From: Stappia indica
Lineage (GTDB): Bacteria > Pseudomonadota > Alphaproteobacteria > Rhizobiales > Stappiaceae
Direction of reading: 5' to 3'
NCBI RefSeq assembly: GCF_009789575.1
Contig: NZ_CP046908.1
Location: forward strand, 1,240,001 to 1,304,000
Length of the DNA stretch: 64,000 bases
Part shown: piece by piece, positions 1-64,000 of the stretch
How positions within the stretch are numbered: the first letter of the stretch is position 1
Layout: the number at the start of each line of letters is the position of its first letter
Translations under genes and position numbers: made by a program
The notes under the pieces: model-generated
The model's database searches: none
Told to the model about the DNA's origin: nothing
The model's input: only the letters and a program-made list of their open reading frames with translations

Positions 1-974
1 CGCGGCGACATCGCCGCCTTGTAGGATCGTTCCTCGGTCAGTGCGCTGTAGATATCGGCAATGGTGACGATGCGGGTCAGCGGTCCGATCGAGCTGCCGC
101 CGATGCCGTTGGGATATCCGCTGCCGTCGAGAAACTCGTGATGGTCGCGCACCGCCTGGATGACCTCGACCGCGCTGCGGCCGCCACGCTGAAGCGCAAA
201 GGCCCCGCGGGCCGGGTGAGTGTTGATCAGCCGCTTTTCCCCATCGCTGAGCGGGCCGTCCTTTTCCAGGACGGTGATCGGGATGAACAGCTTCCCGACA
301 TCGTGCAACAGGCACGTCTCGGTGATCATCGCGATATCCGTGTCATGCAGCCCCAGGAACTGGCCGAAGGCACTTCCATTGCCCGCAACGCTCAGCATGT
401 GACGACAGGTGCCGCTGTGATGCAGCTTCACCGCGTCGAGCCAACCGCCGAGCCCCTCCCGGCGCGTCGCCTCGCTGATCGCCCGGGTGGTCGCGTCGAG
501 GATCTCGGGCGGCAACGGCCGGTCGGCACGCATGGCGGCGCCGATCTGGCGATACAGCACGTCGCCGTTCTCGATCGCCTTGGCCACCTGGGGAGAGCGC
601 CCCGCGAGGTGGATCGCCAGGTCTCTGTTGAGAATGGACTGCACTGCCGTGCGGATATCGCCCGGCGGCCGAAAACTCGGAATGATCCTCTCGATCCCGA
701 GCGCCTCTGCCTGGACCAGCCCTGCCCGGCCGCTGCACGGAGCAACGTAGATCGTGTCGCTCTTGCGACGCTCCTCGGGGAGGATCGAGGCAAGCAAAGA
801 CACCTCGCTCTGGCGTCGCAGAGAACTGTGGAGGATCACGACGCGGGCGTCCGCGAGCTGATCGGCATTCGCGGTGGCAAGCGGGATACGCGCAACCTTG
901 AAGGCGAGCGCCAATGCATTGGCGAATGCCGGCTCTGCGTTGTCCTGGTCCAGGAGAATGATGACGTCGATCAT
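1..974 (-). CDS. HD-GYP domain protein, C-terminus cut by window edge
   Basis: Translating the minus strand from the ATG at 974 gives an uninterrupted 324-codon frame running off the left edge. The last ~170 residues carry HD-GYP hallmarks: an HHSGTC segment, HDVGKLFIP (the HD metal motif) and HHEFLDGSGYP, the HHExxDGSGYP signature. The family hydrolyses cyclic-di-GMP, so a role in motility or lifestyle switching is expected. The first ~120 residues (MIDVIILLDQDN...) look like a degenerate receiver or other alpha/beta domain without an obvious phospho-acceptor context. It lies downstream of dksA, 211 nt away, on the same strand, with a terminator between. Catalytic activity is inferred from the motifs, not shown. 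Confidence 0.85.
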   Translation of the reverse strand, partial: MIDVIILLDQDNAEPAFANALALAFKVARIPLATANADQLADARVVILHSSLRRQSEVSLLASILPEERRKSDTIYVAPCSGRAGLVQAEALGIERIIPSFRPPGDIRTAVQSILNRDLAIHLAGRSPQVAKAIENGDVLYRQIGAAMRADRPLPPEILDATTRAISEATRREGLGGWLDAVKLHHSGTCRHMLSVAGNGSAFGQFLGLHDTDIAMITETCLLHDVGKLFIPITVLEKDGPLSDGEKRLINTHPARGAFALQRGGRSAVEVIQAVRDHHEFLDGSGYPNGIGGSSIGPLTRIVTIADIYSALTEERSYKAAMSP

Positions 975-990
975 GACAACCGCCAAACTG

Positions 991-1020
991 GAGTGACGCT
1001 GAATTTCCTCTGCGTCACTC
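991..1020 (-). promoter_or_regulatory. Perfect inverted repeat in the leader of the HD-GYP gene
   Basis: GAGTGACGC (991-999) and GCGTCACTC (1012-1020) are exact reverse complements around a 12-nt loop, 17 nt upstream of the HD-GYP ATG. Read on the minus strand, the loop contains AGAGGAA, which resembles a Shine-Dalgarno core but is too far from the start to be the one used. It could be an operator or an mRNA hairpin. There is no T-tract, so it is not a terminator. Confidence 0.5.
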
Positions 1021-1116
1021 TTACCCGGCGCAACTTGTCGAACCCTTAATCAACTCAAACAGAAAATATTAACGAGCTGTGAACGCCGCCCCCTCGCGAG
1101 GCCCCCGCCCGAAATG

Positions 1117-1142
1117 AAAAGGCCCGGACTCTGCCGGGCCTT
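1117..1142 (-). terminator. Rho-independent terminator after dksA
   Basis: GGCCCGG and CCGGGCC (1121-1140) form a GC-rich stem. On the minus strand it is followed by a T-run (AAAA on plus at 1117-1120). It sits 44 nt beyond the dksA stop and should separate dksA from the HD-GYP gene. Confidence 0.75.
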
Positions 1143-1185
1143 GCAAGTTGGTCAGACGAATGCCGTCGGCAATGCCGGTGCGGCA

Positions 1186-1602
1186 TCAGTCGTCGCGATA
1201 AACTTTTTCACGGCGCTCATGGGCTTCCTGCGCTTCAAGCGACAGGGTCGCGATCGGGCGGGCTTCCAGCCGCTTGATGGAAATCGGCTCACCCGTTTCG
1301 ATGCAGTACCCGTAAGATCCGTCCGCGATACGCTCCAGCGCTGCGTCGATCTTTGCGATCAACTTGCGCTGACGGTCGCGGGCCCTGAGCTCGATCGAAC
1401 GATCCGTTTCGGAAGACGCCCGGTCGGCAATATCGGGGTGATTCTGGCTTTCCTCCTGGAGGTTTGCGAGCGTTTCGCGGCTTTCCTTTAGGAGCTCTTC
1501 CTTCCACCGCAAAAGCTTGTTCCGGAAATACTCGCGCTGACGCTCGTTCATGAAAGTCTCGTCCTCGCTGGGACGATACTCGGCATCCAGCTCAACCGTC
1601 AT
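1186..1602 (-). CDS. dksA: RNA polymerase-binding transcription factor DksA
   Basis: 138 aa. DksA binds the secondary channel of RNA polymerase and, with ppGpp, tunes rRNA and amino-acid promoters. The coiled-coil N-terminal half (NERQREYFRNKLLRWKEELL) and the C-terminal segment GYCIETGEPISIKRLEARPIATLSLEAQEAHERREKVY are diagnostic and are in the usual order. The zinc-finger cysteines are mostly replaced: where E. coli DksA has CxxC...CxxC, this one has CxxT...SxxA, so only one Cys remains. This matches zinc-independent DksA forms typical of alphaproteobacteria. It has its own downstream terminator. Confidence 0.93.
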   Translation of the reverse strand: MTVELDAEYRPSEDETFMNERQREYFRNKLLRWKEELLKESRETLANLQEESQNHPDIADRASSETDRSIELRARDRQRKLIAKIDAALERIADGSYGYCIETGEPISIKRLEARPIATLSLEAQEAHERREKVYRDD

Positions 1603-1775
1603 GTTCTACTCCGGCTCCCGTTAGGCCGCGCGGAATATAGCGATCCTGCGGGCGATGGACAACGCCGCCGACGTCGAAAAGTGCGCCAAATTTCTGTAAT
1701 ATTTTTCATATACTTAGACCGGCTGCCTCGAATTTTGGCACAAGTCCGGCCCGATAGGGCGGCATCAGCGGGCGT

Positions 1776-2195
1776 TCAATTCCCGTACAGTCCCAGCTTT
1801 GCCAGCTCCACTTTAGCGCGAAGCTCGATCTCGTCGATCACCTTCTCCAGCGCAGGATTGCCGCTGTCAGCCCGTCGCTCCAGCATCATCGCAAGGCGAT
1901 TGAGCCGCTCCGGCGAAACCCGTCCGGCCAGCAGATCCGCCTTCATTCCCTCCAGCGTGTCGAGCAAGTCGTGGCCCCGCGCCGTCGCCTTGCGCCGGCC
2001 GGTCAACGGGTCGTCCACCTCCTGCAGCGCCAGCAGCGCATCGATGCCGGCAATGCCGCCAGCCCCTCCTGCGGAAGAGGCACTCTCCGAACGTCCCGTG
2101 CCGCCGAGATCGAAACTCGAACCCGAACCGTCGGTCCGCTTCTTCTGGTTTCGTCCGCCGACCCCGGACAGGGGCGCGTAGCCTGAAATTCTCAT
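1776..2195 (-). CDS. fliX: Flagellar assembly regulator FliX
   Basis: 139 aa from the ATG at 2195, which begins MRISGYAPLSGVGG, the conserved FliX N-terminus. The longer in-frame opening upstream is rejected because homologues start at this motif. In Caulobacter FliX is a membrane-associated trans-acting factor that couples early basal-body assembly to FlbD/sigma-54-dependent late flagellar transcription. The C-terminal half (LLALQEVDDPLTGRRKAT...LEKVIDEIELRAKVELAKLGLY) is the conserved region. It is divergent from flgI, the arrangement also known in Caulobacter. Confidence 0.9.
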   Translation of the reverse strand: MRISGYAPLSGVGGRNQKKRTDGSGSSFDLGGTGRSESASSAGGAGGIAGIDALLALQEVDDPLTGRRKATARGHDLLDTLEGMKADLLAGRVSPERLNRLAMMLERRADSGNPALEKVIDEIELRAKVELAKLGLYGN

Positions 2196-2253
2196 GGTCG
2201 AAAACCGGATCCTGCTGGAGGAACTCTCAAGGCTACACAATTTTCCGAGTTGG

Positions 2254-2269
2254 TAAACGAAGCGTTAAC
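2254..2269. promoter_or_regulatory. CtrA-like box in the fliX-flgI divergent region
   Basis: TAAA-N7-TTAAC (2254-2257, 2265-2269) differs by one base from the alphaproteobacterial CtrA consensus TTAA-N7-TTAAC. It lies between the divergent fliX and flgI starts. The match is by eye. CtrA control of early flagellar genes is known in Caulobacter; here it is inference. Confidence 0.4.
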
Positions 2270-2270
2270 A

Positions 2271-2291
2271 ACCCGGCAAATCCTGCCGGGT
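2271..2291. promoter_or_regulatory. Perfect hairpin in the fliX-flgI intergenic region
   Basis: ACCCGGCA and TGCCGGGT pair perfectly around a 5-nt loop (AATCC), two bases after the CtrA-like box. There is no T-run in either direction. It could be a regulator site or leader structure. The rest of the 273-nt intergenic region is AT-rich towards flgI (2330-2375), as expected for a promoter. Confidence 0.4.
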
Positions 2292-2468
2292 GAGCCGATG
2301 CGGATCATCGCAGACCTGCGCGCCATATGAAAGGCAAATTAAATTCTTTCATTGAAAACAATTAGATAAGAAATATGTCACAGCAGCAGACATTCTGGCA
2401 CGCCGCTCGCATAAGGAAACGCGGGCAAGCCGCCCACGCCATCTGTCGAGCGATCGAGACACGCAAGA

Positions 2469-3614
2469 ATGACCCTGCCCGGCCTCCTTTCACGCCTCTC
2501 CGGCCTCCTGCAGATCCTCTGCCTGGCCTGGACGCTCGCCCTTGTGATGATGCTGGCAACCCCGGCAAGCGCCGCTTCGCGGATCAAGGACATCGCGGAT
2601 TTCGAAGGCATTCGCGACAACCAGCTGATCGGCTACGGCCTCGTGGTCGGCCTGCAGGGCACCGGCGACAGCCTGCGCAATGCACCGTTCACCCGGCAGA
2701 GCCTGGAGGCCATGCTCGAGCGCCTCGGCGTCAACACCCGCGGCTTCAACCTGAACACCCAGAACGTGGCGGCCGTCATGGTCACCGCGAACCTGCCGGC
2801 ATTTTCTACCCAGGGCACCCGGATCGACGTTTCGGTCAGCGCCCTTGGCGATGCCGACAGCCTGCAGGGCGGCACGCTGCTGGTGACGCCGCTGCTCGGC
2901 GCCGACGGCGAGGTCTATGCCATCGCGCAGGGCCCGCTCGCCATCGGTGGCTTCTCGGCACAGGGCGACGCGGCCTCGGTCGTGCGCGGCGTGCCGACTT
3001 CCGGCCGGATCGCCAACGGCGCCCTCGTGGAGCGCGAGATCGACTTCAAGCTGGCCTCGATGACCAGCCTGCGCCTTGCCCTGCGCAACCCAGACCTCAC
3101 CACCGCCCGCCGCATGGCCCTGGCGGTCAACGAGCTGATCGGCCTGCCCACCGCCGAGCCGCTGGACCCGGCGACCGTTCGCATCGACCTGCCGCGCCAG
3201 TTCAACGGCAACATCGTCGACCTTTTGACCGACATCGAGCAGCTGATCATCGAGCCCGACCTGCCGGCCCGCATCGTCATCGACGAAAATTCCGGCATCA
3301 TCGTCATGGGCCAGAACGTCAAGGTCTCCACCGTTGCGATCGCGCAAGGAAACCTGACGGTCACCGTCGCGGAAAGCCCGGAAGTCGTGCAACCGCTGCC
3401 CTTCGCGAACGGCCAGACAGCATTCGAGCCGCGCACCGACATCCTTGTCGACGACCAGAGCGACAACAAGCTGGCGGTCGTGCGGGAGTCTGTGACGCTG
3501 CAGCAGCTGGTCGACGGCCTCAACGCCCTCGGCATCGGTCCCCGCGACATGATCTCGATCCTGCAGGCGATCAAGGCCGCCGGCGCGCTCCAGGCCGAAA
3601 TCGAGGTGATGTGA
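2469..3614 (+). CDS. flgI: Flagellar P-ring protein FlgI
   Basis: 381 aa. FlgI polymerises in the periplasm around the rod to form the P-ring bushing. The N-terminus is a Sec signal peptide (hydrophobic LALVMMLATP, then ASA before SRIKDIADFEGIRDNQLIGYG). The mature start RIKDIADFEGIRDNQLIGYGLVVGL, the GTGDS segment, and the C-terminal LVDGLNALGIGPRDMISILQAIKAAGALQAE are strongly conserved family signatures. Length is normal. The stop overlaps the ATG of the rod-binding gene (TGATG), so the two are translationally coupled. Confidence 0.96.
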   Translation: MTLPGLLSRLSGLLQILCLAWTLALVMMLATPASAASRIKDIADFEGIRDNQLIGYGLVVGLQGTGDSLRNAPFTRQSLEAMLERLGVNTRGFNLNTQNVAAVMVTANLPAFSTQGTRIDVSVSALGDADSLQGGTLLVTPLLGADGEVYAIAQGPLAIGGFSAQGDAASVVRGVPTSGRIANGALVEREIDFKLASMTSLRLALRNPDLTTARRMALAVNELIGLPTAEPLDPATVRIDLPRQFNGNIVDLLTDIEQLIIEPDLPARIVIDENSGIIVMGQNVKVSTVAIAQGNLTVTVAESPEVVQPLPFANGQTAFEPRTDILVDDQSDNKLAVVRESVTLQQLVDGLNALGIGPRDMISILQAIKAAGALQAEIEVM

Positions 3615-3946
3615 TGAGCATGCCCGGCATCGACACCGTCCTCGCCGGCGCCCAGGGCCTCTACGCCGCCAAGGGCGGCGCCCTCAACGCCAACCCGGCA
3701 AATCCTGCCGCCCTGACCCGCGAAAACGCCGAGCAGTTCGAGGCCGTGTTCTTGAACACCATGTTCCAGACCATGTTCGCCGGCCTGGAAGAAGGCGGCG
3801 CCTGGGGCAGCGACACCGGCTCCGAAGCCTGGAGCGGAATGCTGGTCGAACAATACGCCAACACCATCGCCAAGGCCGGGGGCATCGGCATCGCCGACTC
3901 GGTCCAGCGAGAACTTCTTGCCCTTCAGGAGACGGCCGGACAATGA
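3614..3946 (+). CDS. Rod-binding protein (FlgJ N-terminal-like)
   Basis: 110 aa. It matches the FlgJ N-terminal rod-binding domain: ENAEQFEAVFLNTMFQTMFAGLEEG, SDTGSEAWSGMLVEQYANTIAKAGGIGIADSV. There is no muramidase domain, as is usual in alphaproteobacteria, where the peptidoglycan hydrolase is a separate protein. It is expected to cap the growing rod in the periplasm. Its ATG overlaps the flgI stop. Its own stop overlaps the next start by 4 nt, so flgI, this gene and the FlgN-like gene form one operon. Confidence 0.88.
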   Translation: MSMPGIDTVLAGAQGLYAAKGGALNANPANPAALTRENAEQFEAVFLNTMFQTMFAGLEEGGAWGSDTGSEAWSGMLVEQYANTIAKAGGIGIADSVQRELLALQETAGQ

Positions 3947-4440
3947 GCCTCGACACCAAACAGCTCGCAGAAATTGCCCCAGAGTTCTTTTCCGGCTCGA
4001 TAGCCGACCGCCAGGCGGCGGAAGCCACCTGCAACCGCCTCGAAGCCGCGATGGGGGACCTCCTGGCCGTCATCGAGCGCGAGACCGAGTTGGTTCGCCT
4101 CGGCAAGCTGGACGCGGCCGGCGACCTCCAGCCGGAGAAGGCAAAGCTCGTCAGCATCTACATGCGCGGCATGACCTTCGTGCGCGACCAGACCACCTCG
4201 CTCGGCAACCTCGCCCCCGAGGCTGTCGACCGGCTGAAGCGGCGCCATGCGGAGTTCCAGCCGGTGCTGCGCATCAACCTGGCGGTGCTGGCCACGGCCC
4301 GCGAGGTTGCGGACAACCTCTTGCGCAAGGTGGCGCAAGGGGCGGCAAGCACCCGCACGCCCTCCACCTATGGCCCCGGCGGCAGCGCTCCGCGCACGCC
4401 CGCCCTGGCCGACGGCATCGCCGTCAACCGGGCGCTCTGA
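3943..4440 (+). CDS. FlgN-like flagellar export chaperone
   Basis: 165 aa, start overlapping the preceding stop (ATGA). The predicted all-helical body (NRLEAAMGDLLAVIERETELVRLGKLDAAGDLQPEKAKLVSIY) resembles FlgN-type chaperones, which keep the hook-filament junction proteins FlgK and FlgL unfolded for type III export. The C-terminal ~35 residues are low-complexity (ASTRTPSTYGPGGSAPRTP). The family assignment rests on size, the ELV...L..EK pattern and operon position behind flgI; sequence identity to enterobacterial FlgN is expected to be low. Confidence 0.65.
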   Translation: MSLDTKQLAEIAPEFFSGSIADRQAAEATCNRLEAAMGDLLAVIERETELVRLGKLDAAGDLQPEKAKLVSIYMRGMTFVRDQTTSLGNLAPEAVDRLKRRHAEFQPVLRINLAVLATAREVADNLLRKVAQGAASTRTPSTYGPGGSAPRTPALADGIAVNRAL

Positions 4441-4795
4441 CTCCCTTCCGTTTCCCTTCGCGTCAGCCCCGGATCCAGTCCCGCCGCCCGCGCCCATGCG
4501 CGGGCGGCGCTGTCGTTTGGCGCGGAGCCTTGGTCCTGCCTGTTAACTCTGACGGAACGAATCAGGATCAGACCGCATCAAGCGCAAAACCTAATGAATT
4601 CGTTAACACGGGATTCACAGTTTTCCGATAAGATGCTTGCCACGATATGGAAGTTGATCCTCCTGAATGCAGTCGATCGACCTGCGTATCGAAGAACCTG
4701 AACAAGGTTAATGTGTGAAAGGCGATATGCTCGACGAACGACGTTGATACCGGGCGCGTGGCGTTCGCGGATATGTCCGGTGGAGAGGTAAGCAA
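4441..4795. other. 355-nt intergenic region with hairpin and CtrA-like box
   Basis: No convincing gene. It holds the hairpin at 4483-4508, an AT-rich stretch (4540-4700), and TAAT-N7-TTAAC at 4592-4607, a one-to-two mismatch CtrA-like box about 190 nt upstream of the flaG-like gene. GAGAGG at 4783-4788 is the likely ribosome-binding site for that gene. Confidence 0.4.
4483..4508 (+). terminator. Terminator-like hairpin after the flgI operon
   Basis: An 11-bp perfect stem (GCCGCCCGCGC / GCGCGGGCGGC) with a CCAT loop lies 43 nt after the FlgN-like stop. It is followed by GCTGTCGTTT, only weakly T-rich, so termination may be partial. Confidence 0.55.
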
Positions 4796-5161
4796 ATGGA
4801 AGCGACACCTATCAGGACTGCGTCCTATACGCTCGTGCCGACGGCGCCGAGACCTTCGGAGGCCAGCGCATCCCCGGCCGCGCGAACGGACGTACCTCCC
4901 GAGAAGGCGGTGCAGCCGCCGAACGAGACAGCGGCAAGCCGCCCGGCGGCCGAGAACAGCTTCGCCAAGGCCGAGGCCAACATCAAGCGCGAGGAATTTC
5001 GCGACAAGGTCACCGATTCCATCGTCTTCCGGGCGGTCGACCTGACCACCGGCGAGGTGGTGCAGCAGATCCCGGAGGAATCGATCCTGCGGCTGCGCCG
5101 GGCATTCGCCGAGACGACCCAGAAGAACATGACCGGCCTCTCCTTCAGCCGCAGCCTTTGA
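4796..5161 (+). CDS. FlaG-like flagellar protein
   Basis: 121 aa. The first ~60 residues are Ala/Pro-rich and disordered. The rest (DSIVFRAVDLTTGEVVQQIPEESILRLRRAFAET) matches the FlaG domain pattern (V.D..TGEV..QIP...L). FlaG proteins influence filament length in other bacteria, but their mechanism is poorly defined. It lies between the flagellar basal-body operon and the glycosylation gene. A hairpin pair ending in TTTT follows the stop. Confidence 0.65.
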   Translation: MEATPIRTASYTLVPTAPRPSEASASPAARTDVPPEKAVQPPNETAASRPAAENSFAKAEANIKREEFRDKVTDSIVFRAVDLTTGEVVQQIPEESILRLRRAFAETTQKNMTGLSFSRSL

Positions 5162-5167
5162 CGAGAC

Positions 5168-5209
5168 GCGGGGCGTACGCTCGCCCCGCCGGCACCCCGC
5201 AGGGGTTTT
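5168..5209 (+). terminator. Double hairpin terminator after the flaG-like gene
   Basis: GCGGGGCG/CGCCCCGC (5168-5175, 5182-5189) is followed by CCCC-GCA-GGGG (5195-5205) and TTTT (5206-5209). It lies 6 nt after the stop. Confidence 0.6.
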
Positions 5210-5256
5210 CGAATCGGCTATAGTCCGCGCTCACTGACCTCGAGCCGGACACGCGG

Positions 5257-7080
5257 ATGCCGCCCTCCCCCCAGACGATCCTGGACCAGATGCGCAAGGC
5301 GCTGCTCCTGCAGCGCGACGGAAAGTCGGCGCGCGCGCGGCCGATCTACGAAAAGCTCCTCAAGCAGGACCCCGGCAATGCCGAGGCGACCAGCCTGCTC
5401 GGCCTTTGCTTTCTCGAGCAGGGCTATCCGAAGCGCGCTGTCGCCCTCTTCGAGCGCGCCATCTCCCTTGCCCCCAGCGAACCGCGCTACCGGATCAACC
5501 TGATCGATGCGCTCGAGGCGCTTGGCGACACCGAGGCATTGCTCGCCGCCTCGTCGCAGGCCGCAAACGCGATCCCCGACCCGGCCCTGCTGCATCGCCA
5601 GGCCAGGCTCTTCAGCCGGGCGGGCCGGTTGCCGGAAGCTCTGGCCGCCTATGACGCAGCCTTGCGCGCGGCGGCCAACGCCCTTCCCGACAATCTCGAC
5701 ATGCTGGTGGAGTTCGGCCAGACGCTGATCCTGGCCGGCAAGCACGAGGAAGCCGTCCGCGTGCTGCAGTTCGCAGTCTCGTCCGCACCGGAGCACCGCC
5801 TCGCCCTTCTCAGCCTTGCCGATGCGCTGAACCAGCTGCACCGCGGCGATGAGGCGCTCGAGCTCCTGCTCGGCAGGTCGGATGCCTTCGAGGCAGAGAC
5901 CGACGCCGCCTACCGGCTGAGCCTTGCCAATGCGCTCTGGAGCACCGGCGACTATGCCAGGGCGCTCTCCGAGACCGACCGTGCGATCGCGCTCGGCATC
6001 GGCGGCAGCGATGCGCGCCTGCTGCGCGGCAAGGCGCTCTATCATCTCGGTCGCTTCCCGCAGGCCGTCAAGGAGCTGGAGCAGGCACTGGCCATCGACC
6101 CCGCTCGCCACGAGACGGCGATGACGCTCGGCCTCGCCTGCCTTGCCAGCGGTGATCTGGCGCGCGGCTGGAAGCTCGCGGAGCGCCGCGTCGAGGCAAA
6201 TCTCAAGGGACTGATCCAGCGCCGCTTCTCGCGCCCGACATGGCAGGGCGAGCCGCTTGCCGGCAAGACCCTGATGATCTGGGACGACCAGGGCATCGGC
6301 GACGTGTTGCGATCCGCATCCATGTTTGCCGAACTGGCGGAGCAGGCAGGCCGGCTGATCGTCGAATGCCATCCCAAGCTGGTGCCGCTGCTTGCACGCA
6401 ATTTTCCGCAAGTGACCGTGCGCCAACGCGGCCATGAGGGCCTCAACGCCTTGATGGGCGGCGAGGACTTCGATTTCCAATGCGCCTTCGGCGGCCTGCC
6501 TGCCCTTCTGCGCCCGGACATCGCCGCTTTTTCGGCAACCGCTGCGACCCTGTCGGCGGACGCAGGGCGCGTCGCGGCCTTGCAGGAACGCGCGCCGCTC
6601 TGCACCCCGCGGCCGAAGGTCGGGCTGTCCTGGACCAGCGGCAACCGTGTCGGCCAACGCGGCCGTTCCTATCTTGCCCTGGAAGACCTGCTCCCGCTGC
6701 TCGCCATCGAGGAGGTCGATTTCGTCCTTCTCGATTATACCGACCGCACTGCGGAGATCGCGGCGCTGCAGGAGCGAACGGCCTTCACCCTGCACCGGTG
6801 GGACGATCTCGACCTGTTCGACGACCTGGAGACCGTCGCCGCGCTGACCGCCTGCATGGATCTCGTCATCTCGGCGAACACGTCCGTCGCCGACATGTCG
6901 GGAGCGCTCGGCGTTCCGACCTGGCGCTTCGGCCCGGTCACCGGAACGATCCTGCTGGGCCAGGAGAACCCGCCCTGGGCACCGGCGACACGCTACCTGC
7001 GGCTCGATCCCGAACGCCCGGCCGCCGATATCGTCCCGCAGCTCGTGGCGGACCTTCGCAACTGGCTCGGCGGCCGCTGA
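5257..7080 (+). CDS. flmG: TPR glycosyltransferase, FlmG-like flagellin glycosyltransferase
   Basis: 607 aa. Residues ~1-300 are tandem TPR units (for example GNAEATSLLGLCFLEQGYPK, ARHETAMTLGLACLASGDLARGWK). Residues ~310-600 form a GT-B/GT9-like domain: MIWDDQGIGDVLRSASMFAELA near the front and VISANTSVADMSGALGVPTW near residue 537, the sugar-nucleotide site of heptosyltransferase-like enzymes. Caulobacter FlmG has the same layout and size: its TPR domain binds flagellins and its GT domain adds a nonulosonic acid. Position beside flagellin genes and neuA/neuB homologues supports the same role here. Specificity is inferred. Confidence 0.7.
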   Translation: MPPSPQTILDQMRKALLLQRDGKSARARPIYEKLLKQDPGNAEATSLLGLCFLEQGYPKRAVALFERAISLAPSEPRYRINLIDALEALGDTEALLAASSQAANAIPDPALLHRQARLFSRAGRLPEALAAYDAALRAAANALPDNLDMLVEFGQTLILAGKHEEAVRVLQFAVSSAPEHRLALLSLADALNQLHRGDEALELLLGRSDAFEAETDAAYRLSLANALWSTGDYARALSETDRAIALGIGGSDARLLRGKALYHLGRFPQAVKELEQALAIDPARHETAMTLGLACLASGDLARGWKLAERRVEANLKGLIQRRFSRPTWQGEPLAGKTLMIWDDQGIGDVLRSASMFAELAEQAGRLIVECHPKLVPLLARNFPQVTVRQRGHEGLNALMGGEDFDFQCAFGGLPALLRPDIAAFSATAATLSADAGRVAALQERAPLCTPRPKVGLSWTSGNRVGQRGRSYLALEDLLPLLAIEEVDFVLLDYTDRTAEIAALQERTAFTLHRWDDLDLFDDLETVAALTACMDLVISANTSVADMSGALGVPTWRFGPVTGTILLGQENPPWAPATRYLRLDPERPAADIVPQLVADLRNWLGGR

Positions 7081-7102
7081 CGGACCGCGCGGGCTCGCGC
7101 CG

Positions 7103-7813
7103 TTACATCTGGATCGGATGCACCGCGAGATTGCGCTGAAGCCGCTCCAGCATCAGTTCGGCAACGGCGATGTCCTGCGGCTCGTCGATCTCGACGACTT
7201 CCTCGTCGCTGGTTTCCCAGAAGCCGATGCGGCCGGTCAGACGGCATCCGGTCTGCTCGAAACTTTCCGTGCGGAACAGGTAGAAGTTGCCGGTCTCGCG
7301 ATAATAGCGGTCCTCGGCCGGGATCTGCTGCCGCATCAGGCGATTGTGCGGATCGTAGAGCGGCTGCGGCTCCGGCATGTTGCGCCAGATATAGTTGCGG
7401 ATGAGCCTTGCCGAAAAGAGCGAGTCGTAGCCGCCTTCCGTGAAGTGCCGGAAGGCATCGGCCAGCGTGTCCTTGCGCCGGACCGGCGAGGTCACCTGCG
7501 GAAACAGCACCGACTGCGGCTTCTCGTCCCGGCACATGTGGGCAATCGCATGATGCAGCGAGGCTTCGGCGGGGGAGGTGTCGGTGGCGAACTCGTCGGG
7601 ACGCAGCACCGGCACCCGCGCTCCGAAGGCGCGCGCGGTGTCGGCGATTTCCTCGCTGTCGGTCGAGACGATGACATCGCGCACGAAGCCGGCGGCCTGC
7701 GCCGCCTCGATGGTCCAGGCGATCAGCGGCTTGCCGAACACCGGCACGAGGTTCTTGCGCGGGATCCCCTTCGAACCGCCGCGGGCAAGCACGATCGCAT
7801 CACAAGTCATCAT
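7103..7813 (-). CDS. neuA: Acylneuraminate cytidylyltransferase-like enzyme (CMP-nonulosonate synthetase)
   Basis: 236 aa. It opens with AIVLARGGSKGIPRKNLVPVFGKPLIAWTI, the nucleotide-binding signature of the NeuA/PseF/KdsB family, followed by VIVSTDSEEIADTA and the FPQVTSPVRR segment. These enzymes activate nonulosonic acids with CTP for glycosyl transfer. No C-terminal phosphatase domain is present. Whether the sugar is pseudaminic, legionaminic or another acid cannot be told from sequence. It overlaps the methyltransferase gene by 4 nt as the last gene of a four-gene minus-strand operon. Confidence 0.82.
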   Translation of the reverse strand: MMTCDAIVLARGGSKGIPRKNLVPVFGKPLIAWTIEAAQAAGFVRDVIVSTDSEEIADTARAFGARVPVLRPDEFATDTSPAEASLHHAIAHMCRDEKPQSVLFPQVTSPVRRKDTLADAFRHFTEGGYDSLFSARLIRNYIWRNMPEPQPLYDPHNRLMRQQIPAEDRYYRETGNFYLFRTESFEQTGCRLTGRIGFWETSDEEVVEIDEPQDIAVAELMLERLQRNLAVHPIQM

Positions 7814-8559
7814 CTCTTTTCCGCAAAAACCGTCACGAAGGAGCCCCAGAAGGCCGGCGAAACGCCGGTCTCCGGCGCCTGCATCCGCTCCCAGGCCTCC
7901 TGGGTGGCAAACCGCGTCCCGAAGAACGGATACTCCACCGAGGCGATCCGGAAGCCGCTGTCGCGCAGCAGGCGCATCAGCGAGTCGTCGGTAAAAAGGC
8001 TGACATGCGTCGGATCATGGAGCAAGCGGAAGCGCTCGCCGAAGATACGCGCCGCAGCACTGGCGAAATTGGGCGTACCGACCACGAAAAGCCCGCCGGG
8101 CCGAAGCGCTTCGTGGGCCAGCCTGACGAAGGAAACCGGGTCGTCGACATGCTCGATGACATGATGCGCGACGATGGCATCGCAGGACGCCGGCTGAAAG
8201 CGGCCGGGTTCCAGCACGCCGCGGATCGTCGTGGCGCCGCTGCGCTGCGCCGCCATCTCCACCGCCTTTTCGGACGGATCGAGCCCGATCCGCTCGTGGC
8301 GCAGGTCGATCTGCTCCAGCAACTCGCCGAGGCCGCAACCGATGTCGACCACCCGGCCGGGAGCGCGCGCATTCACGGCCCTAGCGATATAGGCAAGATC
8401 CGCCTTGCGCATCTCGCGCTCGGCGGCGATGTCCCGCAGCCGCCCGTCCGGATCGCGCTTTTCGTCCCAGTACTCACCGGCTGCGACACGGGCCGGATAG
8501 GGCACGAAATAGTCCGCCGAGCCATAGAGCGCGAGGCAGCGGTCGATGATCGAGCTCAC
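7810..8559 (-). CDS. Class I SAM-dependent methyltransferase
   Basis: 249 aa. VVDIGCGLGELLEQI is motif I, the SAM-binding glycine loop. ASCDAIVAHHVIEHVDDP and LRPGGLFVVGTPN are later motifs of the Methyltransf_11/23 type. The first ~60 residues carry ALYGSADYFVPYPARVAAGEYWDEK. The substrate is unknown. Its place between the cytidylyltransferase and pyruvyltransferase genes (4-nt overlaps at both ends) suggests it decorates the same glycan. Confidence 0.75.
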   Translation of the reverse strand: MSSIIDRCLALYGSADYFVPYPARVAAGEYWDEKRDPDGRLRDIAAEREMRKADLAYIARAVNARAPGRVVDIGCGLGELLEQIDLRHERIGLDPSEKAVEMAAQRSGATTIRGVLEPGRFQPASCDAIVAHHVIEHVDDPVSFVRLAHEALRPGGLFVVGTPNFASAAARIFGERFRLLHDPTHVSLFTDDSLMRLLRDSGFRIASVEYPFFGTRFATQEAWERMQAPETGVSPAFWGSFVTVFAEKR

Positions 8560-9740
8560 GCCTGCCCCTCCACGCGCGAGGAAAGCCAGACGGCAAGATC
8601 TTCATGATGCCGTTTCAGCACGTCCCGTTCGCGCGCCCGCGCCGCCGCCAGCTGCTTTCGACTCGCATCGGGGGCGGCAAGGTCGCGCGCAACCGCCTCG
8701 AACAGCGCCGCAAGGTCGCTTCGTTCATCGAAGGCATGGCAGCGGTCGGAAAACCCCATCGCCGCGAACTGGCCCTCGATCTTGTGATGGGTGGAAATGC
8801 CGAAGACCGGCGCACCGAAGCCGATGGAGGCGAGCCCCGCGTGATAGCGCATGGCGATGACGGCCGAAGCGCGGCGATAGAGATCGAAGCTGGCCGACCA
8901 GCCCCCCTCCCCCTGTGCGAGGCCGGCGACGACGACACGCTCCCGCCGCAGCCTGTCGCCGAGCACGTTGAGCACGGCTCCGATCGGTCCGAAGTCGCTA
9001 TAGATATGAGGCACGAAAACGCAGGTGAGCGTTTCATCCGCCGCCAGAAGCTCCTCGATACCGGATGCGATCGCGGCAGCGAAGCGCTCCATGAGGTCTT
9101 CGCCATCCACCCCCGTATAGCGCTTGTCCGGCATGTCGCCGGCAAGGTTCACGGCAATGAAGCGGCTGCCCTCGGGCAAGCCGGGATGCGGCCAGGCCTG
9201 CGGCGCGGCGAAAAGACCGCCGTCCGGCACCACCTGCATGGCGTCGGCATAGGCTGCGCCCAGATGGTCGCGAATGAAGTCGCAGGACCCGTCGTTGCGC
9301 AGCGAGAAGCGGCAATGATCGAAGCCGAGCATCTCGTCGAGAAACGCCCGGGTTCGCGCCACGGCCACGGGACTGATGCCGCGCGTCGCATCGACGCCGA
9401 GCCCGTGGAACAGGATCGGCCGGCGGATCGCCGCAAAGAGATCGGGGCCGGCTTCCAGATAGGTGCCGGAGGACGTGTTCTCGCGCCAGAGCTGGAACAG
9501 GCTGAACCCGCCGACGACCACGATGTCGGCGGCGTTCGCCTCCGCGACGAACGTCTCGTCGAAGGCCCGTCTGCGCCAATGGATGAAGTCGCGCACCTCG
9601 CAGGCGCGATGCGCCAGCGTCCAGGGAAGGTCTTCGTCTCTCGTGCGGTACTCGCCGTCATGCATGGCATTGTCGCCGAGATTTCCGACGAAGGAGGCCA
9701 GATGCAGAGCGGAAAGCGGTCGCATGCGGGCGGCAGTCAC
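8556..9740 (-). CDS. Polysaccharide pyruvyl transferase family protein
   Basis: 394 aa from a GTG at 9740; an ATG at 9725 (MRPLSALHLASF) is an equally plausible start. FVGNLGDNAMHDG near the N-terminus, VVGGFSLFQLW, and MRYHAGLASIGFGAPVFGIS near residue 300 are typical of the family, which transfers a pyruvyl group from PEP to sugars as a ketal. It lies 10 nt after neuB in the operon. A pyruvylated, methylated flagellin or surface glycan is one reading; another sugar-modifying activity of the fold is possible. Confidence 0.7.
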   Translation of the reverse strand: MTAARMRPLSALHLASFVGNLGDNAMHDGEYRTRDEDLPWTLAHRACEVRDFIHWRRRAFDETFVAEANAADIVVVGGFSLFQLWRENTSSGTYLEAGPDLFAAIRRPILFHGLGVDATRGISPVAVARTRAFLDEMLGFDHCRFSLRNDGSCDFIRDHLGAAYADAMQVVPDGGLFAAPQAWPHPGLPEGSRFIAVNLAGDMPDKRYTGVDGEDLMERFAAAIASGIEELLAADETLTCVFVPHIYSDFGPIGAVLNVLGDRLRRERVVVAGLAQGEGGWSASFDLYRRASAVIAMRYHAGLASIGFGAPVFGISTHHKIEGQFAAMGFSDRCHAFDERSDLAALFEAVARDLAAPDASRKQLAAARARERDVLKRHHEDLAVWLSSRVEGQA

Positions 9741-9750
9741 GGCGCGGCGG

Positions 9751-10620
9751 TCAAAGCGACGCCAACGTGTCCTTGCGGCGCAGCTTCTCCATCACCGGCC
9801 GCTCGCGGGCATAGATGTCGATGACCCCGTCGCCGCGCACCTTCTCGGCCAGACGAATGCCGGCGATCATCTCCTTCATCTGCGCCACGTCGATGGACGC
9901 CGACTGATCGGAGCCCCACATGGTGCGATCGAGCGTGAAGTGACGCTCCACGGACACTGCGCCGAACGCAATCGACAGGATGCTCGGCAGGATCCCGTCC
10001 TCATGGCCGGAATAACCGATCTTGAGATGGGGAAACCGCTCGCGCAGGGTCGAGATGCCGGCAAGGTTGATCTCTTCCGGCAGGGCCGGATAGGTCGAGG
10101 TGCAATGATAGAGGCACGCGATCTCGCCGCCCGCGTCCTCGATGGTTTCCACCACCGCTTCCACCATCTTGAGATTGCACATGCCCGTGGAGATCAGCAG
10201 CGGAACGCGGCTGCGGGCCGCATGCACCAGCAAGGCGCGGTCGGTGACCGACGCCGAGGCGATCTTCAGATAGGGCACGTCCAGCGCCACCAGGAAGTCG
10301 ACCGACGCCTCGTCCCAGGGCGAGGCGTACCAGGTGATGCCGAGCTCGCCGCACAGCGCGGCGATGCGCTCGTAGTCCTTGCGGCCGAATTCCAGCCCGC
10401 GCTTCAGGTCGCCATTGGTCTCGCCGAGCGGCGACTTGCGCGGCTTGGCCAGCTCCTCGGCCGAGTAGACGACGTCGACGGTGCGCTTCTGGAACTTGAC
10501 CGCATCGCAGCCGACGCGGTGGGCGGCGCGGATCATCTCCAGCGCAAGGTCGATGCTGCCATTGTGATTGATGCCGATCTCGGCGACGACAGTGCAGCTG
10601 TCGAATGTAAAGAGGCTCAT
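9751..10620 (-). CDS. neuB: NeuB-family nonulosonic acid synthase, short form
   Basis: 289 aa from the ATG at 10620 (MSLFTFDSCTVVAEIGINHNG); the longer upstream opening lacks family similarity. VAEIGINHNGS, DAVKFQKRT, YASPWDEASVDFL, PYLKIAS, LISTGM, CTSTYP and GYSGHE are NeuB TIM-barrel motifs for condensing PEP with a 6-carbon amino sugar. The protein ends at VMEKLRRKDTLASL. The SAF (antifreeze-like) domain that normally follows in ~350-aa NeuB/PseI/LegI enzymes is absent, and this is not a window-edge effect. First gene of the minus-strand operon; none of the upstream precursor-making enzymes are in this window. Confidence 0.8.
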   Translation of the reverse strand: MSLFTFDSCTVVAEIGINHNGSIDLALEMIRAAHRVGCDAVKFQKRTVDVVYSAEELAKPRKSPLGETNGDLKRGLEFGRKDYERIAALCGELGITWYASPWDEASVDFLVALDVPYLKIASASVTDRALLVHAARSRVPLLISTGMCNLKMVEAVVETIEDAGGEIACLYHCTSTYPALPEEINLAGISTLRERFPHLKIGYSGHEDGILPSILSIAFGAVSVERHFTLDRTMWGSDQSASIDVAQMKEMIAGIRLAEKVRGDGVIDIYARERPVMEKLRRKDTLASL

Positions 10621-10874
10621 CTCGCGATCTTTTCGGGCTCGCGGCAAGCGCTGAACCGCCTGTTGGCGGCCTGAAGCGCTTGCGGGTTTCGCTGTCCGTC
10701 CCTCGCCGCACGGCAATCCCTTAACCGCCGGGAGAGGCAGGCCGGCGCCGATCCATCGGCGGCAGCCTTCGAAGCACGCCCGCAGTATCCCCGTTTCGGC
10801 GTGATTCGGCGAGCAAATTTAAGGACCTGTCGCAAGATGCGAGACTTTGCGGCACCGGTAACCAGCCATTTACC

Positions 10875-10899
10875 TTAACACCGGTTAACCACTTGTTTT
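10875..10899 (+). promoter_or_regulatory. TTAA boxes upstream of flagellin 1
   Basis: TTAA-N6-TTAA (10875-10888) followed by CCACTTG-TTTT. The segment GTTAACCACTTGTT matches GTTAACCACTCGTT upstream of flagellin 3, so it is probably the same element with a degraded right half. It begins 99-109 nt upstream of the ATG. CtrA binding is inference. Confidence 0.4.
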
Positions 10900-10936
10900 T
10901 ACGAATGATTCCGAAACGGAAACGTAGGTTGGCGGG

Positions 10937-10954
10937 GCAACGAGGATGCGTTGC
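10937..10954 (+). promoter_or_regulatory. Flagellin-1 leader stem-loop with AGGATG loop
   Basis: GCAACG and CGTTGC form a perfect 6-bp stem around AGGATG, 30 nt before the ATG. The same AGGAY loop recurs in the leaders of flagellins 2 and 3 on different stems. Candidate site for FlbT, which is known to bind flagellin 5' leaders in Caulobacter, or for a CsrA-type protein, which favours GGA in loops. Confidence 0.5.
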
Positions 10955-10983
10955 GTTAGTTGTTACCAGAAAGGTACACCACA

Positions 10984-12369
10984 ATGAGCGTTACTCTCTC
11001 CGCTGGCGTGCGCCAGAACCTCCTGTCGCTGCAGAAGACTGCCGACATGATGTCCCAGACGCAGAACCGGCTCGCCACGGGCAAGAAGGTCAACTCGGCC
11101 CTCGACAACCCGACCAACTTCTTCACCTCGCAGAACCTGAATTCGCGCGCCAACGAGCTGTCCAGCCTGCTCGACGGCATCTCGAATGCGACGAAGACCC
11201 TGGAAGCTGCCGACAACGGTATCAAGGGCATCACCAAGCTGGTCGAGAGCGCCCAGTCGACGGCTCGTCAGGCGCTTCAGGCCGGCGGCGGCGGTTCCGG
11301 CACCGTGGTGGAGAGCTCCTCGTCGATCTCGACCAACGGCCTGACCCCGGCCTCGGGCGAGACGATCCAGGACCAGGCCAAGCGCCAGACCCTGTCCAAC
11401 CTCGGCTTCACCAACGGCGACACGATCACCGTGCAGGCGACCGACACCGACACCGGTGCCGTCTCCGAGATCGAGATCACCGTCGGCACCACCCAGAAGG
11501 CTGACGGCACGGGCGCGGTCGCGACGGTTCAGGACGCTGTCGACGTCATCAACGCCTCGGGCGTTGCAACGGCGGAAGTCAGCGATGCCGGCAAGCTGAA
11601 GATCTCCGGCTCCGACACCGAGACGGTGAACCTTCAGATCGGCGACAACGACGGCGACGCCGACACGGCGACCACGCAGGCGACCTCGCTGGCCGCGTCG
11701 CTCGGCTTCGGCACCAACACCTCGGTCGACCTGTCGAGCCCGGCGGACGGTGACTACACGGATGCCGGCGAGACGGCCGTCACCTTCACCAATGGTGCCT
11801 CTGCCGGTGCAGCCGACACCTTCTCGATCACCACCACGGCCAACCCGGCCTCGAACTCGTCCTCGCGCCAGAAGCTGGTGTCGCAGTTCAACGAGATCCT
11901 GGGCCAGATCGACAAGCTCGCTGCCGACTCGTCCTACAACGGCGTCAACCTGATCGACTCTTCGTCCTCGAAGCTGACCGTCGCCTTCAACGAGAAGCGT
12001 GACGCAGCCAACAAGTCGGAGCTGTCGATCAGCGGCAAGGACCTCACCTCCTCGGGCCTGGGCCTGGGCAGCGTGTCGAGCCTCAGCGACGCCGAGGCGA
12101 ACGCCACCCTCGACAAGCTGAGCGGCGCCCTGACGTCCCTGCGCGAGACGTCGTCCACCTTCGGTTCGAACCTGAACACGGTCACGATCCGCAAGGACTT
12201 CACCAAGGACCTGATCAACACCCTGCAGACGGGCGCTGACAACCTGGTGCTGGCCGACACCAACGAGGAAGGCGCGAACCTTCTGGCCCTGCAGACCCGC
12301 CAGTCGCTGTCCACCACGGCGCTGTCGCTGTCCTCGCAGGCCGACCAGGCCGTGCTGCGTCTCCTCTAA
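10984..12369 (+). CDS. Flagellin 1
   Basis: 461 aa from the ATG at 10984 (MSVTLSAGVRQNLLSL) with AGAAAGG before it. Flagellin self-assembles into the filament after export. Conserved D0/D1 helices occupy residues ~1-140 (NRLATGKKVNSALDNPTNFF) and ~300-461 (ending LSLSSQADQAVLRLL). The central ~160 residues are the variable, surface-exposed part. It is the most divergent of the three flagellins (N-terminus MSVT rather than MSDIT, LSISGKDLTSSGLGLGSVSS). It has its own leader and terminator, so it is transcribed independently. Confidence 0.95.
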   Translation: MSVTLSAGVRQNLLSLQKTADMMSQTQNRLATGKKVNSALDNPTNFFTSQNLNSRANELSSLLDGISNATKTLEAADNGIKGITKLVESAQSTARQALQAGGGGSGTVVESSSSISTNGLTPASGETIQDQAKRQTLSNLGFTNGDTITVQATDTDTGAVSEIEITVGTTQKADGTGAVATVQDAVDVINASGVATAEVSDAGKLKISGSDTETVNLQIGDNDGDADTATTQATSLAASLGFGTNTSVDLSSPADGDYTDAGETAVTFTNGASAGAADTFSITTTANPASNSSSRQKLVSQFNEILGQIDKLAADSSYNGVNLIDSSSSKLTVAFNEKRDAANKSELSISGKDLTSSGLGLGSVSSLSDAEANATLDKLSGALTSLRETSSTFGSNLNTVTIRKDFTKDLINTLQTGADNLVLADTNEEGANLLALQTRQSLSTTALSLSSQADQAVLRLL

Positions 12370-12398
12370 GACGCCCGCCGCAAGGCACGAAACAACAA

Positions 12399-12430
12399 AG
12401 GGCGGCGGGTCGCGACTCGCCGCCCTTTTT
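12399..12430 (+). terminator. Terminator after flagellin 1
   Basis: AGGGCGGCG (12399-12407) pairs with CGCCGCCCT (12418-12426) and is followed by a T-run (12426-12430). It lies 30 nt after the stop. Confidence 0.9.
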
Positions 12431-12501
12431 CGTGCCTCTTTCGATATGGTTAACGAACCTCTTGGAAGGACAGGCAAATTGAGAACGGGGACAAGGAGCC
12501 G

Positions 12502-12516
12502 TTAACCTTAATTTAG
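12502..12516 (+). promoter_or_regulatory. CtrA-like box TTAA-N7-TTAG upstream of flagellin 2
   Basis: TTAA (12502-12505), 7-nt spacer, TTAG (12513-12516). It starts exactly 91 nt upstream of the ATG, the same distance as the box upstream of flagellin 3. Probable activator site; CtrA is the best-known alphaproteobacterial regulator with this spacing. Confidence 0.5.
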
Positions 12517-12531
12517 CGTTTCCGGGACAGT

Positions 12532-12579
12532 CTGGCTGCGAGCCTCAGGACGAGGCCATGCATAGCTTTGGGCAGCCAG
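12532..12579 (+). promoter_or_regulatory. Flagellin-2 leader structure: outer stem plus AGGAC hairpin
   Basis: The inner hairpin GCCTC-AGGAC-GAGGC (12542-12556) is enclosed by an 8-bp perfect outer stem, CTGGCTGC (12532-12539) with GCAGCCAG (12572-12579). The outer stem ends just before the ribosome-binding site AAAGGA (12580-12585), so folding could affect translation of flagellin 2. The loop AGGAC starts 46 nt before the ATG, as does AGGAT in flagellin 3. Confidence 0.5.
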
Positions 12580-12592
12580 AAAGGATTTCCGA

Positions 12593-13981
12593 ATGTCCGA
12601 CATCACTCTCTCCGCCGGTGTGCGTCAGAACCTGCTGACGCTGCAGAACACCGCCGACATGATGGCCACCACCCAGAACCGCCTTGCCACCGGCAAGAAG
12701 GTCAACTCGGCCCTCGACAACCCGACCAACTTCTTCACCTCGCAGTCGCTGTCGGCCCGCGCCAAGGACCTGACCAACCTGCTCGACGGCATCGGCAACG
12801 CGATCAAGACGATCGAGGCCGCCGACAACGGCATCACCGCCATCACCAAGCTGGTGGAGAGCGCCCAGTCGACCGCCCGCCAGGCGCTGCAGGACGGCTC
12901 GGCCGGTTCGGGCACCGTGGTGGAAAGCTCTTCGTCGATCTCGACCAACGGCCTGTCGCCGGTGGCCGGCGAATCGATCCAGGATCAGGCCAAGCGTCAG
13001 ACCCTGTCCAACCTCGGCTTCACCAACGGCGACACGATCACCCTGCAGACGACGAACACCGACACCGGTGGCGTCGCCCAGATCCAGATCTCCGTCGGCA
13101 CCACCCAGAAGACGGACGGCACCGGCCCGGTCTCGACCGTTCAGGACGTCCTCGACGTGATCAACGCCTCGGGCGTTGCCACGGCTGAGGTCACCGACGC
13201 CGGCAAGCTGAAGATCACCGGCTCCGATTCGGAGACCGTCAATCTCAACATCGGCGACAACGACGGTGACGCCAACACGGCGACCACGCAGGCGACGTCG
13301 CTTGCCGCTTCGCTCGGCTTCGGCACCAACACCTCGATCGATCTGTCGAGCCCGGCGGACGGCGACTATGTCGACGCCGGCGAGACGGGCGTCACCTTCA
13401 CCAACGGCGCCTCTGCCGGTGCAGCCGACACCTTCTCGATCACCACCCAGGCCAACCCGGCTTCGAACTCGTCCACCCGCCAGAAGCTGGTGTCGCAGTT
13501 CAACGACATCCTGGGCCAGATCGACAAGCTCGCTGCCGACGCCTCGTTCAACGGCATCAACCTGATCAACTCGTCGTCCTCCAAGCTGACCGTTGCCTTC
13601 AACGAGAAGCGCGATGCGGCGACGAAGTCGGAGCTGAAGCTGCAGGGCGAGGACCTCACCTCGTCGGGCCTCAACATCACCAAGACGTCGAGCCTGAACG
13701 ACACCGAGGCGAACAACGCGCTCGACGAGCTCTCCGAGGCGCTGATCACCCTGCGCGAGGCCGGCTCCAAGTTCGGTTCGAACCTGTCGACGGTGCAGAT
13801 CCGCAAGGACTACACCAAGGCTGCGGTGAACACGCTGCAGACCGGCGCCGACAACCTGGTGCTGGCCGACACCAACGAGGAAGGTGCGAACCTCCTCGCC
13901 CTGCAGACCCGTCAGCAGCTGTCCACCACGGCTCTGTCGCTGTCCTCGCAGGCCGATCAGGCGGTCCTGCGTCTGTTCTGA
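12593..13981 (+). CDS. Flagellin 2
   Basis: 462 aa, start MSDITLSAGVRQNLLTLQNTADMM behind AAAGGATTTCCGA. It is nearly identical to flagellin 3 in the first ~150 and last ~150 residues, with most differences between residues ~150 and ~280, the outer domains. Same architecture as flagellin 1. Followed by its own strong terminator. Ser/Thr-rich central residues are plausible glycosylation sites for the FlmG-like enzyme, but no residue can be named from sequence alone. Confidence 0.95.
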   Translation: MSDITLSAGVRQNLLTLQNTADMMATTQNRLATGKKVNSALDNPTNFFTSQSLSARAKDLTNLLDGIGNAIKTIEAADNGITAITKLVESAQSTARQALQDGSAGSGTVVESSSSISTNGLSPVAGESIQDQAKRQTLSNLGFTNGDTITLQTTNTDTGGVAQIQISVGTTQKTDGTGPVSTVQDVLDVINASGVATAEVTDAGKLKITGSDSETVNLNIGDNDGDANTATTQATSLAASLGFGTNTSIDLSSPADGDYVDAGETGVTFTNGASAGAADTFSITTQANPASNSSTRQKLVSQFNDILGQIDKLAADASFNGINLINSSSSKLTVAFNEKRDAATKSELKLQGEDLTSSGLNITKTSSLNDTEANNALDELSEALITLREAGSKFGSNLSTVQIRKDYTKAAVNTLQTGADNLVLADTNEEGANLLALQTRQQLSTTALSLSSQADQAVLRLF

Positions 13982-14005
13982 TCAAGAGCGATACGAAGCA
14001 ACAAG

Positions 14006-14030
14006 CGGCGGGCGAAAGCCCGCCGTTTTT
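14006..14030 (+). terminator. Terminator after flagellin 2
   Basis: CGGCGGGC-GAAA-GCCCGCCG (14006-14025) with a GAAA tetraloop, followed by TTTTT. A textbook intrinsic terminator. Confidence 0.93.
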
Positions 14031-14085
14031 CGTTTCAGAATTCCTTTTTGAATCCCTAACATTTTTATCGCGATATGCGACATGG

Positions 14086-14100
14086 TTAACCACTCGTTAG
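14086..14100 (+). promoter_or_regulatory. CtrA-like box TTAA-N7-TTAG upstream of flagellin 3
   Basis: TTAA (14086-14089), CCACTCG, TTAG (14097-14100), preceded by G. It starts exactly 91 nt upstream of the ATG, as in flagellin 2. Sequence between box and leader differs strongly between the two genes, so the box is conserved against a diverged background. Confidence 0.5.
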
Positions 14101-14126
14101 GAATTTCGCGCCAATTATTAACGCGT

Positions 14127-14139
14127 TCTCAGGATGAGA
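14127..14139 (+). promoter_or_regulatory. Flagellin-3 leader stem-loop with AGGAT loop
   Basis: TCTC (14127-14130) and GAGA (14136-14139) enclose AGGAT; CTCAGGATGAG begins 49 nt before the ATG, the same as CTCAGGACGAG in flagellin 2. A second hairpin, CGCCTG-ACTGC-CAGGCG (14142-14158), follows before the ribosome-binding site AAAGGA. Confidence 0.5.
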
Positions 14140-14176
14140 TGCGCCTGACTGCCAGGCGGTGCGAAAGGATTTCCGA

Positions 14177-15565
14177 ATGTCTGACATCACTCTCTCCGCC
14201 GGTGTGCGCCAGAACCTGCTGACGCTGCAGAACACCGCCGACATGATGGCCTCCACCCAGAACCGTCTCGCCACCGGCAAGAAGGTCAACTCGGCCCTCG
14301 ACAACCCGACCAACTTCTTCACCTCGCAGTCGTTGTCGGCCCGCGCCAAGGACCTCACCAACCTGCTCGATGGCATCGGCAACGCGATCAAGACGATCGA
14401 GGCCGCCGACAACGGTATCACCGCCATCACCAAGCTGGTGGAGAGCGCCCAGTCGACCGCGCGCCAGGCGCTGCAGGACGGCTCGGCCGGTTCGGGGACC
14501 GTGGTGGAAAGCTCCTCGTCGATCTCGACCAACGGCCTGACCCCGGTTGCCGGCGAATCGATCCAGGACCAGGCGCGTCGTCAGACCCTGTCCAACCTCG
14601 GCTTCGCCAACGGCGACGTGATCGAGCTGTCCACCTCGAACACGGGCAACGGCGCGATCGCAGGCATCTCGATCACCATCGGCACGACCCAGAAGACCGA
14701 CGGCACCGGCCCGGTCTCGACCGTTCAGGACGTGCTCGACGTCATCAACGCCTCGGGCGTTGCCACGGCTGAGGTCACCGACGCCGGCAAGCTGAAGATC
14801 ACCGCCTCCGACGCGGAAGATCTCTTCCTGAACATCTTCGACACGGGTGGCGACGGCAACACGGCGACCACGCAGCAGACCTCGCTGGCCGCGTCGCTGG
14901 GCTTCGGCACCAACACCTCGATCGACCTGTCGAGCCCGGCCGACGGCGACTATGTGGATCCGGGCGAGACGTCGGTCTCGTTCACGAACGGCGCCTCTGC
15001 CGGCGACCAGGACTCGCTCATCATCGCTGCACGCGCCAATCCGGCCGCGAACTCGTCCACCCGCCAGAAGCTCGTGGGGCAGTTCAACAACATCCTGGGC
15101 CAGATCGACAAGCTCGCTGCCGACGCCTCGTTCAACGGCATCAACCTGATCAACTCCTCGTCCTCCAAGCTGACCGTTGCCTTCAACGAGAAGCGCGATG
15201 CGGCGACGAAGTCGGAGCTCAAGCTCCAGGGCGAGGATCTCACCTCCTCGGGCCTCAGCATCACCAACGTGTCGAGCCTGAGCGATACCGAGGCCAACCA
15301 GGCGCTCGACGAGCTCTCCAACGCGCTGATCACCCTGCGCGAGGCCGGCTCCAAGTTCGGCTCCAGCCTGTCGACCGTGCAGATCCGCAAGGACTTCACC
15401 AAGTCCTCGATCAACACCTTGCAGACGGGCGCCGACAACCTCGTTCTGGCCGACACCAACGAGGAAGGTGCGAACCTTCTCGCCCTGCAGACCCGTCAGC
15501 AGCTGTCCACCACGGCTCTGTCGCTGTCGTCGCAGGCCGATCAGGCGGTGTTGCGTCTGTTCTAA
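14177..15565 (+). CDS. Flagellin 3
   Basis: 462 aa from the ATG at 14177 (MSDITLSAGVRQNLLTLQNTADMM); the in-frame ATG 18 nt upstream lies inside the conserved leader and ribosome-binding region and is rejected. Nearly identical to flagellin 2 at both ends; the centre differs (GNGAIAGISITIGTT, DLFLNIFDTGGDG, GDQDSLIIAARANPAANSS). The identical 5' segment GAAAGGATTTCCGAATGTC in flagellins 2 and 3 shows recent duplication or gene conversion of the ends. Own terminator. Confidence 0.95.
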   Translation: MSDITLSAGVRQNLLTLQNTADMMASTQNRLATGKKVNSALDNPTNFFTSQSLSARAKDLTNLLDGIGNAIKTIEAADNGITAITKLVESAQSTARQALQDGSAGSGTVVESSSSISTNGLTPVAGESIQDQARRQTLSNLGFANGDVIELSTSNTGNGAIAGISITIGTTQKTDGTGPVSTVQDVLDVINASGVATAEVTDAGKLKITASDAEDLFLNIFDTGGDGNTATTQQTSLAASLGFGTNTSIDLSSPADGDYVDPGETSVSFTNGASAGDQDSLIIAARANPAANSSTRQKLVGQFNNILGQIDKLAADASFNGINLINSSSSKLTVAFNEKRDAATKSELKLQGEDLTSSGLSITNVSSLSDTEANQALDELSNALITLREAGSKFGSSLSTVQIRKDFTKSSINTLQTGADNLVLADTNEEGANLLALQTRQQLSTTALSLSSQADQAVLRLF

Positions 15566-15590
15566 GGTAAATACTAGGCAACTATTTCCA

Positions 15591-15617
15591 GGCGGCGGGT
15601 CTCCCGCCGCCTTTTTT
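15591..15617 (+). terminator. Terminator after flagellin 3
   Basis: GGCGGCGGG-TCT-CCCGCCGCC (15591-15611) followed by TTTTTT. It separates the flagellins from flbT. Confidence 0.92.
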
Positions 15618-15673
15618 ATTCTGGAAGCGCTTAAACTCTTGCTTGAATCACTGCGCTATGAGAGTATTCGACC

Positions 15674-16168
15674 ATGGCACTGAAGATCGAACTACGCCCC
15701 AAGGAAAGGTTTATCGTCGGGTCAACCGTGATCACCAACGGCGACCACCGAACGCATATCTTCATCGAGGGCAGCGAACCGATCCTTCGCGAGAAAGACA
15801 TCTACACCGCCGAAACTGCGAATACGCCCGCGAAACGGATCTATCTTGCGGTGCAGCTCATGTATCTCAACCAGGATATCGAGCGGCACAGGAAGGTCTA
15901 TTTCGATCTGATCAACGACTTCATTCAGGCGGCACCGAGCACCATCGGCCTGATCGACGCCGTCAACAATGAGATCTTAACCGGTTCTCTCTACGCTGCC
16001 TTGCGACGGGCTAAGGAACTGGTCGAGTACGAACGGGAACTGATCGCACATGCACAATCTGGCCACCGCAGCATATCAGCAGACGACGCAATCGACCGTG
16101 AGCCCGCGCGAGCTGGAGGCCACGCTGCTTCTCAAGGCGGCAGCCAGGCTTCAGGCCGTCAAGGATGA
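15674..16168 (+). CDS. flbT: Flagellin post-transcriptional regulator FlbT
   Basis: 164 aa. LKIELRPKERFIVGSTVITNGD, HIFIEGSEPILREKDIY and PAKRIYLAVQLMYL are FlbT signatures. In Caulobacter FlbT binds the 5' untranslated region of flagellin mRNA and represses or destabilises it until the hook is finished. The last ~30 residues (DREPARAGGHAASQGGSQASGRQG) are low-complexity and fall in the part that overlaps flaF, so the C-terminal tail is probably a by-product of the overlap. Directly downstream of its presumed targets. Confidence 0.93.
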   Translation: MALKIELRPKERFIVGSTVITNGDHRTHIFIEGSEPILREKDIYTAETANTPAKRIYLAVQLMYLNQDIERHRKVYFDLINDFIQAAPSTIGLIDAVNNEILTGSLYAALRRAKELVEYERELIAHAQSGHRSISADDAIDREPARAGGHAASQGGSQASGRQG

Positions 16169-16421
16169 TTGGGGCAACGACGGCGGTCCGGTGACGCTGG
16201 ACGAAGCGCTGTCCTACAACCGTCGCCTCTGGACGATCCTCGCGACCTCGGTCACGAGCAACGACAATCCGATGCCGATGGAGATCAAGCAGAACCTCGG
16301 TTCGCTCGGCGCGTTCATTCTCAAGCACACGCTTGATGTGATGACCAATCCCAGCCCCGAGCGGCTGACGACGCTGATCCAGATCAATCGCAACATCGCA
16401 CAGGGCCTGCGAGGCACCTGA
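16050..16421 (+). CDS. flaF: Flagellar biosynthesis regulator FlaF
   Basis: 123 aa. MHNLATAAYQQTTQSTVSPRELEATLLLKAAARL and ALSYNRRLWTILATSVTSNDNPMPMEIKQNLGSLGAFILKHTLDVM are typical FlaF. FlaF acts opposite to FlbT, promoting flagellin synthesis or export, probably as a chaperone-like partner. Its ATG lies 119 nt inside flbT in another frame, an unusually long overlap that should couple the two antagonists. Followed by a terminator. Confidence 0.92.
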   Translation: MHNLATAAYQQTTQSTVSPRELEATLLLKAAARLQAVKDDWGNDGGPVTLDEALSYNRRLWTILATSVTSNDNPMPMEIKQNLGSLGAFILKHTLDVMTNPSPERLTTLIQINRNIAQGLRGT

Positions 16422-16458
16422 CGCCGGGAGCCTCTGGGCATCCCCTCCCTGCCTTCCG

Positions 16459-16483
16459 AACGCCGGCCTTGTGCCGGCGTTTT
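16459..16483 (+). terminator. Terminator after flaF
   Basis: AACGCCGGC (16459-16467) and GCCGGCGTT (16473-16481), loop CTTGT, then a T-run to 16483. It lies 38 nt after the flaF stop. Confidence 0.85.
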
Positions 16484-16531
16484 GCGTAGCGGCAAACGGG
16501 CGCCGCATGGCCGGCGCCAGACGTCACGCCA

Positions 16532-16578
16532 ACAAGCAGAAACCCCGGAGAACAGTGTTCCCCGGGGTTTCTGCTTGT
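16532..16578. terminator. Long bidirectional terminator between convergent flaF and flgL
   Basis: ACAAGCAGAAACCCCGG (16532-16548) is perfectly complementary to 16562-16578, a 17-bp stem with a further partial GAAC/GTTC pairing inside. AAA/TTT within the stem suits termination in both directions. It lies 54 nt beyond the flgL stop. Confidence 0.75.
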
Positions 16579-16631
16579 ATATTCAAGCCACTGCGAAAGA
16601 GCGCGGCAGACCCGATCAGCGTGCGGTACTG

Positions 16632-18161
16632 TTACAAGTACTTCGACAGCGACATCTGCAGCGTGATGCTCGTCGCCTGATAGCTCACTTCGAGGTTCGT
16701 CCGCAGGGTGAGAAGCTTGGCCGCGACCTCTTCCCGGTTGATGCCTTCGATCTCGTCGATCATCAGCTTCAGCGAGCCTTCCTCGACCCGATGGCGATCC
16801 TTGGCATCCGCCATGGTCCGCTGAACGGCGGCAAACTCCATGTGGTTCTTGCGGATCCCCGATGCCTCTGCGCCATCCGGGGTCAGCACCGCGTTCGACC
16901 GGTCGGCCATTGCCTGGTAGAACTCTTGGTTCTCGGGCTGCGACGACGAGAAGTCGGACGCCACGAAGGCGGCCAGCGCCTGCACCACCTGGCGATAGCC
17001 GTCCTCGTTGGCACGCGCTCCGTAGCTGACCGTGAGGTTCTCGTCGATGGTCGCGCGCATGTCCGTGCGCGGATCCCCGCCCGAGTTGTCGCCGACATAC
17101 CAGGAGACCGTGTCGGACGTGCCGTCGCGCAGCGAGGTGGCGGTCGCAAAGTCGCCGGCATTCGGCACGACCCGCGCCTGCGGCAGGTAGCCGGGCGGCA
17201 CCGGCGACTTCGGAGCAGTGTCGAAGAAGCTGTCCGACGCCCGGACGGTCGAGGCGGCCTTCAGCTCGGTGCTGGCCACCTTCTGGAGCGCGGTGTCCAG
17301 CGTCGCCTTGAAGTTTGCCGCCGTATCGGCCGGCGTCGCGCCGCGCTGGAAGGTGAATTCGGGATCGTTCTCGCTGCCCTGGACGCCGATGGTGATCTCG
17401 GTGCTGGTTCCGTCGGGCAGGTCCATGAAGATACGGATGCCCTGCCCCGGCTCGGGCTGGCCGGTAAAGTCCACATCGAGCGATGCCGGCGGTCCCGCGG
17501 TCTGCGTCACCGTGGCATTGCTGAGACCCGAGGAAACGTTGTCGATCTTGAAGCCGAACGGGTGTGCCCCGTCCTCCGACAGCGTCGCCGTGGTGCCGGC
17601 AACGGCAGTGGTGGTGCGTCCGTTGCCGAGCGCGCCGAGATCCGCCTGATTGTACTCGCTGATCACCGTCTTGAGGCCGGCATAGTTGCCGTCCCCCGCC
17701 AGGACGTAGTCGAGGCTCTGGACCGGCAGCTTGTCCGCCGTCTTTCCGGAAAACAGATAGCGCCCGCCGACATCCGTGTTCAGATGCGCCATGAACTCGC
17801 GCAACGAGATCTCCGCAGACGTCTGCGAGGACGTTCGGCCATTGCTGAACAGCTCGAAATTGTTCCTGTCCGTGGAGGCTTTGGACTCGATCCGGATGGC
17901 CTCCATCCGCGCACTGGTCTTGTCGAGCGTGTCGAGCCGCAAATCGGCGATCTGGATCGTCTGGTTGTACACCCCGACCGAGGTGAGCTGCTGGCGCAGC
18001 GACAGGTCGAGCACGCGCTCGGAGCCGAGCCCGCCATAGGTCTGCGACTTCAGGCCGGTACCGAGCTGCCGTTGCAGATCGTCCATCTGCGAACGCAGCG
18101 AAGTCAGGTAGCTGGCCTGCCGCGGCATGTTGAAGCTGCTCGAATAGGGATTGATCGCCAT
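16632..18161 (-). CDS. flgL: Flagellar hook-filament junction protein FlgL
   Basis: 509 aa. The flagellin-like N-terminal helix region (NMPRQASYLTSLRSQMDDLQRQLGTGLKSQTYGGLG) and C-terminal region (NHMEFAAVQRTMADAKDRHRVEEGSLKLMIDEIEGINREEVAAKLLTLRTNLEVSYQATS) flank a long variable middle, so it is larger than enterobacterial FlgL (~320 aa) but typical for alphaproteobacteria. HAP3 links the filament to FlgK and the hook. Starts 8 nt after flgK in the flgE-flgK-flgL order. Confidence 0.9.
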   Translation of the reverse strand: MAINPYSSSFNMPRQASYLTSLRSQMDDLQRQLGTGLKSQTYGGLGSERVLDLSLRQQLTSVGVYNQTIQIADLRLDTLDKTSARMEAIRIESKASTDRNNFELFSNGRTSSQTSAEISLREFMAHLNTDVGGRYLFSGKTADKLPVQSLDYVLAGDGNYAGLKTVISEYNQADLGALGNGRTTTAVAGTTATLSEDGAHPFGFKIDNVSSGLSNATVTQTAGPPASLDVDFTGQPEPGQGIRIFMDLPDGTSTEITIGVQGSENDPEFTFQRGATPADTAANFKATLDTALQKVASTELKAASTVRASDSFFDTAPKSPVPPGYLPQARVVPNAGDFATATSLRDGTSDTVSWYVGDNSGGDPRTDMRATIDENLTVSYGARANEDGYRQVVQALAAFVASDFSSSQPENQEFYQAMADRSNAVLTPDGAEASGIRKNHMEFAAVQRTMADAKDRHRVEEGSLKLMIDEIEGINREEVAAKLLTLRTNLEVSYQATSITLQMSLSKYL

Positions 18162-18169
18162 CGCTCTCG

Positions 18170-20053
18170 CTAGCTCCGCATCAGGATGTCATAGAGTTCC
18201 CGCACCACCTGCATGACGCGGGCGTTGGCCGCGTAGGCATTTTGCAGGGTCACGAGCTGCGCCAGTTCCTGGTCGACATCGACCTTCGAGCTGTCATCCA
18301 GCCGGGTCTTCAGGTTGGCGGTCACCACCTCCTGGCCGGCAAGGGTTGCCTTGGCCTGGGCGGAGCGGCCGCTCTGGTGCGACACGCTGGCCGTCACGAA
18401 GTCGGCGATCGAGCCCTTGAAGACGGAACTTGCGCCGCCGATCTTCGTGCCCGGCGAAAAGGCCGTGGAGGTGCCGGTCAGCTTGTCCAGAATCGCCTGC
18501 GGCCGCGTCGTGTCGCCGCTGGCGACGCCGGGCGCATACTCGACCAGCAGCGACGGGTCGTTGAGCAGGTCTTCGGAAATGCGGATGCGCGATGCGAACC
18601 CGGTGACATTGGGACGCCCATCCGCCATTCCCGTGAACGGCTGCCCCGCATCATCCACGAAGAGCGAGAACGCGTCGCCATAGGCGGACGGACCGCTCGC
18701 CGTCTCGAAGGCGCTGAGGCCCTCGATGCGCTGGCTCGCGGGCGCCGTGCTCTCCAGACGCAGCGTGGACCCCGCCGGATTGGAGGCGGCGAAAGCGCCT
18801 GCGCCGATCCGCGGATCCCCGTCCAGCGCCGCCTGGATATTGCCGGCAATGGTGTTGTAGTCGCCGCTGGAGAAGTCCACGGCGAGGAAGATGTCGTTGG
18901 AATCGTTGGTCGAGGTCAGGGCCGGCGGAACCGGGCCGTCGCTCCGGTAGATCGTCACCGACTTGGTGCGCCCCGTCGCAAGGTCCTTGAACTCGAAGCT
19001 GAGATTGTCGCCCGGCTGCAGGTTGCCAAGGTCCACCTCATAGCCGGTCTGGACGCCGGCATTGACGTAAGGGGTTCCCTGCTGCTCATGGGTGGAGAAG
19101 GCCCTGGCGATCGAGCCTGCGAGCTCGTCGAGCTGGTTCTGCGCGTGCACCAGCGCCTCGTCGCGCATGTTGACGAGGCCCGCAATGGAGCCGCTGCGCA
19201 GCGTCCGCGTCGACAGCAGGTCGATCCGGCTGCCTTCCGAATTCTCCAGAACCAGCGTTCCGACACCGCGCTCGTTCGAATTGAGCGAGTAGAGCGAGTC
19301 GGCGTTGACGCTGCCCCGGGCGTCGAACTTCAGCTTCATCACGTCCACATCGTAGAGCAGCGTGCCGCCGCCCATGTGGATGCGCACGCCGCCCTGCTCG
19401 GTCGGCTTGACGGTGATGTCGATATAGCCGGAGAGCTCCTCCAGCATCATGTCGCGCTGGTCCATCAGGCCAACGGGATCGGCGCCGTCCTGGGACGAGG
19501 CCACGATCTGGCGGTCGAGTTTCTGGATATCGCCGAGCAGCTCGTTGACCCGGTCGACCTGATCGGAGATCTGATACTCGACTTCCTGCCGCATCGACTG
19601 GATATCGGACGACATCGCGTTCAGCTTGCCGGCAAGCTGGTCTGCCATTCGCAGGACTTCCAGCCGGTTGGAATAATCCTCCGGCCCGGAAACCAGGTTC
19701 GACATCGACGCGACGAATCCATTGTAGGAATTCGACAGCGATCCTGCATCGCCGATGGTCCCGAACATCGTATCGACGCGGGACAGATACTGCTGCGAGA
19801 CGGACGCATACTGGTTTTCGGCAAGCGACGTGCGGTACTGGCTTTGCACGGCAACATCGAGATAGCGCCGCATGCTGTCCACGTCGACGCCGGTAATGCG
19901 CCCGTTGCCGTCATAGGACGCGGACGCACTGATCGACTTGCGCGTGTAGCCGACATTGCCGGCATTGGCGATGTTGCCCGCCGTCACATCGAGCTGGCGC
20001 TGGTTGAACCCCAGCCCGATCAATGCAGTGTTGAGAGCGCTGCCCAGTCCCAT
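18170..20053 (-). CDS. flgK: Flagellar hook-associated protein 1 FlgK
   Basis: 627 aa. LNTALIGLGFNQRQLDVTAGNIANAGNVGYTRKS is the FlgK/rod-hook N-terminal motif. QELAQLVTLQNAYAANARVMQVVRELYDILM is the C-terminal heptad motif. HAP1 is exported by the flagellar type III system and forms the first junction zone between hook and filament. Lies 80 nt after flgE and 8 nt before flgL. Confidence 0.94.
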   Translation of the reverse strand: MGLGSALNTALIGLGFNQRQLDVTAGNIANAGNVGYTRKSISASASYDGNGRITGVDVDSMRRYLDVAVQSQYRTSLAENQYASVSQQYLSRVDTMFGTIGDAGSLSNSYNGFVASMSNLVSGPEDYSNRLEVLRMADQLAGKLNAMSSDIQSMRQEVEYQISDQVDRVNELLGDIQKLDRQIVASSQDGADPVGLMDQRDMMLEELSGYIDITVKPTEQGGVRIHMGGGTLLYDVDVMKLKFDARGSVNADSLYSLNSNERGVGTLVLENSEGSRIDLLSTRTLRSGSIAGLVNMRDEALVHAQNQLDELAGSIARAFSTHEQQGTPYVNAGVQTGYEVDLGNLQPGDNLSFEFKDLATGRTKSVTIYRSDGPVPPALTSTNDSNDIFLAVDFSSGDYNTIAGNIQAALDGDPRIGAGAFAASNPAGSTLRLESTAPASQRIEGLSAFETASGPSAYGDAFSLFVDDAGQPFTGMADGRPNVTGFASRIRISEDLLNDPSLLVEYAPGVASGDTTRPQAILDKLTGTSTAFSPGTKIGGASSVFKGSIADFVTASVSHQSGRSAQAKATLAGQEVVTANLKTRLDDSSKVDVDQELAQLVTLQNAYAANARVMQVVRELYDILMRS

Positions 20054-20133
20054 GATCTCACCCGGCGTCTAGTCTTCGCGTCCAAAAGACCGGGCGGCGC
20101 GTTTCGCGCCGGCCGGCTGGTCCCTGGCCCACG

Positions 20134-21537
20134 TCAGCGGATCATGTTGATCGCTTCCTTCAGCATCTGGTCGCTGGAGCTGACGATACGGGTGTTCGCC
20201 GAATAGGCCTGCTGGGTCACGATCAGCTTGGAGAACTCGTCGGCGATGTCCGTGTTGGACGCCTCGAGCCGCTTGCCCACGATGCTGCCATTGGCGCCCG
20301 CAATCGGCTCGCCGGACGCCGGCGTCACCTCGAAGGCGCCGCCGTTGACGCGCTCCAGCCAGGCTTCGCCCGAGAACGACACGAGCGAGATCTCGTAGAG
20401 CTCGCGGGTACGGCCGTTGGAGTAGGAGGCAACCAGGCGCCCGGCCTCCGAGACGGCCACGCCGGTCAGGTCGCCGGCCGGATAGCCGTTCTGGCGCAGC
20501 TTGGAGATCTTGGCAGCGCCGTTGCTGTCGGCAAACTGCGTCAGCGCATTGGTGCCGAAGTCGAGCGTCACGTCGCCCACGGGCTGTCCGTCGACGGTGA
20601 GGTTCGTCATCGTCATGTTGCTCGTCGCCGGGACCGCCATCCGGCCGTCGGAGCCGAACTGGGCGTCGGAGACCTTGGTCCACTTGGGGTCGGTGCCGGT
20701 CGCATCGGAATCGGAGAGATAGTAAAGCGACCAGGTGTCGGACTGCGCGCCGTCATCCTCGAAGGTCTTGGCCCAGCGCATCTGGACGTTCACCGGCGTG
20801 CCGCTCGAGTTGTAGACCGTGATGGCCTCACCGGCGATGGAGCTGTTCAGGAAGTTGACCTCGTCATCGGCGGAAATCGCGTTCACGCCGACCACCTGGG
20901 GGGCAGGAACCGCATCCGGAGCCGCACCGGTCGAGGCCTTGGTCAGGGACGCATCGAGCAGATCCGACCCGCCGGCCAGACGGGCGCTGGTCTGCGGCGT
21001 GGTCGGCAGGTTGCCCTCATAGGTGATCCGGTCGGTCACCACCGCCGGGATCACCGAGCTGTCGATCGTGATGATGGACGGCACCGAACCGGACACGTTC
21101 TTGGTGACCGGGTCGATCGGCTGGCCCATCAGGTAGTAGCCGGCGCCGTTGACCAGGCGGCCTTCCTTGTCGATCTCGAAATCGCCGCGGCGGGTGTAGA
21201 GGTCGTTGCCGGTGAAGATCGACCGCCCGTCGACCTCGCCCGCGCGGCCCTGCACCACGAAATAACCGCTGCCGTTGATACCCATGTAGGTATCGACCTG
21301 GCTCTGCTGCAGGTCGCCCTGGATACCGTTGGTCGCCCGCGAACTCGCCGAAACCGTGCCGGCGATCTGGCCGGGCTGGGCGCCCTTGCCGCCGCCCACC
21401 AGGTCGGAGAACGACGTATCGAGCCGCTTGTACCCGACGGTCGCCGAGTTGGCGATGTTGCCCGAGATGTTCTCCAGCGCATAGGCCTGCGCGGAAAGGC
21501 CGGACACGGCCGCATTCAATGCACCAAAAACACCCAT
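20134..21537 (-). CDS. flgE: Flagellar hook protein FlgE
   Basis: 467 aa from the ATG at 21537 (MGVFGALNAAVSGLSAQAYALENISGNIANSATVGYKRLDTSFSDLV), the conserved hook N-terminus; the longer in-frame upstream extension overlaps the promoter and is rejected. The C-terminus EFSKLIVTQQAYSANTRIVSSSDQMLKEAINMIR is the matching coiled-coil segment. FlgE polymerises into the universal joint. First gene of the minus-strand unit behind a sigma-54 promoter. Confidence 0.94.
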   Translation of the reverse strand: MGVFGALNAAVSGLSAQAYALENISGNIANSATVGYKRLDTSFSDLVGGGKGAQPGQIAGTVSASSRATNGIQGDLQQSQVDTYMGINGSGYFVVQGRAGEVDGRSIFTGNDLYTRRGDFEIDKEGRLVNGAGYYLMGQPIDPVTKNVSGSVPSIITIDSSVIPAVVTDRITYEGNLPTTPQTSARLAGGSDLLDASLTKASTGAAPDAVPAPQVVGVNAISADDEVNFLNSSIAGEAITVYNSSGTPVNVQMRWAKTFEDDGAQSDTWSLYYLSDSDATGTDPKWTKVSDAQFGSDGRMAVPATSNMTMTNLTVDGQPVGDVTLDFGTNALTQFADSNGAAKISKLRQNGYPAGDLTGVAVSEAGRLVASYSNGRTRELYEISLVSFSGEAWLERVNGGAFEVTPASGEPIAGANGSIVGKRLEASNTDIADEFSKLIVTQQAYSANTRIVSSSDQMLKEAINMIR

Positions 21538-21609
21538 GTGAACCTCCAGAACGGATCGGATGGCGTGACGGGCCCACCAGGCGGACCACGATCTTGATGT
21601 CTGGAGTTG

Positions 21610-21624
21610 GCAAGTGTCGTGCCA
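21610..21624 (-). promoter_or_regulatory. Sigma-54 (RpoN) promoter of flgE-flgK-flgL
   Basis: On the minus strand TGGCAC (-24 element, 21624-21619), 5-nt spacer, TTGC (-12 element, 21613-21610): an exact match to TGGCAC-N5-TTGC. The -12 element lies 72 nt upstream of the flgE start, leaving a short leader. In Caulobacter hook genes are sigma-54/FlbD-dependent and FliX feeds this pathway; fliX is present in this window. Confidence 0.75.
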
Positions 21625-21823
21625 GTTTCGGAACAGCTCGCAAGCCCTTGAAAAACAACGACCCAGCTTTTCAACTCGGCGCGATCGGGGGTTCAGGGCG
21701 GCAGCTTTGTCCCTGCCTCCCGGCAACAAATGCCGGGCGCCGGCAGCAACCGGGCAGGTCTTGCGCAGCCCCGCACCGCCCCATACTGTGCAGCGCAACG
21801 AGATCAGTCTTGCGGGGAAATCC

Positions 21824-22669
21824 ATGCGCTTCGAAGGCACGACCGGCTATGTCGCCACCGAGGATCTGCGGATCGCGGTCAACGCGGCGATCGCGCTGCA
21901 AAGACCGTTGCTGGTGAAGGGCGAGCCGGGAACGGGCAAGACCGTGCTGGCGCAGGAGATCGCCTCCGCCCTCGGGGCGAACCTCATCGAGTGGCACATC
22001 AAGTCGACCACCAAGGCGCAACAGGGCCTTTACGAGTACGACGCCGTCTCGCGCCTGCGCGACAGCCAGCTCGGCGACGACCGCGTCCACGACATCGCGA
22101 ACTACATCCGCAAGGGTCGGCTGTGGGAGGCCTTCACCGCGGATGAGCGCCCGGTGCTGCTGATCGACGAGATCGACAAGGCGGACATCGAGTTCCCGAA
22201 CGACCTGCTTCGCGAGCTCGACCGGATGGAGTTCCACGTCTACGAGACCGGAGAGACCATCGCCGCCCGCCAGCGCCCGGTCGTGATCATCACTTCCAAC
22301 AACGAGAAGGAGCTGCCGGACGCCTTTCTGCGCCGCTGCTTCTTCCACTACATCACCTTCCCCGACAACGGGACCATGTCCGAGATCGTCGAGGTGCATT
22401 TCCCCGGCCTGAAGCAGGAGCTGCTGCGCGAGGCGCTGAAGGTGTTCTACGACATCCGCGACACGCCGGGCCTGAAGAAGAAGCCCTCGACCTCGGAGCT
22501 GCTCGACTGGATCAAGCTGCTGCTCAACGAGGACGTGGATGCGGCGACGCTGCGCGAGCGCGACGGCCGCAAGCTGATCCCGCCGCTGCACGGCGCACTG
22601 CTCAAGAACGAGCAGGACGTGCAACTGTTCGAGAAGCTGGCTTTCCTCAACCGGCGCGACGGACGCTGA
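21824..22669 (+). CDS. MoxR-family AAA+ ATPase
   Basis: 281 aa from the ATG at 21824 (MRFEGTTGYVATEDLRIAVNAA), with GGGGAAA before it. Walker A GEPGTGKT, Walker B VLLIDEIDKAD, sensor-1 IITSNNEKELPDAFLRRCFF. MoxR/CoxD-type ATPases act with VWA-domain partners as metallochaperone-like or complex-assembly factors; a CoxE-like VWA protein lies 3.9 kb downstream on the same strand. Divergent from flgE. The actual client is unknown. Confidence 0.88.
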   Translation: MRFEGTTGYVATEDLRIAVNAAIALQRPLLVKGEPGTGKTVLAQEIASALGANLIEWHIKSTTKAQQGLYEYDAVSRLRDSQLGDDRVHDIANYIRKGRLWEAFTADERPVLLIDEIDKADIEFPNDLLRELDRMEFHVYETGETIAARQRPVVIITSNNEKELPDAFLRRCFFHYITFPDNGTMSEIVEVHFPGLKQELLREALKVFYDIRDTPGLKKKPSTSELLDWIKLLLNEDVDAATLRERDGRKLIPPLHGALLKNEQDVQLFEKLAFLNRRDGR

Positions 22670-22672
22670 GCC

Positions 22673-23212
22673 ATGGGCGGGCCGACGGTGCGCAGGGCTT
22701 CCGTCGCCTTCGCCGCGCTGGCGCTCGCCGGGGCATGGACGCCGCCTGCCGCCGCGCAGGAACGGGGAACCGATGCCGGCTGGACCAATGTCGTCGACGG
22801 CATGCGGCATTTCACCGGCCTCGTCTGCCCCGACACGCTGGCCACCCTCAACCGCACGCGCGTGCTCGTCGGCTCGGCCGACCGGCTGGCCGGCTGCGTC
22901 TACCAGAACGCGGAAGGGATTTCGGCCGTCCTGCGCAGCCATCCTTCGGGAACCGGGGAACAGGCCGCACGGTCGTTCCGCGACCGCTTCCGCGCCGCCG
23001 GTTTCAAGCTGGTCGCCACCACCGGCGCCGCAGCCTCGGGGATTTCCTTCCTGACCGGCAAGCGGGGAACGACGGATCGCTGCGAGACCCTCTGGCGCTT
23101 TAGAAACGGCAGCGCCGACTACACGCTGTGGATCTCCTACTCCCTTCCGGACGAAGCCGGCGAGATCGGGCCGCTGGTCACCGCCTTTGCCGGACTGCTG
23201 GCCTCGCGCTGA
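22673..23212 (+). CDS. Secreted protein of unknown function
   Basis: 179 aa. The N-terminus is a signal peptide (VAFAALALAGAWTPPAAAQ). Two Cys pairs possible (LVCPD, AGCVYQ, DRCETLW). No family recognised. VYQNAEGISAVLRSHPSG and SADYTLWISYSLPDEAGEIGPLVTAF look like a small alpha+beta periplasmic domain. Starts 3 nt after the moxR stop, so it is very likely cotranscribed with it. Confidence 0.7.
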   Translation: MGGPTVRRASVAFAALALAGAWTPPAAAQERGTDAGWTNVVDGMRHFTGLVCPDTLATLNRTRVLVGSADRLAGCVYQNAEGISAVLRSHPSGTGEQAARSFRDRFRAAGFKLVATTGAAASGISFLTGKRGTTDRCETLWRFRNGSADYTLWISYSLPDEAGEIGPLVTAFAGLLASR

Positions 23213-23306
23213 GGCGAGGCTCCAACCTGGAGATTTTACCGAGGCATTGCAGGCGGCATGCCGCTAGACTTGCCGACATCGACACTGCCGGGGAGCCAAG
23301 CCTGCC

Positions 23307-23885
23307 ATGCTGCGACTGCTGTTGCTGAGACACGCAAAATCCGACTGGGGCCATCCCGGCCTTTCAGACTTCCAGCGCCCGCTCAACGAACGCGGCCGCC
23401 AGGCGGCCCCCGAGGTCGGCGCCCATATGGCGCGGCACGGCCTGCAGCCCTCGCGCATTCTCTGCTCCACCGCCCAGCGCACGCGCGAGACCCTCGCCGC
23501 GCTCCTGCCGGCCCTTGCGGGCGAGACCGATATCCGCCTGACGCGCGCGCTCTATGACGAGTCCGATCTCGACTACCTGAAGATCATCCGCAGCCATGGC
23601 GGCACGGCGCGCAGCCTGCTCGTGGTCGGGCATAACCCGGCAACGCAGGACACCGCCCTGTCGCTGATCGGCACCGGAAATCCGGCGCTGCGCGAGGCGA
23701 TCGCCGCGAAATATCCCACCGCTGCCCTGTCAGTGATAGACTTCGATGCAGCGGACTGGTCGGCGGTCGAACCGGGCTCGGGGCGCGTCGTCGCCTATTG
23801 TCTGCCGCGCCATCTGGCGGCCACCACATCCATGTCCGCCCTGCCCGAGGCGGCGAACGACGGCACGCCCGCGCAAGACCGCTGA
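23307..23885 (+). CDS. SixA-type histidine phosphatase
   Basis: 192 aa. LLLRHAKSDW is the RHG/RHA catalytic motif of the histidine phosphatase superfamily; STAQRTRETL and VVGHNPATQDTAL supply the second arginine and histidine. SixA-like enzymes dephosphorylate phosphohistidine in proteins. An Hpt-domain protein is encoded at 40269-40649, but no partnership is implied. Lies 94 nt after the secreted protein gene. Confidence 0.85.
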   Translation: MLRLLLLRHAKSDWGHPGLSDFQRPLNERGRQAAPEVGAHMARHGLQPSRILCSTAQRTRETLAALLPALAGETDIRLTRALYDESDLDYLKIIRSHGGTARSLLVVGHNPATQDTALSLIGTGNPALREAIAAKYPTAALSVIDFDAADWSAVEPGSGRVVAYCLPRHLAATTSMSALPEAANDGTPAQDR

Positions 23886-23944
23886 TCCGGGACGCGCTTG
23901 CAAGCCCCGCCTCGCTTCCCCACATGGGTCGGCGGAGAACCATC

Positions 23945-25411
23945 TTGACGAAACGCAGCTTTCTGACCCGCGTGACCGACGAGGTCCGCTATTCCATCGA
24001 GAACATCACGGAGACCGCATCGACGCTCGGCACGCCGACGCTGCGGCTCGGCGTTACCGGCTTGTCGCGCGCCGGCAAGACGGTGTTCATCACCGCGCTG
24101 GTGCACAACCTGATCCATGGCGGACGGCTGCCCCTGTTCGAGGCCGCGGCCGGCGGGCGGATCGCCCGCGCCTATCTCGAGCCGCAGCCGGACGACAACG
24201 TGCCCCGCTTCGACGTCGAGGCGCATGTGGACACGCTGCTGAAGGAGCGGATCTGGCCGCAATCGACCCGCCAGGTCTCCGAGCTGCGCCTGACGGTAGA
24301 GTTCGAGTCCGCCCATTTCCTGTCGCGCGCCCTCGGCCGCGGCAAGCTGCATCTCGACATCGTCGACTATCCGGGCGAGTGGCTTCTCGACCTGCCCCTG
24401 CTGGAAAAGGACTTCCGCACGTTCTGCGCAGAAGCTCTGGTGCGGGCGCGCGAGCCCGGCCGCGAGACGGTCGCGGCCCCCTATCTCGCGATCCTCGGCG
24501 AGACCGATCCGGGCGCGGAAGCGGACGAGCAGCAGGCCCGGCGCCTTGCGGCGGCCTATACCGACTATCTGCGCGCCTGCCGCGAGGACGAGCGGGCGCT
24601 CTCCATGCTGCCGCCCGGCCGGTTCCTGATGCCGGGAGACCTGGAGGGCTCGCCCGCCCTCACCTTCGCCCCGCTCGATCTTTCCGGCCACGACGGCCCG
24701 CTGAAGCCCGGCTCGCTGGGTGCGATGATGGAACGCCGCTATGAGGCCTACAAGAAGCACGTGGTCCGCCCGTTCTTCCGCGATCACTTCGCCCGTCTCG
24801 ACCGCCAGATCGTGCTGGTCGACGCTCTCAACGCGTTGAATGCGGGCCCCGAGGCTCTGGCGGATCTCGAAGCCGCGCTGGCCGAGATCCTCTCGGCCTT
24901 CCGGCCCGGCAAGGTCGCGCGGATCTTCTCGATCTTCGCCCGGCGCATCGACCGCATCCTGTTCGCCGCGACCAAGGCCGACCACCTCAATCGCGCCGAT
25001 CACGACCGGCTGGAGGCAATTCTCAAACGTCTCGTCGGACGGGCGATCAATCGCGCCGAATACGGCGGTGCCGAGGTCGACGTGCTGGCGCTCGCCGCCA
25101 TCCGTGCAACGCGCGAGGCGAGCCTCACCCATGACGGCGAGACCATGCCGGCGATCCTCGGAACCCCGCTCACCGGCGAGCGCGTCAACGGCGAGACCTA
25201 TGACGGGCGCACGGAAATCGCACTGTTCCCCGGAGACCTGCCGGACGATCCGGACGTGCTGTTTGCCGCCGATGCGCCCGCCTCCTCGGTCCGCTTCGTG
25301 CGGTTTCGCCCGCCCGAGCTGCAGGTGACCGCCGAGGGCGTGAAGCTGTCGCTGCCCCATATCCGCCTCGACCGCGCGTTGCAGTTTCTCATCGGAGATC
25401 GTCTGGCATGA
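23945..25411 (+). CDS. YcjX family GTP-binding protein
   Basis: 488 aa when started at the TTG at 23945 (then TKRSFLTRVTDEVRYSIENITETASTLGTPTLRLGVTGLSRAGKTVF). GGAG lies 10 nt before that TTG; the in-frame ATG at 23924 has no ribosome-binding site. GLSRAGKT is the P-loop; FITALVHNLIHGGRLP and DIVDYPGEWLLDLPLL are YcjX-specific. In enterobacteria the ycjX-ycjF pair belongs to the phage-shock regulon. Its end overlaps the YcjF-like gene by 4 nt. Confidence 0.88.
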   Translation: MTKRSFLTRVTDEVRYSIENITETASTLGTPTLRLGVTGLSRAGKTVFITALVHNLIHGGRLPLFEAAAGGRIARAYLEPQPDDNVPRFDVEAHVDTLLKERIWPQSTRQVSELRLTVEFESAHFLSRALGRGKLHLDIVDYPGEWLLDLPLLEKDFRTFCAEALVRAREPGRETVAAPYLAILGETDPGAEADEQQARRLAAAYTDYLRACREDERALSMLPPGRFLMPGDLEGSPALTFAPLDLSGHDGPLKPGSLGAMMERRYEAYKKHVVRPFFRDHFARLDRQIVLVDALNALNAGPEALADLEAALAEILSAFRPGKVARIFSIFARRIDRILFAATKADHLNRADHDRLEAILKRLVGRAINRAEYGGAEVDVLALAAIRATREASLTHDGETMPAILGTPLTGERVNGETYDGRTEIALFPGDLPDDPDVLFAADAPASSVRFVRFRPPELQVTAEGVKLSLPHIRLDRALQFLIGDRLA

Positions 25412-26484
25412 CCTCAAGGAACGACAGGCCACGGCAGGACCGCAAGCCGGCGGCCTTCCGCCTGGACGACGCCCGCGTGCGCATGACCGCCGACGAGGAC
25501 CCGCAGCCGACGCTGGCCGGCGAGGCAAGGATCGTTCCGACCCGCGAGGGGGATGCCGCCGGGCTGCCCGCGCCCGAACGCAAGGCCGGCATCCGCTGGG
25601 GTCGCTGGTTCGCCGTCGGCCTCGGTGGGCTCGTGTCGCTGGCGGTGGGACTGTCCGTCGACGCGCTGATCCGCGACCTGTTTTCCCGCAACGACTGGCT
25701 CGGCTGGCTCGGCATCGGCCTTGCCGCCCTTGCAGCGCTCGGCGCATTGGGGCTGATCTTCCGCGAAATCTTCGGGATCCTGCGCCTGCGCCATATCGAG
25801 GGCCTGCGCAAGACCTTCGCCGAGGCGGCGGAGGCCGACGACCAGGACAAGGCGCGCGCCGGCATTCGCGAGCTCATCGCCCTCTACACGGCGCGTCCGG
25901 AAACCGCACGCGGGCGCAATGCCTTGAGCGGCCACATGCGCGAGATCATCGACGGGCGCGACCTCGTCGTCCTGGCCGAGCGGGACCTGCTGAAGGAGCT
26001 GGACGCACGCGCCGTGCGCATCGTCAGGGACAGCGTCAAACGCGTGTCCGTGGTCACCGCCGTCTCGCCGCGGGCCGCGCTGGACCTTGCCATCGTGCTG
26101 ATCGAGAACCTGCGGATCATGCGCCGCCTCGCCACGCTCTATGGCGGGCGCCCCGGCCTCATCGGCTTCCTGCGGCTCGCCCGCCATGTCGGTGCGCATC
26201 TGGCCATGACCGGCGGCATGGCGGCCGGCGACAGCCTCGTCTCGCAGCTGCTCGGCCATGGCCTTGCCGCGCGGCTCTCCGCCCGCCTCGGCGAGGGCGT
26301 CGTCAACGGGCTGCTGACCGCCCGCGTCGGCATCGCCGCCATCGAGGTCTGCCGTCCCATCCCCTTCATCGGCAGGTCCGGCCCCGGCGTGTCCGAAGTG
26401 ATGGGCGAGTTGTTCCGGGCCGATCCCGAAGCCAAGGCCTTGCTGGAAAAGGCGGAAGGCCGCCCGCAAGGCGAGCACCCCTGA
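25408..26484 (+). CDS. YcjF/TIGR01620-family inner membrane protein (DUF697)
   Basis: 358 aa. The N-terminal ~65 residues are polar. Two membrane helices follow (GRWFAVGLGGLVSLAVGLSV and WLGIGLAALAALGALGLIF). The C-terminal DUF697 region contains VVTAVSPRAALDLAIVLIENLRIMRRLATLYGGRPG and a GIAAIEVCRPIPF segment. The gene starts inside the YcjX stop codon (4-nt overlap), the usual linkage. Function in envelope stress is inferred from enterobacterial homologues. Confidence 0.87.
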   Translation: MTSRNDRPRQDRKPAAFRLDDARVRMTADEDPQPTLAGEARIVPTREGDAAGLPAPERKAGIRWGRWFAVGLGGLVSLAVGLSVDALIRDLFSRNDWLGWLGIGLAALAALGALGLIFREIFGILRLRHIEGLRKTFAEAAEADDQDKARAGIRELIALYTARPETARGRNALSGHMREIIDGRDLVVLAERDLLKELDARAVRIVRDSVKRVSVVTAVSPRAALDLAIVLIENLRIMRRLATLYGGRPGLIGFLRLARHVGAHLAMTGGMAAGDSLVSQLLGHGLAARLSARLGEGVVNGLLTARVGIAAIEVCRPIPFIGRSGPGVSEVMGELFRADPEAKALLEKAEGRPQGEHP

Positions 26485-26545
26485 TCCGCCCCTCCCCCCC
26501 AAACGTCCGCTCGACAAGCCCGCGCGTTGTACTTAACCTTCGCTC

Positions 26546-27727
26546 ATGTTCCTGACCTTCCTCACCAATCTGCGCGCCGCCGGCCTGCCCGTCTCCTTGC
26601 GGGAATACCTGACGCTGATGGAGGCGCTGAAGGCCGACCTCGCCGACAAGAGCGTGGATGATTTCTATTATCTCTCGCGCGCCTGCCTGGTGAAGGACGA
26701 GGCCAATCTCGACCGGTTCGACAAGGTGTTCGGCCAGACCTTCAACGGGCTGGAGCTGGGCGGCGGGAGCGGCACCGAGGCGCGCGAGCTGCCCGGGGAA
26801 TGGCTGCGCAAGCTCGCCGAAAAGCACCTCACGGAAGAGGAAAAGGCGCAGATCGAGGCGCTCGGCGGCTTCGAGAAGCTGATGGAGACGCTGCGCGAGC
26901 GCCTCAAGGAGCAGAAGGACAGGCACCAGGGCGGCAGCAAGTGGATCGGCACGGCCGGCACCTCGCCCTTCGGCGCCTACGGGTACAACCCGGAAGGCGT
27001 GCGCATCGGCCAGGCGGAAAGCCGCCATCGCCGGGCGGTCAAGGTCTGGGACAAGCGCTCCTTCCGCGACCTCGACGGCACGGTGGAACTGGGCACCCGC
27101 AACATCAAGGTCGCCCTCAAGCGGCTGCGCCGCTTCGCGCGCCAGGGCGCCCACGACGAGCTCGATCTCGACGACACGATCCGCGCCACCGCCCATCGCG
27201 GCCTGCTCGACATCCGCATGCGGCCTGAGCGGCGCAACGCCGTGAAGGTGCTGCTGTTTTTCGATATCGGCGGGTCGATGGACGACCATATCCGGGTCTG
27301 CGAGGAACTGTTTTCCGCGGCCCGTTCCGAATTCAAGGTGATGGAGTATTTCTACTTCCACAATTGCCCGTACGAATTCGTCTGGAAAAACAACGCGCGC
27401 CGCCATTCCGAGCGTATCCCGACCTGGGACGTGCTGCACAAGTACGGCCCCGACTACAAGCTGATCTTCGTCGGCGATGCCTCGATGAGCCCCTACGAGA
27501 TCGCCTATGCGGGCGGCTCGGTGGAACACTGGAACGAGGAAGCCGGCTCGGTCTGGATCGACAGGCTTGCCAGCCACTATTCCAGAAGCGTCTGGCTCAA
27601 CCCGGTGGCCGAGCGGCACTGGGGCTATACCCACTCGATCCAGATGATCAAGGAGCTGATGGACGGGCGCCACTATGCCCTGACGCTGAACGGGCTCGAA
27701 GCGGCCATGAAGGAGCTGTCGCGCTAG
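26546..27727 (+). CDS. VWA domain protein, CoxE-like
   Basis: 393 aa. [51 protein letters not shown] is the CoxE-type N-terminus. The VWA domain begins near residue 230 with [17 protein letters not shown], a MIDAS of the DxGxS form used by CoxE proteins instead of DxSxS. Presumed partner of the MoxR ATPase at 21824, with which such genes are normally adjacent; here four genes separate them. Client protein unknown. Confidence 0.85.
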
Positions 27728-27869
27728 CGCAGAACGAGCTGTTCTCTCGCCGAGCCCCGCGCATTTATCAGAATATTTTGCCCTGCTAGTTTTACCGAGG
27801 AAATTAATTCTTACGCAACGGAAATTCGCCATAACAGACAGTGTCACCAATCAGCGTGGTAGCACTGGC

Positions 27870-30029
27870 ATGAAGTCCCTCCGCATCTCCCACAAAATCC
27901 CCCTGATGGTGGCAGTTGCCGTCGCCATGGCGACGGCCATCACGGCCGTCGTCGGGTATGACGCCTCCCGAAAAGAACTCTACCAATCCTCTCTCGAGGC
28001 GATGCGGGCGACGGCCGCCTCTCGCAAGTCGGAGCTTTCGAGCTATCTGGAAAGCATCGACGAAGATATCGCCGTGCTGGCCAGCAACGCGACCGTGCAC
28101 GATGCGCTCGCACGCATGCGCGATGCCTATGGCGAGGTGCTTGCCGCCTCCGGCTCCAACGACGCGCTCCGCAAGGCCTATATCGACGGCAACCCGCATC
28201 CCGCCGGCGAAAAGCAGAAGCTCGACAACGCCGACGACGGATCCGCCTACTCGCAGCTCCACGCTGCATTGCATCCGTGGTTTCGAAAGGTCCAGGAGGC
28301 CCGCGGCTACTACGACATCTTCCTGATCGATGCGTCCGGCAACGTCGTCTATACCGTCTTCAAGGAGGCGGATTTCGGCACGAACCTGCTGAGCGGCGAG
28401 TGGCGCGGCACCGGGCTCGCCGAGGCGTTCGCGAAGGTGCGCGACAACCCGCAAGCCGAGAATGCGGCATTCGTGGACTTTGCGCCCTACGCCCCCTCGG
28501 CCGGCGTCCCGGCCAGCTTCATCGCCTCCCCGCTTCTTGACGCAAACGGCGGTTTCGACGGCGCGCTGGTGTTCCAGATGCCGATCGACCGCATCAACGC
28601 CGTGATGACGAACGCCATCGGCCTGGGAGAGACGGGCGAGACCTACATCGTCGGTTCCGACTTCCTGATGCGCTCCGAGAGCCGGTTCCGCAAGCAGGGA
28701 GAACCCTCGGAAATCCTTGTCCGGAAGTCGGACACGCCCTCGACCCGCGCCGCTCTGGCCGGCGAGACCGACGTTGCCGTCTCCACCGACTATCGCGGCC
28801 ATCCGGTCGTGGCCTCCTACACGCCGGTGCGCTTCCACGAGGCACAATGGGCGCTTCTGTCCGAGATCGACCTTGCCGAGATCCAGGCTCCGATCAATGC
28901 GATGGCCCTGCGCTTCACGCTGATCGGTAGCGTCGTGGTCCTGGTCATGGGCATCGGCGGTTTCCTCTTCGCCCGCACGATCTCCCGGCCGATCACCCGC
29001 ATGAACGTTGCGATGCGCGAGATCGCCGGAGGCGACCTGTCCATCGAGGTGCCCGATACCCATCGCAAGGACGAGATCGGCGAGATGGCTGTGGCGGTCC
29101 AGGTGTTCAAGGACAACGCGCTGGAGGTGAAGCGGCTGGAAGCGGAGCAGGCGGAAACCCAGGCGCGGATCGATGCCGAGGCGCGCGCCGCACGGGCAAA
29201 GCTGGCGGACGATTTCCAGAGCGCGATCGGCGGCATCGTCGAGACCGTCGCCTCCGCCGCAACGGAGATGCTGGCGGCCGCCAACAGCTTGTCGGAAGGG
29301 GCGGCGGATACCTCGCAGCGCTCCCAGGTCGTGGCCTCCGCGGCCGAAGAAGCCAGCAGCAACGTGCAGGCCGTCTCCAGCGCGGCAGAGGAACTTTCGA
29401 GCTCGATTTCCGAGATCGGCCGCCAGATGGAAGAATCCCAGTCGATCTCCCAGACGGCCGTCGAGAGCATCGATACGACAAACGCGAAGGTTGGCGAACT
29501 TTCGACGGCCGCCGACCGGATCGGCGAGGTCATCGCCCTGATCCAGGCGATCGCCGAGCAGACCAACCTGCTGGCGCTCAACGCCACCATCGAGGCGGCG
29601 CGCGCGGGCGATGCCGGCAAGGGTTTTGCGGTGGTGGCCGCCGAGGTCAAGTCTCTCGCCAACCAGACGGCGCGTGCGACGGAAGAAATCGGAGACCAGA
29701 TCAAGGACATCCAGAACTCGACCCGAGGAACGGTGTCGGCGATCACCGAAATCGGCAGAACAGTGCGCGAGATGAACAAGGTCTCGACCGCCATTTCCGG
29801 CGCCGTTACGCAGCAGGATGCGGCGACGCAGGAGATCGCCAGCAACATCTCCCAGGTCTCCTCCGGCATGACCGAAGTCAGCTCGACCATCGTCATGGTC
29901 AATACGGCCGCCCAGGAAACCGGCGCGTCGAGCAGCCAGCTCCTGGCCTCGGCCAGCGAGCTCTCGAACCAGGCCGAAATGCTGAGAAGAGAGGTCGACA
30001 CCTTCCTGTCGACCGTACGCGCGGCCTGA
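27870..30029 (+). CDS. Methyl-accepting chemotaxis protein
   Basis: 719 aa. TM1 at ~10-30 ([20 protein letters not shown]), a large periplasmic Cache-like sensor (~31-345; [46 protein letters not shown]), TM2 at ~351-372 ([18 protein letters not shown]), a HAMP domain ([21 protein letters not shown]), then the signalling domain with the hairpin tip [20 protein letters not shown] at ~563. No C-terminal CheR-docking pentapeptide. Ligand unknown. It stands alone with its own promoter region. Confidence 0.93.
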
Positions 30030-30443
30030 GACAGGACGTGAGGAAAGCCGGCAACCGCGGGGCAACGCGGTTGCCGTAATCCCCGTTTGGTGCGGCTCGC
30101 GGCAGCCGGCTATCCCCGTTTTCGCGCTGAAACCGCGAATAACGAGTAATCCCCGGTGAGGAGCCCTATGCCCGCGCAACGCCCGCCGGAACCTTCAGGT
30201 GCCGCCGGTCCACGCGATCCTGTCCCCCGCCAATCCCCGCCGGCGGGCAGAGGCGTGATCGCGCGGAATTGCCGGAATTTCGGCGAATTTCGAGACTCCG
30301 ACATCAAAATCCGTCTCAATTCGCTGCAAACCGGCGCAATTTTCGAGAAACCGGCGCGTTTCGCCCGAAGGCGCCGGGGATAAGCCGCAAGCGCGCTGCA
30401 AACAGCATCGGCGGGGCGTCGACAAGGCACTCTGACCGATCCG
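30030..30443. other. 414-nt intergenic region between convergent mcp and araC
   Basis: Contains a GGCAACCGCG/CGCGGTTGCC hairpin (30050-30075, loop GGGCAA) 20 nt after the chemoreceptor stop, without a T-run, probably a weak terminator. The rest has GGCGAATTTCG-like and GAAACCGGCGCGTTTC-like imperfect repeats (30270-30370). Short open frames exist on both strands, but none has a recognisable family or ribosome-binding site. Confidence 0.45.
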
Positions 30444-31217
30444 TCAGTCCCCGAAATAGCGCCCCGGCGTGACGCCGAAGGACTTCTTGAACGAGGCGAC
30501 GAAGGCGCTCGGCCCCTCGTAGCCGAGCCGGTCGGACACCTCGCCGACAGACAGACCCTGCGACAACCACTCGACGGCCTTCATCAGCTTGGCCTGCTGC
30601 CGCCAGGCGCGGAAGGAGAGGCCCGTCTGCGCCGGGAAATGCCGCTCGAAGGAGCGCAGCGACAGATTGGCCCGCGCCGCAAGCTCGCTGGCCGAAAGAT
30701 CGACGGCCGGATCGTCGATGAGCGGACGGATCGCCTCGCGCAGGCGCGGCTCCTCGGGGATAGGCAGATGCAGCGGCGCGACACGCGAGGCGGCGATCTG
30801 GTCGACGAGCACGGCAGCCAGGCGCCCGGTCGGACCGTCCGAGGGATAGTCCGGCGCCGCCCCCATGAAGGCCAGGATCAGCTCCCTCAGCAGCGGCGTC
30901 ACATGGACCACGAAGGGCGTGTCCGGCATCGTCGGCAGGCCTTCGGGGCGCATGTAGAGAAACCGGACGTCGGTCTCGGTGTGGTAGTTGGAGTGATGGA
31001 CGATGCCGGGCGGGATGAAGATCGCCCGCTCGGGCGGCACCACGAAACTGCCGCCCTGCGTCACCACGGTGACGGAGCCGCGCAGGATGTGAAACAGCTG
31101 CGCCCGCCCATGCGCGTGCGGCCTGGTCACCGCACCGGCCGCTTCGGTCCCCACGAAGGAGATGATCGGGTCCGGATGCTCTTCCGGAAACTGGTTGAGG
31201 CGCAACGGGTGTATCAT
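30444..31217 (-). CDS. AraC-family transcriptional regulator with cupin N-domain
   Basis: 257 aa from the ATG at 31217 (MIHPLRLNQFPEEHPDPIISFVG); longer starts are possible but unconserved-looking. The N-terminal cupin (RPHAHGRAQLFHILRGSVTVVTQGGSFVVPPERAIFIPPGIVHHSNYH) senses a small ligand. The two HTH motifs follow (LSASELAARANLSLRSFERHF, SVGEVSDRLGYEGPSAFVASFKKSFGVTPGRY). Target is unknown; the small-gene cluster starts 385 nt upstream in the opposite direction and is a candidate. Confidence 0.87.
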   Translation of the reverse strand: MIHPLRLNQFPEEHPDPIISFVGTEAAGAVTRPHAHGRAQLFHILRGSVTVVTQGGSFVVPPERAIFIPPGIVHHSNYHTETDVRFLYMRPEGLPTMPDTPFVVHVTPLLRELILAFMGAAPDYPSDGPTGRLAAVLVDQIAASRVAPLHLPIPEEPRLREAIRPLIDDPAVDLSASELAARANLSLRSFERHFPAQTGLSFRAWRQQAKLMKAVEWLSQGLSVGEVSDRLGYEGPSAFVASFKKSFGVTPGRYFGD

Positions 31218-31602
31218 GGGACCGCGGATCTCGGGATGCCGGCCAGGCATCATACAGGCAATGCACCGCCCCTGCCACGCCCCGAAAATGCGGCGCGGCA
31301 CCCGCTTTTCGCCCCTCGTGCGCCCGAAATACGAAAATAAAAACGCGGAACGGCCGGCAAAAATATTTCAGGCCTCAAAATAAAAAGTCAGAAAATCTCA
31401 GAAAAATACGATCCAGCCTTGATTGAAACTCAATTCGGCAGCATGATGGATTTCGCAATTCAAAAGATGCCCGGCAAAAAACGATAGCCATCGGGCTCAT
31501 CGCAGCGGCACCACCAGAAAAATCACGACGACCGTTCCCGGATCGCCTGGCCCGACCCGGAAGAAGCCGGGATTGCATTCCAGGCCCGTTGAGGTCGTTC
31601 CC
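31218..31602. other. 385-nt divergent region upstream of araC and the small-gene cluster
   Basis: Markedly AT-rich from ~31328 to ~31480 in a GC-rich genome, as expected of promoters or foreign DNA. GAGGTCGTTCCC before 31603 gives a weak ribosome-binding site. No -35/-10 pair, sigma-54 site or EcfG (GGAAC-N18/19-CGTT) match could be fixed by eye. Confidence 0.4.
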
Positions 31603-31863
31603 ATGACCACGCGCACCACGCAAACCGTCGTCCATTTCCAGACATCCTTCCTTGTGTCCGACGTCGTCGAGCCACAGCCGCCGGGCGACTACCAGGTGGA
31701 CCGGGAGGACGAGTTGATCGAGGGACTTTCCTGGATCGCCTGGAGACGGGTCGGCACCTTCATCCACTTGCCGGCAATCGGCGTGCGGGCAGCGATACGG
31801 CAGTTGGTGCCGATCGACCCGGCCGAGATCGACGCCGTTACAGAAAAGGACCCTTTCAGATGA
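31603..31863 (+). CDS. Small conserved-looking protein, first of six-gene cluster
   Basis: 86 aa from the ATG at 31603 (MTTRTTQTVVHFQTSFLVSDVVEPQPPGDYQVDREDELIEGLSWIAWRR). No named family recognised. The sequence looks like a compact beta-rich fold (VHFQTSFLV, GDYQVDREDELIEGLSW). No signal peptide or membrane segment. Its stop overlaps the next start by 4 nt, and codon use resembles neighbouring genes, supporting a real gene. Confidence 0.7.
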   Translation: MTTRTTQTVVHFQTSFLVSDVVEPQPPGDYQVDREDELIEGLSWIAWRRVGTFIHLPAIGVRAAIRQLVPIDPAEIDAVTEKDPFR

Positions 31864-32177
31864 CCGCAACACTCTTCACCCGGCGCAGAGCCGGCCCGCC
31901 CGCCGCCGAACAGGGGCAGCACCTGCTGACGATCGGACAGGACGTCCGCCTGAGGAGCACGAGGGGCAGGCAGGCCACCAAGGGCGATATCTACCGCATT
32001 ACCGGCGTCATGCCCGTCGAGGCAGGCGCCCCCCAATACCGCATCCGCAGCGCCGAAGAGAACCACGAGCGCGTGGCGATGCAGGACGAACTGGAGCCGC
32101 TCGATGCGTCGGGCTCCGGCGCACAGGCAACCTTGATGGAAAGGACATTTGGATATGGCCAAAGGACAAAAGCGTAG
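31860..32177 (+). CDS. Small protein of unknown function
   Basis: 105 aa. LLTIGQDVRLRSTRGRQATKGDIYRITGVMPVEAGAPQYRIRSAEENHERVAMQDELEPLD resembles a short beta-barrel of SH3 or KOW type: QYRIRSAEENHERVA is a pattern seen in small rhizobial hypothetical proteins. The start overlaps the preceding stop (ATGA). The C-terminal 8 codons overlap the next gene in another frame. Confidence 0.65.
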   Translation: MTATLFTRRRAGPPAAEQGQHLLTIGQDVRLRSTRGRQATKGDIYRITGVMPVEAGAPQYRIRSAEENHERVAMQDELEPLDASGSGAQATLMERTFGYGQRTKA

Positions 32178-32298
32178 CACCCGGGAGATCCGCAAGCCCA
32201 AGCAGGTGAAGGCGGAGGCGAAACCCGAAGTCCCCTTCGCCAACCGGGTCAAGCTCTCCGCCATGGAGGCCGCCCCGCGCCAGAAGGGCAAGAGCTGA
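32155..32298 (+). CDS. 47-aa basic small protein
   Basis: Reads MAKGQKRSTREIRKPKQVKA followed by EAKPEVPFANRVKLSAMEAAPRQKGKS. It is very Lys/Arg-rich and probably disordered, possibly nucleic-acid or ribosome-associated. Small MAKGQ...REIRKPK proteins are recurrent in Rhizobiales, to my knowledge without assigned function. It overlaps the previous gene by 23 nt, and GGACATTTGGAT precedes the start. Confidence 0.6.
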   Translation: MAKGQKRSTREIRKPKQVKAEAKPEVPFANRVKLSAMEAAPRQKGKS

Positions 32299-32329
32299 CG
32301 AACCGGCGGCCTGCCTGCGAGACGCGGCG

Positions 32330-32587
32330 ATGAAGATCGTCATCAGGTTCTTCCGGGTCCGCGAAGCGGACGGCGCGCATGCCATCGTCGGCTGCGAGAT
32401 GGCCGAGGCCGTGGACCGGGACGATGCGATCGCGCTTGCAGCACGCCTGCTGGCCAGCCTCGACATGCCCCAGCGCCCCGACGGCGTCACGATCACCGAT
32501 GCCGCCGGCGCGCCCCTCCATTCCGCCCTTTTCACCACCGGGCGCGAGACCACAGAGGCCGACAGCCATGAGCACCATCAGGCATGA
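32330..32587 (+). CDS. 85-aa protein of unknown function
   Basis: MKIVIRFFRVREADGAHAIVGCEMAEAVDRDDAIALAARLLASLDMPQRPDGVTITD. Predicted alternating strand-helix-strand with an AALAARLL-type amphipathic helix, reminiscent of small ferredoxin-like folds. No family assigned. ATG preceded by GAGACGCGGCG. The end overlaps the next gene by 20 nt. Confidence 0.6.
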   Translation: MKIVIRFFRVREADGAHAIVGCEMAEAVDRDDAIALAARLLASLDMPQRPDGVTITDAAGAPLHSALFTTGRETTEADSHEHHQA

Positions 32588-32924
32588 CCCAGGGCACGAC
32601 ACAGGCCGCATGGCGATCAGCGTCTGGGAAAACGAAGGCGGCGCCGCTTGCCGCAGCCGGATGGACGAACAGTTCGGCCGGCGGATCGAACAGGACCGGA
32701 CCTGGACGATCTACCACGTCTATACCGGCGTGCCCGCCTCCTCCGACGGCAGCGACATGACCGGCCTGAGCCGCATGGACGCCACCGACGGCATGCTGTT
32801 CCTCAACAATCGCAATTCCGAGCGCAGGCTGCGCCGGAGCACCCGGCGGGAAACGCCGCAGAACAGGCTCTCCGCCTTCCTGCTGTCAGCCTGGCGCAAG
32901 ACGGGAGGCCTGTCATGGCATTGA
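32568..32924 (+). CDS. 118-aa protein of unknown function
   Basis: Starts at the ATG at 32568 (MSTIRHDPGHDTGRMAISVWENEGGA); an internal ATG 15 codons in is an alternative. RIEQDRTWTIYHVYTGVPASSDGSDMTGLSRMDATDGMLFLNNRN forms the conserved-looking core. No membrane segment. Overlaps its neighbours on both sides (20 and 10 nt). Confidence 0.6.
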   Translation: MSTIRHDPGHDTGRMAISVWENEGGAACRSRMDEQFGRRIEQDRTWTIYHVYTGVPASSDGSDMTGLSRMDATDGMLFLNNRNSERRLRRSTRRETPQNRLSAFLLSAWRKTGGLSWH

Positions 32925-33190
32925 ACTTCCCAAATCCCAGCCGCAGCTTCGATGAGGGCCGCAAGGGCGTGCGCTTCGTCGGTCACGACGGCGTCTTCGA
33001 GGTGCCCTTCTTCATCGAAGCCGACGCCCTGGTGAAGGCGAGCAAAGCGGCCCGCCCGCTCGATGCTTCGCAGGACGACTGCCTTTCGGCCTTCGACCGG
33101 CTGAGGCCCGCCATCCACGACGTCGCGCGGGAGATCCATGGCAACCGTCGCCGGTCCTCCTACACGCTGAACGCCTCCGACTTCCGCTAG
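32915..33190 (+). CDS. DUF1488 domain protein
   Basis: 91 aa. MALNFPNPSRSFDEGRKGVRFVGHDGVFEVPFFIEADAL and the C-terminal RRSSYTLNASDF match the DUF1488 pattern. The function of the family is not known. The gene ends with CGC-TAG, and that TAG is also part of the CTAG border of the first palindromic element, so the element abuts the gene exactly at its stop. Confidence 0.75.
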   Translation: MALNFPNPSRSFDEGRKGVRFVGHDGVFEVPFFIEADALVKASKAARPLDASQDDCLSAFDRLRPAIHDVAREIHGNRRRSSYTLNASDFR

Positions 33191-33262
33191 TCACCCGAAT
33201 CTGAAGTTCGTCACATTTGGCAGCAAGCTCTGTACGAACTTCAGATTCAAAAGGGTGACTAG
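33187..33262. repeat. 76-bp palindromic element 1 bounded by CTAG
   Basis: Runs from CTAG (33187-33190) to CTAG (33259-33262). Arms TCACCC and GAATCTGAAGTTCGT on the left pair with ACGAACTTCAGATTC and GGGTGA on the right, leaving a small AAAA bulge and a ~22-nt apex. Element 2, 13 nt further on, has the same size, borders and arm pattern (GAATYTGAARTWCGY), so the two belong to one family. Likely a tiny non-autonomous mobile element or REP-like unit. Confidence 0.75.
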
Positions 33263-33275
33263 CATGTTTATGTTT

Positions 33276-33352
33276 CTAGTGTGGTTTTCGAATTTGAAAT
33301 ACGCTCCGACGGTTGCCGCAAAATGAGGCGTATTTCAAATTCACCACACTAG
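33276..33352. repeat. 77-bp palindromic element 2 bounded by CTAG
   Basis: Runs from CTAG (33276-33279) to CTAG (33349-33352). TGTGG plus GAATTTGAAATACGC pairs with GCGTATTTCAAATTC plus CCACA, with a TTTTC bulge on one side. Its right CTAG is also the insertion point of the MITE that follows. Confidence 0.75.
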
Positions 33353-33617
33353 GTCGTGGACTCATAATTGTGCCGGAAACGGCGTCTGGCCCGGCAATGA
33401 TATGCCAGGAGGAGCGTGATGGCCGGGGCAAGTCCCCCGGCCGAGCGGTCCGACGCCGCAGATCGAAGTCGGGCCGACGCCCTTCGGGTCTGCGCAAACC
33501 TGCCGGCAACAGCGTCGCAACACCTTGAAAACCGGACGGTTTCCTGCGGACTTGCTCCTTGTATCCGATCAGGTTCGCGCAGACCGTTTCTCGCCAGAAT
33601 CATGAGTTCACGACCTA
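33350..33617 (+). mobile_element. 264-bp MITE copy 1 with TA target duplication
   Basis: Element 33352-33615 flanked by TA (33350-33351 and 33616-33617). Terminal inverted repeats GGTCGTGGACTCATAATT and, reading inward from the right, GGTCGTGAACTCATGATT. No coding sequence for a transposase. A near-identical 264-bp copy in the opposite orientation lies at 48938-49201. TA duplication and the ends point to an IS5 (IS427-like) or IS630-type parent, absent from this window. It sits just upstream of the transglutaminase-like gene and may have displaced its promoter. Confidence 0.85.
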
Positions 33618-33638
33618 ATGGAGGGAGCGATCCCGAAC

Positions 33639-34451
33639 ATGCTCATTCGCTGCGGCTACGAGATCAGGCTGGAATGCCAGCAACCGACCGCGCTGGTCTG
33701 CCTGATGTCCATCGAGGACGCGCGCACCGCCGACATCCGGTCTGCGGAGACCTTCGACACCTCTCCCGCCGTGCCGACGGCCCTTTATCGCGACCTTTTC
33801 GGCAACCGGTGCCGCAGGATGATGGCACCAAGCGGCGAGTTCACCATCCGCAGCGATGCAACGGTCGCAGACAGCGGCCGCACGGACAGCATCCGGCTCG
33901 GCGCCCGCGAGATGCCGGTCGAGGACCTGCCCGACGGCTGTCTCGTCTTCCTGATGGGCAGCCGCTACTGCGAAACCGACCATCTGAGCCAGACGGCGTG
34001 GGACCTGTTCGGGTCGCTGCCGCCGGGATGGCAGCGGGTGCAGGCGATCTGCGACTACGTCCACCAGCACCTGCAGTTCGACTACATGCAGGCCAGGGCC
34101 ACGCGAACCGCCTTCGAGGCCTTCAACGAGCGCGTCGGCGTGTGCCGCGACTTCGCCCATCTCGCCCTGACATTCTGCCGCTGCCTGAATATTCCTGCCC
34201 GCTATGTGAACGGATATCTCGGCGACATCGGCGTGCCGGTGGTCGATCCCATGGACTTCAGCGCCTGGATCGAGGTCTTCCTGGACGGGGAATGGCACAC
34301 GTTCGACCCGCGCAACAACACGCCCCGGATCGGCCGCATCGTCGTGGCAAGAGGCAGGGATGCCGCGGACATTCCGCTGATCAACTCCTTCGGCCCGCAT
34401 GTGCTGAAGGAATTCCGGGTCTGGGCCTACGAGGACCGGGTCCCGGCATAG
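33639..34451 (+). CDS. Transglutaminase-like cysteine protease family protein
   Basis: 270 aa from the ATG at 33639 (MLIRCGYEIRLECQQPTALVCL), with GGAGGGAG 11 nt before. The catalytic triad context is visible: ERVGVCRDFAHLAL (Cys), GEWHTFDPRNN (His and Asp). The N-terminal ~130 residues form the beta domain common in bacterial transglutaminase-like proteins of the SMc-type. Such proteins are often peptidases or amide-bond enzymes; substrate unknown. The MITE ends 23 nt upstream, so the native promoter is probably lost or replaced. Confidence 0.85.
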   Translation: MLIRCGYEIRLECQQPTALVCLMSIEDARTADIRSAETFDTSPAVPTALYRDLFGNRCRRMMAPSGEFTIRSDATVADSGRTDSIRLGAREMPVEDLPDGCLVFLMGSRYCETDHLSQTAWDLFGSLPPGWQRVQAICDYVHQHLQFDYMQARATRTAFEAFNERVGVCRDFAHLALTFCRCLNIPARYVNGYLGDIGVPVVDPMDFSAWIEVFLDGEWHTFDPRNNTPRIGRIVVARGRDAADIPLINSFGPHVLKEFRVWAYEDRVPA

Positions 34452-34455
34452 CCGC

Positions 34456-34875
34456 TCACCCCTGCCGGAATGCCCTCGCCTCGCGCGAAAGGCCCGCCAA
34501 AACCCGGTCGAGCTCGGCCTCGTCGCAGCAGGCGCGCAGCGCCCGCGCGACATCGCGGATGCAGGTGTCGGGTGCGAAATTGTGATGCCGGCGCAGGGCC
34601 TGCACCTCGCGGGTCAGGGTCTCGCGATCCTCGAAGGGACGCGGCGGCGCCTCGACGTCCCAGTCGGCGACGAACAGGGCACGGGCGAGCGCCGGCAGGA
34701 CCTGCGAGAAGCGGATCGCATCGGCAAGCGCCAGCCGGCGCCGAAAGACGATAAAAACACCCTGGACCATCGTGTAGGTCTGGTTGCGGGTGGCGAGCCC
34801 GGCATTGTCGCGCGCGATCTCGAGCAACCGGTCGAAATCGGCCGCGGCATGCTGGTAGTCCGGCGGCATCGGCAT
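34456..34875 (-). CDS. DUF2267 domain protein
   Basis: 139 aa from the ATG at 34875 (MPMPPDYQHAAADFDRLLEIARDNAGLATRNQTYTMVQGVFIVFRRRL). The helical pattern with ADAIRFSQVLPALARALFVADW matches DUF2267, a family of unknown function with two helical repeats. It lies 10 nt after the AraC gene on the same strand and is probably cotranscribed. Confidence 0.75.
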   Translation of the reverse strand: MPMPPDYQHAAADFDRLLEIARDNAGLATRNQTYTMVQGVFIVFRRRLALADAIRFSQVLPALARALFVADWDVEAPPRPFEDRETLTREVQALRRHHNFAPDTCIRDVARALRACCDEAELDRVLAGLSREARAFRQG

Positions 34876-34885
34876 GGCAGCTCTC

Positions 34886-35851
34886 TTACCACGCCTTTCT
34901 GGCCTGGCCGGGCGGCATTCCGGCAATGCGCTTGTAGGCCCGGCTGAAGGCCGCCTGCGACTGATATCCCAGACGATGGGCGATCTCCTCGACCGGCACC
35001 CGGTCGCGGGTCAGCCACTGCGCGGCAAGACGCATCCGCAAGGCGGCGACATAGCGCAGAGGCGTGGTGCCGGTGGCCGCGGCGAAACGCTCGGCGAAGA
35101 CCGAGCGCGAGCTGCCCATCGTCGCGGCCATGTCCGCAAGCGTCCAGTTTCGCCCGGGATCGCGGTGCAGCGCCACCAGCACCCGGCCGAGCCGCTCGTC
35201 GCGCAAGGCCGCGACCCAGCCCGTGGCATCGCCGCACCCGCACTCGACCCAGTTGCGGATCACCGACACGGCCACCACCTCGGCCAGCCGCGCCAGGATG
35301 CTCGCCGATCCCGCCCTGCTCGCGGTCATCTCGCGCTCCATCGCATCCAGCAGCGGCCGCACCTCGGGCTGCTGCCCGCACGGGGCGCTGACCAGCAGGA
35401 AATCGGGCATCAGCTCGATCAGGGGATGCAGCGTGTCGAGCTCGAGCTGCATGCGGGCGGAAAACACCAGCACATCGCGCGAACGGCACTGCTGCTCCTG
35501 CAGCGCATCGACGCAGTAGATGTCCGGACACAGCGGCACCGATTCGAAACTGTCGAACGGGCGGATGCCGACGCCGGGACCGGAGGCGATGGCATGCGCG
35601 TCCCCGCGCGGCAGCAGCAGGGCATCGCCGCAGGAGACGGGAACCATCGTGCCGGAGGGCGTCTTGAGAACGGCCTGACCGGCGGCAACGAAATGGAACC
35701 GGGCTTCCCGCGCCTCGGCAAAGCCGATACCGAAGGGCGGGGAAAACCGCATCTTGCTGTAGCTGGCACCGCGCAGCCGCATGCCCATCAGCAGTTCGCT
35801 GACGGGGTCGGGGCCGGAGGAACCATCAATTTCGGACGATCGATCAAGCAT
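34886..35851 (-). CDS. AraC-family regulator (cupin_6 type)
   Basis: 321 aa. The N-terminal ~190 residues form a cupin_6-like ligand domain (ASYSKMRFSPPFGIGFAEAREARFHFVAAGQAVLK). The C-terminal HTH region has TLADMAATMGSSRSVFAERFAAATGTTPLRYV and PVEEIAHRLGYQSQAAFSRAYKRIAGMPPGQAR. It is divergent from an MFS exporter gene with 77 nt between the starts, the usual arrangement of regulator and target. Confidence 0.88.
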   Translation of the reverse strand: MLDRSSEIDGSSGPDPVSELLMGMRLRGASYSKMRFSPPFGIGFAEAREARFHFVAAGQAVLKTPSGTMVPVSCGDALLLPRGDAHAIASGPGVGIRPFDSFESVPLCPDIYCVDALQEQQCRSRDVLVFSARMQLELDTLHPLIELMPDFLLVSAPCGQQPEVRPLLDAMEREMTASRAGSASILARLAEVVAVSVIRNWVECGCGDATGWVAALRDERLGRVLVALHRDPGRNWTLADMAATMGSSRSVFAERFAAATGTTPLRYVAALRMRLAAQWLTRDRVPVEEIAHRLGYQSQAAFSRAYKRIAGMPPGQARKAW

Positions 35852-35877
35852 GACGGAAATTGTGTCATGGATCGTCC
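35834..35877. promoter_or_regulatory. Nested palindromes at the araC-MFS divergent promoter
   Basis: GGACGAT (35834-35840) / ATCGTCC (35871-35877) surround ATGAC (35850-35854) / GTCAT (35864-35868). The inner repeat overlaps the araC start codon. This is a likely operator for autoregulation and control of the exporter gene; no binding data exist here. Confidence 0.45.
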
Positions 35878-35928
35878 GGCAATTCCAGCCATCTTGTGGT
35901 CAACTCTCACCAAGTGTGGATCACACAG

Positions 35929-37131
35929 ATGACTGACAGAAACCTCTCCGCCGGCGCGCCGGCGGCCTCGACCGTGCCCGCATGGTCTGCCGTGTTCGCC
36001 ATGAGCCTCGGCGTCTTCAGCCTTGTCGGGGCGGAATTCCTGCCCGCCAGCCTGCTGACGCCGATGGCCGAGGACCTCGGCATCACCGAGGGGCTGGCCG
36101 GCCAGGCCGTGACGGCAACGGCCGCAATGGGCGTGGTCGCCAGCCTGCTCGTCGCCGCCCTCACCCACCGGATCGACCGGCGCACCGTGCTTGCCGGCTT
36201 TTCGGTGCTGCTGATCCTGTCCAATCTCGTCGTCGCCTTCGCCGGCAGCGTCGAGGTGCTGCTGGCCGGCCGGCTGCTGCTGGGCGCAGCGCTCGGCGGC
36301 TTCTGGTCGCTGTCCACCGCCGTGGTCATGCGCCTGGTGCCGGAGGCGAGCGTGCCCAAGGCCCTGTCGATCATGGTGTCCGGCGTCTCGGCCGCCACGA
36401 TCTTCGCCGCGCCCGTCGGCAGCTATCTCGGCGATCTGCTCGGCTGGCGCTACGTCTTTGCCGGTGCGGCCGGCCTCGGGGTCGCCGTGCTCGCGGTGCA
36501 ACTGGCGACGCTCCCGGCTCTGCCGCCGCGCGGCCGGTCCCGCCTGTCGACGCTGGTGGAACTGATGTCGCGCCGGCATATCGCGCTGGCGATGCTGGCG
36601 GTGCTGCTGGTCTTCGCCGGCCACATGTCGCTGTTCACCTATATCCGGCCGTTCCTTGAGACGGTGACCGGCATCGGCGTGACGGCGATCTCGGCAACGC
36701 TGCTGGCCTTCGGCATCGCCAACTTCCTCGGCAACTACCTCGGCAGCCTGCTGGTGGCCCGGTCGCTGCGGCTGACGCTGGCGCTGGCGCCGCTGGCCAT
36801 CTCGGCGCTGGCCTACCTGCTGACCAACCTGGGTGCCTCGTTCCCCTCCGCGCTCGTCATCATCACCGTGTGGGGGCTGGCCTTCGGCACCGTGCCGGTC
36901 GCCTGGTCGGCCTGGGTCTCGCGGGCGGTCGCGGACGAAGCGGAAAGCGCCGGCGGGCTGCTCGTCGCCGCCATCAACCTGGCAATCGCCGCCGGGGCCG
37001 CCGTCGGCGGGCTGGTGCTGGATCTCAGCGGCGTGGTGAGCGTCTTTCTCACCAGCGGCGCGGTGCTGGTGCTTGCGACCCTGACCGTGCTGGCCGGGGT
37101 CCAGACCGCAAGGGTCCCCGCCCGGGCCTGA
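35929..37131 (+). CDS. MFS transporter, DHA1-type exporter
   Basis: 400 aa from the ATG at 35929 (MTDRNLSAGAPAASTVPAWSAVFAM). Twelve hydrophobic segments. Between TM2 and TM3 LTHRIDRRTVLAG is the MFS motif A region. GAALGGFWSLSTAVVMRLVP corresponds to the TM4/5 region typical of NepI/AraJ-like drug and purine-riboside exporters. Controlled presumably by the divergent AraC protein. Substrate not predictable. Confidence 0.85.
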   Translation: MTDRNLSAGAPAASTVPAWSAVFAMSLGVFSLVGAEFLPASLLTPMAEDLGITEGLAGQAVTATAAMGVVASLLVAALTHRIDRRTVLAGFSVLLILSNLVVAFAGSVEVLLAGRLLLGAALGGFWSLSTAVVMRLVPEASVPKALSIMVSGVSAATIFAAPVGSYLGDLLGWRYVFAGAAGLGVAVLAVQLATLPALPPRGRSRLSTLVELMSRRHIALAMLAVLLVFAGHMSLFTYIRPFLETVTGIGVTAISATLLAFGIANFLGNYLGSLLVARSLRLTLALAPLAISALAYLLTNLGASFPSALVIITVWGLAFGTVPVAWSAWVSRAVADEAESAGGLLVAAINLAIAAGAAVGGLVLDLSGVVSVFLTSGAVLVLATLTVLAGVQTARVPARA

Positions 37132-37162
37132 GCCTCAGACTGAGCTTGGGCCTTGAGCCAAA

Positions 37163-37190
37163 CGCCTGCCGCGCAATCGTGCGGCAGGCG
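37163..37190 (+). terminator. Hairpin after the MFS exporter gene
   Basis: CGCCTGCCGC (37163-37172) and GCGGCAGGCG (37181-37190), 10-bp perfect stem, loop GCAATCGT, 32 nt after the stop. No T-run, so it may stabilise the 3' end rather than terminate. Confidence 0.5.
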
Positions 37191-37358
37191 CCTGGCGTCT
37201 CAAGAACATAAATTGACAAAATAGCGATAACACGCAAGCCGCAGCTCGCGGTAAGGAAGGACAACAGGGGCCGGCATCCTGTCGGCCCGCGCTTGCGGAC
37301 CGGACCGTTGCCGGGTCCCGGTCCCTCCTTCTTTCCTCATGTCTTGCGGATACCTGCG

Positions 37359-38657
37359 ATGCGAGAGCCTGCCCCCAACACCCCGCCGGACCCTGTTCCG
37401 GCCTTCGCCGCCGCGGAAGCGGGCGCCGCCATTCCCGGCACGAGGCCGGCCGGCGGAGCGCCGACCGGCACCGGCTGGCGATCGCCGCTGATCCTGCTGA
37501 TGATCATGGCGGCGGCGATGCAGCTGTCCTTCGCCGCCTGGTGGAACCTCATGAACAATTTCGCGGTTCATGAACTCGGCTTCACGGGCCGCGAGATCGG
37601 CATCCAGCAGTCGATCCGCGAGATCCCCGGCCTGCTCGCCTTCACCGCGATCTACCTGCTGCTGTTCCTGCGCGAGCAGACGCTGGCCTATCTGTCGCTC
37701 GGCCTGCTCGGCATCGGCGTCGCCGCGACCGGCTATTTCCCGACGATCTGGGGCTTCTACCTGACCACGCTCGTGATGTCGGTGGGCTTCCACTACTACG
37801 AGACGATGAACCAGTCGCTGTCGCTGCAGTGGCTGCCGAAGGAACGGGCGGCGGCCGGCATGGGCAAGATCCTGTCCGTCGGCGCGGCCGCGCAGCTCGT
37901 CGCCTACGGGTTGATCTTCGTCGCCTGGAAGACGTTCGAGCTGAGCTTCACCACCGTCTTCCTGGTCGCCGGCCTGCTGACGCTGGTGGTGCTGGCGTTC
38001 CTCGTCGTCGCCTTCCCGCAGTTCCGCGAGGGCGTGCCGCAGCGCAAGCAGCTGGTGCTGCGCAAGCGCTACTGGCTCTACTACGCCCTCACCTTTATGG
38101 GCGGCGCCCGCCGGCAGATCTTCACCGTCTTCGCCGGCTTCCTGATGGTCGAGCGCTTCGGCTACGATGTGCACGAGGTCGCCGGGCTGTTCCTGCTGAA
38201 CGGCGTGGTAAACATGCTGCTGGCGCCGAAGATCGGCGCCTGGATCGGCAAGGTCGGCGAGAAGACCGCGCTGACGATCGAGTATATCGGCCTGATCGGG
38301 GTGTTCACGACCTATGCCTTCGTCACCAACGCCCATCTGGCCGGCGCGCTCTACGTGATCGACCACGCCTTCTTCGCGATCGCCATCGCCATGAAGACCT
38401 ATTTCCAGAAGATCGCCGACCCGGCCGACATCGCCCCGACCGCCGGCGTCGCCTTCACCATCAACCACATCGCCGCGGTGTTCATCCCGGCGCTGTTCGG
38501 CCTGATCTGGCTGGTCTCGCCGGCCGCCGTCTTCCTGATCGGCGCGGCCATGGCCTGCGTCAGCCTGGTGCTGTCGCGGCTGGTGCCCGACGCGCCGGTC
38601 GAAGGCAACGAGGTGGTGTTCTTCTGGCGCAAGCCGGCGGCAGCTCCCGCGGAGTAA
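37359..38657 (+). CDS. MFS transporter of unknown substrate
   Basis: 432 aa from the ATG at 37359 (MREPAPNTPPDPVPAFAAAEAG). The first ~50 residues are Pro/Ala-rich and cytoplasmic, then ~12 membrane helices (ILLMIMAAAMQLSFAAWWNLM, FYLTTLVMSVGFHYYETMNQSLSL, VFLIGAAMACVSLVLSRLV). HYYETMNQSLSLQWLPKERAA is a distinctive loop. Followed by a clear terminator, so a single-gene unit. Confidence 0.8.
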   Translation: MREPAPNTPPDPVPAFAAAEAGAAIPGTRPAGGAPTGTGWRSPLILLMIMAAAMQLSFAAWWNLMNNFAVHELGFTGREIGIQQSIREIPGLLAFTAIYLLLFLREQTLAYLSLGLLGIGVAATGYFPTIWGFYLTTLVMSVGFHYYETMNQSLSLQWLPKERAAAGMGKILSVGAAAQLVAYGLIFVAWKTFELSFTTVFLVAGLLTLVVLAFLVVAFPQFREGVPQRKQLVLRKRYWLYYALTFMGGARRQIFTVFAGFLMVERFGYDVHEVAGLFLLNGVVNMLLAPKIGAWIGKVGEKTALTIEYIGLIGVFTTYAFVTNAHLAGALYVIDHAFFAIAIAMKTYFQKIADPADIAPTAGVAFTINHIAAVFIPALFGLIWLVSPAAVFLIGAAMACVSLVLSRLVPDAPVEGNEVVFFWRKPAAAPAE

Positions 38658-38695
38658 CCCTCATCCGGCGGCATTGCGCCGGCGAGAAACGACAG

Positions 38696-38724
38696 AACGG
38701 CCGGGCCAGGTGCCCGGCCGTTTC
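38696..38724 (+). terminator. Terminator after the second MFS gene
   Basis: AACGGCCGGGC (38696-38706), loop CAGGT, GCCCGGCCGTT (38712-38722), followed by TTCGTTG. It lies 39 nt after the stop. Confidence 0.8.
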
Positions 38725-38885
38725 GTTGTGCAAGGGTGTTTCGTTTGCAAAGGCCGTTTTGTTGCAAAGACCCCGCCGGCTGCGACAGGGTGATCTGGTG
38801 GTGATCTGGCGGCCGGCAAATGCGCAAGTTCTGTCAGGCGGCATCCTGTAGCACTCGTCCCTGCACCAACCGGGATCGGACAGAC

Positions 38886-39767
38886 ATGCAACGCCCCTCG
38901 ACCGGCCTCGACTACGCCCAGCGCATCGCCCGCGTGGTCGACCACATCGCCCGCCATCTCGATACGCCGCTGGATGTGGCGAGGCTGGCGGAGATCGCCT
39001 GCTTCTCTCCCTTCCATTTCCACCGGATCTACCGGACCCAGACGGGCGAGACCATCGCCCAGACGGTCAGGCGCTATCGCCTGCACCGGGCAGCGGCGGA
39101 ACTGGTGGGGGAGGCGTTGCCCGTGCCCCGCATCGCGCGGCGCGCCGGCTACGCCAGCACGGAGGCCTTCACACGGGCGTTCGCCGCCCATTACGGCATC
39201 CCGCCGGCGGCCTTCCGCGCCCTGCCCCGCGACCCGGTGCTGTGCTACCAGACGCAACAGGGAGACGAGACCGTCATGGAAAACCTTCAGGTCCGGATCG
39301 AGGACATGGACACGCTGCGCCTTGCCGGCATCGCCCACAAGGGGCCGTATATCGAGATCGGCAGCACCTTCGAGAAGACCTTCGCCTTCGCCGGCGGGGC
39401 GGGCCTGCTCGGCCCCTCGATGCGGATGATCGGGCTGTATTACGACGACCCGAACTCGGTGCCCGCGCGGGAGCTGAACTCGTTTGCCGCCATCACCCTG
39501 CCGGATGGTTTCGGGGACGGGTTCGCGGGCGACCTGCCCGCGGGGCTGGAACTGCGGGAGATGCCGGCCGGGCGCTACGCGGTCGCGATCCACAAGGGCC
39601 CTTATGCGGACCTGCACGTGACCTGGGACAGGCTGTTCTCGGCCTGGCTGCCGCAGAGCGGCGAGGAACCGGACGACAGGCCGACGATGGAGGAATATCT
39701 CAACAATCCGCGCGAGACGCCGCAGGCGGATCTTCTGACAGCCGTCTGCCTGCCCCTGAAAGGCTGA
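38886..39767 (+). CDS. AraC regulator with GyrI-like effector domain
   Basis: 293 aa from the ATG at 38886 (MQRPSTGLDYAQRIARVVDHIARHLDTPLDV). The HTH pair is at the N-terminus (LAEIACFSPFHFHRIYRTQTGETI; IARRAGYASTEAFTRAFAAHYGIPPAAFR) and the C-terminal ~150 residues form a GyrI/SOUL-type small-molecule-binding domain (DTLRLAGIAHKGPYIEIG; AIHKGPYADLHVTWDRLF). This reversed domain order is the Rob/SoxS-type multidrug-responsive regulator layout. Confidence 0.88.
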   Translation: MQRPSTGLDYAQRIARVVDHIARHLDTPLDVARLAEIACFSPFHFHRIYRTQTGETIAQTVRRYRLHRAAAELVGEALPVPRIARRAGYASTEAFTRAFAAHYGIPPAAFRALPRDPVLCYQTQQGDETVMENLQVRIEDMDTLRLAGIAHKGPYIEIGSTFEKTFAFAGGAGLLGPSMRMIGLYYDDPNSVPARELNSFAAITLPDGFGDGFAGDLPAGLELREMPAGRYAVAIHKGPYADLHVTWDRLFSAWLPQSGEEPDDRPTMEEYLNNPRETPQADLLTAVCLPLKG

Positions 39768-39810
39768 GGGGCGCGCAAGGCGCAAAGAAAAGCGCGAAAG
39801 AGAAGACGAG

Positions 39811-39839
39811 GGGCCGGGCGCGCGAGCACCCGGCCCTTT
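39811..39839. terminator. Bidirectional terminator between AraC-GyrI and ferredoxin genes
   Basis: GGGCCGGG (39811-39818) and CCCGGCCC (39829-39836) with TTTC after. The genes on either side are convergent. Confidence 0.65.
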
Positions 39840-39841
39840 CG

Positions 39842-40162
39842 TCAGGCCTGGCGCTCGGGAATGCGGACGACGAGGCCGTCCATCGCGTCGGTCACCTTGA
39901 TCTGGCAGGACAGGCGCGAGCTCGGCTGGACGTCATAGGCGAAGTCCAGCATGTCCTCTTCCATCGGCTCGGGCGAGCCGGTGACGCCGGTCCAGGCATC
40001 GTCCACGTAGACATGGCAGGTGGCGCAGGCGCAGGCGCCGCCGCACTCCGCCTCGATCCCCGACACCATGTGCTTGATGGCGTTTTCCATCACGGTGGAA
40101 CCGACGGGAGCATCCACGACAGTTTCGGCACCGTCGGCGGCGATATAGGTGATCTTGGGCAT
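39842..40162 (-). CDS. 2Fe-2S ferredoxin, adrenodoxin type
   Basis: 106 aa from the ATG at 40162 ([33 protein letters not shown]). Cluster ligands are visible as [15 protein letters not shown] plus LSCQ, the C-x5-C-x2-C...C pattern of vertebrate-type/ISC ferredoxins. Electron donor to an oxygenase, P450 or Fe-S assembly; no reductase or P450 gene is in the window. Confidence 0.92.
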
Positions 40163-40268
40163 TGGCGGCTGGTCTCGGCGCTGGAATGGCACGGGAATAT
40201 CTCGCCTTCGACATAACCAATCGCGCCGAAACGTCAAGCATCCTGCCGCAGATCAAAGCCGCCGCCGC

Positions 40269-40649
40269 TCAATCGCGCAGCAATGCCTCGATGAAGGCCT
40301 CGGCCTCCTCGACGGTGCCGGCCAGCACCGGCAGGTCGGCCGGCGCGCCCTCGTCGAGCGCCGCCTGCTGCCGTTCTGCCGCTCCGGCAACGCTCCAGGC
40401 ACCGATCCCCTTGGCGGATCCCAGCAGCGTGTGCAGCAGGCGCCGCAGCACGGCCTCGTCCTGCGCATCCTGCATGCGGGCCACCAGCATCCGCGCCTGG
40501 ACGGCGAAAAGCCGCAGCACCTCGCGCTCCAGGTCGCGATTGCCGAGCGTGTGGCGGGTCAGGTGAACCAGGTCGACCGGGGCATGCGTCCCGGGCTCGG
40601 GGTCGGCATGCCGGGCGTCGGCATCGGACTGTCTCGCTATTGCCTGCAT
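40269..40649 (-). CDS. Histidine phosphotransfer (Hpt) domain protein
   Basis: 126 aa from the ATG at 40649. LTRHTLGNRDLEREVLRLF and LLHTLLGSAKGIGAWSVAGAAE correspond to the Hpt helices; the phospho-accepting His is in LLHTLLGSAKGIGA. It should relay phosphate between a hybrid kinase and a response regulator; no kinase is encoded nearby, so partners are elsewhere. Confidence 0.85.
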   Translation of the reverse strand: MQAIARQSDADARHADPEPGTHAPVDLVHLTRHTLGNRDLEREVLRLFAVQARMLVARMQDAQDEAVLRRLLHTLLGSAKGIGAWSVAGAAERQQAALDEGAPADLPVLAGTVEEAEAFIEALLRD

Positions 40650-40915
40650 GACGGCAGCACCTCCTGTGGCTGGACGAGGCTCGCGGGAGCGCTCGCGCAT
40701 GGATCTGCCATCCAGGATCGTCAAAAGGCGCGAAAACCGGGTTAAGCATGCCGGCGATTTCCACCGGCCCGGCCAACAAAGTGAATCCTTGGTTAACGCG
40801 CGTAAACACTCAGGCTGCGACCAGGCGCCGGCCGGGCCCGGCCTTGCCGCCCCGCATCGCCCCGAAGCGCCGCAATCGCGACAGGCCGGAGACGCGCAGC
40901 CCGCCGCCCTCAGCC

Positions 40916-41290
40916 TCAGCTTTCCAGCGCGTTCTCGGCCACCGCCCGGCCGGCCTCCGTCAGCCGGCAGACGAGCCAGTCGGGCTTGATCGGGTTGCAA
41001 AACCAAGGCTCTGCCCATCCTGCGGCTATGCAGGCGCGGATGGTCTTTTCCGCAACGCGGCGTCCGTCCGCATCGAAAAGCGGCAGCTTGCCGCCGGCCT
41101 GATCGAGCCCCCTGGCGAGCCACGCGGCCTGCACTGCGGACGGCGCCCGGCCGCCCCTGTCAGGCGCACTGCGTGCATCATCGCTTCCTGTGGAGGATCC
41201 GCGTCCTCCCCTTGCCGCTGCCCTCGCCATCCCCCTCATCTCCTTGTCATGACTCTGCAAATTGTTGTTCGCCTCGGCAGATTGTGTCAT
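40916..41290 (-). CDS. Conserved-looking hypothetical protein upstream of gpr
   Basis: 124 aa from the ATG at 41290 (MTQSAEANNNLQSHDKEMRGMARAAARGG); a start at 41239 is possible. The C-terminal half (SAVQAAWLARGLDQAGGKLPLFDADGRRVAEKTIRACIAAGWAEPWFCNPIKPDWLVCRLTEAGR) looks like a small winged-helix domain. The gene is divergent from the gpr-like gene with 197 nt between the starts, so a regulatory link is possible but unproven. Confidence 0.7.
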   Translation of the reverse strand: MTQSAEANNNLQSHDKEMRGMARAAARGGRGSSTGSDDARSAPDRGGRAPSAVQAAWLARGLDQAGGKLPLFDADGRRVAEKTIRACIAAGWAEPWFCNPIKPDWLVCRLTEAGRAVAENALES

Positions 41291-41487
41291 TAGCTTTAGG
41301 TGTGCGGCAAGTTTGGGAGAGCCGCGCCCAGCGACCAGAGGCCGGTCGGCGGCGCGAACAGCAGTCCTCTTCCAGAAGCGATTCAGGCGCATCGCCGAAT
41401 CCATGAAGCCGTGCAAGGTCTTGCGGCGACGTGTTTTGCGCCGCGGCACCCGATGTGTAACGAGTACGGACGCGAGGCGAGTTAGAT

Positions 41488-44400
41488 ATGGCACATCCCC
41501 CGAAGGCGAAGGATCCCGCCGAGGCTGCCCTGTCGGCTGTCGAGGAGGCGCTGAAGATCGATTTCGGCGACCTGGACGAAAGCGACAAGGCCAGCGGCAG
41601 CGGGTCCGAGACCGCGAGCGCGGGACCGGCAAGCTCCGAGCGCAGCGACCGCGAGCGCTCCGGCGACCTTGCCGCGACCTCTACCACCTCCGACAGCCAG
41701 CGCGCGCCCGCCAAGCGCGGTCGCGGCGGCGGACGGCCGACATCGGCGGCCAATGACGACCGCCGGACCATCGGCAACCTCATCTATGCCCTGCAGCGGC
41801 GGCCGAGCTCGGCCCCGTTCTGGTTTGCCCTCGCCCTCAGCGTCGTCTGGGTGGCCGTCGGCTGGTGGCTGGCCTCCGCCATCTTCAGCACCGAACTGTC
41901 CAGCGTCCAGAGCGCCGGCGACATCGCGTCCTCGCCCTCGCTCATCCTGCTGTCGGTCGCCGTCGTCGTGCCGGTGCTGTTCTTCTGGGCCATGGCCCTG
42001 ATGATCTTCCGCGCCCAGGAAATGCGCATCGTCGCCCGCGGCATGACCGAGGTCGCCCTGCGCCTCGCCGAGCCCGAGGACGTCGCCAAGGAGTCCATTC
42101 TCAGCGTCGGCCAGGCCATCCGCCGCGAAGTCGCCGCCATGGGCGACGGCATCGAGCGCGCCATCGCCCGCGCCAGCGAGCTGGAAGTGCTGGTGCACAA
42201 CGAGGTCTCCTCGCTGGAGCGCTCCTACAACGACAACGAGCTGAAGATCCGCGCGCTGATCGACGAGCTGGTCACCCAGCGCGAGGCGGTGGTTTCCAAC
42301 GCCGACCGCGTCCGCGACAGCATCACCGGCGCGCATGAGAGCCTGGCGGCGCAGCTGCAGGCCACCTCCGAGAAGATCGGCGAGATCACCGACACCGCCA
42401 CCGACCGCCTCACCGGCGCCATCGAGGCGCGCGTGAGCGAGTTCAACGCGACCGTCGACGGCCGCGTGCGCGAGATCACCGACACGTTCAGCACCGCCGG
42501 CGGCGAGCTGATCGAGAACCTCGCCTCGCATGGCGAGAGCTATGTCGCCCGCCTCACCGGCACCGGCGAGACGCTGGTCGACAGCATGAGCCGCACGGGC
42601 CGCGAATTCGCCGAAACGCTGGAGACGCGCGGCGGCGAGATCAACGACCGCTTCGCGGCGACCGCGACCGAGTTCGTCGAGACCCTGTCGCTGCGCGGCG
42701 GCGAGATCAACGACCGCCTGGCGGAAACCTCGTCCAACCTCTTCGAGACGCTGGACAGCCGCGGCACGGAGATCAACGACACGCTGGCGAGCACCGGCGC
42801 GTCCATCGTCGACACCCTGTCGATGCGCGGCCACGAGATCACCGAGGCCCTCACCTCCACCGGCCAGACCGTCGGCGACACCATCACCCAGCGCGGCGAG
42901 GAGATCACCGCCAGCCTGTCGCTGACCAGCGGCAAGCTGATCGACACGATCACCACCCGCACCGAGAACCTGCTGTCGACGCTCGACAGCCGCGTCACCG
43001 GCCTCGACGCCTCGCTCGCCGAGACCGGCGACCGGGTGGTCGAGAGCATCTCGCTGCGCGGCCAGGAGGTCACCGACACGATCTCCGTCAAGGGCGCCGA
43101 GATCGTCGAGACCCTGTCCTCGCGCACCAACGAAGTGGCGGAAATCCTGCGCGGCACCGGCGAGTCCATCGTCGTCGACCTGTCGCTGCGCGGCGGCGAG
43201 ATCGCGTCCAAGCTGGACGAGACGGCCGGCAGCCTCACCGAGACGATCACGGTGCGCGGCACCGAGCTGGCCGACCGCCTCGGCTCCGTCGGCGACAAGA
43301 TCCACGAAGCCATCTCCGTCAACGGCGAGGCTTTGGACCACCGCCTGGAGACCCGCAGCCAGGAGATGGCCAAGCTCATCGACGGGCAGACCCGCGCCTT
43401 CCGCGCGGCGCTCGACGAGGCCTCCGCGACGCTCGGCACCTCGCTGTCGATGCATACCAGCGACTTCGCCCGCACCCTGTCGGAGACCGGCACGGAGCTC
43501 GCCCATCTCATCGGATCGCGCGGCGAGCGCGTTGCCGGCGAGCTGACCTCCATCGGCGACCGCCTCAGCCAGACCCTGGACGAGCGCGGCACCAGCCTGC
43601 AGAGCGGGCTCGGCAGCCATCTTGAGCAGATGGAGCACCTGATCGGCGAGCGCGGCACCGAGCTGGTCGCCTCGTTCGAGCGGCGCACCAGCGAGCTGGG
43701 CGAAACGCTCGACGGCCGCATCGAGTCGCTGAACTCGACGCTGGACCTGCGTGCCTCGACCATGGCGGAAGCGCTCGACACCCGGATCGAGGGCTTCGAC
43801 CGGACCCTGTCCGGCGGCATCGAGACGCTGAGCTCCACGCTGGACCTGCGCGCCTCCACCATGGCGGAAGCGCTCGACACCCGGATCAGCGGCTTCGACC
43901 AGACGCTCACCGGCGGGATCGAGACGCTGAGCTCCACGCTGGACCTGCGCGCCTCCACCATGGCGGAAGCGCTCGACACCCGGATCAGCGGCTTCGACCA
44001 GACCCTCGCCGGCGGCATCGAGCGCCTGTCGACGACGCTCGACGCGCGCACCGGCCAGTTCGAGAAGACGCTCAACGAGCGCACCGTCGCCCTGTCCGAC
44101 CTTCTGGAAGACCGCTCGCAGGCGATCACCCTGCAGCTGTCCGACAAGGTCGACCAGGTCGGCGAGACGCTGGGCAGCCGCGCCGAGGAAATCGGCACCA
44201 GCCTGTCGGAGCGTTCGCGCCTGATCGGCGAGGCGATCGAGCAGCACCTCGTCACCTTCGAGGGCTCCATCGGCTCCAAGGTCGAGCAGGCGGCCAACGC
44301 CATGTCCGACAAGGCCGAACACCTGGCCAACACCATGTCGCTCGGCACCGAGCGCATCGACCAGGCGCTGGATGCGCGTGCCCGCCAGATCAGCGAGACG

Positions 44401-47157
44401 CTGATCGCCCGGACCCGCGAGATCGCCGCCGCCTTCGTCGACGGCCAGACCGAGATGTCGAAGTCGCTCGACCAGCGCCTCACCGATGCCGGCGAAGTGC
44501 TGTCGCGCCAGAGCCAGGACCTTACCGACACGCTGTCCGACCGCATCGCGGAGATCAACGTGTCGCTCGGCTCCAAGGTGTTCGAGGTTGCCGAGACGCT
44601 GGACAGCCGCTCTGCCGAGCTGGAGCGGATGCTGGCCGAGCGCCTTGCCGCGATCACCGGCACGCTGACCAGCGAGACCGAGCGCGCCCGCGAGACCCTC
44701 TCCGAGGTCGTCATCGAGGCCGGCGGCACGGTGGATCGCCTGAGCGGCACGCTTTCGGGCGAAAGCAGCAAGCTCAAGGAGATCATCGAGACCACGCTGG
44801 ACGAGGCGACCACCAAGCTGGAAGGCGAAGGGGCGCGTCTGCGCCAGATCGTCCTCGGCTCGGTCGGCGAGGCCCGCGGCGCCCTGCAGAGCGAGAGCGA
44901 GAAGGCCGCAGAGGCCATCGTCGCATCGCTCACCGGCGCCACCGGCAACCTGTCGAGCGAGAGCGAGCGCCTGCGCGAGCTGCTGCTGTCGGCGGTCGGT
45001 GAAGCCGCCCGTTCGCTGGCTGCGGAAAGCGAGAAGGCCCGCACCCTGTTCGTCGGCACGCTCGGCGAGATGAGCGGCGCCCTCGGCAGCGAGAGCGACA
45101 AGGTCCGCGAGGACCTGACCCGCACCGTCGCCGATGTCGCAGGCACCCTGTCGGCAGAGAGCGAGCAGGCCCGCATGGTGCTGGCCCGCACGGTCGAGGA
45201 GATCCGCAACACCGTCTCCGGCGAGGCGGACAGCGTCCGCTCGCAGGTGGCCGGCGCCGTGCGCGCTGCGGCCGACCTGCTGGCCGAGCGCGGCAACGCG
45301 GTCGCCGAGGACCTGGTGTCCCGCGCGGATGCGCTCAACCAGGCGCTGGACGAGCGCGCCGGCACGCTGTCGCAGCTGCTCGGCACGGACGGCAACGCCA
45401 TGGTCAACGCCATCGAGGAGCGGGCGCATGCCCTCACCTCGCGCGTGTCGGAGATCCACGACGCGATCCTGGAGGCGATCACCGTCAAGGGCCGCGACGT
45501 CACCGACAACTTCGCCCGCACCGGCCTCGACGCCACCCGCAAGCTGGTGGAAGCCGGCGACGCGCTGGTCGCGACGCTGGACGAGCGCAGCGCTTCGGCC
45601 GCGGAGGTGCTCGGCAGCACCAAGACGCAGCTGGAGAGCGACATCACCGCGCTGCTGGACCGCCTGACCGAGTCCAACGCCCTGCTCAGCGACGTCGTCG
45701 CCAATGCCGGCGACAATCTCGGCAAGGTGGAGACGTCCCTGTCGCGCAGCGCCGGCGAGTTCCGCACGGCCATCGACCGGGCGCTCAGCGAGACCACGGC
45801 CTCGGCCGGATCGCTCGACGCCCAGACCTCGGTGCTCAAGCAGGTCTCGCAGGAGGTTCTCTCCGACATCTCCTCGCTGGCCAGCCGTCTGGAAGACCAT
45901 GGCCGCATGCTCAGCGAGGCGGCGCAGCACCTGGACGAGACCAACCGCGAGGTCGACGCCCGCGTCGGCGAGCGCAAGACCGCCATCGAGGAAGTGGCGG
46001 ACACGCTGCTCGCCAAGACCGAGGCGGTCGACAGTCTGATGCGCACCTTCTCCAAGCAGCTCGAATCGGCCCTCACCGGCGCCGACCAGAAGAGCCGCGA
46101 GGTGACCAGCATGCTGACGGCCGCGGCCGAGGCGGCAACCGCATCGGTGAGCGAGCAGTTCGAGTCGATGCGCCTGTCGGCAGGCCTGGAAGGCCAGAAG
46201 GCCCGCGAGGCCGTGCGTGCCGCCCAGGACGACATCGTCGCCGAAATGTCGAAGACCCTGTCGGACGCGTCCGAGCGCTTCACCGAGGCGACGACCCGCA
46301 TGCGCGACGTCGCCCGCGACGTGCACCGCGAGCTGGAGAAGACCCGCGCCGAACTCAAGCGCGGCATTCTCGACCTGCCGGAAGAGGCGGAGCAGTCCGC
46401 CTCGGCCCTGCGCAAGATCGTCAGCGAGCAGGTTCGCGCGCTGACCGAGCTGTCGGAAATCGTCGCCCGCCAGTCGAACGTGCTGGACACCTCGCGCGCC
46501 GGTGAGCGTGCAGCGACCGGAACGCTCGCCAATGTCGCGGCGGCTGCAGCACCGGCCCGCCAGGCCCCGGCTCCGGAGCCGGCGGCCCCGCGCCAGCAGC
46601 AGCCTGCGGCCTCCGCACGCGGCGGAGAGCTCCGCGGCGAGCTGCGCCGCAAGACGCTGAGCGACTTCGACGCGCCGAAACAGCAGGCCCCGCAGCAGGC
46701 CGAGGCCCCGCGCAGCGGCGGCCAGAGCAAGGGCTGGGTCTCCGACCTGCTCCGCCGCGCCTCGCAGGACGAGGCCCCGGCCGGTGACGAGCCGCAGGGC
46801 CGTTCGCCGCTGCAGATGGTCGAGTCGCTGAACTCGCTGTCGATCGACATTGCCCGCGCGATCGACCACGAGACGTTCATCGACCTGTGGGACCGCTACA
46901 AGCAGGGCGAGAGGCACGTCTTCACGCGCCGCCTCTACACCCTGCAGGGTCAGCAGACCTTCGACGAGATCCGTCAGAAGTATGCGCGCGATGCCGAGTT
47001 CCGCTCGGCGGTCGACCGCTACCTCGCCGATTTCGAGCAGCTGCTGTCCCAGGTCGCCCGCAACGACCGCGACAACATCATGAGCCAGACCTACCTGACG
47101 TCGGATACGGGCAAGGTCTACACCATGCTGGCGCATGCCAGCGGCCGGCTCGACTGA
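41488..47157 (+). CDS. Giant growth-pole-ring protein (GPR/RgsE-type)
   Basis: 1889 aa. N-terminal ~110 residues are charged and disordered. Two membrane helices lie at ~111-132 (FWFALALSVVWVAVGWWLASAIF) and ~151-173 (LILLSVAVVVPVLFFWAMALMIF). Then ~1500 residues of apolipoprotein-like coiled coil built from ~33-residue units with ETLxxRGxEI or ERGTEL repeats. A conserved C-terminal domain is at ~1772-1889 (LQMVESLNSLSIDIARAIDHETF, TRRLYTLQGQQTFDEI). The layout matches Agrobacterium GPR and Sinorhizobium RgsE, which form a ring at the growing pole and are needed for polar growth. Homology is inferred from architecture. Confidence 0.82.
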   Translation: MAHPPKAKDPAEAALSAVEEALKIDFGDLDESDKASGSGSETASAGPASSERSDRERSGDLAATSTTSDSQRAPAKRGRGGGRPTSAANDDRRTIGNLIYALQRRPSSAPFWFALALSVVWVAVGWWLASAIFSTELSSVQSAGDIASSPSLILLSVAVVVPVLFFWAMALMIFRAQEMRIVARGMTEVALRLAEPEDVAKESILSVGQAIRREVAAMGDGIERAIARASELEVLVHNEVSSLERSYNDNELKIRALIDELVTQREAVVSNADRVRDSITGAHESLAAQLQATSEKIGEITDTATDRLTGAIEARVSEFNATVDGRVREITDTFSTAGGELIENLASHGESYVARLTGTGETLVDSMSRTGREFAETLETRGGEINDRFAATATEFVETLSLRGGEINDRLAETSSNLFETLDSRGTEINDTLASTGASIVDTLSMRGHEITEALTSTGQTVGDTITQRGEEITASLSLTSGKLIDTITTRTENLLSTLDSRVTGLDASLAETGDRVVESISLRGQEVTDTISVKGAEIVETLSSRTNEVAEILRGTGESIVVDLSLRGGEIASKLDETAGSLTETITVRGTELADRLGSVGDKIHEAISVNGEALDHRLETRSQEMAKLIDGQTRAFRAALDEASATLGTSLSMHTSDFARTLSETGTELAHLIGSRGERVAGELTSIGDRLSQTLDERGTSLQSGLGSHLEQMEHLIGERGTELVASFERRTSELGETLDGRIESLNSTLDLRASTMAEALDTRIEGFDRTLSGGIETLSSTLDLRASTMAEALDTRISGFDQTLTGGIETLSSTLDLRASTMAEALDTRISGFDQTLAGGIERLSTTLDARTGQFEKTLNERTVALSDLLEDRSQAITLQLSDKVDQVGETLGSRAEEIGTSLSERSRLIGEAIEQHLVTFEGSIGSKVEQAANAMSDKAEHLANTMSLGTERIDQALDARARQISETLIARTREIAAAFVDGQTEMSKSLDQRLTDAGEVLSRQSQDLTDTLSDRIAEINVSLGSKVFEVAETLDSRSAELERMLAERLAAITGTLTSETERARETLSEVVIEAGGTVDRLSGTLSGESSKLKEIIETTLDEATTKLEGEGARLRQIVLGSVGEARGALQSESEKAAEAIVASLTGATGNLSSESERLRELLLSAVGEAARSLAAESEKARTLFVGTLGEMSGALGSESDKVREDLTRTVADVAGTLSAESEQARMVLARTVEEIRNTVSGEADSVRSQVAGAVRAAADLLAERGNAVAEDLVSRADALNQALDERAGTLSQLLGTDGNAMVNAIEERAHALTSRVSEIHDAILEAITVKGRDVTDNFARTGLDATRKLVEAGDALVATLDERSASAAEVLGSTKTQLESDITALLDRLTESNALLSDVVANAGDNLGKVETSLSRSAGEFRTAIDRALSETTASAGSLDAQTSVLKQVSQEVLSDISSLASRLEDHGRMLSEAAQHLDETNREVDARVGERKTAIEEVADTLLAKTEAVDSLMRTFSKQLESALTGADQKSREVTSMLTAAAEAATASVSEQFESMRLSAGLEGQKAREAVRAAQDDIVAEMSKTLSDASERFTEATTRMRDVARDVHRELEKTRAELKRGILDLPEEAEQSASALRKIVSEQVRALTELSEIVARQSNVLDTSRAGERAATGTLANVAAAAAPARQAPAPEPAAPRQQQPAASARGGELRGELRRKTLSDFDAPKQQAPQQAEAPRSGGQSKGWVSDLLRRASQDEAPAGDEPQGRSPLQMVESLNSLSIDIARAIDHETFIDLWDRYKQGERHVFTRRLYTLQGQQTFDEIRQKYARDAEFRSAVDRYLADFEQLLSQVARNDRDNIMSQTYLTSDTGKVYTMLAHASGRLD
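43723..44019 (+). repeat. Three 99-bp near-identical tandem repeats inside the gpr-like gene
   Basis: Units at 43723-43821, 43822-43920 and 43921-44019 each encode 33 residues of the pattern E(S/T)L(N/S)STLDLRASTMAEALDTRI(E/S)GFD. Units 2 and 3 differ by only a few bases. A degenerate fourth unit follows (ERLSTTLDARTG). Recent DNA-level duplication within an older protein repeat; expected to vary in copy number between strains. Confidence 0.93.
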
Positions 47158-47227
47158 TCGAAGCGGGCGAGCCAGCGGGGCGGCCGGGCCGCCCTGCCCT
47201 TCGCAGTCACGGTTTCACGACAAGGCG

Positions 47228-47254
47228 AACGCGGTCCCTCGGGGCCGCGTTTGT
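47228..47254 (+). terminator. Terminator after the gpr-like gene
   Basis: AACGCGG (47228-47234) and CCGCGTT (47245-47251) with an inner GGTCCC/GGGGCC extension, followed by TTGTCGTTTG. It lies 70 nt after the stop. Confidence 0.6.
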
Positions 47255-47387
47255 CGTTTGGGGGGTGGGGCACAACCTCTCCCGCGTCTTCCCGGAGGGC
47301 GCGAAGCGCCTTGCCCGGTGTGACGAACGGAGAGGGCTGTGTCCCGGAGGGTGCGGGGAGAGGCGGAAAGGCGGAAAGCCTTCGCAG

Positions 47388-47446
47388 CCGCTCTGGGAAC
47401 GAATGGCCCCCGGCGCGCGCTGCGCTTGGCCGGGGTGACGGCAGAG
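47388..47446. repeat. Palindromic intergenic repeat, uninterrupted copy
   Basis: CCGCTCTGGGAACGA followed by GGCCCCCGGCGCGCGC and TTGGCCGGGGTGACGGCAGAG; CCCCGGC...GCCGGGG forms a stem. The same sequence occurs at 48920-49244, split by the MITE. It belongs to the REP-like palindromes found scattered in related genomes. The remaining stretch 47255-47387 holds similar GC-rich palindromic debris and no gene. Confidence 0.75.
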
Positions 47447-47481
47447 GGGAAGCCAGGGCCGGCGCCTCCCCTCCGAGGTCA

Positions 47482-48428
47482 TCAACTCTGTTGTTGGCTT
47501 TGGTCTCGGAGCCTTGCGTTGAGGATGACGACGATCTTTCTCATGAGCGCGGCGATGGCGACGATGGGCTTCTTTCCGTTCTGGACAAGGCGTTGATAGA
47601 ACAGGCGCAGGTCGCCCTTGGCGCGGCTTGCGGCGAGGGCTGCCATGAACAGGACGGGACGGATGGTTGCCCGTCCGCCGCGCATTCGCCGGTAGCCTTT
47701 GAGGGTGCCGCTATCCCTGGGATGCGGGGCGACGCCCGCAAGCGAGGCAGCCTGCCGGCGTGTGAGGCTGCCGAGTTCGGCATCATGGCGGCGAGGGTTA
47801 TGGCGGTGCGCGGTCCGACGCCCGGCAGGGAGCGGGAGACGGCGATGCGCCGGGCCAAGGACGGGCTCTTGGCCAGCAGCGCTTCGATGGCGGCATCGAT
47901 CCGGGCGATCTGGCCTTGCAGGCAGCGCAGGACGACCTTGCAGGACGCCCGCACCGCCTTCATGCCCGGCGCCTTGAGGCGGTTGGTCTCCGCCACCTTG
48001 AGATCGACGAGATCCTTGCGGCGGGCGACGAGGGCGGCCAGTTCGGCCTGCCTGGCCTGCGACAGGGCGACCAGGGCGAGGAGCTGCCACCGCTCCTGGG
48101 CATAGCGGGCCAGGGCGCGGGCATCGATGGCATCGGTCTTGGCCAGAGTGCCGAAGGAGCGCAGGAAAGCCTTGACCTTGAGGGTGTCGGCCCGGTGGCA
48201 GGCGATGCCTGCGGCAGCGAGCTCTGCCAGCACCGCGGCCTCGTATCCACCCGTCGGCTCGCAGACGACGAGCGTGCCGGGGCGAAGGTCTTCGCACAGC
48301 GCCTTGATGGCGGGGGCTGTGTTGTCGATGACAGAAAGCGTGCCGGCCCGGCTGTCGAACACGGTGAGCGTCGCCTTGCCGACATCGATGCCAAGCACCC
48401 GGTCGGGAGCGTCCTTGAGTCTGGTCAT
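47482..48428 (-). pseudogene. IS110-family transposase, frameshifted
   Basis: 947 nt from the ATG at 48428 (MTRLKDAPDRVLGIDVGKATLTV) to the stop at 47482. DEDD residues are in GIDVGKATLTV, CEPTGGYEA and KTDAIDARALARYA. The C-terminal domain VAPHPRDSGTLKGYRRMRGG... reads in another frame: a single-base loss near 47778-47780 (ATGATGCCGAACTC, expected CCGGAACTC) joins the two halves. Restoring it gives ~315 aa, normal for IS110. Probably inactive unless slippage occurs. Only this copy is present in the window. Confidence 0.9.
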
Positions 48429-48640
48429 GGGACTGGTATCCTGATCGTGCTTCGGATTGTTTGCGGGCGTGGTGTTGGCCAGAGGCCCAATCAACTCTCC
48501 AAGCGGGAAAAGGAAGCGGCCGGGAACCTTGATGACTACGGGTACAAACCCGATCCCGGCACGGTCGCCGGCCGCTGGTCTCCCGGACGGGCGTGTCCGG
48601 GAGACCACCCAAACTCTACCACCAAAGCAAACAAACAATC
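48429..48640 (-). ncRNA. Candidate IS110 noncoding/bridge-RNA region
   Basis: About 210 nt upstream of the transposase start contain no gene. It includes a 12-bp perfect stem GGTCTCCCGGAC / GTCCGGGAGACC (48577-48588, 48595-48606) with loop GGGCGT. IS110-type elements encode a structured guide (bridge) RNA in the noncoding end next to the recombinase gene. Position fits; boundaries, loops and expression are inference. Confidence 0.35.
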
Positions 48641-48725
48641 CCGGCCGCAGGCGAAGCCGGAGAGCCGGGGGCCATTGGCAACCCCGGCAGGTGTGAGGCA
48701 GAAGGCGTTCACCCCACCCTCGGCT

Positions 48726-48895
48726 GTCATGCCTGCGAAGGCAGGCATCCAGTATCCGCCGGGGCGGGCAGGTTTGCGCAAGCAGGTCCCCTCGACGAGG
48801 GGGCTCGCGGCGACGCCGAGGCCCGAGCCGACCGTTTGGGGGTTACTGGATCCCGGTCTTCGGCTTCGCCGAAACCGGGACGACAGGCCGAGTGT
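48726..48895. repeat. Composite intergenic palindromic repeat
   Basis: Begins GTCATGCCTGCGAAGGCAGGCATCCAGTA and ends TTACTGGATCCCGGT...ACCGGGACGACA; the CATCCAGTA/TACTGGATC ends are inverted and enclose smaller stems (CGGTCTTCGGCTTCGCCGAAACCG). This form of repeat is typical of intergenic palindromic elements in alphaproteobacterial chromosomes. No coding potential. Confidence 0.7.
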
Positions 48896-48935
48896 GGGCG
48901 CGCGGGCGTGTCCTTACCGCCGCTCTGGGAACGAC

Positions 48936-49203
48936 TAGGTCGTGAACTCATAATTCTGGCGAGAAACGGTCTGCGCGAACCTGATCGGATACAAGGAGCA
49001 AGTCCGCAGGAAACCGTCCGGTTTTCAAGGTCTTGCGACGCTGTTGCCGGCAGGTTCGCCCAGACCCGAAGGGCGTCGGCCCGACTTCGATCTGCGGCGT
49101 CGGACCGCTCGGCCGGGGGACCTGCCCCGGCCATCACGCTCCTCCTGGCATATCATTGCCGGGCCAGATGCCGTTTCCGGCACAATTATGAGTCCACGAC
49201 CTA
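48936..49203 (-). mobile_element. 264-bp MITE copy 2 inserted in a palindromic repeat
   Basis: Element 48938-49201 flanked by TA (48936-48937, 49202-49203), inverted relative to copy 1. Outer ends GGTCGTGAACTCATAATT and, inward from the right, GGTCGTGGACTCATAATT. It splits the repeat whose uninterrupted relative is at 47388-47446: CCGCTCTGGGAACGA lies to its left (48920-48934) and GGCCCCGGCGCGCGC...GGCAGAG to its right (49204-49244). Confidence 0.87.
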
Positions 49204-49285
49204 GGCCCCGGCGCGCGCTTCGCTTGGCCGGGGTGACGGCAGAGAATGGAGGAACGGCCGAGGAGATTCGGGCGGTGCGCGCCGG

Positions 49286-49921
49286 TCAGACGTTGGACAG
49301 GACCCAGGCCGAGATCTCGCGCAGCACGCTGTCCGCCGCCGCGTTCATCGCATCAACGGCATCGCGCACATTGGTGCTGCGGGCCGGGGCTTCCGCCCGG
49401 AAGACGCGGCTCGCCTTGGTGCGGCCGTTGCGGTCGTTGACCAGGCGGGCCATCACCTCGACCACGGCGCGGTCCTGGCCGTCGATCTGCAGCTGGAAGG
49501 ACCTGAGGTCCGTCTGCAGCTGGTAGTCGATCAGCAGCCCCTCGCCCGGCAGGCCGACGCCGCGCAGGCCGCGGGTGTTCTCCAGCGACTGCACGATCTT
49601 CGACTGCACCACCTTGGGCAGCGTGTCGGTCCAGGCGGCCTTGGGGAAATAGGTGTAGACGGGACCGGCATCGACCACGGCGATGGACGCCGTGTCGAGC
49701 GCCTGCAGGGCGCGCGGCGCCGGCACCAAGACCTGGATGGTACCGCTGCGGCCTGCCGCCGCCTTTTCGGCGAGCGCCGGCGTGGTCAGCCCGTAATAGG
49801 CATCCGGCGTGCTCGCCGAGCCGCACCCGGCAAGCACGAGCGCCAGCGAAAGCCCCGCGGCCGAGACCGCCCCCTTGATGCGACCCTTCCCGCGCATCCG
49901 CAACTCCAGTTTTCGCATCAT
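49286..49921 (-). CDS. ABC-type transport auxiliary lipoprotein (PqiC-like)
   Basis: 211 aa. Lipobox LVLAGC near residue 33 after a hydrophobic signal, so a lipoprotein. YYGLTTPAL, IQVLVPAPRALQALDTASIAVVDAGPVYTYFPKAAWTDTLPKVVQSKIVQSLENT matches the ABC_trans_aux (PqiC/YmbA) family, which couples MCE transporters to the outer membrane. Start overlaps the MCE gene stop by 4 nt. Last gene of the four-gene unit; the downstream repeat region starts about 40 nt beyond its stop. Confidence 0.88.
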   Translation of the reverse strand: MMRKLELRMRGKGRIKGAVSAAGLSLALVLAGCGSASTPDAYYGLTTPALAEKAAAGRSGTIQVLVPAPRALQALDTASIAVVDAGPVYTYFPKAAWTDTLPKVVQSKIVQSLENTRGLRGVGLPGEGLLIDYQLQTDLRSFQLQIDGQDRAVVEVMARLVNDRNGRTKASRVFRAEAPARSTNVRDAVDAMNAAADSVLREISAWVLSNV

Positions 49922-51567
49922 CGCCGCTGTGCCCCTCCGAAGGTCGGCTTGTCCGGCCCGCCGAAGATCACGCGCTGCGGATCGCGGTTGAGATCGGACG
50001 CCGTGCGCTGGATCTCCAGCAGCGTGCGGCTGAGCTGCGCCATGGCATTCGAGAAATCGGTCGAGCCGCGCGCGGTGAAGCGCTCGAGCCCGCTGGTGAT
50101 CGGCCCGACCCGCTCGGCCAGCACGTCGGCGACCTTGCGGATCGAGGCGGCGGCCTGGGTCGCCTCGGCGATCAGGCCCTCGCCGTCCCCTTCCACCATC
50201 GCGTCGACCTTGTCGACGACGCTCTGGACACGGGTGCCGGTGGCATTGAGCTTCGACGCCAGTTCCTGGGCATCGCGCACGATCTGGTCGATCTGCGGGC
50301 CGCGCCCCTTCAGGCTCTGGCTGAACTCGTTGACATTGTCGACCGCCTCGCCGGCCTTCGCGATGGCGTCGGTCACGATCTTCGTCTTGCCGGCGATCTC
50401 GCCGGAAAAGCGCTCCACCGATGCAACGAGGCTCTTGACCTGCTCCGGGTCGACGGCGGCAACGACCCGGTCGATCCGGTCGACGGTGGCGACGAGCTGC
50501 GTGCCGATGGTGCGGGCATCCGCCAGGACCTGGCGAATGTCTTCCTTGCCCTCGGCGAGCGACGTGCTGACCTCGTCCAGGTTCTCCATCGTGCGGGTCG
50601 AGGACACCACCAGCCGGTCGATATCCGCGGAGCGCTCCTGAAGCACGGTCGCGAAGGCCGACGCCCCGTCGACGATCCGCGTGACCGCCTCGGGCCGGAC
50701 GGTGTCGATCACCGCGTCGACCTTGGCAAGGCTCGAGGTCAGGCCGGAGGCGAACTGCTGCAGGTCCTGCGCCGCGGTCTCGGCATTGGCGACCATACCC
50801 GTCAGCCCGTCCGCGGCCTCTGCCGCCTTCGACGTGACCTCGGCGGCATTGTTGACGATCTCGGTCACGCGGCCGGGGGGCACCGCATCGACCACGGCGG
50901 TCGCGCTGTCGACCAGCCCTTCAAGCCGGCCGGACAGGCTCTGCAGCGCCTCGCCGGTGCTGGCGACGCTGGCCATGAAATTGTCGACGCCATCGGCATT
51001 GCTCGCCAGCGCATCGGAGAAGACGCGGGCATTGACGATGATCTTGTTCACCTCTTCGCGGTTGTCGTTCACCACGCGCTCGATGGAGGCGAGCGTCGTG
51101 TCGGCGCGGCTGAGAATGTCCCGCGCGCCCTCCACGATATCCTCGAAGGCGGATTTCTCGGCATAGATGACCGGCGGTTCCTCGGCATCGGGATCGAGCA
51201 GCAGCGGCGCATTGGTCGACCCGCCGGACAGGTCGACATAGGCGATGCCCGACAGCGTCTGGAACCCCAGCGTCGCCTTGACGTCCGTGCGCAGGGGCGT
51301 GTTCGGGCTGACGCGGATCGTCGCGATCACCACGCGCGGGTCCTTGGGATCGAAGCCCAGTTCGCCGACATCGCCGACCTTGATACCGTTGAAATTCACC
51401 GCCCCGCCGACGGACAGGCCGGTCACCGCCCCGTTGAACACGACCTTCAACGGCAGCGCACGCGGGCCTTCCGCGCGGGCGCCGAGCCAATAGATGAAAA
51501 CGAAGCCGATGATGAGCGTCGCGAAGACGAACGCACCGATGGCAATATAATTCGCGCGGGTTTCCAT
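49918..51567 (-). CDS. MCE/MlaD-family lipid transport protein
   Basis: 549 aa. METRANYIAIGAFVFATLIIGFVFIYWLG is an N-terminal membrane anchor. The MCE domain follows (~40-120: VFNGAVTGLSVGGAVNFNGIKVGDV, LRTDVKATLGFQTLSGIAYVDLSGG). The C-terminal ~400 residues are long helices with repeated V.DAV...V/AA patterns, predicted to form a periplasmic needle or tunnel. MlaD-type proteins hexamerise and pass phospholipid between membranes. Longer than E. coli MlaD (183 aa), as is usual for this subfamily. Confidence 0.92.
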   Translation of the reverse strand: METRANYIAIGAFVFATLIIGFVFIYWLGARAEGPRALPLKVVFNGAVTGLSVGGAVNFNGIKVGDVGELGFDPKDPRVVIATIRVSPNTPLRTDVKATLGFQTLSGIAYVDLSGGSTNAPLLLDPDAEEPPVIYAEKSAFEDIVEGARDILSRADTTLASIERVVNDNREEVNKIIVNARVFSDALASNADGVDNFMASVASTGEALQSLSGRLEGLVDSATAVVDAVPPGRVTEIVNNAAEVTSKAAEAADGLTGMVANAETAAQDLQQFASGLTSSLAKVDAVIDTVRPEAVTRIVDGASAFATVLQERSADIDRLVVSSTRTMENLDEVSTSLAEGKEDIRQVLADARTIGTQLVATVDRIDRVVAAVDPEQVKSLVASVERFSGEIAGKTKIVTDAIAKAGEAVDNVNEFSQSLKGRGPQIDQIVRDAQELASKLNATGTRVQSVVDKVDAMVEGDGEGLIAEATQAAASIRKVADVLAERVGPITSGLERFTARGSTDFSNAMAQLSRTLLEIQRTASDLNRDPQRVIFGGPDKPTFGGAQRR

Positions 51568-51585
51568 GCTTACGCCTGTTCCTGC

Positions 51586-52395
51586 CTATACCCGCCGCAA
51601 CGCCCGTTCGCCGTTGAAATAGGACTGCACCCAGGGATTGTCGAATTCCATCAGTTCGGCGACCGTCCCCGTCTTCAACACTCTCTTTTCTCCTAATACC
51701 GCGACGCGGTCGCAAATGGAATGCAAGCTGTCGAGATCGTGGGTGACCATGTAGACCGTGAGGCCGAGCGTGTCGCGAAGCTTGCGCACGAGATCGTCGA
51801 ACGCAGCGGCACCGATGGGATCGAGACCGGAGGTCGGCTCGTCGAGAAAGACAAGGTCCGGATCGAGGGCCAGCGAACGCGCAAGGCTCGCCCGCTTGAT
51901 CATGCCGCCGGAGAGTTCGGAGGGGAACTTCTCCGCCGCATTGCGCGGCAGGCCGACCATTTCCAGCTTCAACAGGGCGAGCTCGTCCATCAGCCGCTGC
52001 GACATGCGCATGTGCTCGCGCATCGGCACCTGGATGTTCTGCCGCACGGTGAGCGAGGAGAACAGGGCACCCTGCTGGAACAGCACGCCCCACCGGCGCT
52101 CCACCGCCTGCCGCTCGTCCGGCGAGGCCTTGTCGAGATCGACGCCGAACACCTCGATGGTGCCGGCCCGCTTCGGCGTGAGGCCGAGAATGGCGCGCAT
52201 CAGCACCGACTTGCCGGTGCCCGATCCGCCGACGAAGCCCAGGATCTCGCGTGTCCGCACGTCGAGGTCTAGATCCTTGAGGACCACCGTCGAACCGAAG
52301 CCGACCGTCACGCCGCGGGCGCGCAGGATCACCTCCTCGCCGGGCGCGTTGGTCTCGTCCGCGGTCGGCGGCGCAAGGGTTGTCTCGGACGGCAT
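51586..52395 (-). CDS. Mla-type ABC transporter ATPase (MlaF-like)
   Basis: 269 aa. Walker A GGSGTGKS, signature SELSGGMIKRAS, Walker B DLVFLDEPTSGLDP, and the H-loop VTHDLDS. The SGGM signature with RASLARSLAL is typical of MlaF/Ttg2A ATPases. Its start follows the permease stop with no gap, and the MCE gene begins 18 nt after it. Confidence 0.93.
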   Translation of the reverse strand: MPSETTLAPPTADETNAPGEEVILRARGVTVGFGSTVVLKDLDLDVRTREILGFVGGSGTGKSVLMRAILGLTPKRAGTIEVFGVDLDKASPDERQAVERRWGVLFQQGALFSSLTVRQNIQVPMREHMRMSQRLMDELALLKLEMVGLPRNAAEKFPSELSGGMIKRASLARSLALDPDLVFLDEPTSGLDPIGAAAFDDLVRKLRDTLGLTVYMVTHDLDSLHSICDRVAVLGEKRVLKTGTVAELMEFDNPWVQSYFNGERALRRV

Positions 52396-53541
52396 TCAGA
52401 TCCCGATCGAAGAGAAGAAGATGGCGAACAGGCCGTCGACGACGATCACCATGAAGATCGCCTTCACGACGGACATGGTCGTGTGATGGCCGAGCGACTC
52501 GGCCGAACCCGAGACTTTCATGCCTTCCACGCAGGCCACAAGGCCGATGATCAGCGCCATGAAGGGCGCCTTGACGATGCCCACCATCAAGGTATCGACC
52601 GTGACCGACTGCTGCATCAGGTTGATGAAGACCCGCGGCGCCATGTCGAGATAGAGCCAGGAAATCAGCCCGGCGCCGAACAGAGCAGCAAGGTTCGACA
52701 GGAAGGTCAGGATCGGCAGGGCGAGAATGAGCGCGAAAAGCCGCGGCAGGATCAGCACTTCGGTGACCCGCAGCCCGATGACATGCAGCGCGTCGATCTC
52801 CTCACGCATCTTCATCGAGCCGATCTCGGCGGTGAACGCGGAGCCGGACCGGCCCGCGACCATGATCGCCGTCAGAATCACGCCGATCTCGCGCAGCACC
52901 AGCACGCCGGACAGGTCGACCACATAGACCTCGGCGCCGAACTGCCGGAGGTAGAAGCCGCCCTGCTGGGCGATGATCGCGCCGATGAGGAAGCTCATCA
53001 GCATGACGATGGGCACCGCGCCGATGCAGGCCCTGTCGAACTGGGTGGCGATGGAGACGATGCGAAGGCTGCGCGGGCGCAGGAACACGCCCGACAGCAC
53101 GCTGACCAGCGAGCCGACGATGTGCAGGATGGCGAGCGAATCGCGCCCGATGCCGACGACCTCGCGCCCCGTCGTCTCGAGAATGCTGAACAGCGACAAC
53201 TTGTGACGCGCCGGCGCCCAGGGAGTCGGGTGGTGCTGCTCGACCTCGGAAATCAGCGCATCGAAGGACGGCCGCACCCCTTGCAGGCTGACGCGCGCGC
53301 CGTGGAACTCCAGGTCGCCGCGCAAGCGGTGGATCAACCAGGCGCCCGCCGTATCCATCCGCCCGACCTGCGACAGGTCGAAATGAATGCGCCGGGCGTC
53401 GGGCACACCGATGCCGTCGACGGCCTGCTCCAGGATCTCGCTATGCTGGATCGTCCAGGGCCCGGCCAGCACGAGGATCAGGTCGCCGTCCTTCTCCTTC
53501 GCCGAGATACGCGGTATCTCCTGTGCTGCCTCAACGGTCAT
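52396..53541 (-). CDS. Mla-type permease with N-terminal STAS domain (MlaE-like)
   Basis: 381 aa from the ATG at 53541 (MTVEAAQEIPRISAKEKDGDL); an in-frame ATG at 53568 adds 9 residues. Residues ~15-120 form a STAS domain (LAGPWTIQHSEILEQAVDGIGVPDARRIHFDLSQVGRMDTAGAWLIH), a role played in E. coli by the separate MlaB. The rest is the MlaE permease (SFLIGAIIAQQGGFYLRQFGAEVYVVDLSGVLVLREIGVILTAIMVAGRSGSA, EIDALHVIGLRVTEVLILPR). First gene of the operon. Confidence 0.92.
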   Translation of the reverse strand: MTVEAAQEIPRISAKEKDGDLILVLAGPWTIQHSEILEQAVDGIGVPDARRIHFDLSQVGRMDTAGAWLIHRLRGDLEFHGARVSLQGVRPSFDALISEVEQHHPTPWAPARHKLSLFSILETTGREVVGIGRDSLAILHIVGSLVSVLSGVFLRPRSLRIVSIATQFDRACIGAVPIVMLMSFLIGAIIAQQGGFYLRQFGAEVYVVDLSGVLVLREIGVILTAIMVAGRSGSAFTAEIGSMKMREEIDALHVIGLRVTEVLILPRLFALILALPILTFLSNLAALFGAGLISWLYLDMAPRVFINLMQQSVTVDTLMVGIVKAPFMALIIGLVACVEGMKVSGSAESLGHHTTMSVVKAIFMVIVVDGLFAIFFSSIGI

Positions 53542-53766
53542 GCCAGCTGTCGTCCCGTCCCGGTTCATCCTGCATCCGGCAGCAAGGCTGCCTGCCCCCT
53601 CGCGTGACGGGGCGGATTCGGGACGCCCCGCCCCCTTGCCGAGCCTCCCAAGGTCCACGTATACCTTGGCGCCGATGCAAGCGTCCAGCCGGCCACCGCT
53701 TTCGCCCCCGCACATGTGTGCCAGCGACGGGCCAGCCAGACCGGAAATTCCGACTGTCAGGAGACC

Positions 53767-54783
53767 ATGATGGAAATTGCCCATCCCTATCTGCTGTTTC
53801 TCGGCGACGTGCCGGACGCGCTGGCCGCCAAGACGGGCCTCGGCATCGTCGACTGGCGCCGCGACTGGTGCATCGGCCAGCATCGGCTGGAGGGGTGCAA
53901 GGCGGACGCGAAACTGCCCGAGATGTCGCCGCAGGACGCCGCCAAGGCCGGCGCGCGGACCATGGTGATCGGCGCGGTGAATGCCGGCGGCGTGCTGCCC
54001 GAGCACTGGGTGGCCTCCATCGTCGCGGCGCTCGATGCGGGCATGGACGTGGCGAGCGGGCTGCACATGCGCCTCGGCGCCGTCCCCGCCATCCGCGAGG
54101 CGGCCGAGCGCAACGGCCGCAAGCTGTTCGACGTGCGCCATTCCGACATCCGCTTCGACACCGGCAAGGGCACCAGGCGCAGCGGCAAGCGGCTGCTGAC
54201 GGTGGGAACCGACTGCTCGGTCGGCAAGAAATACTGCGCGCTGGCGCTGGAACAGGCGATGCGGGACAAGGGCTTCGACGCCGACTTCCGTGCCACCGGC
54301 CAGACCGGCGTGTTCATTTCCGGGCGCGGCGTCTCGCTGGACGCGGTGATCGCGGACTTCATTTCGGGCGCCGCGGAATGGATCTCGCCGGCCGCCGACG
54401 AGAACCACTGGGATCTGGTCGAGGGACAGGGCTCGCTGTTCCACCCGTCCTTTGCCGGCGTGACCCTCGGCCTGCTGCACGGGTCCCAGCCCGACGCCTT
54501 CGTCGTCTGCCACGAGCCGACCCGCACCAACATGCGCGGCGTCAAGACGCCGCTGCCGACGATCCAACAGGTCATCGACATGACCGTGGCGCTCGGCAAG
54601 CTCACCAATCCGGACATCCGCTGCGTCGGCATCAGCATCAACACGGTGGCGCTGGACGAGCCGGAAGCGCGCAAGCTGCTCGCCGACACGCAGGCCGAAT
54701 ACGGCCTGCCGGCGACCGATCCCGTCCGCTTCGGCTGCGAGGCCATCGTCGAGCGGATCGCGGCCGAGTTCGGCAAGCCATGA
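53767..54783 (+). CDS. dgcN: DgcN-like N-acyltransferase for D-glutamate (DUF1611)
   Basis: 338 aa from the ATG at 53767 with AGGAG 4 nt before. RLLTVGTDCSVGKKYCALALEQAM is a P-loop-like segment, and ATGQTGVFISGRGVSLDAVIADFISGAAEW and LVEGQGSLFHPSFAGVTLGLLHGSQPDAFVVCHEPTR are the DUF1611 signatures. In marine bacteria DgcN acetylates D-glutamate, and the next gene racemises the product. Its stop overlaps dgcA by 4 nt. Confidence 0.82.
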   Translation: MMEIAHPYLLFLGDVPDALAAKTGLGIVDWRRDWCIGQHRLEGCKADAKLPEMSPQDAAKAGARTMVIGAVNAGGVLPEHWVASIVAALDAGMDVASGLHMRLGAVPAIREAAERNGRKLFDVRHSDIRFDTGKGTRRSGKRLLTVGTDCSVGKKYCALALEQAMRDKGFDADFRATGQTGVFISGRGVSLDAVIADFISGAAEWISPAADENHWDLVEGQGSLFHPSFAGVTLGLLHGSQPDAFVVCHEPTRTNMRGVKTPLPTIQQVIDMTVALGKLTNPDIRCVGISINTVALDEPEARKLLADTQAEYGLPATDPVRFGCEAIVERIAAEFGKP

Positions 54784-55763
54784 CGCTCAAACTGAGCGTT
54801 GCCACCGACAGTTGGCCGATCGAGGGCGGCTTCACCATCTCGCGGGGAAGCCGGACCCACGCCAATGTGGTGATGGTCACGCTGAGCGAAGGGCCGCATC
54901 GCGGCCGGGGCGAATGCGTTCCCTACGCCCGCTACGGCGAGACGGTCGAGGGCGTGATGGCCGATATCGAGCGGATCGCGCCCGACATCGCCCGCGGGCT
55001 CGACCGCGCCGGGCTGCAGCAGGCGATGCCGGCGGGCGCGGCGCGCAACGCCATCGACTGCGCCTTCTGGGACCTGGCCGCCAAGCAGGCCGGCACGAGC
55101 GCGGCCAGCCTCGCCGGCATCGGAGAAATGAGGCCCGTCACCACCGCCTTCACCATCAGCCTCGGCACGCCGGAAAAGATGGCCGCCGACACGGCGAAGG
55201 CGAAGCACCGCCCGCTGCTGAAGATCAAGCTCGGCGGCGACGGCGACGACGAGCGGATCGCCGCGGTGCGCGCTGCCGCACCGAACGCCCGGCTGATCGT
55301 CGATGCCAACGAGGCCTGGAGCGAGGCGCTGTTTGCGCGCAACATGGAGGCCTGCCGCGCGGCCGGGGTGGAGCTGATCGAGCAGCCCCTGCCTTCCGAC
55401 GCGGACGGGGCTCTTGCCCACCTGCCGCGGCCCATTCCGGTCTGTGCCGACGAAAGCCTGCACACTTCGGCGGACCTGGAACGCCTTGCCCCGCTCTACG
55501 ACGCGGTCAACATCAAGCTCGACAAGACCGGCGGCCTGACCGAAGCGCTGCTGCTTGCCCGCAAGGCCCGCGAGATGCGCTTCAAGGTGATGATCGGCTG
55601 CATGCTCGGCACGTCGCTGGCAATGGCGCCGGGCGCGCTGATCGCGCAAGGGGCCGATTATGTCGATCTCGACGCGCCGCTGCTGCTGTCCAAGGACCGG
55701 GAGCCTGGGCTCGTCTTCGACGGCAGCCTGATGCATCCGCCGCGCCCCGAGCTCTGGGGCTAG
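54780..55763 (+). CDS. dgcA: DgcA-like N-acetyl-D-glutamate racemase (enolase superfamily)
   Basis: 327 aa. Catalytic features of dipeptide-epimerase/muconate-lactonising-type enolase members are visible: KIKLGGD (KxK), VDANEAW (metal Asp), ELIEQPLP (metal Glu), CADES (metal Asp/Glu), NIKLDKTGG (second Lys). Pairing with dgcN suggests racemisation of N-acetyl-D-Glu to N-acetyl-L-Glu; dipeptide epimerase is the alternative. Stop shares CTAG with the convergent MFS gene. Confidence 0.84.
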   Translation: MTLKLSVATDSWPIEGGFTISRGSRTHANVVMVTLSEGPHRGRGECVPYARYGETVEGVMADIERIAPDIARGLDRAGLQQAMPAGAARNAIDCAFWDLAAKQAGTSAASLAGIGEMRPVTTAFTISLGTPEKMAADTAKAKHRPLLKIKLGGDGDDERIAAVRAAAPNARLIVDANEAWSEALFARNMEACRAAGVELIEQPLPSDADGALAHLPRPIPVCADESLHTSADLERLAPLYDAVNIKLDKTGGLTEALLLARKAREMRFKVMIGCMLGTSLAMAPGALIAQGADYVDLDAPLLLSKDREPGLVFDGSLMHPPRPELWG

Positions 55764-56998
55764 CCGGCGCGCTTCGCCCGGTTCGAGACGACGAGGCCGG
55801 CGACCAGGCACACCCCGCCGATGCCGGACAGCACCGACATCGCCAGGAAAGCCGAGACCGGGCTGGAGGCGTAGAGCACGCCTGCGGCGGCGGAGGCCAG
55901 CGCCGTCACCGCACCGATCACCATCGAGTTGACGCCCTGGGCAGCGCCCGCCCACTGCGGCGGCGCCATGCGCGCGACGAAGGCGACGGCGCCGAGATGG
56001 GTCGCGCCGAAGCTGAGCCCGTGCAGCAGCTGCACCAGGACGATGGAGACGGGATCCTCCACGAAGGGAAACAGGATCCAGCGCAGGATGGCGCCGGCAA
56101 TGCCGATGGCCAGCAGGCCGTTGACGCCCAGCACCGCCCGCACCCGCGCCGAGGCGGCGAACAGGCCGATCTCGGTGATCACCCCCAGCCCCCAATAGAT
56201 GCCGACGGCCGCACCGGAAACGCCGGTCTGCGACCAGTGGAGCGCGCTGAAGGCGTAATAGGCCGCATGGCTGGCCTGCGCGCAACCCGCCGCCAGGATC
56301 ACCAGCAGGAAGCCGGGCGTCACGAAGGCGCCCTCGCGCAGCAGCGCGGCCAACCCCTTTCGGCGGGCAGGAAGGGCGCGCGGCGCGCCCTCTTCCATCA
56401 CCTCGGCGAGCGCGGTGTCGGGCGAGGCGATCGAGACCGATTCGTTTTCATCGACCCGGATTCGCGGCAGCTTGACGCTGAGCGCGGCGACCCCGGCCGC
56501 AACCAGCCCGGCGACGATGCCGCCGACCACGACCCCGGTCGTCCACTCGCCGATCAGCACGCCGCCGATCACGTTCGCCACGATGAAGGAGACCGAGCCC
56601 CACAGCCGCATGCGGCCATAATCGCCCTTGCCCTCGCGCTCGACGCGGGCCGCCAGCGCGTCCCCCAGCGGCATCAGGGGCGACCAGGCGATGGAGATGA
56701 CCACCAGCAGCACGGCGCTGGCGAAGAAGCTCTTGGCGAAGAAAAAGCCTGAAAACGCAATGGCGGCGAGAATGCTGAGCAGGGCCACGGCCCGGCCCGG
56801 CGTGCCGAAGCGGTCGACGGCCGCGCCGATCAGGGGGTTGGCCGCAAGCCGCACCAGCATCGGGATGGCGAGCAGCGTGCCGATCTCTCCGGGGCTCAGG
56901 CCCGCCTCGGACAGCACCAGCGGAAAGAACGGGAGAAACAGGCCGAGGCCGAAGAAATAGGCTGCGAAGATCGCCGCAACCCTTGCGTGAAGGGGCAT
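55760..56998 (-). CDS. MFS transporter, phenylpropionate/HcaT-like
   Basis: 412 aa with 12 predicted helices. VFFGLGLFLPFFPL-like start (AYFFGLGLFLPFFPLVLSEAGLSPGEIGTLLAI), NPLIGAAVDRFGTPGRAVALL (motif A region), GDALAARVEREGKGDYGRMRLWGSVSFIVANVIGGVLI typical of the MFS_1-like/HcaT group. It is convergent with dgcA, and the two genes overlap by 4 nt at CTAG where each uses the palindrome for its own stop. Substrate unknown. Confidence 0.82.
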   Translation of the reverse strand: MPLHARVAAIFAAYFFGLGLFLPFFPLVLSEAGLSPGEIGTLLAIPMLVRLAANPLIGAAVDRFGTPGRAVALLSILAAIAFSGFFFAKSFFASAVLLVVISIAWSPLMPLGDALAARVEREGKGDYGRMRLWGSVSFIVANVIGGVLIGEWTTGVVVGGIVAGLVAAGVAALSVKLPRIRVDENESVSIASPDTALAEVMEEGAPRALPARRKGLAALLREGAFVTPGFLLVILAAGCAQASHAAYYAFSALHWSQTGVSGAAVGIYWGLGVITEIGLFAASARVRAVLGVNGLLAIGIAGAILRWILFPFVEDPVSIVLVQLLHGLSFGATHLGAVAFVARMAPPQWAGAAQGVNSMVIGAVTALASAAAGVLYASSPVSAFLAMSVLSGIGGVCLVAGLVVSNRAKRAG

Positions 56999-57125
56999 GT
57001 GGAAGCATCCGCCATCCGTGGGGAACTGCCTTCTATACCGATTTTAAGGATTTGGCGATTAAGCATGACCGACGGTCTTCGGACGAGCCGAAACCGAGAC
57101 GGATCAGGAACGCGGAACGACAGTT

Positions 57126-58316
57126 ATGGCTGAAATGGGCACGCCGAGCGCGATCCGGGAAAGCGACTACGAAGCGCTCCTGAACGCCTTGACGGACACG
57201 GATCGCGGTCGCTGGTTCCTGGACGAATACATGCGCCGGAACCAGAAGCCGGAGACGCAGATGGTGCTGGACGCCATCGCCCGCCTGGAAAAGGTCATGG
57301 TGCGCGAGCGCACCATCCCCAGCATGGACCGCATCCGCCTCGACATTGCAGAAATGCAGGAGGCGATCGAACGCACCAAGCGCGAGATCTCCAACATCAA
57401 GCACGAGCAGGAAGAGGGCAACCGCTTCATCGAGGCCTCGAACGAGCTCGACGCCATCGTCACCAAGACCGAGAGCGCCACCCAGGAAATCCTCGCCGCC
57501 GCCGAAGCCATCCAGGAGACCGCCTGGACGCTGCGCGAGAACGGCGCGGACGAGGAGAGCTGCGACGACATCGATGCGCGCGCCACCGAGATCTTCATGG
57601 CCTGCTCGTTCCAGGACCTGACCGGCCAGCGCACCCAGAAGATCGTCCAGGTGCTGCAGTATCTGGAATCGCGCATCAACCTGATGGTCTCGATCTGGGG
57701 CATCGAAGGCAGCCGCGCCGAGGACACCACGTTCGTGGAGGACAGCCGGCCCGACGCGCATCTGCTGAACGGGCCCCAGCTCGACGGCAAGGGCGTGTCG
57801 CAGAACGCGGTCGACGAGATGTTCGACCTGGAGGCGGTCGATTTCGACGCCCTGGACGTTGGCGGCGATGCGGCGGACGAGACCGCCGACGAGGCCGGCG
57901 CCTTCTCCGGAGAGACGGCCTCGGCCGACGAGATCGACGCGCTCTTCGCCTCCGCCGACACGGACACGGAGACGGAGACCGACGCCGATATCTTCGACGC
58001 CGGCGCGCCGGCCGGCAAGCAGGACGAGAGCGCCCGCCAGATGGCCGGCCTCGAATTCGACGATGTCGACTTTGCCGATGCGGACGTCTTCGAAAAGCCG
58101 GGCCAGCCCAAGCCCGACCTTCCGGCCGGCAACGACTTCGACGATGTGGTGATGGTCGACGACGAGGACACCGCCGCCTGGGAAGCCGAATTCGAAGTGG
58201 TGCCCAACGCCGAGACGATGCCCGCGCCGAAGAAGGCCCGCACCGAGAGCGCGGACGAGGGCGAGGACCCGCTCGACCGCCTGTCCCCCGGCGAGAAGCA
58301 GTCCCTGTTCAGCTGA
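57126..58316 (+). CDS. CheZ-family chemotaxis phosphatase
   Basis: 396 aa. Residues ~20-195 form the four-helix CheZ domain, with the catalytic helix ATEIFMACSFQDLTGQRTQKIVQVLQYLE at ~157-180; the ACSFQDLTGQ segment contains the Asp and Gln that act in CheY-P dephosphorylation. The C-terminal ~200 residues are an acidic, low-complexity, Asp/Glu/Ala-rich linker ending in EDPLDRLSPGEKQSLFS, possibly the CheY-binding end. No che operon is in the window. It starts 128 nt downstream of the divergent MFS start. Confidence 0.85.
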   Translation: MAEMGTPSAIRESDYEALLNALTDTDRGRWFLDEYMRRNQKPETQMVLDAIARLEKVMVRERTIPSMDRIRLDIAEMQEAIERTKREISNIKHEQEEGNRFIEASNELDAIVTKTESATQEILAAAEAIQETAWTLRENGADEESCDDIDARATEIFMACSFQDLTGQRTQKIVQVLQYLESRINLMVSIWGIEGSRAEDTTFVEDSRPDAHLLNGPQLDGKGVSQNAVDEMFDLEAVDFDALDVGGDAADETADEAGAFSGETASADEIDALFASADTDTETETDADIFDAGAPAGKQDESARQMAGLEFDDVDFADADVFEKPGQPKPDLPAGNDFDDVVMVDDEDTAAWEAEFEVVPNAETMPAPKKARTESADEGEDPLDRLSPGEKQSLFS

Positions 58317-58437
58317 TCCGGCCCGCGGGTCCGGCGAGGCGGCGGGAGGCGGCGCGTCGCGGATTTCTCTTTGACCTGCAAATATTTACAAGTAACTCTG
58401 CAAGACTGAATTCAGACGCCGAAATGGATGGAGGGGC

Positions 58438-59487
58438 ATGATCCGCGAGCGGCTCGAGGAACTGGCAAGGGCGCATGAACCATCGGCGCGATCCGAACTG
58501 GTGCGCCTGCTCAGTGCCCAATATGCCGACAAGCTCGAGCGTGAGCCGACCGAAGCGGAACGCCATCTGTTTTCCGGGCTGGTGCTGGACGTCTTCGACC
58601 AGCTCGACCACTCCGTCCGCCTCGACATCGTCGTGCGCCTCGCCCGCACCGGGCGCATCACCCAGCCGCTTGCCGACCGCCTGACCGAAGAGCCCTTCGA
58701 CATCTGCGAGCCCGTCCTGGAGCACTCTCCGGTCGTCAGCACGAGCAAGCTGCTCGAGGTCTCGCGCAACCGGTCCGACCGCCATCGCCTGGCCATCGCC
58801 CGCCGGATGCAGGTGCCCAAGGAGATCGTCGACACGCTGATCGCGCGCGGCGCGTTTCCGGTGGTCAACGCCCTGCTGCAGAACCAGGGCGCCGAATTCG
58901 CCGTCCGTGCCCTGCTCGCGGTGCTGATCCTGTCGGCGGCGGACCAGCGGCTGCTCGGCGCCCTCGCCCGCCGCTGCGCGCAGGACGAGGGCTTTCTCGG
59001 CGACATGAAGATGATCTCCCAGACGGACTGTCCCTTGATGCCCGGCGATCTGGAGCGCGCGCTCGAGAACCAGGACGAGCTGGACCGGCTGGCGCTGACG
59101 GCCGTCGACGACGACCGGGACGCAGGGCTGGAAGTCGGCGGCGAGCAGCTGTCCCGCCACGAGATCCAGATCCAGATCGCATCCGGCGAGCTCGGCTTCG
59201 AGAGCATTTTTAGGACGCTGATCGAGCGCAAGGACATGAACGCCATCATCTGGCTGGTGTCCCGCCACCTGTCGCTGCGCGACTCCACCGTGCGCGACAC
59301 CTTCGCCTCGCAGGCGGGCGGCGCCGTCGCGATGCTGATGAAGGAGACGGGGATCGGCCACAAGACCTACGGCCAGTTCCTGAAACTGAGATGCGACTGG
59401 CTCGGCATCGGCAGCAAGACCGTGGCGCAGGACGTCTTCACCTACCGCACGATGCGCCATCCCGGCAGCAAGCGCGCCTTCAACTGA
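58438..59487 (+). CDS. DUF2336 domain protein
   Basis: 349 aa, largely helical. LVLDVFDQLDHSVRLDIVVRLARTGRITQPLADRLTEEPFDICEPVLEHSPVVS and LAIARRMQVPKEIVDTLIARG match DUF2336, an alphaproteobacterial family of unknown function with HEAT-like repeats. GAGGGG ends 3 nt before the start. It follows the CheZ gene on the same strand, 121 nt away. A role in motility or cell-cycle regulation is speculation from context. Confidence 0.75.
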   Translation: MIRERLEELARAHEPSARSELVRLLSAQYADKLEREPTEAERHLFSGLVLDVFDQLDHSVRLDIVVRLARTGRITQPLADRLTEEPFDICEPVLEHSPVVSTSKLLEVSRNRSDRHRLAIARRMQVPKEIVDTLIARGAFPVVNALLQNQGAEFAVRALLAVLILSAADQRLLGALARRCAQDEGFLGDMKMISQTDCPLMPGDLERALENQDELDRLALTAVDDDRDAGLEVGGEQLSRHEIQIQIASGELGFESIFRTLIERKDMNAIIWLVSRHLSLRDSTVRDTFASQAGGAVAMLMKETGIGHKTYGQFLKLRCDWLGIGSKTVAQDVFTYRTMRHPGSKRAFN

Positions 59488-59509
59488 GGGCGCTTGCCGC
59501 TTTCCCCGA

Positions 59510-60499
59510 CTAGCCGGCCAGCGCCTTCGCCATCATGTCGGCGTCGATATTGCCGCCGGACAGGGTGAGCGCGACGACCCGCCCCTTCACCGGCAGCCGG
59601 CCCGACAGCACCGCGGCAAGGCACACCGCCCCGCCCGGCTCCACCACCAGCTTCAGCTCGCGAAAGGCGAAGGCGACCGCCGCCAGCGCCTCGGCATCGC
59701 TCACGGCAAGGCCGCGGCTCGCCCGGCGGCGGGTGATCGAAAAGCCGATCTCGCCCGGCTGGCGGGCAAGCAGGGCATCGCAGACCGATCCGGCCTCGCT
59801 CGGATTGGCGACCACCGTGCCGCCTGTGAGCGAGCGGCCGTGATCGTCGAAGCCTTCCGGCTCCACCGGCAGCAGCTCGCAGTCGGGCAGCAGTGTCTCC
59901 AGCGCAAGGGCGATGCCGCCGGTCATGCCGCCGCCGCCGGCGCAGGTGAGCATCGCCTCCGGCACCAGTCCCAGGGCCGCCGCCTGTTCGGCGACCTCGG
60001 CCCCGATGGTGCCCTGGCCGGCAATGACGCCGGCATCATTGTAGGGGTGAACCATCGTCGCGGCGGTCTCGCGGGCGATCTCCAGGGCCAGCACATCGCG
60101 GTCGTCGACGCCGCGGCGATAGGTGACGACCCGCGCGCCGGAGCGGCGCGTGCGGTCGAGCTTTGCCTGCGGCGCGTCCTGCGGCATCACGATGGTCGCC
60201 GGCATCCCCAGCACCCGTGCCGCCTCCGCAACGCCCTGCGCGTGGTTGCCGGACGAGCAGGCGACGACACCGCCCGCCCGCGCATCCGCCGGGATCATCG
60301 ACAGGCGGTTGAAGGCGCCGCGAAACTTGAAGGAGCCGGTGCGCTGCAGGTTCTCGGCCTTCAGCAGCACGGTGCCGCCGGTCAGTTCGTCGAGAAACGC
60401 CGAGCGCAGCAGCGGCGTCACCACCGCCTCGCCGGCAATGCGCTGCTGCGCATCGCGAATGTCCTGGAATACCGGGGAAGAGACGGGAATCGCGTCCAT
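59510..60499 (-). CDS. Threonine/serine dehydratase (PLP-dependent)
   Basis: 329 aa. GSFKFRGA contains the PLP lysine; ACSSGNHAQGVA is the phosphate/substrate-binding loop; TCAGGGGMTGGIAL is the glycine-rich PLP phosphate loop; LSGGNIDADMM is the terminal Ser/Gly motif. No ACT regulatory domain, so a catabolic or serine-racemase-like fold type II enzyme rather than the biosynthetic IlvA. Convergent with the DUF2336 gene. Confidence 0.9.
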   Translation of the reverse strand: MDAIPVSSPVFQDIRDAQQRIAGEAVVTPLLRSAFLDELTGGTVLLKAENLQRTGSFKFRGAFNRLSMIPADARAGGVVACSSGNHAQGVAEAARVLGMPATIVMPQDAPQAKLDRTRRSGARVVTYRRGVDDRDVLALEIARETAATMVHPYNDAGVIAGQGTIGAEVAEQAAALGLVPEAMLTCAGGGGMTGGIALALETLLPDCELLPVEPEGFDDHGRSLTGGTVVANPSEAGSVCDALLARQPGEIGFSITRRRASRGLAVSDAEALAAVAFAFRELKLVVEPGGAVCLAAVLSGRLPVKGRVVALTLSGGNIDADMMAKALAG

Positions 60500-60589
60500 G
60501 AAGGCCTCCTGCAGAAGGTTTGAGTCCTACATGATCGCCATGCCTGATTGAAGGGCCCGGTTGAAGCGCGCTCGACAGCAAAAAGGCGC

Positions 60590-61636
60590 TCAGGCAGCGC
60601 CCCGCGTCTGCGTCTGCGTCTGCGCTTGGCCGCTCGCCTGCAGGCAGTTGCGCAGGAACTGGCGGGTGCTCGCCTCCCAGCTGTAGGACAGGGCCAGTTC
60701 GCGGCAGCGCTGGCGCGGAATGGCCAGTGCCGCAACGGCCGCCTTGCCGAGATCCTCGTCCAGCACGCCGGCACCCGTGCCCTGAAGAATGTCGAGCGGT
60801 CCCATCACCGGATAGGCGGCAACCGGAACGCCCGCCGCCAGCGCCTCCAGCAGCACATTGCCGAACGTGTCGGTGCGGCTCGGGAAGACCACCACATCGG
60901 CGGAGGAATAATGCCGGGCGAGATCCTCGCCGGTCTTCGATCCGGTGAACAGGACCTGCGGGTAGCGCGCGCGCAGCTCCGCCAGCTGCGGTCCGTCGCC
61001 GACCACCACCTTGGTCCCCGGCAGCTCGAGATCGAGGAAGGCGGCAATGTTCTTTTCCACCGACACCCGGCCGACATACATGAAGACGGGCCCGACCAGC
61101 GTTTCCGGCAGCACGCTGCCCTCGCGCGGGCAGAACAGCTCGTGATCGACGCCGCGCGACCAGCGCATCAGGTTGGCGAAGCCGCGCGCGGCGAGATCCT
61201 GCTCCAGCGTCGAGGTCGCCACCATGCAGCCCTGGCCGGCATTGTGGAAGCGGCGCAGCCAGGCATAGGACCAGGAGACCGGCACCGGCATGCGCGCCGA
61301 CAGATATTCCGGAAAGCGCGTGTGGTAGCTCGTCGTGTAGGCGAGATCGAGCATCCGGGCGACGCGCGCGGCCATCAGGCCCAGCGGCCCTTCGGTGGCG
61401 ATGTGCAGATGATCGTACCCGCCGGCGACGATCCGCCGGCGCAAGGCGTACGGCGTCGTCAGGGACAGGCGGATTTCGGAATAGGTCGGGCAGGGAACGG
61501 TGAAGAAGTCGGCCGGCGAGAGCACCTCGACCGGCACGCCCATGCGGCGCAGCTCGTCCACGGTGCGCTCGATGGAGCGCACGACACCGTTGATCTGGGG
61601 ATGCCAGGCATCGGTGACGATGAGCAGCGACTTCAT
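60590..61636 (-). CDS. GT4-type glycosyltransferase
   Basis: 348 aa. DAWHPQINGVVRSIERTVDELRRMG is the N-terminal glycine-containing acceptor-site motif of GT4; FMYVGRVSVEKNI and FPSRTDTFGNVLLEALAAGVPV (the E-x7-E region) are the sugar-nucleotide motifs. It resembles GT4 enzymes of the PimB/SQD2/mannosyltransferase type that glycosylate lipids. The extreme C-terminus QAQTQTQTRGAA comes from a small CGTCTG triplet-type repeat. It overlaps the phosphoesterase by 4 nt. Confidence 0.85.
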   Translation of the reverse strand: MKSLLIVTDAWHPQINGVVRSIERTVDELRRMGVPVEVLSPADFFTVPCPTYSEIRLSLTTPYALRRRIVAGGYDHLHIATEGPLGLMAARVARMLDLAYTTSYHTRFPEYLSARMPVPVSWSYAWLRRFHNAGQGCMVATSTLEQDLAARGFANLMRWSRGVDHELFCPREGSVLPETLVGPVFMYVGRVSVEKNIAAFLDLELPGTKVVVGDGPQLAELRARYPQVLFTGSKTGEDLARHYSSADVVVFPSRTDTFGNVLLEALAAGVPVAAYPVMGPLDILQGTGAGVLDEDLGKAAVAALAIPRQRCRELALSYSWEASTRQFLRNCLQASGQAQTQTQTRGAA

Positions 61637-62442
61637 GCGGCGGCCTGCGCCCGGCGCGGCTCGCCGGTTTCCAGCACCCGCACACGCTCTGCCCGGTCCG
61701 CCCAGCGGATGATCTCGAACGTGCCGTCATGGTGCTCGGCAACGGCGGTGCAGCTCTCCACCCAGTCGCCGGTGTTGATGTAGTGGGTGCCGAACTCGGT
61801 GTGGTCGGCGGCGTGGTGGATATGGCCGCAGATCACCCCGTCGACGCCCTGGCGCTCGGCTTCGCCCGCCAGCGTCTCCTCGAACTTGCCGATGAAGTTC
61901 ACCGCGTTCTTGACCTTGAGCTTGGCCCAGGCGGAGAGCGACCAGTAGGTCAGGCCGAGACGGCGGCGCAGGATGTTGAGCCCGGTGTTGAGGTTGAGCG
62001 CGGTGACATAGGCCCAGTCGCCGAGAAAGGCGAGCCACCTGGCATGGCGCACCACCACGTCGAAGCGGTCGCCGTGGATGACCAGATAGCGGCGCCCGTC
62101 GGCGGTCTCGTGGATGATTTCCTCCACGACTTCGATGCCGCCGAAATGGGTGCCGAGGAAATCGCGCAGGAACTCGTCGTGGTTGCCGGGCGTATAGACG
62201 ATGCGGGCGCCCTTGCGCCCCTTGCGCATCAGCTTCTGCACCACGTCGTTATGGGCCTGCGGCCAGTACCACATGCGGCGCAACCGCCACCCGTCGACGA
62301 TATCGCCGACCAGGTAGATGGTTTCGGCATCGTGATACTTGAGAAAGTCGAGCAGCATGTCCGCCTGGCAGCCACGCGTACCAAGATGAATATCGGACAG
62401 GAAGATCGCCCTGAAATGTCTCTGGGTCGGCTCGGAGGACAT
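61633..62442 (-). CDS. LpxH-like metallophosphoesterase
   Basis: 269 aa. Calcineurin-like motifs: FLSDIHLGT (DxH), VGDIVDGW (GDxxD), GNHDEF (GNHD), VIHGDRFD, and CGHIHHAADH (GHxH). Annotation as UDP-2,3-diacylglucosamine diphosphatase comes from the family; in Rhizobiales LpxI usually supplies that step, so a related phospholipid or glycolipid phosphatase is possible. Coupled to the GT4 gene by 4-nt overlap, suggesting a shared lipid-glycan pathway. Confidence 0.8.
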   Translation of the reverse strand: MSSEPTQRHFRAIFLSDIHLGTRGCQADMLLDFLKYHDAETIYLVGDIVDGWRLRRMWYWPQAHNDVVQKLMRKGRKGARIVYTPGNHDEFLRDFLGTHFGGIEVVEEIIHETADGRRYLVIHGDRFDVVVRHARWLAFLGDWAYVTALNLNTGLNILRRRLGLTYWSLSAWAKLKVKNAVNFIGKFEETLAGEAERQGVDGVICGHIHHAADHTEFGTHYINTGDWVESCTAVAEHHDGTFEIIRWADRAERVRVLETGEPRRAQAAA

Positions 62443-62645
62443 GACACGCTCCTGACAAGTCTTTGAGCGTCTAAATGCGCGATTCCGGTCTCAGAAATAT
62501 GACAAGCGGCCGGAACGACGCGAGAGGCGGAAAGAAAACGCCGCCGTACGTCTGCGGCTGGACGGAGCGCGGGCGGCTCCGCTATCACTTCGGCAACGAC
62601 GTCCGCCGGCCCCTGCCCCGGACGAAGCAGATCGGGAGATACGAC

Positions 62646-63425
62646 ATGGATCTTGGACTTTCCGGCCGAAAGGCCATCGTCTGCGCCTCCAGCCGCGGCC
62701 TTGGCCGGGGATGCGCCGAAGCGCTGGCGCAAGCCGGCTGCGACCTGGTGATCAACGGGCTGGACCGGCTGCGCCTGGAGACGGCCGCAAGCGAAATCCG
62801 CTCCCGCTACGGCGTCGACGTCGCCTCGGTCGTCGCCGACGTCTCGACGCGCGAGGGGCAGGACGCCCTGCTCGCCGCCTGCCCCGAGCCCGACATCCTG
62901 GTCAACAACAATGGCGGCCCGCCGCGCCGCGACTATCGCGAGCTCGACCGCGAGGCGATGATCGGCGGGGTGATCCAGAACATGATCTCGCCGATCGAGA
63001 TGATCCAGCGGGTGGCCGACGGCATGGCCGAGCGCGGGTTCGGGCGCATCATCAACATCACCTCGATCACCGTGCGCATGCCGCTGGAGGGGCTCGACCT
63101 GTCGAGCGGCGCGCGCGCCGGCCTCACCGCGTTCCTGGCCGGCGTCTGCCGCACCTATGCGGGGCGCAACGTCACCATCAACAACCTGCTGCCCGGCAAG
63201 ATGGACACCGACCGCCTGCGCGGCGGGCTGGAGCGCACCGCCGGCATGACCGGGCAGAGCGTCGATGCGGTCGGCAAGGCGCAGCAGGCGGAAATCCCGG
63301 CCGGCCGCTTCGGCACGGCGGAGGAGTTCGGCAGGATCTGCGCCTTCTACTGCTCGACCTCGGCGGGCTATGTGACGGGGCAGAACATCCTCGTCGACGG
63401 CGGGCTCTATCCGGCAGCGTTCTGA
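62646..63425 (+). CDS. SDR-family protein lacking the catalytic Tyr and Lys
   Basis: 259 aa from the ATG at 62646, with GGGAG upstream. MDLGLSGRKAIVCASSRGLGRGCAEALAQAG is the Rossmann NAD(P)-binding segment (SSRGLGRG). LVNNNGGPP replaces NNAG. Where classical SDRs have YxxxK, this sequence reads SSGAR in IINITSITVRMPLEGLDLSSGARAGL. The C-terminal region GYVTGQNILVDGGLYP is intact. Probably a divergent oxidoreductase of the Tyr-less subgroup, or a non-catalytic binder. Confidence 0.85.
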   Translation: MDLGLSGRKAIVCASSRGLGRGCAEALAQAGCDLVINGLDRLRLETAASEIRSRYGVDVASVVADVSTREGQDALLAACPEPDILVNNNGGPPRRDYRELDREAMIGGVIQNMISPIEMIQRVADGMAERGFGRIINITSITVRMPLEGLDLSSGARAGLTAFLAGVCRTYAGRNVTINNLLPGKMDTDRLRGGLERTAGMTGQSVDAVGKAQQAEIPAGRFGTAEEFGRICAFYCSTSAGYVTGQNILVDGGLYPAAF

Positions 63426-63450
63426 ACGCGGCCACCTGTCCGAACACGCA

Positions 63451-63482
63451 AAAGCCGGCGGGGAGCCCTCCCCGCCGGCTTT
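63451..63482. terminator. Bidirectional terminator between SDR and FadL-type genes
   Basis: A 15-bp perfect stem (AAAGCCGGCGGGGAG paired with CTCCCCGCCGGCTTT) with a very tight apex, A-rich before and T-rich after. The neighbouring genes are convergent. Confidence 0.85.
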
Positions 63483-63503
63483 CGTCGTTCGAGTGCGGGC
63501 GGC

Positions 63504-64000
63504 TCAGTAGCCGCGCGCCACGTCGTATTCCGGACGCTCGGCAGGACCGCCCCAGCGATAGCGCATCGATGCCGAGATGATGTTCACGTGCGCCTGCGCC
63601 TTGCCGACATAGCTGCCGACATTCGGATTGTAGTCCTGATGGCCGGGGCCGATGTTGATGTCGGCATCGCCCGCGTGGATGTAGGTGTAGCCGAGGTCGA
63701 ACGACAGGTCGTCGTTGAACTTGTAGCTGGCGCCGGCCGACAGCCACAGGCGGTCGGTGTCCGGCAGGCGGGTCGAGCGGATCTCGTCGGTGATCGGCGA
63801 GATCTCGTAGCCGATGCCGGCGCGCATCGTCAGGTCTTCGGTCACGTCGTACTCGCCGCCGATGGCGAAGAACCAGCTGTCGCGATAGTTGAAATGCAGG
63901 GTCTGGACCGTCGCTCCGGTCGCCTGCGAGGTCACGCGCGGCGACTTGAGGCGGCTCCAGTTGGCCCATTCCACGGTGCCGAAGACGCGGAACGCATCCG
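63504..64000 (-). CDS. FadL/OmpP1-family outer membrane protein, N-terminus outside window
   Basis: Only the C-terminal ~165 residues are present, running off the right edge with an open frame (DAFRVFGTVEWANWSRLKSPRV...). Amphipathic beta strands with aromatic ends (SWFFAIGGEYDV, MRAGIGYEISP, WLSAGASYKFNDDLSFDLGYTYI) match FadL-type channels for hydrophobic substrates. The protein ends in a YRWGG...VARGY stretch rather than with a terminal Phe. Preceded on the plus strand by the shared terminator. Confidence 0.75.
   Translation of the reverse strand, partial: DAFRVFGTVEWANWSRLKSPRVTSQATGATVQTLHFNYRDSWFFAIGGEYDVTEDLTMRAGIGYEISPITDEIRSTRLPDTDRLWLSAGASYKFNDDLSFDLGYTYIHAGDADINIGPGHQDYNPNVGSYVGKAQAHVNIISASMRYRWGGPAERPEYDVARGY

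Follow-up and report, generated by a model that had tools for sequence, protein, structure and literature searches.

CsrA/RsmA operators are among the closest described RNA elements. In these, a short hairpin displays GGA in its loop; the repeat of CsrB, a CsrA-bound RNA, reads CAGGA(U/A/C)G, and the glgC leader combines a hairpin site with a site at the Shine-Dalgarno (SD) sequence (PMC7652899). Flagellin mRNA is a target under CsrA-FliW control, and the same paper suggests that FlaF-FlbT is analogous to CsrA-FliW (Dugar et al. 2016; PMC4894983). The CsrA-FliW systems of Campylobacter and Bacillus consist of an RNA-binding protein and an opposing partner, an arrangement that the FlbT-FlaF pair may share.

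Anderson and Gober are said to have described, in 2000, the FlbT-regulated fljK leader of Caulobacter crescentus, which is known here through reviews. FlbT acts on flagellin 5' leaders in Caulobacter (PMC4347634, PMC3930126), as is proposed for the present locus, but the table in one of these reviews names no motif for binding and treats the mechanism as unresolved (PMC4347634). FlaF is a flagellin secretion chaperone in Caulobacter (PMC7591256). FlbT represses in Caulobacter and is a reported activator in Brucella; flbT came up in a set of genes required for Agrobacterium motility, and a Phaeobacter flbT mutant stayed motile.

The window analysed here is a stretch of 64,000 nt from Stappia indica (GCF_009789575.1, NZ_CP046908.1, positions 1,240,001-1,304,000, forward strand). 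It contains three flagellin genes, flbT and flaF; the last two adjoin flgL-like and flgK genes (Pfam, window), and only one FlbT is encoded in this genome. Each flagellin leader carries an upstream hairpin. AGGA is present in 3/3 loops, which thus contain the GGA expected of CsrA-type sites. The features are as follows:

10984..12369, + strand: flagellin gene 1 (Pfam Flagellin_N and Flagellin_C)
12593..13981, + strand: flagellin gene 2 (Pfam)
14177..15565, + strand: flagellin gene 3 (Pfam)
15674..16168, + strand: flbT, proposed hairpin reader (Pfam FlbT, E 5.3e-39)
16050..16421, + strand: flaF, proposed FlbT partner, overlapping flbT (Pfam FlaF, E 4.4e-34)
10937..10954, + strand: gene 1 upstream hairpin GCAACG[AGGATG]CGTTGC, a G-C-closed hexaloop variant of the pentaloop form
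12542..12556, + strand: gene 2 upstream hairpin GCCT-C[AGGAC]G-AGGC, with the heptamer CAGGACG (from sequence)
14127..14139, + strand: gene 3 upstream hairpin TCT-C[AGGAT]G-AGA, with the heptamer CAGGATG (from sequence)
12531..12539, + strand: 5' arm of the extra 9-bp stem around the gene 2 hairpin, TCTGGCTGC
12572..12580, + strand: 3' arm of the same stem, GCAGCCAGA, overlapping the second site

The sequence bears out the three hairpins and their coordinates as given in the initial annotation, and also its statement that genes 2 and 3 have the loop start 46 nt 5' of the start codon (ATGs at 12593 and 14177); the corresponding distance in gene 1 is 41 nt (ATG at 10984). The extra stem that it placed around the gene 2 hairpin is present, with 9 bp instead of 8. 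Counterparts of the gene 1 hairpin within the genus keep the stem and show the loops AGGATG, AGGACG, AGAACC, AGAATA, and AGAACG. When each 100-nt leader was dinucleotide-shuffled 2000 times, an AGRA-loop hairpin whose stem equalled or exceeded the native one in length arose 1, 7, and 12 times for genes 1, 2, and 3, respectively. The minimum-energy fold lacks the hairpin in gene 1 (z 0.07) and includes it in gene 2 (z -0.96); in gene 3 the stem is extended and bulged, and a GGA triloop caps it (z -1.92).

Homologous leaders showed that the flagellin-leader hairpins are real and under selection, as the initial annotation had argued from three leaders. Upstream AGRA-loop hairpins with 4 or more base pairs in the stem were found in 174/291 flagellin leaders of flbT loci vs 59/2060 other ORF starts; the loci are related, so the leader counts are not independent. 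Flagellins were obtained from 68 of the 80 named loci. Heptamers of the form CAGRANG were chosen blind to the flanking sequence, with identical 80-nt leaders merged; the next three pairs form at 123/154 upstream sites, whereas only 321/4019 do so elsewhere. Stem covariation was 0.623, compared with 0.208 after shuffling and no more than 0.262 in slid versions. Loop-start words in 104 leaders (loci L001, L014, and L032-L034 left out) were AGGA in 49 and AGAA in 28, the next commonest occurring 5 times. Strong CAGRANG hairpins preceded five other ORFs of the same loci, and one of the three distinct ones listed is a flagellin. In the class-wide FlbT set, AGRA hairpins occurred in only 17/78 leaders, a figure that rises to 30/78 when AAAA and AAGA loops are included.

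A covariance model built without the genus of the window recovered the gene 2 hairpin at 16.7 bits (E 0.011 when run on the window). The same model gave E 2.5 for gene 1 and E 6.1 for gene 3, with an unrelated site at 56029 ahead of both (E 1.5). The best genome-wide match of model R1 was the gene 2 hairpin (E 0.86), followed by three others up to E 5.7; this model is too weak for genome-wide use. Rfam RF01736 (flg-Rhizobiales), a structured RNA listed for Rhizobiales (PMC2864571) whose name suggests flagellar genes, was tried as the identity of the hairpin and rejected, with no match at the window leaders. It gave no row up to E 5 within 10600-16600 of the window, none in the loci of 7 relatives, and none over the cut-off in 86 family genomes under stricter filters. 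Among its 14 weak matches, 12 lie on the contig of flbT, 13.6-19.5 kb away, and 2 on other contigs.

In about half of the leaders, a second AGRA hairpin lies over the SD sequence. It was absent from the account in the initial annotation. In the window, two such sites were located:

10964..10976, + strand: gene 1 second hairpin TACC[AGAAA]GGTA over the SD sequence, 4 bp, loop without GGA
12576..12584, + strand: gene 2 second site CC[AGAAA]GG over the SD sequence, only 2 bp, aligned by model R1

Inspection of the gene 3 leader gave no clear second site over its SD sequence. An SD-proximal AGRA hairpin with a stem of at least 3 bp was found in 177/291 flagellin leaders vs 80/2060 other ORF starts. 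Both hairpins occur together in 139/291 leaders, the SD copy being the shorter and weaker one, and their loop-to-loop distance is 25-28 nt in 69 of these 139. Both helices covary in 51 leaders outside the genus, a set picked for having both hairpins; RNAalifold on these 51 predicted the upstream hairpin and not the second.

Many flagellins adjacent to flbT lack the hairpins. Among 65 multi-flagellin loci (family and named), 37 have hairpins in all but the flbT-adjacent copy, 13 in all copies, and 4 in none; in 6 the adjacent copy lacks them and only some others have them, and in 5 only the adjacent copy has them. Of 4 class loci, 1 has hairpins in all but the adjacent copy and 3 in the adjacent copy only. 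The lack of hairpins beside flbT should be regarded as a clade-level pattern, because independent pairs on the tree gave p 0.39.

Two leaders of the window also contain a TTAA-N7-TTAG box, which we take to be CtrA-like:

12502..12516, + strand: CtrA-like box of gene 2 (pattern match)
14086..14100, + strand: CtrA-like box of gene 3 (pattern match)

Such boxes occur in 92/291 flagellin leaders vs 1/872 in-gene stretches; this is only suggestive, because the box was first noticed in the window and the control is GC-rich coding DNA.

Taken together, each flagellin leader is probably a CsrA-type two-site translational operator that is now read by FlbT, with FlbT as the predicted binding protein. 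In the upstream hairpin, a C-G pair closes the A-G-R-A-N loop (CAGRANG). About half of the leaders add a weaker AGRA hairpin that includes the SD sequence, mostly 25-28 nt further downstream. FlbT, the presumed reader, may dock on the upstream hairpin and act on the SD hairpin, and might thus govern ribosome entry and the lifetime of the mRNA until completion of the hook-basal body. This mode would be much like the hairpin site and SD site of CsrA. In this member of the Rhizobiales, FlbT may be as likely to open the SD hairpin as to close it, because it represses in Caulobacter but is a reported activator in Brucella, and flbT came up among the motility genes of Agrobacterium. Several differences from CsrA operators should be considered. 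The CsrA sites from SELEX are described as having mostly a six-base loop and a stem of up to 4 pairs, whereas the loops here have mostly five bases and the stems 4-7 bp; the AGAA and AAAA loops of relatives lack GGA; and CsrA itself is absent from this genome.

The hairpins might instead function without any protein, the upstream one making the mRNA more stable at its 5' end while its downstream counterpart tunes ribosome access. Among 70 leaders that carry a CtrA-like box as well as the hairpin, 52 have the box starting 39-42 nt ahead of it, so that the mRNA may begin with the hairpin itself; the SD-proximal stem is frequently UCCU paired with AGGA. Pure structure, however, would not fix the loop, and AGGA and AGAA account for most of the 104 loops while the stems change. 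This explanation is considered unlikely.

Another RNA-binding protein or a small RNA, rather than FlbT, might read the loops. CsrA was ruled out as the reader in this genome, where PF02599 had 0 matches. In the sampled Alphaproteobacteria, CsrA was found in 20/32 FlbT-less flagellates vs 0/41 FlbT carriers, where the 32 (of 33 FlbT-negative genomes, G193 left out) were filtered for flagellin and the 41 (of 55 FlbT-positive class genomes) were not. This exclusion follows deep clades. With identical 80-nt leaders merged, a C-G-closed AGRA hairpin was found in 154/238 leaders of the family and named FlbT loci (shuffled mean 2.6), in 8/26 leaders of FlbT-less CsrA carriers (shuffled mean 0.22), and in 1/12 leaders of genomes with neither protein (shuffled mean 0.12). 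The difference between 8/26 and 1/12 was not significant (Fisher p 0.22; 0.03 once AGGT was added post hoc). All hairpins in CsrA carriers have AGGA and none AGAA, with AGGT in 5 more; two of the 8 (L278 and L290) are weak stems at the SD sequence itself. The hairpin is therefore not exclusive to FlbT, which is only a candidate at this loop. The proposal in the initial annotation that this is the site of FlbT is favoured indirectly by a genome with one FlbT and no CsrA and by the element in FlbT-bearing lineages. The FlbT-less genomes with AGGA hairpins carry CsrA, however, and the established regulator of flagellin after transcription in this class is FlbT, which argues against some other reader in a genome without CsrA; such a reader seems improbable. 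CsrA had been brought into the initial annotation as an analogy only.

It is very unlikely that the element acts as DNA, with a transcription factor recognising the inverted repeat: in genes 2 and 3 it does follow closely on the CtrA-like box, but its arms differ between genes and covary around an asymmetric, fixed centre, whereas a DNA-binding factor would need constant arms, and a second copy lies over the SD sequence. Chance likeness among three duplicated leaders, of which those of genes 2 and 3 are related since both carry the string AAAGGATTTCCGAATG, can practically be discarded, being refuted by the shuffles, the other ORF starts, and the covariation in relatives.

The element was probably inherited from a CsrA-controlled ancestor, because no sampled genome had both CsrA and FlbT and those with FlbT employ AGAA and AAAA loops as well. 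The neighbourhoods of csrA (n=20) include flgK-flgL-csrA-fliW in L324 and L327, and flgK-(unscanned ORF)-csrA-fliW in L315. These surroundings resemble those of flbT-flaF next to the flgL-like and flgK genes in the window.

The Pfam matches of FlbT and FlaF in the window are to the FlbT and FlaF families and not to CsrA or FliW, which distinguishes them from the CsrA-FliW pair. None of 28 FlbT proteins matched Pfam CsrA PF02599 (E up to 10, HMMER filters on), and no similarity to gammaproteobacterial CsrAs above shuffles was found. The AlphaFold2 model of FlbT (pLDDT 94.9, residues 1-128; single-sequence model, pLDDT 46.7) has an N-terminal five-strand part (3-7, 12-15, 18-21, 27-31, 37-39) followed by four helices. 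Profile-profile comparison with 19 alphaproteobacterial CsrAs added gave a borderline match in register (P 0.0011, probability 20.8%), with 1/120 column shuffles scoring higher; the csrA alignment omits one stretch of 20, L329, which has no csrA match. FlbT ranked 1 of 78 same-locus families against CsrA, but with 18.8 vs 18.4 over 13 columns. Homology is not claimed, because the profile match is borderline and the first rank is held by a hair. An hmmsearch of alphaproteobacterial CsrA against 8328 ORFs gave 9 weak matches, of which 6 were FlbT, but the three best were not (best E 0.72). Foldseek with the whole FlbT model gave no match at E <=0.001, with CsrA not among the matches listed, and its VIA rows span mainly residues 48-128. 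Against solved structures, the single sequence had no match and the profile matched only in the helical part (E 0.03 or worse). The single PADLOC match of FlbT was weak (Cas4d, E 0.036) and was taken as chance, and a scan of viral contigs with FlbT found nothing.

Descent of FlbT from CsrA is thus suggested but not established. A tentative scheme, rated somewhat short of an even chance, is that FlbT is a remodelled CsrA and that the CsrA-FliW switch for flagellin turned into FlbT-FlaF in Alphaproteobacteria. This change would have preserved the operator RNA (CAGGANG hairpins and the SD site), the surrounding genes, and the strands of CsrA, in register with the arginine that binds RNA (CsrA R44, FlbT R39). 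FlbT would have gained a domain of helices and a looser choice of loops (AGAA, AAAA). The clade of hairpin-less flbT-adjacent flagellins might serve as a free-running sensor, like FljJ in Caulobacter. The open literature on FlbT, FlaF, and alphaproteobacterial CsrA, in its available parts and apart from subscription papers such as the FlbT originals, contained no proposal of a CsrA-type flagellin operator read by FlbT beyond the one-sentence analogy.

In summary, the hairpins are observed directly, as are the covariation of their stems, where they lie in the leader, and how much commoner they are at flagellin genes than elsewhere. The leader appears to work like a CsrA operator that is read by something other than a recognised CsrA. 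For the action of FlbT on flagellin mRNA, which a 2015 review lists as unresolved (PMC4347634), the analyses provide a precise candidate site, a second hairpin at the ribosome-binding site, and loop-level predictions. A CsrA recognition sequence without CsrA suggests that FlbT took over the job of CsrA. This suggests how CsrA-less flagellated Alphaproteobacteria control flagellin: the CsrA-type operator was kept, and its reader seems to be another protein.

The window contains three tandem flagellin genes followed by flbT and flaF.

Features of the flagellin locus of the window
ATG at 10984, flagellin gene 1
ATG at 12593, flagellin gene 2
ATG at 14177, flagellin gene 3
15674-16168, flbT, 3' of the flagellin genes
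16050-16421, flaF, 3' of the flagellin genes together with flbT
after flaF, a flgL-like gene and flgK, on the strand opposite to the flagellins

A NeuB-family gene (E 3.7e-70; 9751-10617, minus strand) is located directly upstream of the flagellins. The flagellins may be glycosylated with a sialic-acid-like sugar.

The initial annotation had described a hairpin with a perfect stem and an AGGA loop in each flagellin leader, and all three are present in the window sequence (10937-10954, 12542-12556, and 14127-14139). As had been claimed, genes 2 and 3 have the loop starting 46 nt 5' of their ATGs. An extra stem enclosing the gene 2 hairpin was also found, with a length of 9 bp instead of the proposed 8 bp. 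Shuffled leaders equalled the real hairpin in 1, 7, and 12 of 2000 trials for genes 1, 2, and 3, respectively. The single-sequence fold z-scores (0.07, -0.96, and -1.92) are unimpressive alone, and the gene 1 hairpin is missing from the minimum-energy fold of its own leader. Since single-sequence folds are weak by themselves, comparison with relatives was needed. For a covariance model built from leaders excluding the window's genus, the gene 2 leader was the top match genome-wide, yet only at E 0.86. There is also a weak match to PrrB_RsmZ, a CsrA-capturing RNA family, antisense to the interval separating gene 2 from gene 3 (13999-14125, minus strand; 25.4 bits against a cut-off of 44, E 0.0069), which is probably a chance match.

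Forty regions around flbT were collected from relatives, giving 104 distinct flagellin leaders with those of the window included. In 76 of them, positions -70 to -26 hold a hairpin with 5 bp or more whose loop begins with AGRA (mean 1.3, maximum 5 in 200 shuffles). AGGA (49) and AGAA (28) were the commonest loop-start words, the next word occurring 5 times; 31 different five-base stem pairs surround the AGRA loop. Adding 80 named loci, of which 68 yielded flagellins and almost all are Rhizobiales by title, and 57 regions sampled across the class brought the set to 291 distinct leaders. In a pairing-blind test, every CAGRANG heptamer was taken first, and pairing of its flanks was checked afterwards. 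The next three pairs were formed at 123/154 upstream sites, against 321/4019 heptamers elsewhere in the same loci. Among 111 similarity-thinned sites, 77.6% of cells pair, and six of the seven pairs vary on both sides, the seventh being fixed by the heptamer choice. The covariation score of these sites was 0.623, compared with 0.208 when shuffled and at most 0.262 with a slid partner, so that homologous leaders bear out the earlier proposal of a conserved loop with compensating stems.

In many leaders a second copy of this pattern covers the Shine-Dalgarno (SD) sequence close to the ATG, as in TCCT[AGAA]AGGA, CCC[AGGAAA]GGG, and TACC[AGAAA]GGTA. An SD-proximal stem of at least 3 bp with an AGRA loop was found in 177/291 flagellin leaders versus 80/2060 other ORF starts; restricted to starts having AGRA there, the counts were 177/253 and 80/429. 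Both hairpins occur together in 139 of the 291 leaders, and their loop starts are 25-28 nt apart in 69 of these. Bosea leaders, read by eye, have three successive hairpins. In the window, the second hairpin is clear in gene 1 and absent from gene 3; gene 2 has a 2-bp version, which competes with the enclosing stem. The CAGRANG heptamers at the SD position are less regular (three further pairs in 12/75), probably because the loop length varies there. A set of 51 leaders from other genera was selected for having both hairpins; here 75.0% of cells of the second helix pair, and all four pairs vary on both sides, two of them rarely. RNAalifold predicted the first hairpin in this alignment, and not the second.

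A TTAA-N7-TTA[AG] box, which we take to be CtrA-like, is found upstream of two of the window's flagellin genes; it was not found upstream of gene 1.

Presumed CtrA-like boxes of the window
12502-12516, box of gene 2
14086-14100, box of gene 3

Such boxes were identified in 92/291 flagellin leaders versus 1/872 in-gene stretches. In 52 of the 70 leaders having both, genes 2 and 3 included, the distance from box start to hairpin start is 39-42 nt. This spacing suggests, without proving, that transcription begins at, or immediately before, the hairpin.

The leader element looks like a CsrA-type operator. According to PMC7652899, CsrB, an RNA binding CsrA, is built of CAGGA(U/A/C)G repeats; CsrA represses glgC via two sites, one in a hairpin and one overlapping the SD, and can act in both directions on an SD hairpin. 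CAGGANG hairpins also occur among the flagellin leaders here, some of which have an SD-proximal site as well. CsrA was not found in this genome, nor in 11 other genomes of the same order. FlbT is the best-supported candidate for the protein reading the hairpins. In Caulobacter, FlbT is a known post-transcriptional flagellin regulator and proposed leader binder (PMC4347634 and PMC3930126), and the former lists its mechanism on the leader as unresolved. The cited sources describe Brucella melitensis FlbT as an activator (PMC4347634), flbT as recovered in a motility-gene screen in Agrobacterium (PMC9812332), and a Phaeobacter flbT mutant as still motile (PMC11974857). Reports on the direction of FlbT control conflict, and it may be activation or repression.

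FlbT was found in 55 of the 143 genomes of the class sample. CsrA was searched for in 41 of these carriers and in 32 of the 33 FlbT-less genomes with Flagellin_N at E <= 1e-15; it was present in 0/41 versus 20/32. Such class-wide counts track deep clades and cannot be taken as separate, independent cases. The leaders were scored by group for hairpins closed by C-G, with 4 or more stem pairs and 4-6 loop bases. AGRA hairpins were found in 154/238 leaders of the family and named FlbT loci (shuffled mean 2.6, maximum 7). The class-wide FlbT genomes had AGRA in 17/78 leaders and AAAA in 15/78 (shuffled means 0.58 and 0.55). In this group, AAAAN loops with a C-G closing pair are common, and some leaders have a tandem of two (loci L080, L082, L090, L094, L296, L299-L301, L304, L308, and L310). 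The FlbT-less genomes with CsrA had AGRA in 8/26 leaders, clearly exceeding their own shuffles (0.22, maximum 2); all eight are AGGA, two of them being weak stems at the SD itself, and AGGT occurs in 5. None of these 26 leaders has a C-G-closed AGAA loop, and one AGAA loop has a different closing pair (L266). With neither protein, 1/12 leaders had an AGRA hairpin (shuffled 0.12), and the difference from the CsrA carriers is not significant (p 0.22; 0.03 with AGGT added post hoc). Among 20 csrA neighbourhoods fetched, gene orders were characterised in five. The order is flgK-flgL-csrA-fliW in L324 and L327, and L315 has flgK, an unscanned ORF, csrA, and fliW; these three recall flgK-flgL with flbT-flaF in the window. 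In L318 and L321, csrA is close to rod or fliP genes.

FlbT itself might be related to CsrA. By eye, its N-terminus (LKPGE..IINGAVI...LREKDI) resembles alphaproteobacterial CsrA (GESVIIND.IEVTV...VLRREIY), with R39-E40 opposite R44-E45. R44 of CsrA is critical for RNA binding, as stated in PMC7652899. A profile with 19 alphaproteobacterial CsrAs aligns over the FlbT strands (P 0.0011, probability 20.8%; 1/120 column shuffles higher), and FlbT ranked first against CsrA among 78 families from the same loci, scoring 18.8 versus 18.4 for the runner-up on an alignment of only 13 columns. With gammaproteobacterial CsrA profiles, FlbT showed no signal, and Pfam CsrA matched 0/28 FlbT proteins. The AlphaFold2 model of FlbT (pLDDT 94.9) has five short strands followed by helices; CsrA is absent among the matches listed in two fold searches, which barely cover the N-terminal part. 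The statistics for kinship are thus mixed, and FlbT as a CsrA is kept as a possible case, not the verdict. Weak Pfam Sm_like matches were also seen in 4/28 FlbT proteins (best E 0.016).

An 18-row flagellin clade (FastTree support 100) from Roseibium, Pannonibacter, and relatives lacks both hairpins. All its members are flbT-adjacent (loci L052-L055, L067-L072, L144, L146, L148, L162, L165, L178, L182, and L189), and the other flagellins in these loci mostly carry hairpins. This resembles the arrangement of FljJ in Caulobacter, a regulatory flagellin that binds FlbT and controls translation of other flagellins (PMC7591256). The clade is a candidate FljJ-like regulatory flagellin. Hairpin absence and flbT adjacency were not significantly associated over independent pairs (p 0.39). 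Separately, sub-threshold matches to flg-Rhizobiales (RF01736) occur in 14/86 family genomes (L076-L079 and other relatives); 12 of the 14 are on the same contig as flbT at 13.6-19.5 kb, and therefore represent a different locus.

As a probable CsrA-type operator, the leader element is ordinary in kind and unexpected in place. The unexpected part is that such an operator appears to be retained, adjoining flbT, in bacteria without CsrA.
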